Source of the DNA: Actinomycetota bacterium
Lineage (GTDB): Bacteria > Actinomycetota > Acidimicrobiia > Acidimicrobiales > AC-35
Direction: 5' to 3'
Length of the DNA: 41,540 nt
Assembly (NCBI GenBank): GCA_005884125.1
Contig: VAXP01000128.1
Location: 1 to 41,540, forward strand
Shown: positions 1-41,540 of the stretch, piece by piece
Numbering within the stretch: position 1 is the first letter of the stretch
Layout: every line of letters begins with the position of its first letter
The notes under the pieces: model-generated
Told to the model about the DNA's origin: nothing
Database searches by the model: none
The model's input: the letters and a program-made list of their open reading frames with translations, nothing else
Made by a program: the position numbers and the translations under genes

Positions 1-1721
1 ACTGAAGGTATCGGGAAGGGAGAAGGCGGTACCGGCGCGGGCAGGGTGGATGGCGGCGTGACCGGGAGGCTGGTCGGCGGATTGACCGGCAGGGTCGTGG
101 GCGGCGTCGTGGGCTGAGTGGTGGGAAGGGTCGTGGGCGGCGTCCCCGGCACGGTCACGGGAACGGTCACCGGCACCGGCGGCAACGTCGTCGCCGTGGT
201 GGGCAGCGTGGTCGGCGTGTTGAGCACCGCCACCGACGTCGTCGGGGTGACGCCCTCGAGCACTGAGGTCGTCGGTGTTGTAGGCGTGGTCGACGTCGTG
301 ACCGAGGAGGGCGGAGCGGATGGATCAGGAAGGCCGGCGACCGTCCGCCGGTCCCCGCCCGACGGTGCTCCGCCGCCCGGACCCGCGACCCCGGCCGTGT
401 TGGCCGGCGCCGCCGCGTTCGGAGCCGCTCCCCCGCCACCTCTGCCCACGCCCGAGCTGCCGCCAGGAAGGGGACTGCCCAGCGATCCCGGGCTGCTTCC
501 ACCCCCTCCGCTGGTGCCGAGGGATGGCACCGCGCTGGCTCCGAGGCCGCGCGTCTGCACCGTCCCCAGCACCCGGGACAAGGAACCGGCCCCTGGATGT
601 GGTCGCGGCGCTGATCCCGCCAGCGTCGCCACCGCACCCATGGCCGCCGCGATGACCCCGGCACGAGCGGCCGACGCCGCCGCCGGCGCCAGCCCGGCCG
701 GGATGGAAGCGAGACCGGGGAGCTCGGCGATCCAGGCCAAGGCGCCATGGGTCCAGCGCAGGCGGGCCACAGAGACGCCCAGGAAGGCACGCACGACCAC
801 GGGGTCGAACTGCTTGCCCGCCAGCGCGGCAACTTCGAGCCGAGCCGTGGCCGCTCCCCTGGCTTCGACGTAGGAGCGACGGGTCGTCATGGCGTCGAAC
901 GTGTCCGCCACCGCCACGATTCGAGCTCCCAGGCAGATCTGGTCTCCGGCCAGCCGGTGCGGGTAGCCACCGCCGTCGTAGCGCTCGTGGTGCTGCTCGA
1001 CGGTGGCGGCCCACGGACCGAGAAAGCCGGCCAGGGGCTGGATGAGGCGAGCGCCGTCGACGGGATGGCGCCGGATCCGCTCCCACTCGTGGTCGTGCAG
1101 CTCGCTCGTCCCACCGAGCACCCCGACGGGGACATCGATCTTGCCGATGTCGTGAAGCAGGGCGGCCCACCGCAGGCGGTGGACGTCGGGCGCCCGGAGG
1201 CGCAGCTGGGCGGCGATCAGCTCTGTGTAGGCGCGAACGCGCTCGCTGTGCCTGCGTGTCGGCTTGTGGTGGGTGCTGAGCGCGCCCACCAGGGTGACGA
1301 TGGCCTCGGCGACCCCGTCCCGGTCGTTCTCGATGCCCGCTCGCTGGGCCTCGTCGAGCAGCGCCGGGAGGTGCTTGACCGAACCGGCCCTGAGGGCGAC
1401 TGACATCCGCCGAGGCACCTCGCCCGGGAAGAGCAGCGACAGCTCCAGCAGCGCGGCCAGCGGGATGAGCCTCCTGGCCAAGCGGTCCGTACCCCAGTAG
1501 GCGCCCGCCGAGATGGAGAACACCGCCACCCACCAGCCCAGTGCGTAGGGCAGGCCGGGGCGATGCACCAGGTGGGCGAAGCCGATACCGGCCACCGCGC
1601 TGACCTGGATGGGGACCAGGACGCTGAGCATCCTGACCAGGAGGCTGATCGCCCGCCGTGACCTCCACTCGCCTCCGGGGCTGTCCTCATCGGGGACAAC
1701 CTCCGGCGTGACTCGGAGCAC
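1..1721 (-). CDS. Membrane HD-GYP phosphodiesterase with Thr/Pro-rich outer tail (partial, C-terminus off window)
   Basis: Predicted cyclic-di-GMP phosphodiesterase. Reading leftward from a GTG at 1721 (GGAG nine bases upstream), the frame stays open to the window edge for 573 codons. Two N-terminal hydrophobic segments (about residues 24-50 and 60-78) precede an HD-GYP domain with HD at 190-191 in LLHDIGK, then EQHHERYDGGGYP with GYP at 252-254, then RIVAVADTFDAMT. A third hydrophobic segment follows near residues 330-350, and after it a long Gly/Ser and then Thr/Pro-rich stretch (repeated PTTLP, PTTPP) resembling a wall-spanning linker. The catalytic part would be cytosolic and the tail outside. 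The layout closely matches the HD-GYP gene at 23553-25946, so the missing end may carry adhesin-like domains. Family assignment is firm; activity and topology are inferred. Confidence 0.9.
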   Translation of the reverse strand, partial: MLRVTPEVVPDEDSPGGEWRSRRAISLLVRMLSVLVPIQVSAVAGIGFAHLVHRPGLPYALGWWVAVFSISAGAYWGTDRLARRLIPLAALLELSLLFPGEVPRRMSVALRAGSVKHLPALLDEAQRAGIENDRDGVAEAIVTLVGALSTHHKPTRRHSERVRAYTELIAAQLRLRAPDVHRLRWAALLHDIGKIDVPVGVLGGTSELHDHEWERIRRHPVDGARLIQPLAGFLGPWAATVEQHHERYDGGGYPHRLAGDQICLGARIVAVADTFDAMTTRRSYVEARGAATARLEVAALAGKQFDPVVVRAFLGVSVARLRWTHGALAWIAELPGLASIPAGLAPAAASAARAGVIAAAMGAVATLAGSAPRPHPGAGSLSRVLGTVQTRGLGASAVPSLGTSGGGGSSPGSLGSPLPGGSSGVGRGGGGAAPNAAAPANTAGVAGPGGGAPSGGDRRTVAGLPDPSAPPSSVTTSTTPTTPTTSVLEGVTPTTSVAVLNTPTTLPTTATTLPPVPVTVPVTVPGTPPTTLPTTQPTTPPTTLPVNPPTSLPVTPPSTLPAPVPPSPFPIPS

Positions 1722-2025
1722 CCGGTGTTTCTCCTGTCCCGCTCCAGAGCCCGGCTCTGGGGCTTCCCAGATCTATGAGCGGTGACAGCATGAACCCCTC
1801 CTGCAGATGCGCGCCATGGCCCGCGCGGGCCAATTCTCGGGCCCCCCAGAGGTGCCGCTTCAGCTGGCCCCAGGCTCGGCCCGGTAGGAACGGGCACTAG
1901 CCCGACTTCACTGCATTGGCCGCGCTGTCGGTGGGAGTCGAGTCCGTTGCGATGCGATCGGACCGTTCGCGCCGATTTGGCAGCGCGCTCAGCCGTGCCG
2001 ATAGAACCCGGTCGGGACCGCGGCG
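1722..2025. other. Intergenic region with two inverted repeats
   Basis: No convincing gene in about 300 bases. It holds a hairpin with arms CCAGAGC/GCTCTGG and a 3-base loop (1744-1760), which lies in the leader of the HD-GYP gene starting at 1721, and a perfect 16-base palindrome TGGCCCGCGCGGGCCA at 1817-1832. I could not match the leader to a cyclic-di-GMP riboswitch consensus. In this base composition such repeats may be chance. Confidence 0.4.
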
Positions 2026-2229
2026 TCAGCGCCGCAGGGCCGCGATCAGGCGCAGGACGAGGCCGACCACAACGGCCACGATCGCCAGCTTGACCGCGAA
2101 GAGGATGGTGCCCACAGCCCAGGACACGACCTGGAGAAGCAGGAACACCCCCACGATGGCCACCACCACGAGCAGGCCGTCGTCCAGACGGTCCAGGGTC
2201 GACCTGCGGCGGTTCCTCGGCTCCAGCAT
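2026..2229 (-). CDS. Small membrane protein, unknown function
   Basis: A 67-residue protein with a charged N-terminus (MLEPRNRRRSTLDRLDD) followed by two hydrophobic helices, about residues 18-36 and 40-62, ending in Arg-Arg. A strong ribosome-binding site (AAGGGGGCAGG) directly precedes the ATG, which supports it as real. It resembles the short two-helix membrane proteins common in actinobacteria, but I recognise no family and give no function. It is on the same strand as the HD-GYP gene, about 300 bases away, so co-transcription is uncertain. Confidence 0.6.
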   Translation of the reverse strand: MLEPRNRRRSTLDRLDDGLLVVVAIVGVFLLLQVVSWAVGTILFAVKLAIVAVVVGLVLRLIAALRR

Positions 2230-2348
2230 CCTGCCCCCTTCGCATAGGCGGCCGCCTCACACCAGGCTACGACGCCGGGAGACGACGCGGTGATCGAGGG
2301 GGCAAATGCCCGCGGCCCTCGTCCAGGGGAGCTGGCATAGTCGCCTGG

Positions 2349-3116
2349 ATGGCCGCGGTCCTGCAGGCCGAGCGACTGGTCAAGGCCTTCCGGGGCACGC
2401 CCGCCGTGGACGGGGTGGACCTCCGCGTCCACGCCGGTGAGCGGGTGGCGCTGCTGGGTCCCAACGGCGCGGGCAAGACGACCACGCTGCTCATGCTCCT
2501 CGGCGTGATCACGCCCGACGCGGGCGCGGTCGAGCTCATGGGACAGCACCTCCCAGCCGGGCGCAGCGCGGCTCTGGCCCAGGTCGGCTTCGCCGCCGGC
2601 TACCTCCCTCTCACCGAGCGCCTGCGGGTGCGGGAGTTCCTGACCATGTACGGCCAGCTCTACGGCCTGGCCCATCCCGGGCCCGCCATCGCCGAAGCGC
2701 TGGAACGCTTTCGCGCCCCCGACCTGGCCGAGGCCATGGGCACCGAGCTCTCCTCGGGGCAGCGGACCCTCATCGGGATCGTGAAGGCCACCCTGCACCG
2801 TCCCCGTCTGCTCGTGCTGGACGAGCCCACCGCCTCCCTCGACCCCGACGTCGCCCTCCACGTCCGCATGGGCCTCCTGAAGATGTGCGACGAGCTGGGC
2901 ACGGCCCTGCTCGTCACCAGCCACAACATGCTCGAGGTGGAGCGCCTGTGCGAGCGGGTGGTGTTCCTGTCCAGGGGCCGGGTCGTCGCCGACGGGCCCC
3001 CTGCGTCGGTGGTCGCCACCTTCGGCCGTGCCGACCTGGAGGAGGCGTTCCTCCACGTGGCCGGGCTCAGCGGGTCGGCCGTCGTCGGCGCCCAGGAGAC
3101 GGACCGCCCGGCATGA
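2349..3116 (+). CDS. ABC transporter ATP-binding protein (ABC-2 exporter type)
   Basis: A 255-residue nucleotide-binding subunit with Walker A GPNGAGKT near residue 38, a Q-loop region, signature LSSGQRT, Walker B LLVLDEPTASLDPD and the H-loop in LLVTSHNMLEVE. It belongs to the CcmA/NodI/daunorubicin-resistance-like class that powers ABC-2 permeases. Its TGA overlaps the permease start in an ATGA junction, so the two form one exporter operon. The signature has S-S-G-Q rather than the commoner S-G-G-Q. Substrate cannot be told from sequence; lipids, polysaccharides and drugs are all handled by this class. Confidence 0.93.
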   Translation: MAAVLQAERLVKAFRGTPAVDGVDLRVHAGERVALLGPNGAGKTTTLLMLLGVITPDAGAVELMGQHLPAGRSAALAQVGFAAGYLPLTERLRVREFLTMYGQLYGLAHPGPAIAEALERFRAPDLAEAMGTELSSGQRTLIGIVKATLHRPRLLVLDEPTASLDPDVALHVRMGLLKMCDELGTALLVTSHNMLEVERLCERVVFLSRGRVVADGPPASVVATFGRADLEEAFLHVAGLSGSAVVGAQETDRPA

Positions 3117-3916
3117 CCGCGGTCGGCCTCGACTGGCTCCGCGTGCGGGCCATCGCCCGGCGCCACGCCTTCGTGCTCAGGCGGAGCCCGCACAGGCTCT
3201 TCGACGTCACCATCTGGCCCCTGGTGGACACGCTGCTGTTCGGGTCCCTCGCCGTCTTCGTGTCCCGCCGGGGCGGGAACGGCTCCGTCGCCTTCGGTTA
3301 CCTGCTCTCGGGCATCGTCCTGTGGCACGTCGTGTACCAGTCGCAGATAGCCGTCTCCACCGGGTTTCTCGAGGAGACCTGGTCCCGCAACCTGCTCAAC
3401 CTCATGGTCACGCCCCTGCGCGAGGTCGAGTACGTGGCCGGCGTCGCCCTCTTCGGCATGGTCAAGCTGGCCATGGGAGTGGGCGTCGTCGCCCTCGGGG
3501 CCGAGATCCTCTTCGCCTTCGACCTGACTCGTCTGGGCTGGCAGGTGCTGCCCGTCGCCGTCGTGCTGCTGGCCGTGGGGTGGGTCATCGCCCTGTTCGT
3601 GATCGGCCTGGTGCTGCGCTTCGGGAGCGGGGCCGAGGCCCTGGCCTGGGGCATCCTCTTCCTGGTCATGCCCCTCTCGGGCGTCTTCTACCCGGTGGCC
3701 GCCCTGCCCGCGGTGGCCCGGCCCATCGCCCTGGCCCTGCCCACCACTCACGCCTTCGCGGCCGAGAGAGCGGTCGTCGACGGACACGGCATGCGGTGGG
3801 GCGAGCTGGGCCTGGCCGGGCTCACGACGGTGGTGATGGCAGCCGCGGGTCTGGTCTTCCTGGCCTGGATGCTGGCCACCTTCCGGCGCCGGGGATACAT
3901 AACCCGCTACTCCTGA
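3113..3916 (+). CDS. ABC-2 type transporter permease
   Basis: A 267-residue integral membrane protein with about six hydrophobic segments, matching the ABC-2 permease fold (NodJ/YadH-like). The start ATG at 3113 overlaps the stop of the ATPase gene by four bases; longer starts in this frame lie inside that gene and are less likely. Features include an amphipathic N-terminus (RVRAIARRHAFVLRRSPHRL), a conserved-looking MPLSGVFYPVAALP stretch before the last helices and a basic C-terminus (FRRRGYITRYS) on the cytosolic side. It forms the exporter channel with the upstream ATPase. Confidence 0.9.
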   Translation: MTAVGLDWLRVRAIARRHAFVLRRSPHRLFDVTIWPLVDTLLFGSLAVFVSRRGGNGSVAFGYLLSGIVLWHVVYQSQIAVSTGFLEETWSRNLLNLMVTPLREVEYVAGVALFGMVKLAMGVGVVALGAEILFAFDLTRLGWQVLPVAVVLLAVGWVIALFVIGLVLRFGSGAEALAWGILFLVMPLSGVFYPVAALPAVARPIALALPTTHAFAAERAVVDGHGMRWGELGLAGLTTVVMAAAGLVFLAWMLATFRRRGYITRYS

Positions 3917-3942
3917 GCCGGTCCGGACCGGGAGCAGCGACG

Positions 3943-3948
3943 TAGTCT
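3943..3948 (+). promoter_or_regulatory. Candidate -10 box of a leaderless promoter
   Basis: TAGTCT fits the actinobacterial TANNNT -10 pattern and ends six bases before the ATG at 3955, which would put the transcription start on or near the start codon. No Shine-Dalgarno sequence is seen there, consistent with a leaderless transcript. No clear -35 box. Confidence 0.4.
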
Positions 3949-3954
3949 TCGGCC

Positions 3955-4797
3955 ATGCGCTTCGCCGTGAAGACCGCTCCGCAGAACACGACCTGGGACG
4001 ACATGGTGGCGGTGTGGAGGGAGGCCGACACCATCGACGTGTTCGAGTCGGCCTGGCTCTTCGACCACTTCTATCCCATCTTCTCCGACCCCACAGGACC
4101 ATGCCTGGAAGGCTGGACGGCCCTGGCCGCCCTGGCCCAGGCCACCAGGCGGCTGCGCCTGGGCGTGATGGTCACCGGCATCGTCTACCGCCATCCCGCG
4201 GTGCTGGCCAACATGGCCGCCACCGTCGACATCGTGGCCGGCGGACGGCTCGAGCTCGGCCTGGGTGCGGGATGGAACGAGCAGGAGTGCGGCGCCTACG
4301 GGATCGAGCTGGGCACCCTGAAGCAGCGCTTCGACCGCTTCGACGAGGCCTGCCAGGTCATCATCGGCCTGCTGTCACAGGAGACCACCGACTTCGAGGG
4401 GACCTACTTCAGGCTCACCGCCGCCCGCTGCGAGCCCAAGCCCGTGCAGCGACCGCACCCGCCCATCTGCATCGGCGGCGGCGGGGAGCGGCGCACGCTG
4501 CGGGCGGTGGCCCGCTTCGCCCAGCACTGGAACATGGCCGGCGGCGACGTGGCCACGTTCCGCTCAAAGCTCGAGGTGTTGAACCGCCACTGCGCCGACG
4601 CCGGGCGCGACCCCTCCGGGATCACCAAGTCGGTTCAGCTCCGCCTCGGATCCGACGGGGACGCCAAGCCCCTGGCCGAAGAGGCCGCCGCCTTCGCCGA
4701 GGCCGGCGCCGACCTCGTCATCGCCGTCCTCCCGCCGCCCCACACCCCGGCCGTGCTCGAGCCGCTGGCCGACGCCCTAGCTCAGCTCCGCGACTGA
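3955..4797 (+). CDS. F420-dependent LLM-class (luciferase-like) oxidoreductase
   Basis: A 280-residue TIM-barrel protein of the bacterial-luciferase-like superfamily, in the actinobacterial subgroup that usually binds coenzyme F420. It shows the expected blocks: the LRLGVMVTGIVYRHPAVLAN strand-helix, DIVAGGRLELGLGAGWNEQE (cofactor-binding region), RFDRFDEACQVI and a C-terminal KPVQRPHPPICIGGGGERR block. It likely carries out a hydride transfer on an unknown substrate. The gene stands alone after the ABC operon, with its own candidate leaderless promoter, and converges on the radical SAM gene only 15 bases away. F420 rather than FMN is inferred from family and host. Confidence 0.88.
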   Translation: MRFAVKTAPQNTTWDDMVAVWREADTIDVFESAWLFDHFYPIFSDPTGPCLEGWTALAALAQATRRLRLGVMVTGIVYRHPAVLANMAATVDIVAGGRLELGLGAGWNEQECGAYGIELGTLKQRFDRFDEACQVIIGLLSQETTDFEGTYFRLTAARCEPKPVQRPHPPICIGGGGERRTLRAVARFAQHWNMAGGDVATFRSKLEVLNRHCADAGRDPSGITKSVQLRLGSDGDAKPLAEEAAAFAEAGADLVIAVLPPPHTPAVLEPLADALAQLRD

Positions 4798-4812
4798 GCC
4801 AGCGCTCCATCG

Positions 4813-6213
4813 TCAGCACGGATGGCGGAGAGGACCCAACTGGCCCTCGGTCGGCTCCGCTCAGCAGAACCACGGCTCGGTGAGCCGTGGCCTCCCTTCC
4901 AGCGAGCCGGCCAGCAACCCCTGGGGCACGGACACGGTCCGGCCCCCGGGCGCTTCGGCCACGGCTTGGGTCACCCGGGCGAAGGTGGCAACCGTCCCCT
5001 CGCCCCGGGCGGCGGCGTCCTCCACCAGAGCGGCCAGGCGGGCCTGGAGACGGTCCACCTCGGGATCGGCCGAGGACCACCGCCACGTCAGGTGCTCGGC
5101 GTCGTAGCCCTCCAGGCGGGACACGAGCTCGGCGTCGGAGAGGAGCAGGGAGCCATCGGGGACGAGGAGGCGGATGGAGTAGTGGACCGGGTCCACGTTG
5201 CCCACCAGGTCGTGGTCGACCACGAAGTCGAGGATTTCGGCGACGTCGGCCACCGTGGTCCACGGCGTGAAGGGCAGCAGCGACGGCCTGGGCTCGATGC
5301 CGTGCTCCCTGAGCAGGGTCACCGCGCGCGCCGCGTCGGCCGCGGTATGGCCCTTGTCGATGCGAGCCAGGATGGCGTCGTTCACGCATTCGACGGCGGT
5401 GACGACGAACAGGCATCCGGCCTCGGCCATGCGCCCCCAGATCCCGTGGTGACGAAGGATGAGCTCCACCTTCGTCGTGCAGTCGAAGGTCAGCTCCGGG
5501 AAGCGCCCGTGGACCTCGTCGACGACGCGGAGCGAGTGGTGCACGGCGTTGAGGAAGTCCGGGTCGCCGAAGGTGATGTGCCGGGCCCCGGCGGCCACGA
5601 GGCGGGCCACGTCCTCGACCACCACGTCGCGACCGACGATGCGCACCCGGCCGTCGTAGACGGCGGGGACGGGGCAGTGCCGGCAGCGCGAAGCACACCC
5701 GTGGCTGGCCTCGACGTAGCCCACCACCCGCTCCTGTCCCCCCATGGCCAGGTGGGCGTAGCCGCCCAGCGGGGGAAGCAGCTCGCGCCGGGGAACCGAG
5801 AACGCCCCCCGGTCCCGGTTCAGGACCGAGGGCCCGGGCTGGCGACCACGGCCCAGGTCCTCCACCCACGCCAGCAGGCCGGGTTCGTACTCCCCCGCCA
5901 CGATGTGGTCGGCGAGCGGCCCCAGCGTGAGCTCACGGCTCACGCCGGCGTAGAGGCCGTACAGGCAGAGGGGGAGCCCGGGCCTGCTCTCCCGGATGCG
6001 CCTGGCGGCCTGGGCCGCCAGGCGCATGGCCGTGTGCATGGGCACGGAGAGGGCGGCGGCCCCGGCCCAGGCCACCGCCTCCTGATCCCAGGCCTGGGCG
6101 GCCAGGTCGACGCAGCGGACCTCGTGCCCGGCCGCGAGCAGCGCCGCCGCGGGGGAGGCCAGGTGGAGGGGCTGGTGGCCGAGCTCGTAGGTCGACAGCA
6201 GGAGCACCCTCAT
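4813..6213 (-). CDS. Radical SAM protein with C-U-A-E-P tail; predicted selenoprotein (UGA at 4861-4863)
   Basis: The start ATG at 6213 overlaps the stop of the upstream ATP-grasp gene (ATGA). An N-terminal Rossmann-like domain (1-120) resembles B12-binding folds but lacks the DxHxxG cobalamin motif. The radical SAM core begins EASHGCASRCRHCP, with CxxxCxxC cysteines at 173, 177 and 180 for the [4Fe-4S] cluster. Conventional translation stops at TGA 4861-4863 after LTEPWFC (450 residues). The frame continues as A-E-P-TEGQLGPLRHPC to a second TGA at 4813-4815, giving 466 residues with U451 in the motif CUAEP. I recall an NCBI family named CUAEP/CCAEP-tail radical SAM (seleno)protein with this tail. 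A SECIS-like hairpin follows the UGA. The reaction is unknown. No selA, selB, selC or selD is in the window. Confidence 0.85.
4825..4860 (-). promoter_or_regulatory. Candidate bacterial SECIS element
   Basis: Directly 3' of the in-frame UGA, the minus strand can fold into an inner 7-bp hairpin GAGGGCC-AGUUG-GGUCCUC (4830-4848) closed by an outer GCGGA/UCCGC stem (4856-4860 with 4825-4829), leaving a 5' bulge. The apical loop begins 20 bases after the UGA and has G at its second position. Both agree with published rules for bacterial SECIS hairpins as I recall them (loop about 16-37 bases from UGA, G in the first two loop bases). Folding was done by eye. Confidence 0.65.
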
Positions 6214-7442
6214 GCCGCAGCCCGGATGTCGAGGCGCAGGCAGGCGTGGGCCTCCCGCAGGGCCTCCTCCACCGCTTCCGGTGTGGCCGCCCGGGCGAAC
6301 ACGAACCCCAGGTAGCGATCGCCTTCGGGCAGAGGCAGCACCGGCCTGCCCCGCGGGATGGTGATCTCCAGGCCGGCGATGCCGGGGACGGCGCGCGCCG
6401 CGGCCTGACCCCTCACGGCCACGAGCGTTCCCGCCTCGGGGATGGGAAGCATCATCACGCCGGATGCGGCCGCCTCCCGCACCAGACCGGCCAGGGGCAG
6501 GCCCAGGGCGTGGCGCAGGATGACCTCCTCCAGGCTCATGCCCAGCCCGAAGCGCAGGGCGCGCGAGCACAGCCCGCCGATGGAGCGGGCCGCCACCTCG
6601 ATCATGACCGGACCGCGCTCGCCCGCCCTCAGCTCGGCGTGGACCGGCCCTCCGGACAGGCCCAGGGCGGACGCGGCCTGGGCGACGCAGCGGTCCACGG
6701 CCTCGAGCACCGGCGCCCCCAGCCGCGAGGGCGTCACGTAGATCGTCTCCTCGAAGTAGGGCCCGGTCAGGGGGTCGGGCTTGTCGAAGACGGCCAGCAC
6801 GTGCAGCTCTCCCCCGCGCAGCAGGGCCTCCACCGCCAACTCGGGCCCGGGCACGTAGCGTTCCACCAACAGGGGCCCGTCACCCTGGCCCGCGGCGCGA
6901 GCGATGGCCCGCACCCGCTGCGCCACCCCGGGCGCCGACCCGGGATCGTCGACCCGGATGACGCCCTGGCTGGCCGACAGGGACACGGGCTTGATCACGC
7001 AGGGAGGTGCGAGCTCTCTCACCAACCCGGCCGCGGCGGACGCGTCCTGGTCCGGCTCGAGCAGCCGCCACTCGGGCTGAGGTACCTGGGCCCGGCCCAG
7101 CGTCTGCCGCATGACCCCCTTGTGGCGGGTGGCCGCCACCGCCGCCACCGGGTTATGGCTGACGCCGAGCTCCTGAGCGACCCGGGCCGCCAGCTCCACG
7201 CCCTGGTCGTCCACGGCCACCACGGCGTCGACGGGGCGGCGCCGGGCCAGGGCCGTGACCGCCTCCATGGCCTCCCGGGGACGGCGGGGGTCCAGGACCA
7301 GGGCCCGGTCGTCCATCAGGCCGGACAGCGCCTGGGGCTGCTCCGACGCCACCACCAGCTCGACGTTCAGGCGCCGGGCCGCGCTGACGAAGTCGAGGGC
7401 CCGGTAGGTCGAGGAGGGCAACAGAAGGAGGAGGCGGGCCAC
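6210..7442 (-). CDS. ATP-grasp carboxylate-amine ligase family protein
   Basis: A 410-residue ATP-grasp enzyme. Such enzymes activate a carboxylate as acyl phosphate and join it to an amine or thiol. Visible blocks are an N-terminal Rossmann-like domain (LLLLLPSSTYRALDFV), HKGVMRQTLGRAQVPQPEW (start of the ATP-grasp core), CVIKPVSLSASQGVIRV (ATP-binding lysine), LVERYVPGPELAVEALL, and PVMIEVAARSIGG (metal ligands Glu/Arg). It most resembles L-amino-acid ligases. The GTG at 7442 is chosen because longer starts would run into the divergent nfuA gene. Its stop overlaps the radical SAM start, so the two are almost certainly translated together and probably act on one product. Substrate unknown. 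Confidence 0.85.
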   Translation of the reverse strand: MARLLLLLPSSTYRALDFVSAARRLNVELVVASEQPQALSGLMDDRALVLDPRRPREAMEAVTALARRRPVDAVVAVDDQGVELAARVAQELGVSHNPVAAVAATRHKGVMRQTLGRAQVPQPEWRLLEPDQDASAAAGLVRELAPPCVIKPVSLSASQGVIRVDDPGSAPGVAQRVRAIARAAGQGDGPLLVERYVPGPELAVEALLRGGELHVLAVFDKPDPLTGPYFEETIYVTPSRLGAPVLEAVDRCVAQAASALGLSGGPVHAELRAGERGPVMIEVAARSIGGLCSRALRFGLGMSLEEVILRHALGLPLAGLVREAAASGVMMLPIPEAGTLVAVRGQAAARAVPGIAGLEITIPRGRPVLPLPEGDRYLGFVFARAATPEAVEEALREAHACLRLDIRAAA

Positions 7443-7447
7443 ACGCG

Positions 7448-7453
7448 TATCAT
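7448..7453 (+). promoter_or_regulatory. Candidate -10 box for nfuA
   Basis: TATCAT (TANNNT pattern) ends eight bases before the GTG at 7462, and no Shine-Dalgarno sequence is present, suggesting a leaderless start. The divergent ATP-grasp gene begins only 20 bases away, so the two promoters must overlap the coding regions. Confidence 0.35.
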
Positions 7454-7461
7454 GACCCTTC

Positions 7462-8097
7462 GTGGCACCAGTCGAAGCCGAGCCCATCGTCAACGTCTCA
7501 GAGGTCGCCCGGGCCAAGGTCCTGGAGATCCGGGGCACAGAACAGGAGCCCGAGAAGCTCGGGCTCTGGATCGAGGTCAGCGGCGTCTCCGGCGCCAGCT
7601 ACACCTACGACATGTGGTTCCAGCCCGTGGACGAGGCCGGGCCCGACGAGGTGGTGCAGCGCCTGGGCGACCAGGGCGACCTGGCCCTCGTGCTGGCCCA
7701 GGCCAGCGTGGACAAGCTGCACGGCGCCACCCTCGACCTCTCCCCCGACGGGGGCATGGTCATGGTCAACCCCAACACGCCCTCGCCTCCCATGACGGCC
7801 AGGCCCGCGGGCGACCTCAGCGGAGACGTGGCCCAGCGCGTGGTGCAGATCCTGGAGCAGCAGATCAACCCGGCCATCGCCTCCCACGGGGGATTCGCCG
7901 AGCTGGTGGCCGTGGAGGAGGACACCGCCTACCTGCGCCTGAGCGGCGGCTGCCAGGGTTGCGGTCTGGCCTCCGTCACCCTGACGCAAGGCATAGAGGT
8001 CGCCATCCGCGACTCGGTCCCCGAGATCGTCAACGTGGTCGACGTCACCGATCACGCCAGCGGGACCAACCCCTACTTCGAGGCCGCCAAGAAGTAG
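7462..8097 (+). CDS. nfuA: NfuA-type Fe-S cluster carrier
   Basis: A 211-residue protein with the two-part layout of NfuA: an N-terminal A-type (IscA/HesB-like) domain, about residues 8-100, without the three cluster-binding cysteines, and a C-terminal NifU domain, about 120-200, with the CxxC motif in SGGCQGCGLASVTL. NfuA proteins carry [4Fe-4S] clusters, bound at the CxxC between two subunits, to client enzymes in the cytosol. It is transcribed away from the radical SAM/ATP-grasp operon; supplying clusters to the radical SAM enzyme is possible but is inference. The GTG start is chosen for length and for the upstream -10-like box. Confidence 0.85.
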   Translation: MAPVEAEPIVNVSEVARAKVLEIRGTEQEPEKLGLWIEVSGVSGASYTYDMWFQPVDEAGPDEVVQRLGDQGDLALVLAQASVDKLHGATLDLSPDGGMVMVNPNTPSPPMTARPAGDLSGDVAQRVVQILEQQINPAIASHGGFAELVAVEEDTAYLRLSGGCQGCGLASVTLTQGIEVAIRDSVPEIVNVVDVTDHASGTNPYFEAAKK

Positions 8098-8132
8098 GTC
8101 CAAGGGCCGGGCCGAGCTGCCGATCAAACGAG

Positions 8133-8651
8133 ATGGCCCCGCCCGCCCAAGACTCGCCCGGTTCCCGCCCTGCCTGTCCCGCCTGCGGGGCCGGGTTGCA
8201 GCAGGTCGAGGGGCACGGCGGCCGCCGCTACTGCTGCCCGGCGTGCAAGGGCTTCGCCATGGGCCTGGCCGCCCTCCGCCCCGCCCTGGCCCAGGGGGCA
8301 ACCACCCGGATATGGGTCTCCAGCGCCAACGCCGTCGCGTCGGGGCGGGCCTGCCCCTTCTGCTCGCGTCCCATGCGGCCCGCTGTCGCTCCCCCCACCG
8401 AGGCGGGCACGGCCAAGGTGGAGGTCTGCCGCACGTGCGAGATGGTGTGGGTGGACGCCGAGGCCGCCCTCCTGCTTCCCGGCCCCGGACCCCAGGACTC
8501 TGCCCCCGGCGGGCCCCTCGCCGTCCCCGTGCGTTGCGACTGGTGCGGTGGGCCCTACCAGCTCACCAACGACGGGAGCTGCCGGTACTGCGGCCATGCC
8601 GTGGTGGCGCCGACCATCGTGGTGATCCCCGGCTCCATCTCCGTCCCCTAG
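8133..8651 (+). CDS. Zinc-ribbon protein, unknown function
   Basis: A 172-residue cytosolic protein with six CxxC-type pairs: CPAC and CCPAC near the N-terminus, CPFC and CRTC in the middle, and CDWC and CRYC near the C-terminus. These make three likely zinc ribbons. The middle block (ACPFCSRPM, then EVCRTCEMVWVDAEAA) resembles TFIIB-type zinc-finger domains found in small bacterial proteins. It follows nfuA by about 35 bases on the same strand. Its TAG overlaps the stop of the convergent PilZ gene. Nucleic-acid binding is plausible but not shown. Confidence 0.7.
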   Translation: MAPPAQDSPGSRPACPACGAGLQQVEGHGGRRYCCPACKGFAMGLAALRPALAQGATTRIWVSSANAVASGRACPFCSRPMRPAVAPPTEAGTAKVEVCRTCEMVWVDAEAALLLPGPGPQDSAPGGPLAVPVRCDWCGGPYQLTNDGSCRYCGHAVVAPTIVVIPGSISVP

Positions 8652-9271
8652 CCCGGGGGGTCGCGACCTTCGACCAGGGCGGCCAGATGGGCGGCGTCCT
8701 CATCGGCGAGGTCGTGGAAGGCGAGGCGGTACTCGCAGCTGTCGCGGCCGATGTCGGCGTGCACGATCCGGGTCTGCAGGAACAGCGACGTCCCGTCGGC
8801 CAGGGTCATCATGACGGAGGGGTCGACGCTGCCGGGGAGGGGCCGGATCGTCTCCACCCGCATGCCTCCCACCCCCACATCCACCGTGCGCCCGGCTACC
8901 GCGGTGAAGTCGGCCTCGGTGCCGGTGCCGTCGAGGGGCACCAGGGTGACGGCCAGGTGGAGGGCCCGCCTGGGCCAGCTGCGGCGCTGGACGCGCTCGA
9001 CCTGGTGCACGGGGTCGAGGGCCACCAGGCCGGCCCGGCCCGCGTGGGCGGTGGCGTGGAGGCGGTAGAGGGCCTCGGGGGCGAAGACGCTGGCGACCAC
9101 TTCGCTCCCGTCGGCCGGGGGCGGGCCCGAGGCACCCAGGTCGATGGTGACCTCGCCCCCGTCGTCCTTCACCACGAGGCCGGTGAGGACCGTGCCCTGG
9201 GCGTCCTCGCCCTGGTACTCCAGCAGCACCACCTGTCCCGCCCGAGGCCGGAATCCGGTGACCACTGCCAT
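8648..9271 (-). CDS. PilZ-domain protein (likely cyclic-di-GMP effector)
   Basis: A 207-residue protein with an N-terminal beta-rich YcgR-N-like region (1-100) and a PilZ domain from about residue 105. The domain shows the arginine motif in QRRSWPRRALH and the second motif as VDVGVGGMRVE, which has the D-x-x-x-G-G spacing of the usual (D/N)xSxxG but with Val at the Ser position. PilZ proteins bind cyclic-di-GMP and alter motility, secretion or polysaccharide synthesis. The start ATG is preceded by GGAAGGGGG. With the GGDEF and HD-GYP genes elsewhere in the window, it may be a local readout of the signal. The altered second motif lowers certainty of ligand binding. Confidence 0.78.
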   Translation of the reverse strand: MAVVTGFRPRAGQVVLLEYQGEDAQGTVLTGLVVKDDGGEVTIDLGASGPPPADGSEVVASVFAPEALYRLHATAHAGRAGLVALDPVHQVERVQRRSWPRRALHLAVTLVPLDGTGTEADFTAVAGRTVDVGVGGMRVETIRPLPGSVDPSVMMTLADGTSLFLQTRIVHADIGRDSCEYRLAFHDLADEDAAHLAALVEGRDPPG

Positions 9272-9478
9272 CCCCCTTCCGCGCTCCTCGTCCGCCCCGC
9301 CAGGCTGGGTACACGGCTCGAACCCTCTACCGCTTGACGGTTTGAAGAGCCGGAACCTCGCGCTGTCACATTCTGCTTACCGCGTTTCGCGCTCTCCGTC
9401 CATGGCACGAACCTCGTCTCCCGACGATGCGACACGAACCGCCCTAGTTCTGGCAAACTGCACAGCAGGGGGTCGCCC

Positions 9479-10294
9479 ATGAGGGACGGGAGAGTTGCAC
9501 GGCTTGAGCCCAGGCCTCGTTCGGCGTCTGCCCGCCCGCCGGACCTGGACCGGGAGCACCGCCGCAAGCGAGACCCCGAGCCGCGCGCCCGCATGGTGGA
9601 GCGCCACCAGGGCTTGGCCCGGGCGCTGGCCAACCGTCTGTCCCGCCGTCCGGAGGACCGGGAGGACGTGATCCAGGTGGCCATGCTGGGCCTGCTCAAG
9701 GCGGTCGATCGCTACGACCCCGAGCGGGGGGTGGAGTTCACCACCTTCGCCTGGGCCACCATCCAGGGCGAGATCAAGCGCCACTACCGGGACGTGGCCT
9801 CGACCATGCGGGTGCACCGGCGCCTCCAGGAGCTCTACCTGCGCATCTCCGCGGCCGAGGAGGAGCTGCGCCACAGCCTGGGCCGCTCCCCCACCATCGC
9901 CGAGCTGGCCGCCCACGCCGGCCTCCGGGAGGAGGACGTGGTGGAGGGGATAGAGGTGCGCCGCGCCTACCGCCCCGTAGCGCTGGAGGAGGCCCCCGGC
10001 GGCGACGGGCGACCGGGGACGGAGCTGAGCATGGAGGACGTCTCCCTCGACCGGGTCGAGCAGCGGGCCCTGCTCTCCCCTCTGGTCAAGCGGCTCCCGC
10101 CCCGCGAGCAGCGCATCCTGGAGCTGCGCTTCGTGGACGACCTCTTGCAGAGCGAGATCGCCGCCATCATGGGCATCAGCCAGATGCACGTGTCGCGGCT
10201 GCTGTCGAACAGCCTGGCCCGGCTCCGGGAGTGGGGCTCGCAGTCCGCCGAGGAGGCCGGCGCCGTCCGGCCCTCGGCCCCGCTGTCCCGCTGA
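9479..10294 (+). CDS. RNA polymerase sigma factor, SigB/SigF/SigG subfamily
   Basis: A 271-residue sigma-70 family protein. Region 2 spans about residues 35-105 (EDVIQVAMLGLLKAVDRYDPERG, then FTTFAWATIQGEIKRHYRD), region 3 about 115-165 (LGRSPTIAELAAHAGL) and region 4 about 200-255 (LPPREQRILELRFVDDLLQ, then IAAIMGISQMHVSRLLSNSL). This subfamily directs stress, sporulation or envelope regulons and is usually controlled by an anti-sigma factor; none is adjacent. An AGGGGG site lies six bases before the ATG. The next genes (receiver domain, SGNH hydrolase, acyltransferase) follow closely and look co-transcribed. The 207 bases upstream show no promoter I can call with confidence. Confidence 0.9.
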   Translation: MRDGRVARLEPRPRSASARPPDLDREHRRKRDPEPRARMVERHQGLARALANRLSRRPEDREDVIQVAMLGLLKAVDRYDPERGVEFTTFAWATIQGEIKRHYRDVASTMRVHRRLQELYLRISAAEEELRHSLGRSPTIAELAAHAGLREEDVVEGIEVRRAYRPVALEEAPGGDGRPGTELSMEDVSLDRVEQRALLSPLVKRLPPREQRILELRFVDDLLQSEIAAIMGISQMHVSRLLSNSLARLREWGSQSAEEAGAVRPSAPLSR

Positions 10295-10316
10295 GCCCGG
10301 GCACGGCCCGGCCGGG

Positions 10317-10718
10317 ATGACGCCGCCCGCCGGCTCGGGGCGCCCGCCCGTCCGGATCCTCATCGTCGACGACGAACCCGATATGCGCATGATCGAGAGG
10401 CTCAGCCTGGCCCACGACCCCCGCTTCGTCGTGGTGGGCGAGGCGGGCGACGGGTCAGAAGCCATCACCGCGGCGTCCCAGACCCAGCCCGACGTCGTGC
10501 TCCTCGACCTGGCCATGCCCATCATGAGCGGCATGGACGCCCTCCCCGCCATCCGCAAGGCCTCCCCCTCCTCCCGGGTGGTGATGCTGTCGGCCCTCCC
10601 CGCCGACCGCCACGAGCCCGAGGCCCTGGCCCGGGGCGCGGCCGCCTACCTGGACAAGCGCGCCGTCCCCGATCTGGCCACGATCCTCGGGCGCCTGTGC
10701 GACTCACCCGGGGGCTGA
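10317..10718 (+). CDS. Stand-alone response-regulator receiver domain
   Basis: A 133-residue protein that is essentially a single REC domain: acidic pair D18/D19 in LIVDDEPDM, phospho-acceptor D64 in VVLLDLAMP, switch Ser92 in VVMLSAL and Lys114 in YLDKRAVP. With no output domain it would act by protein contacts, like Spo0F or CheY-type regulators. It begins 22 bases after the sigma factor gene, so a partner-switching role in controlling that sigma factor is attractive but unproven. No histidine kinase gene is adjacent. Its 3' end overlaps the next gene by 22 bases. Confidence 0.88.
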   Translation: MTPPAGSGRPPVRILIVDDEPDMRMIERLSLAHDPRFVVVGEAGDGSEAITAASQTQPDVVLLDLAMPIMSGMDALPAIRKASPSSRVVMLSALPADRHEPEALARGAAAYLDKRAVPDLATILGRLCDSPGG

Positions 10719-11440
10719 CGAGGCGCCCACGGCTGACGGTGACCCTCCTGGTCGCAGTCGCCCTGGGCGCGGGCGTTACCGTGCCGGCGTGCGGAGGGAG
10801 CGTGCTGAACGGGGGTGGGCTGCGGGTGCTGCTCGCCGGTGACTCGCTCCTGGCCCAGGCGTCCCCCCGCCTGCGGCACGACTTCGAGGGCGACCAGGCG
10901 ACCATCAGGGCCATCCCCGGGTCGGGCCTCCTGGCCGTCAACTTCGACTGGCAGGCCGAGCTGCGCCGCCAGGCCCTGCGCCACCACCCCGAGGTGGCCG
11001 TGCTCGAGTTCGCCGGCAACTACTTCCCGCCCTTCCGGGCCGGGACCCCGCCCCGGAGCGAGGCCTTCTTCCGGGCCTGGGACGACGCCGTCTCCCGGGC
11101 CGTGGGCACCCTGACCCAGGCTGGGACGATTGTGTACCTGGTCCTCATCCCCCCCATGCGCAGCGCCGATCTGAACGCAGTGGTGCAGCGCCTCAACCAG
11201 CTCTACGCCGCCCGGGCCGCCCGGGGCGCCCCGCAGGTGGGCTGTATCGACGGCCGGGCCGGCCTGACCGCGCCCGACGGCGCCTTCGTCCCCGCCCTCC
11301 CCGACGCCCAGGGCCGCCCCCTCCAGCTGCGCCAGCTCGACGGCGTCCACCTCACCTCCGCGGGTGCGGCCCGCTTCGCCGACCACATGGCCGAGGTCGT
11401 GCACCGGGAGACACGGCACCCGAGCGGGGCCTGCGCGTGA
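10697..11440 (+). CDS. Secreted SGNH/GDSL-family hydrolase
   Basis: A 247-residue protein with a basic N-terminus and one hydrophobic segment (about residues 10-28) ending near VPACGG, so it is exported or held at the membrane. The cysteine there resembles a lipobox but has Pro at -2, so lipidation is uncertain. The SGNH blocks are VLLAGDSLL (nucleophile Ser), an EFAGNYF block with Gly-Asn, and DGVHLTSAG holding the Asp-x-x-His pair. Such enzymes are esterases or acyltransferases on cell-surface glycans. The GTG start overlaps the receiver gene, and its stop overlaps the acyltransferase start (GTGA), arguing for a joint role in envelope acylation. Confidence 0.8.
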   Translation: MRLTRGLTRRPRLTVTLLVAVALGAGVTVPACGGSVLNGGGLRVLLAGDSLLAQASPRLRHDFEGDQATIRAIPGSGLLAVNFDWQAELRRQALRHHPEVAVLEFAGNYFPPFRAGTPPRSEAFFRAWDDAVSRAVGTLTQAGTIVYLVLIPPMRSADLNAVVQRLNQLYAARAARGAPQVGCIDGRAGLTAPDGAFVPALPDAQGRPLQLRQLDGVHLTSAGAARFADHMAEVVHRETRHPSGACA

Positions 11441-13428
11441 GCGCCTCGCCCCGGCTCCGCCCCATGCCCGCCCTGGACGGCCTGCGGGCGCTGGCCGTCG
11501 TCGCCGTGGTCGCCTACCACCTGGGGCTTCCCTGGGCCAGGGGCGGCTACCTGGGGGTCGACCTCTTCTTCGTCCTGTCCGGCTTCCTGATTACCCGCCT
11601 GCTCGTCGCCGAGCGGACGGAGACGGGAGGGGTGGGGCTGGGCCGCTTCTACGCCCGCCGGGCCAGGCGCCTGCTGCCCGCCCTGTTCGTCGTGCTGGCC
11701 GCGGTGGAGGCCTACGCCGGGGCCCGGGGCGGAGGCGTGACCTCGGCCCTGCGGGGCGATGTCGCCGCGGCCCTGGGCTACGTGGCCAACTGGCGCTTCA
11801 TCGCCACGGGCCGGGGGTACTTCGACCAGTTCTCCGTGCCCAGCCCCCTGCGCCACACCTGGAGTCTGGCCATCGAGGAGCAGTACTACCTGCTGTGGCC
11901 CCTGATTCTGCTCGCACTCCTGCGCCTGGTGCGGGGATCGCGGCGGGCCGCGGCCTCGGTGACCGTGGCCATGGCCCTGACCTCGGCCCTGGCCATGGCC
12001 CTGCTCTACCACCCCGGGCGCGACCCGTCGCGGGCCTACTACGGAACCGACGCCCGCAGCTTCGCCCTGCTGCTGGGCTCGGCCCTGGCTCTGGTCGCCC
12101 CCCGCGGGGGAAAGGCCCGGGCCTGGGCCGGGCGGGCCCTGAGCGGGGCCGGCGCCGCCGCCCTGGCCGCTCTCGTGCTGGCCTGGGTGACGGTGGCGGA
12201 CAGCAGCGGGTGGCTGTACCGGGGCGGCTTCCTGGCCGTGGCCGTGCTCGCCTCCACCGTGATCGTCTCCACCGCCCGGCCCCACCCCGGCCTCCTGGGC
12301 CGCGTCCTCTCGGCTCGGCCCCTGCGTTGGCTGGGCCAGCGCTCCTATGGCGTCTACCTCTGGCACTGGCCCGCCATCGACCTGCTCACCAAGAGCCAGA
12401 CGGGCCTGTCCGGGTGGCTCCTGCGCGGCGTGCAGGTGGGCGTCACCCTCCTCGCGGCCTCGCTCTCCTACCGGTTCGTGGAGCTGCCCATCCGGTCCGG
12501 AGCGTGGCGGGGGTGGCGCGTGCGGGTGGCCGCGCCGTCGGCTGTCGGGGTCCTGGCCGCCGGCCTCGCCCTGGCGACCGCGGCTCCCGCCGTCGTGACC
12601 GCGGCCCCCGCCGTCGCCTCCACCCCCTCTTCGGCCCCGGCGCCCACAGCGCCCCCCGGCGGGCCCGACTCCCCGCCCCCGCCACCGGCCCTCACCCTGG
12701 CCGCCGGGCGGGTCCCCTCAGCGCAGGACCCCCTGCGGGTGCTCATCGTGGGGGACTCGGTCATGTACGACGCCGCCCCCGCCATCTCCGCGGCCCTGCA
12801 GGCCACCGGGGTGGTGCGGGTCGACGCCGAGCCCGTCCTCGGCTTCGGCCTGACCCGCTCGTACCCGTGGCGCACGGAGTGGCCCCGCCTCGTCGCGGCG
12901 CGCCGGACCGAGCTGGTGCTCGCCCTGTTCGGAGGATGGGACGGCCCGGCCGCGCTGGCCCAGGGTCGCGACGGGTACGCCCAGCTGGTGGGCGAGGCCG
13001 TGGACGGCCTGCGCAGCCAGGGAGCCAACCTCGTGTTCCTCGAGTACCCGCGCACCAGGCCGCCCGACGTCCCCGGGCGCCCCCCGGTGAACCAGTCCGC
13101 CAACGACCTCGCCCGCAACCTGCTCGACGAGGTGTTCACCTCCATGACGACCAGCGACCCTGCCGGGGTGGGCTTCCTGTCCACCGGGCCCGTCCTCGAG
13201 CTCGCCGGCGGCTACTCGGCCTTCCTGCCCGGGCCGGGCGGGACCATGGTGCGGGCCCGCAAGCACGACGACATCCACTTCTGTCCGGACGGGGCGGCCC
13301 GGGTCGGCGCCCTGGTCGCGACGGCCGTGAGCCCCGCCTACGGGCTCCCCCCACCCGACCCGGCCTGGACGGCGGGTGCGTGGCGGGCCGACCCCCGTTA
13401 CGACCGCCCGCACGGCGCCTGCGCCTGA
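11437..13428 (+). CDS. OafA/YrhL-type acyltransferase-3 fused to SGNH domain
   Basis: A 663-residue membrane enzyme. The N-terminal acyltransferase-3 domain (about 1-360) has roughly ten hydrophobic helices and the motifs LDGLRALAVVAVVAYHLG, GVDLFFVLSGFLIT, RFYARRARRLLPA and HTWSLAIEEQYYLLWP. A Pro/Ala-rich linker (about 385-420) leads to an outer SGNH domain (about 425-650) with VLIVGDSVMYDAAP and a C-terminal DDIHFCPDGAARV block carrying the Asp-x-His pair. OafA-like proteins move acetyl groups across the membrane onto sugars such as O-antigen, peptidoglycan or exopolysaccharide. The upstream SGNH hydrolase gene overlaps it; the two may install and remove the same acyl group. The acceptor glycan is not identifiable. 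Confidence 0.92.
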   Translation: MSASPRLRPMPALDGLRALAVVAVVAYHLGLPWARGGYLGVDLFFVLSGFLITRLLVAERTETGGVGLGRFYARRARRLLPALFVVLAAVEAYAGARGGGVTSALRGDVAAALGYVANWRFIATGRGYFDQFSVPSPLRHTWSLAIEEQYYLLWPLILLALLRLVRGSRRAAASVTVAMALTSALAMALLYHPGRDPSRAYYGTDARSFALLLGSALALVAPRGGKARAWAGRALSGAGAAALAALVLAWVTVADSSGWLYRGGFLAVAVLASTVIVSTARPHPGLLGRVLSARPLRWLGQRSYGVYLWHWPAIDLLTKSQTGLSGWLLRGVQVGVTLLAASLSYRFVELPIRSGAWRGWRVRVAAPSAVGVLAAGLALATAAPAVVTAAPAVASTPSSAPAPTAPPGGPDSPPPPPALTLAAGRVPSAQDPLRVLIVGDSVMYDAAPAISAALQATGVVRVDAEPVLGFGLTRSYPWRTEWPRLVAARRTELVLALFGGWDGPAALAQGRDGYAQLVGEAVDGLRSQGANLVFLEYPRTRPPDVPGRPPVNQSANDLARNLLDEVFTSMTTSDPAGVGFLSTGPVLELAGGYSAFLPGPGGTMVRARKHDDIHFCPDGAARVGALVATAVSPAYGLPPPDPAWTAGAWRADPRYDRPHGACA

Positions 13429-13452
13429 ACCGTCGCCAGCCGGCGCCCCCGG

Positions 13453-14010
13453 TCAGTTGGTCGAGGGGTCCCGGGGGAAGGAGGCCAGCCGCCGCAGGGG
13501 CCCGTCCTGGCGGCGCAGGACGTCGCTCCAGAGGTCATCGGGCTGGTCCGAGAGCGGGTCGTGGGGGCTGGCGTCGATGACATACCAGCCCCCGGCCTCC
13601 AGCTCGCCCTCCAGCTGTCCCGCGGCCCAGCCCGAGTAACCGGCGAAGAGCCGGACGCGGGACAGCCCCTCCGGAGGCGCCTGCGGGTCCTCTCCCAGCT
13701 CGGGGACCCCCAGCTGGCCGACGACCGGGGTCCAGTCCGAGTCCGACCGCCCGGGCACGGTCTCGGCCAGGCAGATGACGGCGCCAGGCGACACGGGACC
13801 GCCCACGAACACCACGTCGGGCTCGGCGGCCAGGGGCGCCCACCGGGGCAGCACGTCGGCCACCCCTGTGGCGCTGGGACGGTTGAGCACCACCCCCAGG
13901 GCCCCCTGCTCGGTGTGCTCGACCACGAGCACCACGGTGCGGTCGAAGTTGCCGTCCCTGAGGGCGGGGGACGCGACCAGCAGGCGGCCTCGGAGCGAGC
14001 TGGCTATCAC
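13453..14010 (-). CDS. YqgE/AlgH family protein (UPF0301)
   Basis: A 185-residue protein with family hallmarks: SLRGRLLVASPALRDGNFDR at the N-terminus, VVLVVEHTEQGALGVVLNRP, VFVGGPVSPGAVICL, and the C-terminal RLFAGYSGWAAGQLEGELEAGGW. The biochemical function of this widespread family is unsettled; it is named from an effect on alginate regulation in Pseudomonas. The GTG start at 14010 lies three bases after the stop of the upstream DUF1918 gene, so they form an operon. It converges on the acyltransferase gene with a 24-base gap. Confidence 0.92.
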   Translation of the reverse strand: MIASSLRGRLLVASPALRDGNFDRTVVLVVEHTEQGALGVVLNRPSATGVADVLPRWAPLAAEPDVVFVGGPVSPGAVICLAETVPGRSDSDWTPVVGQLGVPELGEDPQAPPEGLSRVRLFAGYSGWAAGQLEGELEAGGWYVIDASPHDPLSDQPDDLWSDVLRRQDGPLRRLASFPRDPSTN

Positions 14011-14013
14011 CCG

Positions 14014-14523
14014 TCAGCGGCGCTTCTTGGTCGCCTTCGCCGCCTTCTTCGCCACCTTCTTGGCCGGGGCCTTTCTCGTCTTGGTCGCCTTGGTAGCCCT
14101 CGCTGTCTTCTTCACCGCCTTCTTGGCCGGGGCCCTCTTGGCCGCCTTCCTGGCCGGCGCCTTCCTGGCCGGCGCCTTCTTGGCCGGGGCTCTCTTGGCC
14201 GGGGCCTTCTTGGCCGCCTTCTTGGCCGGGGCCCTCTTGGCCGGGGCCTTCTTGGCCGCCTTCCTGGGTGCGCCCTTGGCCGTACCGGTCGCCTTGGCCG
14301 TCGCCCTGGGCCCGGGGGCCGAGGCCGAGCCGGCCAGCGCCGGCGACGAGAGGCGCCCGCGGCCCAGGACCGTGATCGCTCCCGGGCCGGGAACGAGCTT
14401 GGACTCCTCTCCCGAGTCCCAGCGCACGCTCACCATTCGCCCCTGTATCGCGATCACCAGACCCACCCGGGCGGGCTGGCCCTTGGTCTGCGACACCTCG
14501 ATCCGGTCACCAACATCAGCCAT
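14014..14523 (-). CDS. DUF1918 domain protein with histone H1-like Lys/Ala/Pro tail
   Basis: A 169-residue protein. Residues 1-60 (VGDRIEV near the start, then [20 protein letters not shown]) match the small beta-barrel DUF1918 domain common in actinobacteria. From about residue 75 the protein is an extremely basic low-complexity tail built from [15 protein letters not shown] and AKKA units, ending ATKKRR, like the C-terminal tails of histone H1 and actinobacterial HU/HupB. A nucleoid or RNA-binding role is likely. GGAGG precedes the ATG at 14523. The DNA encoding the tail is a run of imperfect repeats (14020-14270), so its length may vary among strains or be misassembled. Confidence 0.8.
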
Positions 14524-14588
14524 CGACTGCCTCCCTCCAAAGCCGCTCCATAATGCACGCCCCCGGTGCTGCGCGCCCCTCCCGCCGG

Positions 14589-14594
14589 TAAGGT
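14589..14594 (+). promoter_or_regulatory. Candidate -10 box for the dienelactone hydrolase locus
   Basis: TAAGGT (TANNNT) ends nine bases before the ATG at 14604, consistent with a very short or absent leader. No -35 box could be called. Confidence 0.3.
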
Positions 14595-14603
14595 CCCGAT
14601 CCC

Positions 14604-15342
14604 ATGAGCTCTCACGCGCTCGACGGCTACAGCTGCACCCCTCAGCGAGATCCCCGGGATCACCCCCAACGTCGCCGATTTCGGCCGGCGGGTGGCAGCC
14701 ATCGGGTGCACGGCCGTGCTCCCACACGTGTTCGGCGTACCTGGTAAGCCCCCGTCGTCCGGCTACGCGATGAAGACGTTCGCGGGCGCGTGCATCTCCC
14801 GTGAGTTCTCCGCCTTCGCCCTCCGGCGGGCCAGCCCCATCACCGTGTGGCTGCGAGAGCTGGCCCGTGCCGCCCACCAGGAGTGCGGCGGCCCGGGCGT
14901 GGGCGTCGTGGGGATGTGCTTCACCGGCGGCTTCGCCCTGGCCATGATGGTCGACGACACGGTGCTCGCCCCCGTGCTGAGCCAGCCCTCCCTGCCCCTG
15001 CCCCTCACCCGGGCCCACCGGCGTGACCTGGGGGTTTCTGACCAAGACCTGGGGCGGATCAAGGAGCGGGCCGCGGCGGGAGTGTGCGTTCTCGGGTTGC
15101 GCTTCACCCACGATCGCGTCGTCCCCCAGGAGCGCTTCCAGCGCCTCCGGGAGGAGTTGGGTGACGCCTTCGTGGCTGTGGAGATCGACTCGTCTCCCGG
15201 CAACCCCCACGGTCATCCCCGGATGGCCCACTCCGTGCTGACCGAGCATCTAATCGACCGGGAGGGCAGCCCGACCCGGGCCGCGCTGGACCAGGTGCTC
15301 GAGCTGTTTCGCAACCGCCTGCTCGTGGCCGCCAACGAATGA
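14604..15342 (+). pseudogene. Dienelactone hydrolase family, internal deletion with frameshift near 14640
   Basis: The downstream frame (from SEIPGITPNVADFGRRV at about 14642 to the TGA at 15340) is a good dienelactone hydrolase: VGVVGMCFTGGFAL with the nucleophile Cys, FTHDRVVP with Asp and NPHGHPRMAHSVL with His, a full triad. The N-terminus is broken. The natural start ATG at 14604 gives MSSHALDGYSCTP, which looks like the usual family N-terminus, but is in another frame. The stretch that should follow, with the first strands and the VVVIHE-like block (roughly 25-35 residues), is missing. The only start in the downstream frame is GTG 14692, too late for a full fold. This is a pseudogene, or a sequencing/assembly deletion. 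Confidence 0.72.
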
Positions 15343-15343
15343 G

Positions 15344-15640
15344 CTACTGCTCGTGACGGCGAGCCAGCTCTCCCTCCAGCGCACCCAGCGCCTCCTCGGG
15401 CAGGCCCCGCACCAGGTCGGCCAGCAGCTCGGAGACGAACACCGCCTGCCTGTCGGCGATCTCGAGCATCTGGATCCGCGTCTCCGGGTCGAGCTTGTCC
15501 CACTGCTTCAGGGTGCTCACGGCCAGCCTGATGGCGCCGATGGACCCGATGAGCCCGTGGGCGACCACTGCGACGACGGCACGATCCTCGTCCTCGGTGG
15601 AGCGCGCTTGCGCTGCCAGGTCCCTGGCCCCCAGTTCCAT
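15344..15640 (-). CDS. Small helical protein resembling a histidine-kinase dimerisation segment
   Basis: A 98-residue protein, wholly alpha-helical by composition. Its core VVAVVAHGLIGSIGAIRLAVSTLKQW has the look of a two-component DHp helix (His followed by a small-residue/hydrophobic heptad), and the second half QMLEIADRQAVFVSELLADLVRGL resembles the second DHp helix. There is no ATPase domain. It could be an orphan phosphotransfer or decoy protein, or only superficially similar. Start ATG 15640 has a weak ribosome-binding site. It converges with the damaged hydrolase (one base between stops) and is divergent from the Rieske gene. Confidence 0.55.
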   Translation of the reverse strand: MELGARDLAAQARSTEDEDRAVVAVVAHGLIGSIGAIRLAVSTLKQWDKLDPETRIQMLEIADRQAVFVSELLADLVRGLPEEALGALEGELARRHEQ

Positions 15641-15696
15641 CGAGGAGATGGTACTCCCCGCCCTGGCCGGACCCCGGTAGGGACCAAGGAGCGCCC

Positions 15697-16785
15697 ATGA
15701 ACAAGCCCAACGGCAACTACTCGGTCGCGTTCCCGAAGCGCTGGTGGTACCCGGTGTGCCGATCGTCCTCGCTGCGGCGCAGGCCGCGGGCCGTGACCCT
15801 GATGGACCGGCCCCTCGCCCTCTTCCGGGCCACCTCCGGGAGGCCGGCAGCCCTGCTCGACCGTTGCGCGCACCGCAACGCGCCCCTGTCCCTGGGGTCG
15901 GTGCACGAGGGCTGCGTCCGCTGCCCCTATCACGGCTGGACCTACGACGGCGAGGGCCGCTGCAGGGACGTTCCCGGTCTCCTGGTCGACTCTTCCTCAC
16001 CGACGCGCGACGTCGAAGCCCACGCCGCCACCGAGCAGGACGGGTTCGTGTGGGTGTGGGGCGAGGCCGGGGCCGAGCCCACGGGCCGGCCCTTCCCGCT
16101 CCCCAAGCTTCAGGGGGAGACCGTCTTCCCCTGCGACCTGGACTGCACCCTGCACGCCGCCCTGGAGAACACCCTCGATGTCCCCCACACCGCCTTCCTC
16201 CACCGGGGGATCTTCCGCGGCGTCAAGCCCAAGGATCTCAAGGCCGTCCGCCGCAACCTGGAGAACGGCTGCGAGGTCGAGTTCGTGGGCGAGTCCGTGG
16301 GTCTGGGCCGCATCCAGGGCGGACCCCTGGCCAGCAAGGTCTTCCAGCACTGGGACCGCTTCTTCATGCCCTCCATCGCCCAGGTCGAGTACCGGGTGGA
16401 GGACTGGCTGCGCATCTACAACACCGTCCTGCACCTGCCCGTGTCCCCGTTCAAGACCCGGGCCTGGTTCGTGCTGCAGTGGTCGAGCCCGGTCCCCGCC
16501 GCCCTCATCCGGCCCATCGTGCAGCTCCGGGGCCGCAAGGTCCTGCGCCAGGACGCGGCCATGCTGGCCCGCCAGTCCGAGCGCATCCATCGCTTCGGGG
16601 GCGAGCGCTTCTCGTCGACCGAGCTCGACGTGCTCGGATCCGCCATCTGGCGCCTGCTCAGGCAGGCGGAGCGCGCCGAGCAGGCCGAGCAGGCCGAGGG
16701 GGCGGGGGCGTCGGACGGGGCGGAACGGGACCAGGCCGCGGAGGACGAGCCCGTACCCGACGCCGAGGTGGTCTTCCGCATCTAG
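15697..16785 (+). CDS. Rieske [2Fe-2S] non-heme iron oxygenase (alpha subunit type)
   Basis: A 362-residue oxygenase. The Rieske centre is CAHRNAPLSLG with Cys-x-His and RCPYHGWTYDGEG with Cys-x-x-His. The catalytic mononuclear iron site is seen in ENTLDVPHTAFLHRGIF (the family D/E-x(2-3)-D-x(2)-H-x(4)-H pattern). It resembles vanillate demethylase and related aromatic or steroid mono-oxygenases. AAGGAG lies before the ATG. The C-terminal 45 residues are a low-complexity Glu/Ala extension. Such enzymes need a separate reductase, and none is in the window. Substrate unknown. Confidence 0.9.
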   Translation: MNKPNGNYSVAFPKRWWYPVCRSSSLRRRPRAVTLMDRPLALFRATSGRPAALLDRCAHRNAPLSLGSVHEGCVRCPYHGWTYDGEGRCRDVPGLLVDSSSPTRDVEAHAATEQDGFVWVWGEAGAEPTGRPFPLPKLQGETVFPCDLDCTLHAALENTLDVPHTAFLHRGIFRGVKPKDLKAVRRNLENGCEVEFVGESVGLGRIQGGPLASKVFQHWDRFFMPSIAQVEYRVEDWLRIYNTVLHLPVSPFKTRAWFVLQWSSPVPAALIRPIVQLRGRKVLRQDAAMLARQSERIHRFGGERFSSTELDVLGSAIWRLLRQAERAEQAEQAEGAGASDGAERDQAAEDEPVPDAEVVFRI

Positions 16786-16829
16786 ATATATGGGGACCGG
16801 CCGTGGGGGGGCGGCGGTAGGTTCGGTGG

Positions 16830-17759
16830 GTGGGCTTGGAGGGGACGGAGGCGCCGCCGCGGCTGGCCAGCCTGAGCGCCGCGGTCATAGCCGTCGTCGC
16901 GTGGGGCATAGGCCCGGTCCTTATCAAGTTCGTCCACCTCCCCGGTCTGGCCGTCGCCTTCTACCGCCTGTGGCTCGGTGCGGTGATGTGGCTGGTCGTG
17001 CTCTACCTGCGGGGAGGGCGGCTGAGCCGCTCCGTGCTCTGGCGCTCGACACCGGGCGGTGTCGCCTTCGGGCTCAACGTGGCCCTGTTCTTCACGGCCG
17101 TGAAGCTCACGACCGTCACCGACGCGTCCATCATCAGCGCCTTGCAGCCCGCCCTGGTGCTGCTCGTGGTGGGGCGCATGTTCGGCGAGCGCGTGACCCG
17201 GTCCGACGCCCTGTGGACGGCGCTGGCCATAGCCGGGGTCGTGCTGGTCGTGGCCGCGGGAGGATCGGGCGGAGGCGGGGACATCGGCGGAGACGTTCTC
17301 GCCGTGGGCGCCCTGGCCGCCTGGACCTGGTACTTCCTCGCGTCCAAGACGGCGCGGCGGCAACTCGGCGCCCTCGACTACCAGGCCGCCCTGGCCCTGG
17401 TGGCCGCCGTCGTCATCACGCCCGTGGCCCTGGCCGCCGGTGCCACCCCCGCCCCCCGGACGCTGGGGAACGTGTGGTGGCTCGTCGTCATCGCCGTGGG
17501 ACCGGGGGGCGGGCACCTGCTCATGAACTGGGCCCACGCCCACGTCCGGCTCTCCATCACCTCGCTGCTCACCCTGGCCAGCCCCGTGATCTCCGCGGTG
17601 GGCGCGGCCGTGGCCCTGGGGGAGCCTCTCTTCGCCCTGCAGGTGGCGGGGATGGCCGTCGTGATCGCCTCTCTGGCCGCCGTCGTCTATCGCATGAGCG
17701 GGACCGAGGCTCCCGTGGTGGCGCCGGCCGCGCCCGTGGTGGGCCCGGCCGCCGAGTAG
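16830..17759 (+). CDS. EamA/DMT-superfamily transporter
   Basis: A 309-residue membrane protein with about ten hydrophobic helices in two homologous halves, typical of EamA drug/metabolite exporters: WGIGPVLIKFV in helix 1 and ALFFTAVKLTTVTDASIISALQPALVLLV in the first repeat, with LTLASPVISAVGAAVALGE in the second. The likely substrate is an amino acid, metabolite or drug. GTG at 16830 is the start. An AT-rich TAGATATATG just after the Rieske stop (about 16783-16792) may provide a -10 box. It ends one base from the convergent GGDEF gene's stop. Confidence 0.88.
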   Translation: MGLEGTEAPPRLASLSAAVIAVVAWGIGPVLIKFVHLPGLAVAFYRLWLGAVMWLVVLYLRGGRLSRSVLWRSTPGGVAFGLNVALFFTAVKLTTVTDASIISALQPALVLLVVGRMFGERVTRSDALWTALAIAGVVLVVAAGGSGGGGDIGGDVLAVGALAAWTWYFLASKTARRQLGALDYQAALALVAAVVITPVALAAGATPAPRTLGNVWWLVVIAVGPGGGHLLMNWAHAHVRLSITSLLTLASPVISAVGAAVALGEPLFALQVAGMAVVIASLAAVVYRMSGTEAPVVAPAAPVVGPAAE

Positions 17760-17760
17760 G

Positions 17761-19188
17761 TCAGGCCAGCTCCACGCTGATGGGGGCGCTGTCAGCGACG
17801 TCGGGCGCGAAGGTGGCCAGCTGGTTCCTGCCCCCGGACTTGGCCCGGTACATGGCCACGTCCGCCCGCCGCAGCAGCTCGTCGGGCTCCTCGTCGCCAC
17901 GGCGACCCTGGGCGATGCCGATGCTGCAGGCCAGCTCCACCGGGCGGCCACCGAGGAGGAAGGGCGAGGCGATGCGGTCGAGCAGGCGCCGGGCCGCCGC
18001 CTCGGCCTGGTCGGGTCGGTCCAGGTCCTCGATGAGGACGGTGAACTCGTCGCCTCCCAGGCGGGCCAGCGTGTCCTCGGGACGGGTGCAGCTGCGCAGG
18101 CGCCCGGCCACGGCGTGCAGCAGGGTGTCACCCGCGGCGTGCCCGAACGAGTCGTTCACCTCCTTGAACTCGTCGAGGTCGATGAAGAGCACGGCCAGGG
18201 ACGTCTCGTGCCGCCGGGCCCGGGCCACCGCCTGCTCCAGGCGCTCCAGGAAGGCGACGCGGTTGGGCAGGCCGGTGAGGGGATCGTTGTAGGCGAAGTA
18301 GCGCAGGCGCTCGGTCATCTCCCGGCGCTCGGAGATGTCGCTGAAGTTGCAGACCAGCCCGGCCACGGCCGGATCCTCCAGCAGGTTGGTGACGCGCACC
18401 TGGACCCAGCGGAACCCTCCCAGGCGGCGGGCGGCCCGCACCTCGTAGACGTGCACGACTCCCGGCTCCACCGGGGACCCGCCCTCCTCCTCGGCTTTCT
18501 CCCGGTCGGACTCGTACACGAGCGTCCTGGCCGGCCGCCCTATCACCTCGTCCGGACGCCAACCCAGGACGGCCTCGACTGAGGGCGAGATGTAGGTGAT
18601 GCGCCCCTCGGCGTCGACCACGGCCACCACGTCCATGGAGTTCTGCACCAGCGAGCGGAACCTCTCCTCCCGGCGCAGCACCTCGTTCTGGCTCGCCTCG
18701 AGCCGGTCGCCCGTCCAGGACAGGGCCTCGGCCACGAGGATGCACACGGGGGCGGCGTACAGGACCGAGGAGATCTCCCACGCCGGGGCGTGACCGACCA
18801 GGAGCGGCGTCAGGTACGCGGCCAGGAACGAGGGCAGGAAGACCAGTGAGGTGAAGCGGCGCTGCGTCATTCCCACCCAGGCGAAGGAGACCAGGAAGAA
18901 GAGGCCGTAGCGGAAGGGGTCGTTGCCCCCGAACTGGTTGTGGAGGGCGATGAGCCCGTGGGCCAGCAGCATGAGGGTCCACTGGGCCCGGGCCGGGAGG
19001 CGTCCCCAGGGGATGGCCCAGATGAGGGCGCCGCCGGCCACGGCGGCCACCCCGACCAGGAAGACCCCGAGCCGGTCGATGTCGGGGTGGGCGGGCACGA
19101 AGGGGCTGAGGAGCGTGACCGCTCCGGACACCATGAAGAGGACCGCGCCCAGGCGGCCGGCCACGGCCGGGTTGCGCGGTGTCCTCAT
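17761..19188 (-). CDS. Membrane PAS-GGDEF diguanylate cyclase
   Basis: A 475-residue protein. About six N-terminal hydrophobic helices (1-170) form a membrane sensor region. A PAS domain (about 182-300) follows, with NSMDVVAVVDAEGRITYISP and the PAC-like GLVCNFSDISERREM. The GGDEF domain starts DPLTGLPNRVAFLERL and has LGGDEFTVL at about 378 plus the inhibitory-site RPED five residues earlier, so it should be active and product-inhibited. It makes cyclic-di-GMP from two GTP in response to an unknown signal. No EAL domain. It is downstream of the second cyclase on the same strand, separated by a hairpin. Confidence 0.92.
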   Translation of the reverse strand: MRTPRNPAVAGRLGAVLFMVSGAVTLLSPFVPAHPDIDRLGVFLVGVAAVAGGALIWAIPWGRLPARAQWTLMLLAHGLIALHNQFGGNDPFRYGLFFLVSFAWVGMTQRRFTSLVFLPSFLAAYLTPLLVGHAPAWEISSVLYAAPVCILVAEALSWTGDRLEASQNEVLRREERFRSLVQNSMDVVAVVDAEGRITYISPSVEAVLGWRPDEVIGRPARTLVYESDREKAEEEGGSPVEPGVVHVYEVRAARRLGGFRWVQVRVTNLLEDPAVAGLVCNFSDISERREMTERLRYFAYNDPLTGLPNRVAFLERLEQAVARARRHETSLAVLFIDLDEFKEVNDSFGHAAGDTLLHAVAGRLRSCTRPEDTLARLGGDEFTVLIEDLDRPDQAEAAARRLLDRIASPFLLGGRPVELACSIGIAQGRRGDEEPDELLRRADVAMYRAKSGGRNQLATFAPDVADSAPISVELA

Positions 19189-19251
19189 AGGGTCATTTTC
19201 GGCATCTCACCGGGCGTGGCGTAGGGGGCGAAGTGACTAATCCGCACCCCC

Positions 19252-19269
19252 CGGTCTGACGATGGCTGC

Positions 19270-19277
<8 letters not shown>
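19252..19277 (-). terminator. Inverted repeat at the end of the second cyclase gene
   Basis: Arms CGGTCTGA and TCAGACCG (8 bp) with a 10-base loop. The stem includes the TGA of the cyclase at 19270-19272. There is no U-run, so it may be a weak or factor-assisted terminator separating it from the PAS-GGDEF gene. Confidence 0.4.
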
Positions 19278-20842
<1,565 letters not shown>

Positions 20843-20846
<4 letters not shown>

Positions 20847-23317
20847 TTGAGGAGCTCCTCGGGAGAGGCGAAGGGGAGGTCAGGCTCGGGGTGCACCGGA
20901 GCCAGGGCGAGCTTGGGGTCGTTGCGGTCGAGCCGGTCCTGCACGAGGAGGAACGCCACGACGATCACGATGAGCGCCACCGGCATGGCGCCTCTCTTCA
21001 CTGCCGCCGTGGCCAGCTTGGCCAACTGCGTGTCGATACCGGGGCCCGGCGACGGGTTCTGTGACGGCGCCGCCCCGCTCCCGGAGGCGGGGGCAGTCAC
21101 AGGGTTTGGCTTGGCCTGTCCCGCCCCGCCCCCCGGCCGAGCCGGAGGCACAGCAGCCGGGGAAACGGGCACCAGAGCAAAGGGCGCGGGAGCAGGGGTC
21201 GACGTCCCCGCCATGAACCCGGGGTTGGCCACAACCGGGGCGGCAGGAGCGAAGGGCGAGCGGGTAGGGGCGGCCGGGATGACGGCCAGGCCCGGGGTGG
21301 CCACCGGGGCGACCCTCGGTTGCGGGCTCCCACCAGCGCCGGCAGCGACCGGCGGGGAGGGGGCGGGCGTGGGGGCTGTGGCCGTAGGGGGAGCGGGAGC
21401 AGCCGGCAGCGGTGGGGTGGGGGCAGGCGAGGCCGGCGGAGAGCCCACCGCCGGCGAGGGAGGCGACGAAGGCGGAGAGGAGCTGGGCGGGGCGGGAGGC
21501 GGACCCGGCGGGGCTGGCGGTGCGGTAGGCGTAACCGAAAGGGAGGGGGAGCTCGCCGGCCCGGTGCCCACGGTGTTGGTGGCCGTGACCGTGAACGTGT
21601 AGGCGGTGTTGTTGGTCAGCCCCGGCACCGAGGCGGTGAGGGCCGAGCCCCCGACGGTGGCCGACTGCCCGCCCGAGGAGGTGACGGTGTAGGAGGTGAT
21701 GGGGTCGCCCCCGTCGGACCCCGGAGCGCTCCAACTCACGGTGGCGGAGGCGTTGCCGGCCGCGGCCGACACGGCGGTAGGCGCGCCTGGGGAGGTCGGG
21801 GGCGGAGGGGGTGGCGGGGGTGGCGGGGGTGCGGTCGGGGTGACCGACGAGGAGGCGGAGCTGGCCGGCCCGGTGCCCACGGTGTTGGTGGCCGTGACCG
21901 TGAAGGTGTAGCCGTTGCCGTTGGTCAGCCCCGACACCGAGGCGGTGAGGGCCGAGCCCCCGACGGTGGCCGACGGCCCGCCCCCCGAGGAGGTGACGGT
22001 GTAGGAGGTGATGGGGCTTCCCCCGCTGGAGACGGGAGCGTTCCAGCTGACCGACGCCGAGGCGTTTCCAGCCGTGGCCGACACCCCCGTGGGGGCACCG
22101 GGCGCCGTGGCCGGAACCCCCAGGGCCTGGACCTTGCGCACGCGATTGTTGCTCGAGTCGCTGATGAAGAAGTTGCCCGCGGAGTCGAGGTTCACACGGG
22201 CGGGCCCGAACAGCGTGGCCGAGGTGGCGGGCCCTCCGTCACCCGAATAGCCGGCCGTGCCCGTTCCGGCCACCGTGGTGATGGTCCCTGATCCGTCGAT
22301 CTTGCGTACGCGGTTGCCGCTCAGGTCGGCGACGAACACCTGCGACGACGAGTCCACGGCCAGGCCCACCGGCCACAGGAATGAGGCGGAGGTGGCCGGT
22401 CCCCCGTCGCTGGAGTAGGTGGCCGCACCCGTGCCCGCGAACGTCGTGATGGTCCCGCCCGGCGTGACCTTGCGGACTCGGCTGTTGCCGGAGTCAGCGA
22501 TGTAGATGTTCCCCCCGCCCACCGCCACATCGGCGGGAGACTTGAGCTGGGCCGACGTGGCGGGCCCTCCGTCGCCCGAGTACCCCGAGGACGCGCCCGT
22601 GCCCGCGACCGTTGTGATCAGCCCGGCCGTGCTCACCTTGCGGACGGTGCTGTTGCCGTAGTCGGCGATGTACAGGTTCCCGGCCGCGTCGACGTCCACG
22701 CCAGCGGGCGACGTCATACGAGCAAGCGTGGCCGGTCCTCCGTTGCCCGAGTATCCGGGCATGCCGCTACCGGCGACGGTAGTGATCACCCCGCCGGCGC
22801 TGATCTTGCGCACCCGCGAGTTGTAAAAGTCGGCGACGAAGAGGTTGCCCGCTCCGTCCAGGGCGAGGTCCGTGGGGAAGTTCAGCTTGGCCAACGTGGC
22901 CGCCCCGCCGTCACCCGAATAGCCGGCTGTCCCCGTCCCCGCGATGGTGGTGATCACACCCGTGGGGCTCACCTTGCGAATGCGGTTGTTGGTGGAGTCG
23001 GCGATGAACAGGTCCCCGGCGCCGTCGATGGCGACCCCGTCGGGAAGGTGCAGGGCCGCGGCCGTGGCCGGTCCTGCATCACCCGAGTAGCCGGCGACGC
23101 CCGTGCCGGCCACGGTGGTGATGGTCCCACCCGCCGCCCACCCTTGGGTCTCGAGGACGACGACGGACGCGAGCACCAACAGACCCGCCGCCGCGGTCGC
23201 CCAGGCCTTGTTCCGGGCTCGCCCGGGAAGGCGCGCCGAGTCCACCCGGCCGCCGTGGTGGCTCGGGCGACGACCCGCATTCGGCTGTCCTCTGCTGGGC
23301 ATCGGCGTGGATTCCAT
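20843..23317 (-). CDS. Membrane-anchored NHL beta-propeller/fibronectin type III protein
   Basis: An 824-residue surface protein. A signal or anchor helix (about 36-58) is followed by six NHL repeats of about 55 residues (60-395), each with TTVAGTGxxGYSGDGGPAT, a GVAIDGAGDLFIADS-like strand and NRIRKVS, predicted to form a six-bladed propeller. Two fibronectin-III domains (about 400-490 and 510-595) are separated by a polyproline run, then a Pro/Ala-rich spacer (600-760). A C-terminal membrane helix (PVALIVIVVAFLLV) and a short acidic cytosolic tail end the protein. A second ATG at 23302 is an alternative start. It overlaps the downstream cyclase gene by four bases, suggesting the outer propeller senses something and signals to the cyclase. 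Confidence 0.85.
21555..21704. repeat. Fibronectin-III coding repeat, copy 1
   Basis: About 150 bases nearly identical to 21864-22016, lying inside the NHL/fibronectin gene. It encodes the end of the second fibronectin-III domain (TSSGGQSATVGGSALTASVP and on to NTVGTGPASS). Identity at the DNA level implies recent duplication or gene conversion. Confidence 0.8.
21864..22016. repeat. Fibronectin-III coding repeat, copy 2
   Basis: Partner of 21555-21704, about 310 bases away. It differs by few substitutions and one extra Gly codon (SSGGGPSATV versus SSGGQSATV). It encodes the first fibronectin-III domain. Confidence 0.8.
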
Positions 23318-23552
23318 TGCTTGGGATGCGGCAAACCGGTCTGATCCGGCCCGTCGTTGTGTCGGTGAGTGGTCGGCGCCGGGTGAGAGCTATTTCCGAA
23401 ATGGCCCGCCTGGAGGGCGGTGTGATCGACACCAGTTGGCGGCCCCGATTCCCGGGCGCCAAGGCCTCAGGCGCGGGCCACCCCGGCCGAAACAACCAGC
23501 ACCGAGGGTGCTAGGACGGCCACCGTCCGCGGAAACTAATGGTGAGAGCGAG

Positions 23553-25946
23553 ATGACCCAACCCACTACGGAGGAGCGCTGGCGAGGCCGGCCCGTCCTC
23601 AGCTGGCTGCTCCGCATGGCGATCGTCGTGGCGCCCATCGCCGCCTCGGTGGCCGTGGCCGCCGTCGTGGGCCGCTCCCTTCCTCGGTCGACCGGCGTCT
23701 CCGGGGTAATCGTGTGGTGGGCACTGGTCCTGGGGACCTCGACCGGCACGCTGGTCCTGGCCGACCGGCTCACGCGCAGGCTCCTGCCTCTGGCCGCGCT
23801 GCTGCGCATGACGCTGCTCTTCCCCGATCGCGCTCCATCCCGGCTGGCGGTGGCCCGGAAGTCGGGCACCACCCGTGGGCTCGAGCGGCGCCTTCAGGAC
23901 GCCCACGATCGCGGCGTCGAGGACGAGCCTACGAAGGCAGCGGTCACCATCCTGGGCCTAGCCACCTCGCTTTCTGACCACGACCGGGGCACACGCGGGC
24001 ACTCCGAGCGCGTCCGGGCCCTGACGGACCTCATCGCCGAGGAGCTCAAGCTCCCCGTGGCTGACCGCGACCGCCTGCGCTGGTCCGCGCTCCTGCACGA
24101 CGTGGGCAAGCTGACCGTCCACCCCGAGGTCCTCAACAAGCCCGGCAAGCTCTCGGAGGACGAGTGGGCCGTCATCCACCGCCACCCCCTGGAGGGGGCT
24201 CGACTGGCCGGTCCCTTGTTGCCGTGGCTGGGCGAGTGGGCCAAGACCATCGAGCAGCACCACGAGCGTTACGACGGTGAGGGTTACCCGTACCGTCTCG
24301 CGGGCCAGGAGATCTCCTTGGGCGGGCGCATCGTGGCCGTCGCCGACTCCTTCGACACCATGACCGCGGCCCGCTCGTACTCGCCGGCCATGAGCGCCGA
24401 GGCGGCACGGAGGGAGCTGGCCCGCTGCTCGGGCACGCAGTTCGACCCGGCCGTCGTGCGCGCCTTCCTGAACGTCTCCCTCGGACGCCTACGCTGGGCG
24501 GCCGGGCCCCTTGCGTGGCTGGCGCAGCTCCCCTTCGCAAACGGCTTTGCCCGTGTCGGAGACCTCCTGGTCGTCGGTTCCCGGGCCTTGGCGGGAACGG
24601 CGGCCGTGACGGTCGGGGCGTCGGTCGCTGGGGCGGGCGCGCCCCCCGCAGCGAACGGCCAGACGCAGGCCCCCGGGACAGCCAAGGCCGCCGCCACCCT
24701 CACCAGTCGCACCCAGCCCCGCCTGCCCCAGCCCGCGCCTCCCGCACCGCGGGCGCCGGTCGCGCCGCCGCCGGCCGATCCTCCTCCGCCCGCACCTGAC
24801 CCCACCCCTCCGACGACCGCGCCTCGGCCCCCGGTGACGCCCTCACCGACGGCTCACCCGCGGCCCACCACCCCTCGGCCCCCAGCCTCCGCACCGGCCA
24901 CCCCTCAGCCGGCAGCCCCCGTCCCCGCCCCACCGCCGGTCGGGCCCACGCCGGCCGATCCTGCTCCGCCGGCGCCGTCGCCCTCCCCCGCCCCGGCGGG
25001 GCCTCCTCCGCCCGCTCCTGCGGCTCCTCCCACCTCGCCCACTCCCCCCATCCCGGCGGCTCCTCCCCCCCCGCCGGTGGTCCCGCCCACGCCGACGCCG
25101 ATCGCCGTGGCCGACACCGCCACCACCCCGGCGGGCACGGCCGTGACCATCCCGGTGCTGGCCAACGACAGCGGCTGGACGGGCACCCTGGACCCGACCT
25201 CGGTGCAGGTCGTCAGTCCCCCGCTCCACGGATCGACGACGGTGGCCCCTACCGGCACCGTCACCTACACGCCCGCGGCCGGTTTCACGGGCGTCGACAC
25301 CTTCGTCTACCGGGTGTGCGATACAAGCGGGGGCGGGTGCTCGACGGCGTCGGTGTCCGCCACGGTGACCCCGATCGACCTGCCGCCCGTCGCCGCCGCT
25401 GACACAGCGGTGGTCGTGAAGACCACGACGACCGCCATCAACGTGTTGTCCAACGACACCGACGACGACGGTGACCTCGCCCCCGCCAGTCTCAGCGTCG
25501 TCACGGCGCCCACCAAGGGATCCGCCACCGTAAGCTCCGACCGCACCATCGCCTACACCGCGGGGCAGCCGGGGATCGACACCTTCACCTACCGCGTCTG
25601 CGATCAGCTGGGGCTGTGCTCGACGGCTCCGGTCACGGTGACGGTGCTGAACAGCATCGACCAGGGCCCCAAGGTCCTGCCGACCTTCGCGCTGACCACC
25701 AGCGGCCGGCCGGTGAAGATCGACGTGCTGGCCAACGTCTCGCCGTCTGACCCTCTTGCCCCCATCGCCCCGGCGACTCTGGCCATCGACACGCTGCCGG
25801 CGCACGGCACCGTTGTGGTGAACGCCGACCACACGATCACCTACACCCCGGCGTCCGGCTTCATCGGGCTGGACAACTTCAAGTACGCCATCTCGGACTC
25901 GCTGGGCGCGTCAGCAAAGGGCAACGTACAGGTCGTTTCGGGCTGA
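23553..25946 (+). CDS. Membrane HD-GYP phosphodiesterase with Pro-rich stalk and three cadherin/Ig-like outer domains
   Basis: A 797-residue protein. Two N-terminal membrane helices (about 18-40 and 51-70) precede an HD-GYP domain (145-310): HSERVRAL, HD at 182-183 in LLHDVGK, HHERYDGEGYP with GYP at 244-246, and RIVAVADSFDTMT. A third helix (344-364) leads to a Pro-rich stalk of about 150 residues, then three tandem cadherin/bacterial Ig-like repeats (about 520-797) with signatures VLANDSG, YTPAAGFTGVDTFVYRVCD, VLSNDTDDDGDLAPASL and YTPASGFIGLDNFKYAISD. The HD-GYP part would degrade cyclic-di-GMP in the cytosol while the tail reaches outside. ATG 23553 was chosen over longer starts because the membrane region follows at once and the divergent gene lies upstream. 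Paralogue of the gene at 1-1721. Confidence 0.88.
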   Translation: MTQPTTEERWRGRPVLSWLLRMAIVVAPIAASVAVAAVVGRSLPRSTGVSGVIVWWALVLGTSTGTLVLADRLTRRLLPLAALLRMTLLFPDRAPSRLAVARKSGTTRGLERRLQDAHDRGVEDEPTKAAVTILGLATSLSDHDRGTRGHSERVRALTDLIAEELKLPVADRDRLRWSALLHDVGKLTVHPEVLNKPGKLSEDEWAVIHRHPLEGARLAGPLLPWLGEWAKTIEQHHERYDGEGYPYRLAGQEISLGGRIVAVADSFDTMTAARSYSPAMSAEAARRELARCSGTQFDPAVVRAFLNVSLGRLRWAAGPLAWLAQLPFANGFARVGDLLVVGSRALAGTAAVTVGASVAGAGAPPAANGQTQAPGTAKAAATLTSRTQPRLPQPAPPAPRAPVAPPPADPPPPAPDPTPPTTAPRPPVTPSPTAHPRPTTPRPPASAPATPQPAAPVPAPPPVGPTPADPAPPAPSPSPAPAGPPPPAPAAPPTSPTPPIPAAPPPPPVVPPTPTPIAVADTATTPAGTAVTIPVLANDSGWTGTLDPTSVQVVSPPLHGSTTVAPTGTVTYTPAAGFTGVDTFVYRVCDTSGGGCSTASVSATVTPIDLPPVAAADTAVVVKTTTTAINVLSNDTDDDGDLAPASLSVVTAPTKGSATVSSDRTIAYTAGQPGIDTFTYRVCDQLGLCSTAPVTVTVLNSIDQGPKVLPTFALTTSGRPVKIDVLANVSPSDPLAPIAPATLAIDTLPAHGTVVVNADHTITYTPASGFIGLDNFKYAISDSLGASAKGNVQVVSG

Positions 25947-25995
25947 CCAGCCGGGCGGCGGGGCAGGCAGCGAGAGTCTGCAAAGCTCTCGCCCC

Positions 25996-27018
25996 ATGTC
26001 CGCCCCCTCCCCCGGCCTGAGCCCGCTGCCGCCCGTCGAGCAGGTCCGCCCCGGGCTCTGGAGCGTGCCCGTCCCCATCCCCAACAACCCCCTGCGCTAC
26101 GTCTTCGTCTACGCCTTCGAGACCGAGCGGGGGCCGTACATCGTCGACGCGGGCTGGAACACCGACGACGCCTACGCCACGCTCTGCTCGGGGCTGGCCC
26201 AGGCCGGCTTCGACATCGCCACCGTCCAGGGCGTCCTCGTCACCCACATCCACCCCGACCACTACGGGTTGGCCGGGCGGGTGAGGGAGGCGTCGGGTGC
26301 CTGGGTGGGCCTCCACTCGGCCGACGCCGCCCTCATCCACGACCGCTACGAGGTCCCCGAGGAGCTCATCGTGCGGGTCGGGACCATGCTCCGGCGCGTC
26401 GGCGCCCCCCCGGACGAGCTGGCGTCACTGGAGCGCGCCTCCATGCCCGTGCTGCCCTTCGTCACCGCGGTCAAGCCCGATCTGGTGATCGAGGACGGCG
26501 ACAAGCCCGAGGTGCCCGGTTGGGACCTCGTGGCCATCTGGACCCCCGGCCACTCCCCCGGCCACCTCTGCTTCTGGGAGCCCCGCAACGCCCTCATGCT
26601 CTCGGGCGACCACGTCCTGCCCCGCATCACCCCCAACATCCCCTTCCACCCCCAGGCCGGGGCCGACCCCCTGGGAGACTTCCTCCGCTCCCTGGAGCGC
26701 CTGGAGGGCTACCAGGCCACAGAGGTGCTGCCCGCCCACGAGCACCGCTTCGTGGGCCTGCAGTCCCGGCTGGCCGAGCTGCGGGCCCACCACGAGCGCC
26801 GCTTCGCCGAGGTCGTCACCGCGGTGAGGGACGGGACCACGACGGCCTGGGACATCGCCTCGCACATGCAGTGGTCCCGGCCGTGGGACAGGATCCAGGG
26901 CTTCATGCGCCGGGCCGCCGTGGGAGAGGCCATGGCCCATCTGCGGGCCCTGGAGGCGCGGGGCGTGCTGCGGGAGGTCCCGGGCGAGCCCTCCCGGTGG
27001 GAGCTGGCCCGGGAGTGA
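25996..27018 (+). CDS. Metallo-beta-lactamase-fold hydrolase
   Basis: A 340-residue protein with the metal-binding signature VTHIHPDHYGLAG (HxHxDH) near residue 85, a distal His in TPGHSPGHLCFW, Asp in LMLSGDHVLPR and a final His in VLPAHEHRF. The C-terminal 80 residues look like a winged-helix extension (AWDIASHMQWSRPW, then AMAHLRALEARGVL), common in the glyoxalase II/LACTB2-like subgroup. The likely reaction is hydrolysis of a thioester, ester or lactone. It starts 49 bases after the HD-GYP gene and may share its transcript, but no functional link is evident. Confidence 0.9.
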   Translation: MSAPSPGLSPLPPVEQVRPGLWSVPVPIPNNPLRYVFVYAFETERGPYIVDAGWNTDDAYATLCSGLAQAGFDIATVQGVLVTHIHPDHYGLAGRVREASGAWVGLHSADAALIHDRYEVPEELIVRVGTMLRRVGAPPDELASLERASMPVLPFVTAVKPDLVIEDGDKPEVPGWDLVAIWTPGHSPGHLCFWEPRNALMLSGDHVLPRITPNIPFHPQAGADPLGDFLRSLERLEGYQATEVLPAHEHRFVGLQSRLAELRAHHERRFAEVVTAVRDGTTTAWDIASHMQWSRPWDRIQGFMRRAAVGEAMAHLRALEARGVLREVPGEPSRWELARE

Positions 27019-27022
27019 CGGG

Positions 27023-27454
27023 TCAGCCGCGGGGCGTCATGTCCAGATCGGGAGGCGGCATCTCGGGGATCTTCCAGCGGAGGTAGGGCTTGTCGTAGAC
27101 GTCGTGGTAGGCGTTGGCCGCCTCGACCATGGCCTGGAAAGCGGCCTCGAACGTGTCCCAGTCCTCCGAGTCGATGGCCTTGCGCACCACGGCCAGCTCC
27201 TCGTTTATGAACTTGTCCATGTTCTCCGCGTACTTGGGCCGCAGGAAGGCGCCCTTCTCCATGAGGTTGACCGCCTCCTTGAGCTGAAAGGCGGCCAGCG
27301 GCCGGTTCCTGGCCTGGCCCGCGTAGTAGCACTTCCAGATCCTCGCCCCCACGAGAGGCATGATCTCCGCCATCCCGGGCATGAGCGGGCCCAGGTCGTC
27401 GATGCTGAACGTGCCCTTGCCTGTGTCGATGACGTGGTCGTGGTCCTCAGACAC
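27023..27454 (-). CDS. Unknown protein, possibly catabolism-associated
   Basis: A 143-residue soluble, mainly helical protein starting at GTG 27454, which has a strong GGAGGGGGAG site; an upstream ATG at 27496 is less likely. Notable stretches are MPGMAEIMPLVGARIWKCYY, KEAVNLMEKGAFLRPKYAEN and MVEAANAYHDVYDKPYLRWK. I do not recognise a named family. It converges on the metallo-hydrolase gene with a four-base gap and lies 50 bases beyond the hairpin that follows the phasin-like gene. Confidence 0.65.
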   Translation of the reverse strand: MSEDHDHVIDTGKGTFSIDDLGPLMPGMAEIMPLVGARIWKCYYAGQARNRPLAAFQLKEAVNLMEKGAFLRPKYAENMDKFINEELAVVRKAIDSEDWDTFEAAFQAMVEAANAYHDVYDKPYLRWKIPEMPPPDLDMTPRG

Positions 27455-27503
27455 CTCTCCCCCTCCGTGGCTCGGGCGCATCTTGGCACGGGGCACACGC
27501 GAC

Positions 27504-27529
27504 GAGGGAGCGGCACAAGCCGCTCCCTC
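27504..27529 (-). terminator. Strong hairpin after the phasin-like gene
   Basis: A perfect 11-bp stem, GAGGGAGCGGC/GCCGCTCCCTC, with a 4-base loop, about 22 bases past the phasin-like stop on the minus strand. No U-run follows, as is frequent for actinobacterial terminators. Confidence 0.65.
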
Positions 27530-27550
27530 CTGCCACCCTTGATGGGTGGA

Positions 27551-27868
27551 TCAGTTGCTGGAGGCGTCCTCTCCGGGGGCGACCACCGGCTTCACCGCCG
27601 CCAGCAGGTTGGTCACGAACTCCTTCTGGGTCTCCAGGATCTTCTCGACGAAGCCGAAGGTCGCCTCGACGACCTGCTTGGGCTCGACGTCACGCAGGTA
27701 CGGCACCCGAACGCGGTCGGGTACGTAGGGCCGGACCACCTCGACGAGGCTCTTCACCGCGTCGATGGTCGTGTCCTGGCCGAAGCGGATGGCGTCCAGG
27801 ACCTGCTGCTGGACGTTCTCGGTGATCTCCTGCACGGCCTTCTGGGGGGACTCGGTGTTGCTCGGCAC
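27551..27868 (-). CDS. Phasin-like / helical surface-associated small protein
   Basis: A 105-residue amphipathic helical protein (QEITENVQQQVLDAIRFGQD, then VVEATFGFVEKILETQKEFV and LLAAVKPVV). The pattern resembles phasins, which coat polyhydroxyalkanoate granules, and also the helical part of actinobacterial HBHA-like proteins. There is no signal peptide or long Lys-rich tail, which favours phasin-like. The GTG start at 27868 has AGGAGG nine bases upstream, and a clear sigma-A-type promoter lies further up, so it is probably well expressed as a single-gene unit ended by the 27504-27529 hairpin. Function is tentative. Confidence 0.65.
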   Translation of the reverse strand: MPSNTESPQKAVQEITENVQQQVLDAIRFGQDTTIDAVKSLVEVVRPYVPDRVRVPYLRDVEPKQVVEATFGFVEKILETQKEFVTNLLAAVKPVVAPGEDASSN

Positions 27869-27906
27869 TGGGAATCTCCTCCTTGTCGGTACCTTCTCGG
27901 CTGCTA

Positions 27907-27936
27907 ACTATACTTTGCAGCCGGGTACCAAGTCAA
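27907..27936 (-). promoter_or_regulatory. Sigma-A-type promoter for the phasin-like gene
   Basis: On the minus strand, TTGACT (27931-27936) and TATAGT (27907-27912) are separated by 18 bases, near-consensus -35 and -10 boxes and the best promoter in the window. It is followed by a short leader with AGGAGG. The -35 box overlaps the P450 stop codon. Confidence 0.8.
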
Positions 27937-29141
27937 GCCGGGAGGGCAGGCGGGAACACCAGGGGCAGGTGGTCGGCCTGGCGGATGCCGGCTGAGAAGT
28001 GGATCTCGGCCCCCTCGGCCAGGGCGTAGTCGGGGATGCGGCGGTGGAGCTCCTCCAGGGCCACCCCCAGCTCCAGCCGGGCCAGGTGGGCGCCCAGGCA
28101 CAGGTGATGGCCTCCGCCGAAGGCCAGGTGGCGGTTAGGGTCCCGGGAGAGGGCGACGTCCTCCGGGCCGCCGAACTCCTCGCCGTCGGCGTTGGCCGCG
28201 CCCAGGACGAGGGTGACCCGCTCGCCTGCGCGCAGCTCCACCCCCGACATGGTCACGTCCTGGCGCAGCGCCCGGGGCACCACCGTCACCGGGGTCTGGT
28301 GGCGGAGCAGCTCCTCCACGGCCGCAGCGATGAGCCCGGGGTCGGCCACCAGCTGCCGGCGCCTGTCCGGGTGCCGGGCCAGGTAGGCCACCATGCAGTC
28401 GAGGGTGGCCGTCACCGTGTCGAGACCGCCCAGGAGCATGAGCTGGCAGATGCCGAGCAGCTCGCGGTCGGTCAGGGCCCGGCCGTCGAGGTTGGTGTGC
28501 ACGAGCTGGCCGAGCAGGCCGTCTCCCCGAGTCCGGCGGTGATCGGCGACGGCGTCCACGAAGTACTCGTTGATGGCCTTGCTCGTCGCCTCGCGGATGG
28601 CGGCCGCCGCCTCCAGGTCGCCGGGCTCGACGTTGGGCCTGATGAGCTCGTCCCGCCAGCGCAGGAAGGTGGGCAGGTCCTCCATCGGCAGCCCGAACAG
28701 CCGCAGGAAGATGGCCGAGGGCAGAGGCGTGGCGAACTCCTGGTGGAAGTCGCAGTCCCCCCTCGACGCGAACTTGTCGATCAGGGCGTTGACGTCCCGG
28801 CGAACGTCGGGCTCGAGCTCCCCCACCTTGCGGGGCACGAATTCCGGGTTGAGCAGCCGGCGGTACCAGGTGTGCTCGGGGGGGTCCATCTGCAGGGGGA
28901 TGAGGGGCTGCTCCTGGCCGATGGAGAAGGCGTCGGAGGAGGAGAAGACCTCCGGGTGCCTGAGAGCCCAGAGCACGTCCTCGTAGCGGGAGATGTATAC
29001 GGAGGACCACTCTCCCTCCCCGGCCCGGGCCACCGGGCACGTCTCCCGCACCTGTCGGTAGGCGGCGTGGGGGTCGTCGGCGGCCCCGCCGGTGAATATG
29101 AGAAGCCCCACGTCGACCGGCGCGGCTTCCTCCAGGTCCAT
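27933..29141 (-). CDS. Cytochrome P450
   Basis: A 402-residue soluble bacterial P450. The I-helix oxygen-activation motif is LLGGLDTVTA near residue 240, the ExxR is EELLR near 275, and the heme loop is FGGGHHLCLGAHLAR with the ligand Cys near 350. It hydroxylates an organic substrate using electrons from a ferredoxin, which is not encoded nearby. A strong GAGGAGG site precedes the ATG. It follows the deacylase gene by 16 bases and so belongs to the amidohydrolase/deacylase/P450 operon. Substrate unknown; terpenoid, steroid or xenobiotic are typical for related actinobacterial enzymes. Confidence 0.94.
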   Translation of the reverse strand: MDLEEAAPVDVGLLIFTGGAADDPHAAYRQVRETCPVARAGEGEWSSVYISRYEDVLWALRHPEVFSSSDAFSIGQEQPLIPLQMDPPEHTWYRRLLNPEFVPRKVGELEPDVRRDVNALIDKFASRGDCDFHQEFATPLPSAIFLRLFGLPMEDLPTFLRWRDELIRPNVEPGDLEAAAAIREATSKAINEYFVDAVADHRRTRGDGLLGQLVHTNLDGRALTDRELLGICQLMLLGGLDTVTATLDCMVAYLARHPDRRRQLVADPGLIAAAVEELLRHQTPVTVVPRALRQDVTMSGVELRAGERVTLVLGAANADGEEFGGPEDVALSRDPNRHLAFGGGHHLCLGAHLARLELGVALEELHRRIPDYALAEGAEIHFSAGIRQADHLPLVFPPALPA

Positions 29142-29157
29142 CGCTCCTCCTCGCCCC

Positions 29158-30879
29158 TCAGCTCCCGGCCCGAACCGTCTCGGTGTCCCGCCCCGACCGC
29201 AGCACCCGCCCTGGCGTCGCCCCCGTGAAGGCGCCCGACCGGGCGATCTCAGTCCCGTTCACCAGCACGTGCTCCACGCCCTGGGCCTCGGCCACGATGC
29301 GGCTCGCTCCCCCGGGCAGGTCCTCCCGGGTCCGCTCCTCCAGAGGTCCCACCGTGGCCGGGTCGAACACGACCACGTCGGCGTGCCAGCCGGGGACGAG
29401 CCGGCCCCGCTCCTTCAGCCCGTACAGGCGGGCGGGCACGTCGGTGAGCGCCCTCACCGCCTCCTCCAAGCTGAGCAGGGCCCGCTCACGCACCGCCTCG
29501 CCGACCAGGAACGTGCTGTAGGAGGCGCCGCACATCATGTCTAGGTGGGCCCCGGCATCCGACCCGCCCACCACGGCCCGCCGGTCCCGCCACACCTCGG
29601 CCCGCGCCGTCCAGGTCTCGTCCTCCTCCTTGCCCATCTCGGGCCTCAACCCGGTGCGCAGGCCGTCGGCCACCACGACGTCGAGGAGGGCGTCGAACGG
29701 CTCCTTGCCCTGCTCGCGGGCGATGTCCCCGATCCTCCGCCCCTCCAGGCGGCGGGTCTCGTCGGTGAAGGCCTCGGCGATGGTGAGCCGCTCCCAACGG
29801 GCCAGGTTGGCCAGCACACCGGCCTCGGGCGAATGGGCCCGCTCGTCCAGCCCCCGCCTGACCTCGGGGTCGGAGAGGGCGGCCAGGCGCTCGGGCACGG
29901 GGAGCGAGAGCGTCTCCCGCCATCCGGGCAGGGCGTCGAGCACGAAGCCGGTGAGGAACGAGAGGCGGATGCGCACCCCCTGGGGGAGCGTCAGGGCCAC
30001 GACCCGTCCGCCGCGCTCGGACGCGGTGGTGGAAGCGGCCAGCTGGTGCTCGTGGTTGCCCCCCGCCCTCACCCCCAGCACGTTCCAGTTCAGGGGACGG
30101 TCGGCGGCCAGTGACAGCTGGGCCAGAAGGTCGACCTCCTCCTGGCTGAAGCCGTTGAGGCAGCCGGGGATGATCAGCTCGAGCTGGGTGCCCGGGTGCT
30201 CACGCACGCAGGAGGCGAGGTGAAGGAGCTCCTCAGCGGTGGCCGAGCGGGAGGGCACGGGGTTTCCGTCGCCGTCGTTGTGGGTGTGGGCCTGGGACGA
30301 GGAGAACCCCAGGGCGCCGTCGGACAGGGACTGGTGGAGCATCGCGGCCATGGCCTCGATTGCGGGCTCGTCGGCGGGCTTGGCCGTGGCCGCCTCACCC
30401 ATGGCCAGCCGGCGCAGGGCGGAGTGACCGACGAGGAAGCCGGCGTTCACCGCCACCTCCCGGCCTTCCAGACAGTCCAGGTAGTCGCCGAAGGTCGTCC
30501 ACTCCCAGGGCACACCCTGCTGCAGGGCGGGCAGGGGGATGCCCTCCACCCGGGCCATGAGCCGGGCCATGTAGTCGACGTGGTCGGGCGCGGCCGGCGC
30601 CAGAGTGAAGCCGCAATTGCCCCCGAACACGGTGGTCACACCGTGCAGGGGTGAGGGGCTGGCCGTCGGGTCCCACATGAGCTGGGCGTCGTAGTGGGTG
30701 TGGAGGTCGACGAAACCGGGAGCCACGACCATCCCGCCCGCGTCGATGGTCCGCGCCGCGCCGTCGTCGAGCTCGCCCACCTCGATGACCCTGCCGTCGC
30801 GCACCCCGACGTCCGCCCGCCGCGGCGCCGACCCCGTGCCGTCCACAACAGTCCCGCCCACGATGGCCAGGTCGAGCAT
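29158..30879 (-). CDS. Amidohydrolase, N-acyl-D-amino-acid deacylase family
   Basis: A 573-residue metal-dependent hydrolase of the D-aminoacylase/dihydroorotase-like class. It shows the N-terminal beta-sandwich LDLAIVGGTVVDGTG, the metal site GFVDLHTHYDAQLMWDP, TTVFGGNCGFTLAP, and the late Asp in VVGGSDAGAHLDM, with a C-terminal GRLVPGWHADVVVFDP. It likely cleaves an amide of an N-acyl amino acid or similar compound. Start and stop of neighbours overlap by one base (TGATG), so it is translationally coupled to the upstream amidohydrolase. Substrate cannot be fixed. Confidence 0.9.
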   Translation of the reverse strand: MLDLAIVGGTVVDGTGSAPRRADVGVRDGRVIEVGELDDGAARTIDAGGMVVAPGFVDLHTHYDAQLMWDPTASPSPLHGVTTVFGGNCGFTLAPAAPDHVDYMARLMARVEGIPLPALQQGVPWEWTTFGDYLDCLEGREVAVNAGFLVGHSALRRLAMGEAATAKPADEPAIEAMAAMLHQSLSDGALGFSSSQAHTHNDGDGNPVPSRSATAEELLHLASCVREHPGTQLELIIPGCLNGFSQEEVDLLAQLSLAADRPLNWNVLGVRAGGNHEHQLAASTTASERGGRVVALTLPQGVRIRLSFLTGFVLDALPGWRETLSLPVPERLAALSDPEVRRGLDERAHSPEAGVLANLARWERLTIAEAFTDETRRLEGRRIGDIAREQGKEPFDALLDVVVADGLRTGLRPEMGKEEDETWTARAEVWRDRRAVVGGSDAGAHLDMMCGASYSTFLVGEAVRERALLSLEEAVRALTDVPARLYGLKERGRLVPGWHADVVVFDPATVGPLEERTREDLPGGASRIVAEAQGVEHVLVNGTEIARSGAFTGATPGRVLRSGRDTETVRAGS

Positions 30880-32114
30880 CAAGCCTCCTTCGACGTCGCG
30901 GCCGCCGGGACCTGCAAGTGATCGGGAACGGGGTGGCGGAAGAGCCTGGACGCGTTCTCCCAGGTGACCATCCGGACCTCCTGGGGCGAGAGCCCGGCCA
31001 ACCCCTTGCGGGCACGAACCTGGGTGTCCGGCCAGGTCGAGTCGGCGTGGGGGTAGTCGCTCTCCAGCATGATGCGGTCGACTCCGATGTGGTCCCGCAG
31101 GGCGAAGGTCGTGGGGATGTCGATGGTGCAGAACCAGAAGTTGCGCCGCAACGTCTCCACCGGCGACAGCTCGGCGTCTTTCCATGCGGCCAGGCCCACG
31201 GCGGAGTGGTCGAGCACGTAGTCGACCCGGTCGATGAGCATGGGCACCCACCCGATGCCGCCTTCGGAGAACGCCACCTTGATCTCGGGGAACCGGGTCG
31301 GGATGCCGGCCCACAACCAGTCCGCCGCCGTGACCAGCGCGTTCACCGGGAAGAGCGACGTGTACAGCTCCAGCGGCGCCCCCGGCGAGCGGGCCGCCGT
31401 CCAGCTGGACGAGCCGTTGTGGAGGCACACCACGGTGTCCGTCTCCTCGCAGGCCCGCAGGAACGGGTCCCAGTGGGTCGTGTGCATGGACGGCAGTCCG
31501 AGGTCCACCGGGTTCTCGGGGAAGCTCACGGCCTTGAAGCCGCGCTCGGCGTTGGCCCGCACGTCGGCCGCGGCCACCTCGGGCTCGTCCAGCCAGGCCA
31601 GCTGCAGGGCGATGATGCGGTCCGGATGGGGCCCTGCCCACTCTTCCCTGTGCCAGTCGTTCCAGGCCCGCAGGCAGGCCAGGCCCAGCTCGGAGTCCTT
31701 GCTGCGGGCGAACACTGTCCCCGCGAAGCCGGCGATGAGGGACGGGAAGCACAGCGACGCATAGGTCCCGTCGATGTCCATGTCCCGCACCCGGGCGTCG
31801 ACGTCGTAGCAGCCCGGGCGCATCTCGTCGAAGCGGGCCGGCTCCATGCTCCACTCCTCCTTGGGCCGCCCGGCCACCGCGTTCAGACCGACCTGGGGGT
31901 AGAGCTGGCCTTCGTAGAGCCACTGCTCCCGACCGGCGTCGTCGACCACGACCCTGGGGGCACGGTCGGCTAGGGCGGCGGGCACCCGTCCCTCGAAGAG
32001 GTGGGCGGGCTCGATGAGATGGTCGTCCACCGAGATGATGGTGAACGTCCGCTCCCTGGGCTCCGGGTCGGGAAGGAGGGTGGTCCGCTGCTGGGCGGCT
32101 TCTCCCACGGCCAT
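30879..32114 (-). CDS. Amidohydrolase-2 family (ACMSD-like TIM barrel) protein
   Basis: A 411-residue protein of the amidohydrolase-2 family (decarboxylases and hydrolases on ring-cleavage-type substrates). It has IISVDDHLIEPAHLFEGRVP at the N-terminus, which replaces the usual HxH with DDH as in many actinobacterial members, then MDIDGTYASLCFPSL, VVCLHNGSSSW and ESDYPHADSTWPD with the catalytic Asp. GAGGAGG precedes ATG 32114. It is the first gene of a three-gene unit with the deacylase and the P450, and lies 26 bases downstream of the HNH gene, so read-through from there is possible. A role in breakdown of aromatic or steroid compounds is inferred from family and neighbours. Confidence 0.88.
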   Translation of the reverse strand: MAVGEAAQQRTTLLPDPEPRERTFTIISVDDHLIEPAHLFEGRVPAALADRAPRVVVDDAGREQWLYEGQLYPQVGLNAVAGRPKEEWSMEPARFDEMRPGCYDVDARVRDMDIDGTYASLCFPSLIAGFAGTVFARSKDSELGLACLRAWNDWHREEWAGPHPDRIIALQLAWLDEPEVAAADVRANAERGFKAVSFPENPVDLGLPSMHTTHWDPFLRACEETDTVVCLHNGSSSWTAARSPGAPLELYTSLFPVNALVTAADWLWAGIPTRFPEIKVAFSEGGIGWVPMLIDRVDYVLDHSAVGLAAWKDAELSPVETLRRNFWFCTIDIPTTFALRDHIGVDRIMLESDYPHADSTWPDTQVRARKGLAGLSPQEVRMVTWENASRLFRHPVPDHLQVPAAATSKEA

Positions 32115-32140
32115 CGCGCCTCCTCTCGCCGGCCCAGAGG

Positions 32141-33424
32141 TTAGTTGCGCGCCAGATCCAGCACCGGTGGGCTCCCCGGAGGTGTGCTGACGTCGATCAC
32201 CGAGCCGTCGGGGCGGTAGAAGACGAGCTCGTGGTTGGCGTCGCCTTCTGCGTAGAAGCCGGCGTGGAGCAAAGTGTGGTGGCGAGTACAGCACAGGCAG
32301 CCATTGCAGATGTCGGTGCTACCCCCCTTGGACCACCAGCGCAGGTGGTGGATGTCGACGATGCTGCGCTGACAGCCCGGGAAGCGGCACCGGCCCCCGT
32401 CGCGCACGGTGATGGCCCGGCGCTGGGCCCGGTTCCACACCTTGGTCTTGCGCCCGAGATCCAGGGGCTCGCCCCCCAGCGTGACATGGGCCACCACGCT
32501 GCAGTCGCACAGGATGCGCTCCAGCTCCTCACCGAGGGGGGTGCCGCCGACCAGGCGCCCGTTGCCGGAGCGGGCCTGAGCCGATGCCGTCGCCGATGCC
32601 TGGCCGGACACGTCGACCACGGCGTGCACCAGGTAGCGGTCGGCGCCCACCGCCGCCCCTTCCTGGGCGTGGGCCAGGCCCGTGCGCACCAGCTCCATGA
32701 AGGCGTCGGCCCGGCGCTCGGCCCAGCTGGTGGGCCCGCCCTCGCTGTCCGCACGTGAAGACTCGTCAACAGGGGCGCCCCGGTCCAGGAAGGCGTCCAG
32801 GGTGACGTGCAGCTCTTCCAGCTCCACCGACGACAGCCTGATCTCGGCCGAGCCGATGCCCGAGTATCCCCGGTCGAGGCAGACGCCGCGCCGGTCGTGG
32901 CGGCGCTGCCAGGGGCCGAGGGGGCGGTCCTGGTCGTGGTTGAGGCGGTAGCGGCGGATGGCCTCCTCCAAGCCGAGCACGCTGGAGTCCCGGGCCACCA
33001 CCACCAGGGCCTCGTCCACCTCGGGCGAGGTGTCTTCCAGGCGGGTGATGGCCCGCACCGCCGAGTAGGAGATCTCCCCTGCCGCGAAGGCGGCCGCCAC
33101 CGCGGGCCGGCGTCTGAGCTCGTGGGCTATGCGCAGCTTCTCGAAGGCGGTGCTGCGGGCCATCTTGGTGCGCCACATGAGCCACTCCGCCCCCGAGAGC
33201 TGGCCGTCGGCGGCCCAGTCCCCGTGGGCGTCGAACTCGGCCAGCACGTCGAGCCAGGCCGCCTCGCTGCCGTCTATGAGGCCCCGGCGCTCCACCAGCC
33301 AGGCCCCCAGGTCGAACATGGGCGCGTCGGCCCTCGCCTCCCCCAGCGTCGCCACCAAGGCGACCACCTCCCCGCCTATGGGAATATATGTTCGATCATG
33401 GTAGCGAGGGGGTGTGACGGTCAT
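32141..33424 (-). CDS. DUF222/HNH endonuclease-signature protein (13E12-like)
   Basis: A 427-residue protein with an N-terminal helical DUF222 domain (about 40-300, including LSGAEWLMWRTKMARSTAFEKL) and a C-terminal HNH nuclease motif (about 340-390): CRFPGC, VDIHHLRWWSKGGSTDICNG and CTRHHTLLH. This family is highly multiplied in actinobacterial genomes and its role is obscure. The start is uncertain: ATG 33424 is the longest, but an AT-rich promoter-like segment and an SOS-like box (33381-33395) lie within its first 20 codons, so GTG 33367 may be the true start. The ThDP enzyme gene diverges from here. Confidence 0.85.
   Translation of the reverse strand: MTVTPPRYHDRTYIPIGGEVVALVATLGEARADAPMFDLGAWLVERRGLIDGSEAAWLDVLAEFDAHGDWAADGQLSGAEWLMWRTKMARSTAFEKLRIAHELRRRPAVAAAFAAGEISYSAVRAITRLEDTSPEVDEALVVVARDSSVLGLEEAIRRYRLNHDQDRPLGPWQRRHDRRGVCLDRGYSGIGSAEIRLSSVELEELHVTLDAFLDRGAPVDESSRADSEGGPTSWAERRADAFMELVRTGLAHAQEGAAVGADRYLVHAVVDVSGQASATASAQARSGNGRLVGGTPLGEELERILCDCSVVAHVTLGGEPLDLGRKTKVWNRAQRRAITVRDGGRCRFPGCQRSIVDIHHLRWWSKGGSTDICNGCLCCTRHHTLLHAGFYAEGDANHELVFYRPDGSVIDVSTPPGSPPVLDLARN
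33381..33395. promoter_or_regulatory. Weak LexA/SOS-box-like site in the divergent promoter region
   Basis: GGAATATATGTTCGA resembles the actinobacterial SOS box CGAAC-N4-GTTCG, with a perfect right half-site and two mismatches in the left. It sits in an AT-rich island between the HNH and ThDP enzyme genes. One half is degenerate, so binding is uncertain. Confidence 0.3.
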
Positions 33425-33473
33425 CTCCTGTGCTTCGATGGCTCGTCACTCAGGCCGGCGACGGGAGGTGGCC

Positions 33474-35042
33474 ATGCCGGAGGAGGCCTTCACGCCGAGC
33501 GGGGCGCAGCGACTGGTCGAGGCCGCGGTTGGCGCCGGGGTCGAGGTGTGCTTCGCCAACCCGGGGACCACCGAGCTCCCCCTCGTCGATGCCCTCGACC
33601 GCGTGCCCGGTGTGCGGGCCGTGCTGGGACTGTTCGAGGGCGTGTGCACCGGGGCCGCCGACGGCTACGCCCGGGTGGCTGGCGAGCCCGCCCTCACCCT
33701 GCTCCACCTGGGGCCCGGGTTCGCCAACGGCATCGCCAATCTCCACAACGCCAGGCGGGCGCGAAGCCCGGTGGTGAACCTCATCGGCGACCACGCCACC
33801 TGGCACCTGGCCGCCGACGCCCCGCTCACCAGCGACATCGTCTCCCTGGCCTCCCCCGTCTCGGGCTTCGTGCGGACATGCGGGACGGCCGACGGCCTGG
33901 CCGGGGACGTCCTGGCCGCGCTGGCCGCTTCGGTCGACCCGCCGGGCCAGGTGGCCACCCTGATCGTCCCCGCCGACTGCCAGTGGGACCCGGCCCCGTC
34001 ACAGCCCCCTCCGGCGCCCCGGCGCCCGCGGGCCGCGCCCGTCGACGAGGAGACGGTGGCTTCGGCGGCCAAGGCCATGCGCACGGCGTCGTCACCCGTC
34101 CTCTACCTGGGGGGCGCGGCCCTGGGCGAGCGGGGTCTGTCGGCGGCGGCCCGGATCCAGGCCGCGACCCGGCGCCCTGTCTTCGCCGAGACCTTCGCGG
34201 CCAAGGTCGAGAGGGGCGGGGCCCTCCCCTGGTTCCAGTCGCTCCCCTACTTCCCCGAGCGAGCGGTCGAGGCCCTGGCCGGAGCCGACGTCTTCGTCAC
34301 CGCGGGGGCTCCGCCGCCCGTGTCCTTCTTCGCCGTGCCCGGCGTGCCCAGCACCCTGTCCCCTCCGACCGCCTCCCACCTGGCGCTGGCCGACCCCGGC
34401 AACGACGTTGCCGCCGCCCTGGAGGCCCTGGCCGACGCGCTCGGCGCGCCCGAGCGCGTCGTGCAGGACCCGCGGCCGGCGCTGGAGCTTCCTTCCGGGC
34501 CCGACCTCAACGCCGACGTGGCCGGCCTGGCCGTGGCCGCCCTGCTCCCGGAGGGGGCCATCGTGGTGGACGAGGGCGCCACCAGCGGCCTGGGCTACAC
34601 GGTGCGCTCGCCCTTCGCGGCCCGGCACACCACCCTGGGCCTGACCGGAGGGGCCATAGGCATCGGGCTGCCCCTCGCAGTAGGGGCGGCGGTGGCCGCG
34701 CCCGACCGGCGGGTGGTCGCGCTACAAGCCGACGGCAGCGGCATGTACACCATCCAGGCCCTGTGGACCATGGCCCGCGAAGCCCTTGACGTCACCGTCG
34801 TGGTGTTCGCCAACCGCCGCTACGCCATCCTCGGGCTGGAGCTGATTCGGGCCGGGATCGACCGGCCCGGACCCATCGCCACGGCACTGACCGACCTCTC
34901 CCGTCCTGACCTCGACTGGGTGTCGCTGGCCGCGGGGATGGGAGTGCCGGGCTGGCGGGCGACCACGGCCGACCAGTTCGTCGACCACCTGCGGCGATCG
35001 CTGTCGACGGAGGGGCCGTCGCTGATCGAGGCCGTGATCTGA
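33474..35042 (+). CDS. ThDP-dependent enzyme, acetolactate synthase/benzoylformate decarboxylase-like
   Basis: A 522-residue thiamine-diphosphate enzyme with the three domains of this class: N-terminal PYR domain with VCFANPGTTELPLVDALD and the cofactor-activating Glu in GLFEGVCTGAADGYARV, a central domain, and the PP domain with ADGSGMYTIQALWTM and downstream Asn in VVVFANRRYAIL (the GDG-N type motif, with Ala for the first Gly). GGGAGG precedes ATG 33474. Family members are often labelled acetolactate synthase large subunit; this one has no partner small subunit nearby and probably acts on another 2-oxo acid. It leads a plus-strand group with an F420-type oxidoreductase and a cyclase. Confidence 0.87.
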   Translation: MPEEAFTPSGAQRLVEAAVGAGVEVCFANPGTTELPLVDALDRVPGVRAVLGLFEGVCTGAADGYARVAGEPALTLLHLGPGFANGIANLHNARRARSPVVNLIGDHATWHLAADAPLTSDIVSLASPVSGFVRTCGTADGLAGDVLAALAASVDPPGQVATLIVPADCQWDPAPSQPPPAPRRPRAAPVDEETVASAAKAMRTASSPVLYLGGAALGERGLSAAARIQAATRRPVFAETFAAKVERGGALPWFQSLPYFPERAVEALAGADVFVTAGAPPPVSFFAVPGVPSTLSPPTASHLALADPGNDVAAALEALADALGAPERVVQDPRPALELPSGPDLNADVAGLAVAALLPEGAIVVDEGATSGLGYTVRSPFAARHTTLGLTGGAIGIGLPLAVGAAVAAPDRRVVALQADGSGMYTIQALWTMAREALDVTVVVFANRRYAILGLELIRAGIDRPGPIATALTDLSRPDLDWVSLAAGMGVPGWRATTADQFVDHLRRSLSTEGPSLIEAVI

Positions 35043-35201
35043 TCGTGGGGTGATGCCATGAGACAGGACCACCCGACACCCGGTCACCGCCCACCGGGCC
35101 AGGCCGGCCTGCGCCACGTCGACTGCGGTCACATTCCCGAACACCCCACGGCCATGCCCGACCACGCACCGGCGCGCTGACGCCCCCCACGACGGCCTGC
35201 G

Positions 35202-36071
35202 ATGAAGTTCGGCATGGCGCTCTTCGGCATCAGCCCCAGGCACTACGGGGAGGCCGCCCGCGTCGCCGAGGAGAACGGATTCGAGTCGGTGTGGATCCCC
35301 GAGCACCTGGTGTTCCCGGCCGACATGCCGCCCACCTACCCCTACACGGAGAGCGGGCTCCCGGCGGTGAACCCCGGCACCGCCCTCTACGACCCCTGGG
35401 TGGTGCTCGGCTACCTGGCCCACGCCACCGAGTCGATCCGGCTGGGCACCGAGGTCTACATCCTTCCCCTCAGGCATCCCATCGCCACCGCCCGTTCCGT
35501 CCTCACCGTCGACCGGCTCTCGGGGGGTCGGGTGACGGTGGGCGTGGGGGTGGGCTGGCTGGAGCCGGAGTTCGAGGTCGTGGGTCAGTCCTTCCACGAT
35601 CGGGGCAGGAGGACGGACGAGATCATCCCCCTGCTGCGGCGCCTGTGGACGGAGGAGACCGTCAGCCACGCGGGCGACCATTACAGCTTCGGGCCGGTGA
35701 GGTTCGAGCCCAAGCCCGTGCAGAAGCCGTGCCCGCCCGTCGAGGTCGGGGGTGCGACACCGGCGGCCCTGCGCCGGGCCGGATGCCTGGGCGACGGGTG
35801 GATCGAGATCGGGGCCCGCCACATCGACGTCCTCCAGCAGATGCTCGCCGTGGTCGACAAGCACCGCCGGGATGCAGGCCGGGACAAGCTCCCCTTCGAG
35901 GTGACGACGACGAGCGGACTGGCCCGTGACCGGACCTCGGTCCGGCGCTGCCGGGACATCGGGGTCACCCGCATCATCGCCGCGCCGGAGCTGGGCCCGG
36001 GGCGGCCGTCACTCGATGACGTCACGGGCTGGATCAAGCGTGTCGCCGACGACCTCATCGCCGGCGTCTGA
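35202..36071 (+). CDS. F420-dependent LLM-class oxidoreductase
   Basis: A 289-residue luciferase-like TIM-barrel protein, a different subgroup from the one at 3955. Blocks include ENGFESVWIPEHLVFPA, SIRLGTEVYILPLRHPI, VDRLSGGRVTVGVGVGWLEP and RFEPKPVQKPCPPVEVGG. It starts 159 bases after the ThDP enzyme and ends 12 bases before the cyclase gene, so it is probably co-transcribed with the latter. It likely reduces or oxidises a catabolic intermediate with F420; the substrate is unknown. Confidence 0.9.
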   Translation: MKFGMALFGISPRHYGEAARVAEENGFESVWIPEHLVFPADMPPTYPYTESGLPAVNPGTALYDPWVVLGYLAHATESIRLGTEVYILPLRHPIATARSVLTVDRLSGGRVTVGVGVGWLEPEFEVVGQSFHDRGRRTDEIIPLLRRLWTEETVSHAGDHYSFGPVRFEPKPVQKPCPPVEVGGATPAALRRAGCLGDGWIEIGARHIDVLQQMLAVVDKHRRDAGRDKLPFEVTTTSGLARDRTSVRRCRDIGVTRIIAAPELGPGRPSLDDVTGWIKRVADDLIAGV

Positions 36072-36083
36072 GGAGGCAGGAGC

Positions 36084-37001
36084 GTGGAGGACTTCCGCGA
36101 GGTGGGCAAGAGGCTGAGCAACTGGGGGCGGTGGGGCGACGACGACGAACGGGGCACCACCAACCTGATCACCCCCGAGCGGCTGGTCGCGGCGGCACGG
36201 CTCGTGCGCACGGGCAAGGTGTTCGATCTGGGGATCCCCCTGGACGAGAACGGGCCCCAGCCGGGCGTGGGTCGCACCAACCCGGTCCACCTCATGTCGG
36301 CCACGGGGGCGGGCCAGGACTTCCCCGGCGGGTTCCGCTACGCCGACGACTACGTGATCATGCCCCTCCAGTGCGCGACCCAGTGGGACTCGCTGGCCCA
36401 CGTCTTCTACGACGACCAGCTCTACAACGGCTTCCCGGCCAGCGACGTCACACCCCGCGGCGCGCTCCACGACGCCATCGACAAGCAGGGCAAGGGCATC
36501 GCCGGGCGGGGCGTGCTGCTGGACATCGCCGCGCTGAAGGGCGAGGCCTGGCTGGAGCCGGGAACCGTCATCTCCCCTGACGACCTCGACGCCGCGGCCG
36601 AACGTCAGGGGGGCGTCGCCGTCGGCCCCGGCGACATCGTCCTGTTCCGTACGGGCTGGCGCCGGTTCTTCGTGAAGGAGAGGTCGGGGGCCCGGTTCAC
36701 GAGCACAGGGCCCGGGCTGGGGTTGGCCTGCTGCGAATGGCTCCACGCCCGGGACGTGGCCGCGGTGTGCTCCGACAACGCGGCCATCGAGGCCCTGCCC
36801 GGGGAGATCCCGGGCGTGGCCCTACCGGTTCACATGGTCCTGATCCGCGACATGGGGATGACCCTGGGGGAGATCTTCGACCTGGAGGAGCTGGCCGCCG
36901 ACTGCGAGGCCGACGGGGTGTGGGAGTTCTTCTTCACCGCGCCCGCCCTCAAGGTGACGCGCGGTGTGGGATCCCCGCTCAACCCCCTGGCCATCAAGTG
37001 A
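36084..37001 (+). CDS. Cyclase-family (kynurenine formamidase-like) metal hydrolase
   Basis: A 305-residue member of the cyclase family (PF04199-like) with the metal-site variant CATQWDSLAHVFYD in place of the commoner HxGTHxDxPxH, a form seen in many actinobacterial members, and GDIVLFRTGWRRFF plus PVHMVLIRDMGM in the C-terminal half. GGAGG lies close to the GTG start at 36084. Relatives hydrolyse amides or lactones (for example N-formylkynurenine or isatin). Placed after the ThDP enzyme and the oxidoreductase, it suggests a short catabolic operon. Its end overlaps the convergent phosphatase gene by eight bases. Confidence 0.88.
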   Translation: MEDFREVGKRLSNWGRWGDDDERGTTNLITPERLVAAARLVRTGKVFDLGIPLDENGPQPGVGRTNPVHLMSATGAGQDFPGGFRYADDYVIMPLQCATQWDSLAHVFYDDQLYNGFPASDVTPRGALHDAIDKQGKGIAGRGVLLDIAALKGEAWLEPGTVISPDDLDAAAERQGGVAVGPGDIVLFRTGWRRFFVKERSGARFTSTGPGLGLACCEWLHARDVAAVCSDNAAIEALPGEIPGVALPVHMVLIRDMGMTLGEIFDLEELAADCEADGVWEFFFTAPALKVTRGVGSPLNPLAIK

Positions 37002-37548
37002 CCCCCCACACCAGGCGGACCAGGCCGGCCAGCAGGTCGTCGAGCTCCTCGGCCAGGGCCTCGAAGACCTCAGGGTCGCTGCCGACGGGATCGGCGATGT
37101 CGTCGTCGGGCGAGTCCCCGGCCAGCTCGCCCCGCCGGCGCCCGGCCCCGACCCTGTCGAGCCACTCCTCCAGGGGCTGAGCGCGGGGACGGGGGCCCAC
37201 CGCCCCACCCCGGCGCACGAGCTCCTTGAGCGTGTAGGTGCGGGGCCACGCCTCGGGCGCGGCCACGACGGCCGCCCGCACGTGCTCACGGGCCATACCC
37301 AGGATGAGGTCGGTCGCCGCCATCAGCTGCGGCGTCAGCCGGTTGCTGCGGTGCGCCTCGAGCGAAAGCCCCCGAGCGGCCAGGGCGTCGAAGGCCTGCC
37401 AGGCCGCGGGCCGGCCCGTGTCGAGAACACCCGCCGAACGCACCTTCACCTCGGTGCCCAACCCCGCCAGCTCCAGGCGCCGTCGCAGCAGGGCCTCGGC
37501 CATGGGCGACCGGCAGATGTTGCCCGTGCAGACGAACAGGACCTCGAT
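36994..37548 (-). CDS. Low-molecular-weight protein tyrosine phosphatase family (start abnormal)
   Basis: The catalytic P-loop reads VLFVCTGNICRSPMAEALL, the CxxGNxCRSP signature of low-molecular-weight tyrosine phosphatases and related arsenate reductases. The general-acid Asp region is probably in ELAGDSPDDDIADPVG. The first ATG in frame (37503) lies after the P-loop and cannot be the true start. Upstream, the frame has no ATG, GTG or TTG before the P-loop. A GTG at 37553 is out of frame by one base: one extra base after GTGCC would give a normal M-P-I-E-V-L-F-V-C start. Either there is an indel, or a rare start (ATC 37548 or CTG 37539) is used. I give the ATC position as the 5' limit. Confidence 0.75.
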   Translation of the reverse strand: MEVLFVCTGNICRSPMAEALLRRRLELAGLGTEVKVRSAGVLDTGRPAAWQAFDALAARGLSLEAHRSNRLTPQLMAATDLILGMAREHVRAAVVAAPEAWPRTYTLKELVRRGGAVGPRPRAQPLEEWLDRVGAGRRRGELAGDSPDDDIADPVGSDPEVFEALAEELDDLLAGLVRLVWGVT

Positions 37549-37627
37549 GGCACCCGAGCCTACGGTCGTGTGGAGGACTCGCCGGGGTCCTCGAGCGGCC
37601 TCTTTGAGCGTTCGCGGACCGCTGACC

Positions 37628-37636
37628 TGGTAACAT
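37628..37636 (+). promoter_or_regulatory. Candidate extended -10 promoter for the helicase operon
   Basis: TGGTAACAT matches the extended -10 pattern TGNTANNNT. It would start transcription near 37643 and leave a leader of about 100 bases before the helicase ATG at 37744. No good -35 box, as usual for extended -10 promoters. Confidence 0.45.
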
Positions 37637-37743
37637 GAGTCTGTCGCGACCGTCGAGGCGGCGCGCGGCCCACCTCAGCTGTTCCTCGAAGTCGACGTGG
37701 AGTTGCCCGAGGCAGGCCACCTGACTTCGACCAGAAGGAGCAG

Positions 37744-39015
37744 ATGAAGAGCTTCGCAGAGTTGGGCGTTCGAGAGGCGTTGGCCGCGGTGCTCGCCCAG
37801 CAGGGCATCACCGATCCGTTCCCGATCCAGGAACAGACCATCCCCGATGCCATCGCCCGTCGAGACGTGTGCGGCAAGGCAAAGACGGGCTCGGGCAAGA
37901 CCCTGGCCTTCGGCCTGCCCATCCTCCAGTCCATCGAACCGGGCGCTCCCAAGGCCCACCCCCGGGCCCTGGTGCTCGCCCCCACCCGGGAGCTGGCCAG
38001 GCAGATCGTCGATGTTCTCAGGCCCCTGGCCCGAGCGGTGGACCTGCGCGTCGATCCCTTCTACGGCGGCACGGCCATCCAACCCCAGCACAACGCCCTG
38101 CATCGGGGCGTCGACATCGCCGTGGCCACGCCGGGCCGGCTCATCGACCTGCTGCAGACCCGGGCCATCCGCCTCGACGGCCTGCAGGTCGTGGTCATCG
38201 ACGAGGCCGACCGCATGGCCGACATGGGGTTCCTGCCTCAGGTCGAGTGGATCATGCGCCGCCTCAACGCGGCCCAGCCCCAGGTGCTGCTCTTCTCGGC
38301 CACGCTGGACGGTGACGTGGACGTCCTCGTCCGTCGCTACCTGCACGATCCCGTGTTCCACGACGTGGTCGAGGACGACGACGCCCCCGAGGTCATGCTC
38401 CACCGCTTCTTCGAGGTCCACCACATGGACCGGGTCCGGGTGGCGGCGGCCATCAGCCGGGGCGCGGCGCGCACCCTCGTCTTCGTGCGCACCAAGCGGG
38501 GAGCCGATCGCCTGGTGCGGCAGCTGTCGGGGGAGGGGCTCCGGGCCGAGGCCATCCACGGCGATCTCCGCCAGCAGGCCCGCGAGCGCGCCCTCAAGCG
38601 CTTCCGCGCCGGTGATCTCGAAGCGCTCGTCGCCACCGACGTGGCCGCCCGCGGTCTCCACATCGACGAGGTCGACGTGGTCATCCACTACGACCTCCCC
38701 GAGGACCCCAAGGCCTACGTGCACCGGTCTGGCCGCACGGCCCGGGCGGGACGGACGGGCGCGGTGGCCACCTTCGTGCTGTGGGACCAGCACGTGGAGG
38801 CCGACCGGCTCAAGCGCCAGCTCCAGATGACCGAGCCCACGGTGCAGATCTTCTCCAACGACCCCCGTCTCGCCGACCTCCCCTCCTTCCAGGCGACGGA
38901 GACCGAGGCCACCGGCACGGACGGCTCTCCGGCCCGCCAGTCCAGCGGCTTCGCCACCGCGGGCACGTCCCACACCAGCCCAAGCAGGGCCCGGCCCCGC
39001 CGCGGAAGGCGCTGA
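37744..39015 (+). CDS. DEAD-box ATP-dependent RNA helicase
   Basis: A 423-residue helicase with Q-motif FPIQEQTIPDA, motif I AKTGSGKT, Ia PTRELARQI, Ib TPGRLID, II VIDEADRM, III FSATL, V ATDVAARGLHI and VI HRSGRTARAG. It unwinds RNA duplexes and remodels ribosomal or messenger RNA; the RhlE/DeaD-like group often acts in ribosome assembly or cold response. The C-terminal 60 residues are Ser/Thr-rich and end in a basic PSRARPRRGRR tail that may bind RNA. It has a leader of about 100 bases and is followed at short spacing by a small HTH-like gene and an S18-like gene, suggesting a translation-linked operon. Confidence 0.95.
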   Translation: MKSFAELGVREALAAVLAQQGITDPFPIQEQTIPDAIARRDVCGKAKTGSGKTLAFGLPILQSIEPGAPKAHPRALVLAPTRELARQIVDVLRPLARAVDLRVDPFYGGTAIQPQHNALHRGVDIAVATPGRLIDLLQTRAIRLDGLQVVVIDEADRMADMGFLPQVEWIMRRLNAAQPQVLLFSATLDGDVDVLVRRYLHDPVFHDVVEDDDAPEVMLHRFFEVHHMDRVRVAAAISRGAARTLVFVRTKRGADRLVRQLSGEGLRAEAIHGDLRQQARERALKRFRAGDLEALVATDVAARGLHIDEVDVVIHYDLPEDPKAYVHRSGRTARAGRTGAVATFVLWDQHVEADRLKRQLQMTEPTVQIFSNDPRLADLPSFQATETEATGTDGSPARQSSGFATAGTSHTSPSRARPRRGRR

Positions 39016-39046
39016 GGGCCCTGCTCCTACAGCAAGGGAGACCGAC

Positions 39047-39379
39047 ATGACCGCCGCACGAGACCCCCAAGAGGTGCCCTCCGAGGCCGCCCCCACCTCC
39101 TCCGAGCTGGACGGGCAGGCCCTCCAGCTCCGCAGCAAGGGCATGTCGTTCGCCAAGATCGCGGCCGAGATCGGCCTCGACCGGCCCACCGACGCCGTCA
39201 ACGCCTTCCGGAGGGCCCTGCTGCGGGTCCCCGCCCGGCAACGTGACAAGCTGAAGCGGGAGGAGGCGATTCGCTTGGACGCGTGGGCCGACAGGGTCGG
39301 AGAGACCAGCGAGGGTGAAACGAAGGAGCGCAAGCTGCACGTCATCGACGTGCTGCGCAAGAAGGTGCTGGCGCCGTGA
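39047..39379 (+). CDS. Small protein with helix-turn-helix-like segment
   Basis: A 110-residue protein with an acidic N-terminus, a central segment resembling a helix-turn-helix (KGMSFAKIAAEIGLDRPTDA, then VNAFRRALLRVP), and a charged helical C-terminus (RDKLKREEAIRLDAWADR, ending KKVLAP). GGGAG lies before the ATG. It sits 31 bases after the helicase and 57 before the S18-like gene, so it is likely in the same transcript. The specific family is not recognised; DNA or RNA binding is inferred from the segment. Confidence 0.7.
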   Translation: MTAARDPQEVPSEAAPTSSELDGQALQLRSKGMSFAKIAAEIGLDRPTDAVNAFRRALLRVPARQRDKLKREEAIRLDAWADRVGETSEGETKERKLHVIDVLRKKVLAP

Positions 39380-39436
39380 GGATCGCGAGCACAGGGCCCT
39401 TCCGGCGCGCACGGCAACGGCCCATGGGGCGCTGAG

Positions 39437-39898
39437 ATGGGACGCCGGAAGAACGATCGGGGGACGTCGCGCACGCCCAGGGCCCAGCCGCCCCGGCGGC
39501 CGGGCCGGCCCAAGGTCTGCCTGTTCTGCAAGGAGCGGATCGCGTGGGTCGACTACAAGGACACCAACGTCCTGCGCCGGCTCATGAGCGACCGGGGGAA
39601 GATCAAGGCCCGCCGCGTCACCGGGACGTGCAGGCAGCACCAACGTGACGTGGCCACCGCCATCAAGACGGCCCGGGAGATGGCCCTGCTGCCCTACGTG
39701 GTGCGCACGGCCAGCGACAGGGGTCCGGGGCGCGGGGGTCGCGGCGGCGGGCGGGGCCGGGAGCAGACCCCCCGGAGCGAGGAGCCGGCGGCCGAGCCCG
39801 AGGCTGGACCGGCCCCGGCGGCGGCCGGCGCCGATGCGCCCGAGGCCCCTCAGGCCGCTCCCGATCTGGAGGCCGGGGCCGTTCCCGAAGAGGGCTGA
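39437..39898 (+). CDS. rpsR: Ribosomal protein bS18 paralogue, zinc-binding type, with long extensions
   Basis: Residues 26-90 are a clear bS18 core: [39 protein letters not shown] and [19 protein letters not shown]. Cys28, Cys31, Cys65 and His68 form the CxxC...CxxH zinc site of C+ type ribosomal proteins. Unlike usual bS18 (about 75-85 residues), it has a basic 25-residue N-terminal extension and a C-terminal tail of about 60 residues that is first Gly/Arg-rich and then Pro/Ala/Glu-rich. It is not beside rpsF, ssb or rplI but follows a DEAD-box helicase. It may be the only bS18 or a second copy; that cannot be told here. Confidence 0.88.
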
Positions 39899-39968
39899 AC
39901 CCGGGGCGGCCGGCTCTGACGGGCGCCCGCCGGCCCGGGCGCGGTGGTGCCCTTCATGGGCCCGGCCC

Positions 39969-39982
39969 GACCGAATCCGGTC
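39969..39982. terminator. Weak hairpin between convergent S18-like and oxidase genes
   Basis: GACCG and CGGTC arms around a 4-base loop, overlapping the end of the minus-strand oxidase gene. It is short and without a U-run, so low confidence as a shared terminator. Confidence 0.25.
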
Positions 39983-41540
39983 AGGACAGGCGCGTCCTCG
40001 CCCCCGTCGCGGCCGCCGAGGATGAGCGGGCCACCACCACCGCGGGTGTCGAGGTCCCGACCACGAAGACCTGCTGGCCCAGGGACGGGACCACCTGGCC
40101 GGGGACGTCCTGGGCGGGGTCCCCGCCCGCCCCCCGGTTGGCGAAGAGCAGGTAGGGGCCGTTGGGCAACACGTTTGTCGTCGCGGGCAGAGCCGCGGTC
40201 ACGCTGTTCGGGGTACGGGACACGATGGGGAGCTTCACGGTGCGGGCGTCGCCGTCGACCAGGTGGGTCTGTGCGGTGTTGCGGCTGAGCACGACCCCGG
40301 CGATGGTGGCGGCGTCGGGCGTGTGCACCACGACCTCCCCGTTGGGCAGCGAGTCCACAGTCGTGACCACGGGCCGGTTCGGGTCGGAGAGGTAGGGCGG
40401 GCGCCACACCTGGAAGGACCCGTCGTGGTGGTTGTTGGTCCCGGGCCGGCCGGGGAGGTCGGTGCCGTCCTGGGTCTGGTTGTACCCGGAGGGGATGGGG
40501 GCGTGGCCCCCGATGAGCACGCTGCCGTCGGGGAGCAGAACGGCGTTGTTGTGGTAGGTCCGCTTGCGGGCCTGCTCACCGGCATCCCGCCAGCTGCCAC
40601 CCGTGTAGCCGCCCGTCCCGTCCACCGTGGGGGTGAACAGCTCGGCCGGCCTGATGGGTGACTCGTAGCCGGGGGTGATGACCTCGTCCACGTCGGCCCC
40701 GCTCACGGCGTACACCGTCCCGTCGGGGAGGGGCACGGCCGTGCTGTACCACCGGCTCCGTCCCAGCGAGCCTGTCCCCACGGTGGAGAGATGCTCGCCC
40801 CGGCCGTCCACCGTGACCGTGGCGATGCGGCTGTCGGCCACCGGCGCGTAGCTGCCGGGGGTGGGGAAGAGCACGCCCCCGGCCGTCAGGAAGGAGGCCC
40901 GGTCGTAGGCCCCGGAGGCGCCGGGCCGCAGCTCCAGGGAGGCGGAGAAGGTCGATCCCCGGAAGCCGGCGAAGGGGGTGCCGATGGCGGGCACGCCCAG
41001 ATCGGTCCACGTCCTGGAGGCGGGGTCGTAGGAGGCGGCCAGGTTCCAGAGGAGCTCGTCGTAGGCCTGCCCCGCGGGGTTGAAGGCCTGACCGGCCGCG
41101 TCGTAGTAGGCGTGGCCGTCGGGCAGCAGGTGGAGGCGGGGGAAGAGAGGCAGGCTGCGCTCGGCGCCCGCTCCGTTGTCGACCCAGCTCCCGGCGGGCT
41201 GGACGGTGGGGTCGAAGGTCTCGGTCTGGCGCACGTTGGTCCCCGAGTCGGGGAGGTGGCCGGGGTAGAGGGGCTTGATCAGCTTGGTCACGCCGCTGGC
41301 CACGAAGACCTGGCCGTTGCCCAGGGTGACCAGACTCGGGTACCAGCGCCCGTGGTTCATCGGCGCCAGCTGCACCCACGCGTTCTGGGACGGGTCGAAG
41401 ACCCGGGTGTTGCGGATGCCCTCGAGCTCGATGAAGCCCTTGTCAGTGCCCGGGAAGCTGGGCTCGCTGTAGTAGTCGGTGCCGCCGGTGGTGAGGACCT
41501 CGCCGTTGCCCAGGAAGACCTGGTCGGAGCAGAAGAGGCT
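39981..41540 (-). CDS. Galactose oxidase/glyoxal oxidase-like copper-radical oxidase (partial, N-terminus off window)
   Basis: The frame is open to the right edge, so at least 519 residues are present and the start is outside; the GTG at 41375 is internal. Kelch-type beta-propeller repeats (LGNGEVLTTGGTDYY, LGNGQVFVASGV, LLPDGSVLIGGHAP) are followed by a C-terminal DUF1929-type Ig-like domain (VVTTVDSLPNGEVVVHTPDA to GQQVFVVG). Candidate copper-radical residues are all visible: Cys in SLFCSDQVFL, Tyr in HGRWYPSLV, Tyr-His in RTYHNNAVLLPDG and His in TAQTHLVDGDA. Such enzymes oxidise primary alcohols or aldehydes with O2 and release H2O2, outside the cell; in actinobacteria (GlxA-like) they act in glycan deposition at the surface. 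Secretion cannot be judged without the N-terminus. Confidence 0.85.
   Translation of the reverse strand, partial: SLFCSDQVFLGNGEVLTTGGTDYYSEPSFPGTDKGFIELEGIRNTRVFDPSQNAWVQLAPMNHGRWYPSLVTLGNGQVFVASGVTKLIKPLYPGHLPDSGTNVRQTETFDPTVQPAGSWVDNGAGAERSLPLFPRLHLLPDGHAYYDAAGQAFNPAGQAYDELLWNLAASYDPASRTWTDLGVPAIGTPFAGFRGSTFSASLELRPGASGAYDRASFLTAGGVLFPTPGSYAPVADSRIATVTVDGRGEHLSTVGTGSLGRSRWYSTAVPLPDGTVYAVSGADVDEVITPGYESPIRPAELFTPTVDGTGGYTGGSWRDAGEQARKRTYHNNAVLLPDGSVLIGGHAPIPSGYNQTQDGTDLPGRPGTNNHHDGSFQVWRPPYLSDPNRPVVTTVDSLPNGEVVVHTPDAATIAGVVLSRNTAQTHLVDGDARTVKLPIVSRTPNSVTAALPATTNVLPNGPYLLFANRGAGGDPAQDVPGQVVPSLGQQVFVVGTSTPAVVVARSSSAAATGARTRLS

Follow-up and report, generated by a model that had tools for sequence, protein, structure and literature searches.

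A radical SAM gene of the NF040546 family with an in-frame UGA and a conserved SECIS hairpin in a draft Actinomycetota genome

The gene described here is most similar to the NCBIfam family NF040546, named "CUAEP/CCAEP-tail radical SAM (seleno)protein". Second among the named families comes ArsL (NF040542), an arsinothricin biosynthesis protein predicted to transfer the 3-amino-3-carboxypropyl group from SAM to arsenite (PMC8552651). No reported function for the NF040546 family was found in the literature searched, and neither 'CUAEP' nor 'NF040546' occurred in the open-access papers searched; two selenoprotein-family papers by Haft and colleagues may cover the family. Both terms had zero occurrences in the main text of a 2026 review on selenoproteins in prokaryotes (PMC13188914), a search of another review (PMC9312934) for 'radical SAM' showed only a TIGR04167 entry and no CUAEP entry, and a term search of a method paper (PMC12013277) gave neither 'radical SAM' nor 'NF040546'. 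As far as the literature searched goes, what is presented below on the consensus hairpin, its test in held-out loci and the neighbouring genes is new.

Reading frame and family membership

The window, i.e., the whole stretch of 41,540 nucleotides that was analysed, belongs to a draft genome of 3.74 Mb in 183 contigs (93.57% complete), in which the radical SAM gene is located on contig C139. The features of the gene are as follows:

4813..6213, minus strand: radical SAM gene of NCBIfam NF040546, very probably encoding a selenoprotein; ATG at 6213, final TGA at 4815-4813 (translation and family match)
5674..5697, minus strand: radical SAM CX3CX2C motif with C173, C177 and C180 (sequence, Pfam and alignment)
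4861..4863, minus strand: in-frame UGA, almost certainly Sec (residue 451), directly after Cys450 and aligned with TGC/TGT in relatives
4816..4860, minus strand: read-through tail A-E-P-T-E-G-Q-L-G-P-L-R-H-P-C (translation and 51-member alignment)

On the minus strand, the Cys codon TGC (4866-4864) is followed by TGA (4863-4861) and by GCG GAG CCG (A-E-P), after which 12 codons (T-E-G-Q-L-G-P-L-R-H-P-C) lead to the final TGA. The product comprises 450 residues up to the UGA and 466 residues with read-through (U451). Both this arrangement and these lengths had been proposed previously from the DNA letters alone (the sequence-only reading) and agreed with the sequence and its translation. Searched for as a 14-base degenerate string, C-U-A-E-P was found once in the window and in 1/100 shuffles (mean 0.01).

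The read-through product showed a score of 556.0 bits to NF040546 (cut-off 500) compared to 535.4 bits without the tail, i.e., a gain of 20.6 bits, and it contained the tail feature C-[U/C]-A-E-P of this family as C450-U451-A-E-P. NF040546 is the named radical SAM selenoprotein family that the sequence-only reading had referred to. The warning given there that gene callers would truncate the gene holds for the tail, which is missed, but not for the family name, since the 450-residue product scores above the cut-off. Besides, the product matched PF04055 (Radical_SAM; 50.1 bits, over 29.5), and C173, C177 and C180 were invariant in 51/51 aligned members. The match to PF02310 (B12-binding) was 26.6 bits, under the Pfam gathering score of 32.1, and the designation of the product as a proven cobalamin (B12) enzyme was rejected on this basis.

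With NF040546 the product shares a full-length match over the curated cut-off, the tail motif and the Sec/Cys exchange described below. Nothing was found to exclude membership; this copy folds an additional outer stem around the conserved hairpin, which is not kept in relatives. The gene is thus a new member of an already known, database-named family. The ArsL model was shown to be homologous across residues 3-400, but the score of 261.6 bits is below the cut-off of 450, and the tail is WFCUAEP instead of the RCCLKC that was taken from the model name rSAM_RCCLKC. ArsL has arsQ and arsM as neighbours, whereas an ATP-grasp gene and an NfuA-like gene are found here. Identity with ArsL was rejected based on the score and the tail.

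Sec/Cys exchange and the hairpin behind the UGA

A contig scan gave 254 confirmed relatives, and the best 80 of these, located in 79 genomes, were used together with the window (81 loci). A C-[U/C]-[A/S]-E-P tail was present in 81/81 loci, with exactly one W-F-C-[U/C]-[A/S]-E-P in each; that homologues all end at the UGA, which the sequence-only reading had named as a refutation, is therefore not so. The codon at the position of residue 451 was TGA in 33 and TGC/TGT in 48 of these 81 loci, a ratio not to be taken as a natural frequency because only the best 80 of 254 relatives were included and the six patterns used for the search comprised one Cys form, EPWFCCAE. Among 51 aligned members of the 81, E446, W448, F449, C450, C/U451, E453 and P454 were found to be invariant and Q458 nearly so; C267 was also nearly invariant, besides the invariant Cys positions 173, 177, 180, 450 and 451.

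If the UGA were a real stop, the conserved AEP behind it would be due to chance or to leaky read-through. This is highly improbable. The truncated product does pass the NF040546 cut-off by itself and a further stop follows soon after the tail in some relatives, but the invariance of E453 and P454 and the near invariance of Q458 extend across UGA and Cys members alike, and the hairpin of the UGA members covaries (see below).

In a quick maximum-likelihood tree, built from an alignment with the tail left out, the Sec/Cys label required 11 changes (0/500 shuffles as low), of which well-supported branches force at least two. Judged from these sequences, Sec/Cys exchange has probably been repeated during the history of the family. 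When the family model was applied to draws of genomes, 25 matches were obtained in 24 of 396 genomes of the phylum (window included). A TGA was present inside 17 of these matches, in 16 of them at the tail codon, the remaining one being L123 of genome G080. Two of the eight matches without TGA (L121 and L122) were truncated ahead of the tail. In a draw of 59 relatives (window included), 5 of 18 matches had a TGA inside; G080 was again among these five, and G505 was left out of the inspection. L123, from the same order as the genome of the window, is a divergent member (283.3 bits) ending in WFCCAAP and not WFCCAEP.

Two RNA structures were considered behind the UGA:

4830..4848, minus strand: conserved SECIS hairpin of 7 bp (GAGGGCC/GGUCCUC) with loop AGUUG at 4837-4841 (conservation and covariation)
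4825..4860, minus strand: outer stem, +1..+6 paired with +31..+36, dominating the minimum-energy fold; not the SECIS (folding and pair counts)

The conserved hairpin spans +13 to +31 relative to the UGA, with +13..+19 paired with +25..+31 around a 5-nt loop, which among members reads AGUUC, AGUUG, AGUUU, AGGUC and similar. At least six of the seven pairs were kept in 32/33 UGA loci versus 1/48 Cys loci. In the UGA loci, 97.0% of the cells were paired compared to 87.8% in shuffles (0/500 as high), and 20 cells were changed on both sides compared to 2.8 in shuffles (0/500 as high); such compensatory changes were found at four of the seven pairs (6/500 shuffles as high). When the partner was shifted by 1-3 columns, only 28-64% pairing was left, and RNAalifold recovered the same helix. 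An Rfam scan of the window gave no families at the gathering score.

The minimum-energy fold of 4822-4863 (-19.5 kcal/mol, z -1.98, 9/200 shuffles as good) was built on the outer stem from the bases adjoining the UGA, with the conserved hairpin by itself reaching -12.2 kcal/mol. As the competing fold is the stronger one, the SECIS of the window might be partly masked. Conservation of the outer stem was similar in both forms: UGA loci kept a mean of 3.5 of its six pairs compared to 3.2 for Cys loci. As a candidate SECIS starting at the UGA it was rejected, with 58.6% of cells paired compared to a shuffled mean of 57.4% and covariation not above that of shuffles. The sequence-only reading was thus right that a SECIS hairpin exists but had it begin right after the UGA. 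A lack of hairpin conservation among relatives, another of the refutations it had named, does not apply, as a hairpin is kept as counted above, whereas the best fold of the single sequence is not. Folding a single sequence is a trap in this case, and comparison changes the choice of hairpin.

Tails held out from these counts behaved similarly. Among 12 distinct held-out UGA tails, two of which (L101 and L103) are separated by a single base across the 45 shown, 10 had at least six of seven pairs, L104 had five, and L113 had two in register. From its sequence and fold, L113 contains a stem without interruptions (GATGGCC/GGTCATC) that closes a GGTCC loop and lies 5 nt out of register, and its tail peptide is altered to TEQMAGPV. 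With the hairpin intact though displaced and the peptide changed, the RNA element seems movable independently of the peptide. Eight of nine distinct held-out Cys tails had two or three pairs and the ninth, L126, had six. Tails already used (L001, L105, L108, L111, L114, L116, L124, L125 and L130) were dropped, as were an other-strand chance match in L130, the truncated genes L121 and L122, and the divergent L123. Two loci with a Cys codon, L060 and L126, had six of seven hairpin pairs; by their sequences, they may represent a recent change from Sec to Cys with a relic SECIS.

The E. coli fdhF-type SECIS is similar in its short stem and its G-U-bearing loop located about 11-12 nt past the UGA, and some family members here have the loop AGGUC. 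In contrast to the E. coli element, the stem found here consists of seven uninterrupted pairs and has no bulged U.

A chance UGA was rejected on the basis of the hairpin covariation together with the rarity of the C-U-A-E-P string in shuffles. At sequence level, comparison establishes the reading frame, the exchange of Sec and Cys, the conservation of the RNA hairpin, the presence of the Sec machinery (see next section) and the family. UGA 4861-4863 is almost certainly decoded as Sec: SelB and Sec-tRNA would read it as such owing to the 7-bp hairpin, which has a 5-nt loop of the AGUU type and starts 12 nt further downstream. The product would end in W-F-C-U-A-E-P-T-E-G-Q, and other relatives would make Cys-Cys at this position. 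The overall explanation, a true selenoprotein decoded by SelB and SECIS, is held with high confidence. With the SECIS supported by covariation, the gene provides a clean case of UGA recoding, and the consensus can be used for finding more.

Selenocysteine machinery

The sequence-only reading had named selA, selB, selC and selD in the same genome as a further check, and all of them were found over their cut-offs: selA (394.9 bits), selD (333.8 bits), tRNA-Sec (64.2 bits) and, narrowly, selB (257.5 bits; cut-off 242.25). ARAGORN also detected a tRNA-SeC with anticodon tca. selA adjoins selB on contig C68 (L003), where selB runs off the contig end, and a piece matching the last selB model positions (533-577) is present at the start of contig C52 (L010); the two pieces are seemingly due to a contig break that cut the gene. 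A formate dehydrogenase alpha gene (L133; contig C62:24489-25241, minus strand) contains an in-frame UGA in NQARI-U-HSSTV. Its 401 translated residues showed 687.3 bits to NF041513, below the whole-protein cut-off of 1400 since the piece covers 401 of 1067 model positions. By its sequence this is a probable second selenoprotein, so that at least two genes of this genome probably depend on Sec decoding.

Among the relatives, selA was found over the cut-off in the genomes of 28/32 UGA loci versus 4/31 non-Chloroflexota Cys loci, and of 17/17 Chloroflexota Cys loci, the latter thus keeping Cys despite owning selA. Counted by locus and uncorrected for ancestry, the association gave a Fisher p of 1.4e-9 without Chloroflexota and 7.1e-5 with them. 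No selA match over the cut-off was found for four of the 32 UGA loci (L024, L040, L055 with a partial match, and L094), possibly due to incomplete genomes.

Gene context, predicted structure and possible function of the tail

Two genes were found upstream of the radical SAM gene:

6210..7442, minus strand: ATP-grasp gene, amino-acid-ligase-like; start by codon-usage gene call, stop TGA at 6212-6210
7462..8097, plus strand: NfuA-like gene with NifU domain, divergent to the ATP-grasp gene (profile match)

The stop of the ATP-grasp gene (6212-6210) and the ATG of the radical SAM gene (6213-6211) share bases in the form of ATGA. The ATP-grasp protein resembles dapdiamide synthase and BacD amino-acid ligases, but is below all cut-offs, and the NfuA-like gene showed 88.2 bits to the NfuA model, below its cut-off of 269.35. 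Neighbours in other loci were counted from codon-usage gene calls, a homologue being counted anywhere in the locus. These calls are incomplete (the radical SAM gene itself was called in 75/81 loci, and L071 and L083 had no gene calls around the tail), so the following counts are lower bounds: an ATP-grasp homologue in at least 49/68 loci having 1300 or more bases upstream, an NfuA-like homologue in at least 44/65 loci having 2300 or more bases upstream, and both in at least 40/65. In 46/55 same-strand ATP-grasp/radical SAM pairs, the spacing was within the range from a 35-base overlap to a 54-base gap. Both genes were more common beside Cys forms (ATP-grasp 34/42, NfuA-like 33/42) than beside UGA forms (12/23 and 11/23, respectively).

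lipB- and lipA-like genes, one representative of each passing the NCBIfam cut-offs, were shown to follow the CCAEP gene in 16/17 Chloroflexota loci (e.g., L042, L044 and L045), and in most of these were followed by pyruvate dehydrogenase E1-like genes. In nearly all of the 16 loci, the ATP-grasp gene precedes and the NfuA-like gene is divergent. The ATP-grasp, NfuA-like and lipB-lipA context makes the function testable.

An AlphaFold2 model based on a 51-row alignment showed a mean pLDDT of 93.6 and a pTM of 0.92, with averages of 85-87 for residues 441-460, 73 for 431-440 and 71 for 461-466. The best PDB matches by Foldseek were AprD4, TsrM, OxsB and MgmA (6fd2, 6wtf, 5ul3 and 9ccb; TMq 0.57-0.66), which are alike in fold at 13-20% identity; to our knowledge, none of them has a Cys-Sec tail. 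MiaB and human LIAS were also among the structural matches. The N-terminal domain appears to be shaped like a cobalamin domain, and from the ordered, near-invariant tail we infer that the vicinal Cys-Sec pair is placed at the active site.

Three roles of this pair were considered and found to be close in likelihood; we favour a clamp for a soft substrate, followed by an Fe-S ligand and then a redox tail. Tentatively, the pair would clamp a thiophilic substrate, such as a trivalent metalloid or a sulfur/selenium species, a SAM-derived radical group would be placed on it by analogy with the prediction for the relative ArsL and arsenite, and the coupled ATP-grasp ligase would then join the amino-acid-like product to another molecule. 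ArsL being the next family, the order of the tail in the model and the ATGA-coupled ATP-grasp gene were counted in favour of this clamp chemistry. Counted against it were the missed ArsL cut-off, the 19/68 loci with room in which no ATP-grasp gene was found together with its lower frequency beside UGA forms, and ArsA-type ATPase (two members) as the sole arsenic-named family in the top 25 by frequency of the 129 Pfam families matched by 121 neighbouring genes.

NfuA recharges the cluster of LipA, and the pair might correspondingly ligate an auxiliary or sacrificial Fe-S cluster recharged by the NfuA-like carrier, in a lipoate- or methylthio-like sulfur inserter. The frequent NfuA-like neighbour, the lipB-lipA genes, MiaB and human LIAS among the structural matches, and C267 as a potential further ligand are consistent with sulfur insertion. 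However, the tail offers just two ligands, NfuA beside lipA may simply reflect a helper encoded next to the lipoate genes that it serves, and only Chloroflexota loci showed the lipB-lipA link; we consider this role rather unlikely. The same degree of doubt applies to a redox tail, in which a Cys-Sec selenenylsulfide would pass electrons to the substrate or protect the cluster, as modelled on the Cys-Sec tail of animal thioredoxin reductase. The adjacent C-U near the C-terminus, swapped with C-C, fits such a role, as does AprD4, a radical SAM diol dehydratase needing electrons, as top fold match, but conserved residues (E-P and Q458) follow, and the tail is rather well ordered in the model, which would not be expected of a mobile redox arm.

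Based on the preferred clamp chemistry, we speculate that an undescribed pathway of Actinomycetota and Chloroflexota may combine the radical SAM selenoprotein with the ATP-grasp and NfuA-like proteins, the clamp-made organo-metalloid or organo-chalcogen product then being ligated. If true, a SAM-derived fragment would be joined to a soft element held by the Cys-Sec (or Cys-Cys) clamp, the product being a new amino acid or cofactor of the organo-metalloid or organo-chalcogen type, and the Chloroflexota version would be tied to lipoate synthesis.

No clear recurrent partner was seen among the 25 most frequent of the 129 Pfam families in a scan of 121 neighbour genes, hand-picked from 145 listed; DUF169 had three members and the other families shown two to four. 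A protein of about 160-280 residues (cluster 33) was encoded near the NfuA-like or radical SAM gene in 25/81 loci (e.g., L086 and L024); its representative had no NCBIfam match and is DUF169-type by look. A SaoD/DsrE-family gene (NF040913, to which one member scored 195.3 bits against a cut-off of 152) was located just downstream and convergent in 4/81 loci (L022, L028, L036 and L046), beside UGA and Cys forms alike. SAO denotes a Sec-assisted organometallic system in the review PMC13188914, and since the representative showed 121.2 bits against the SaoD cut-off of 169, the connection is a lead only. In L090, both the ATP-grasp and the NfuA-like gene were found downstream on the other strand.
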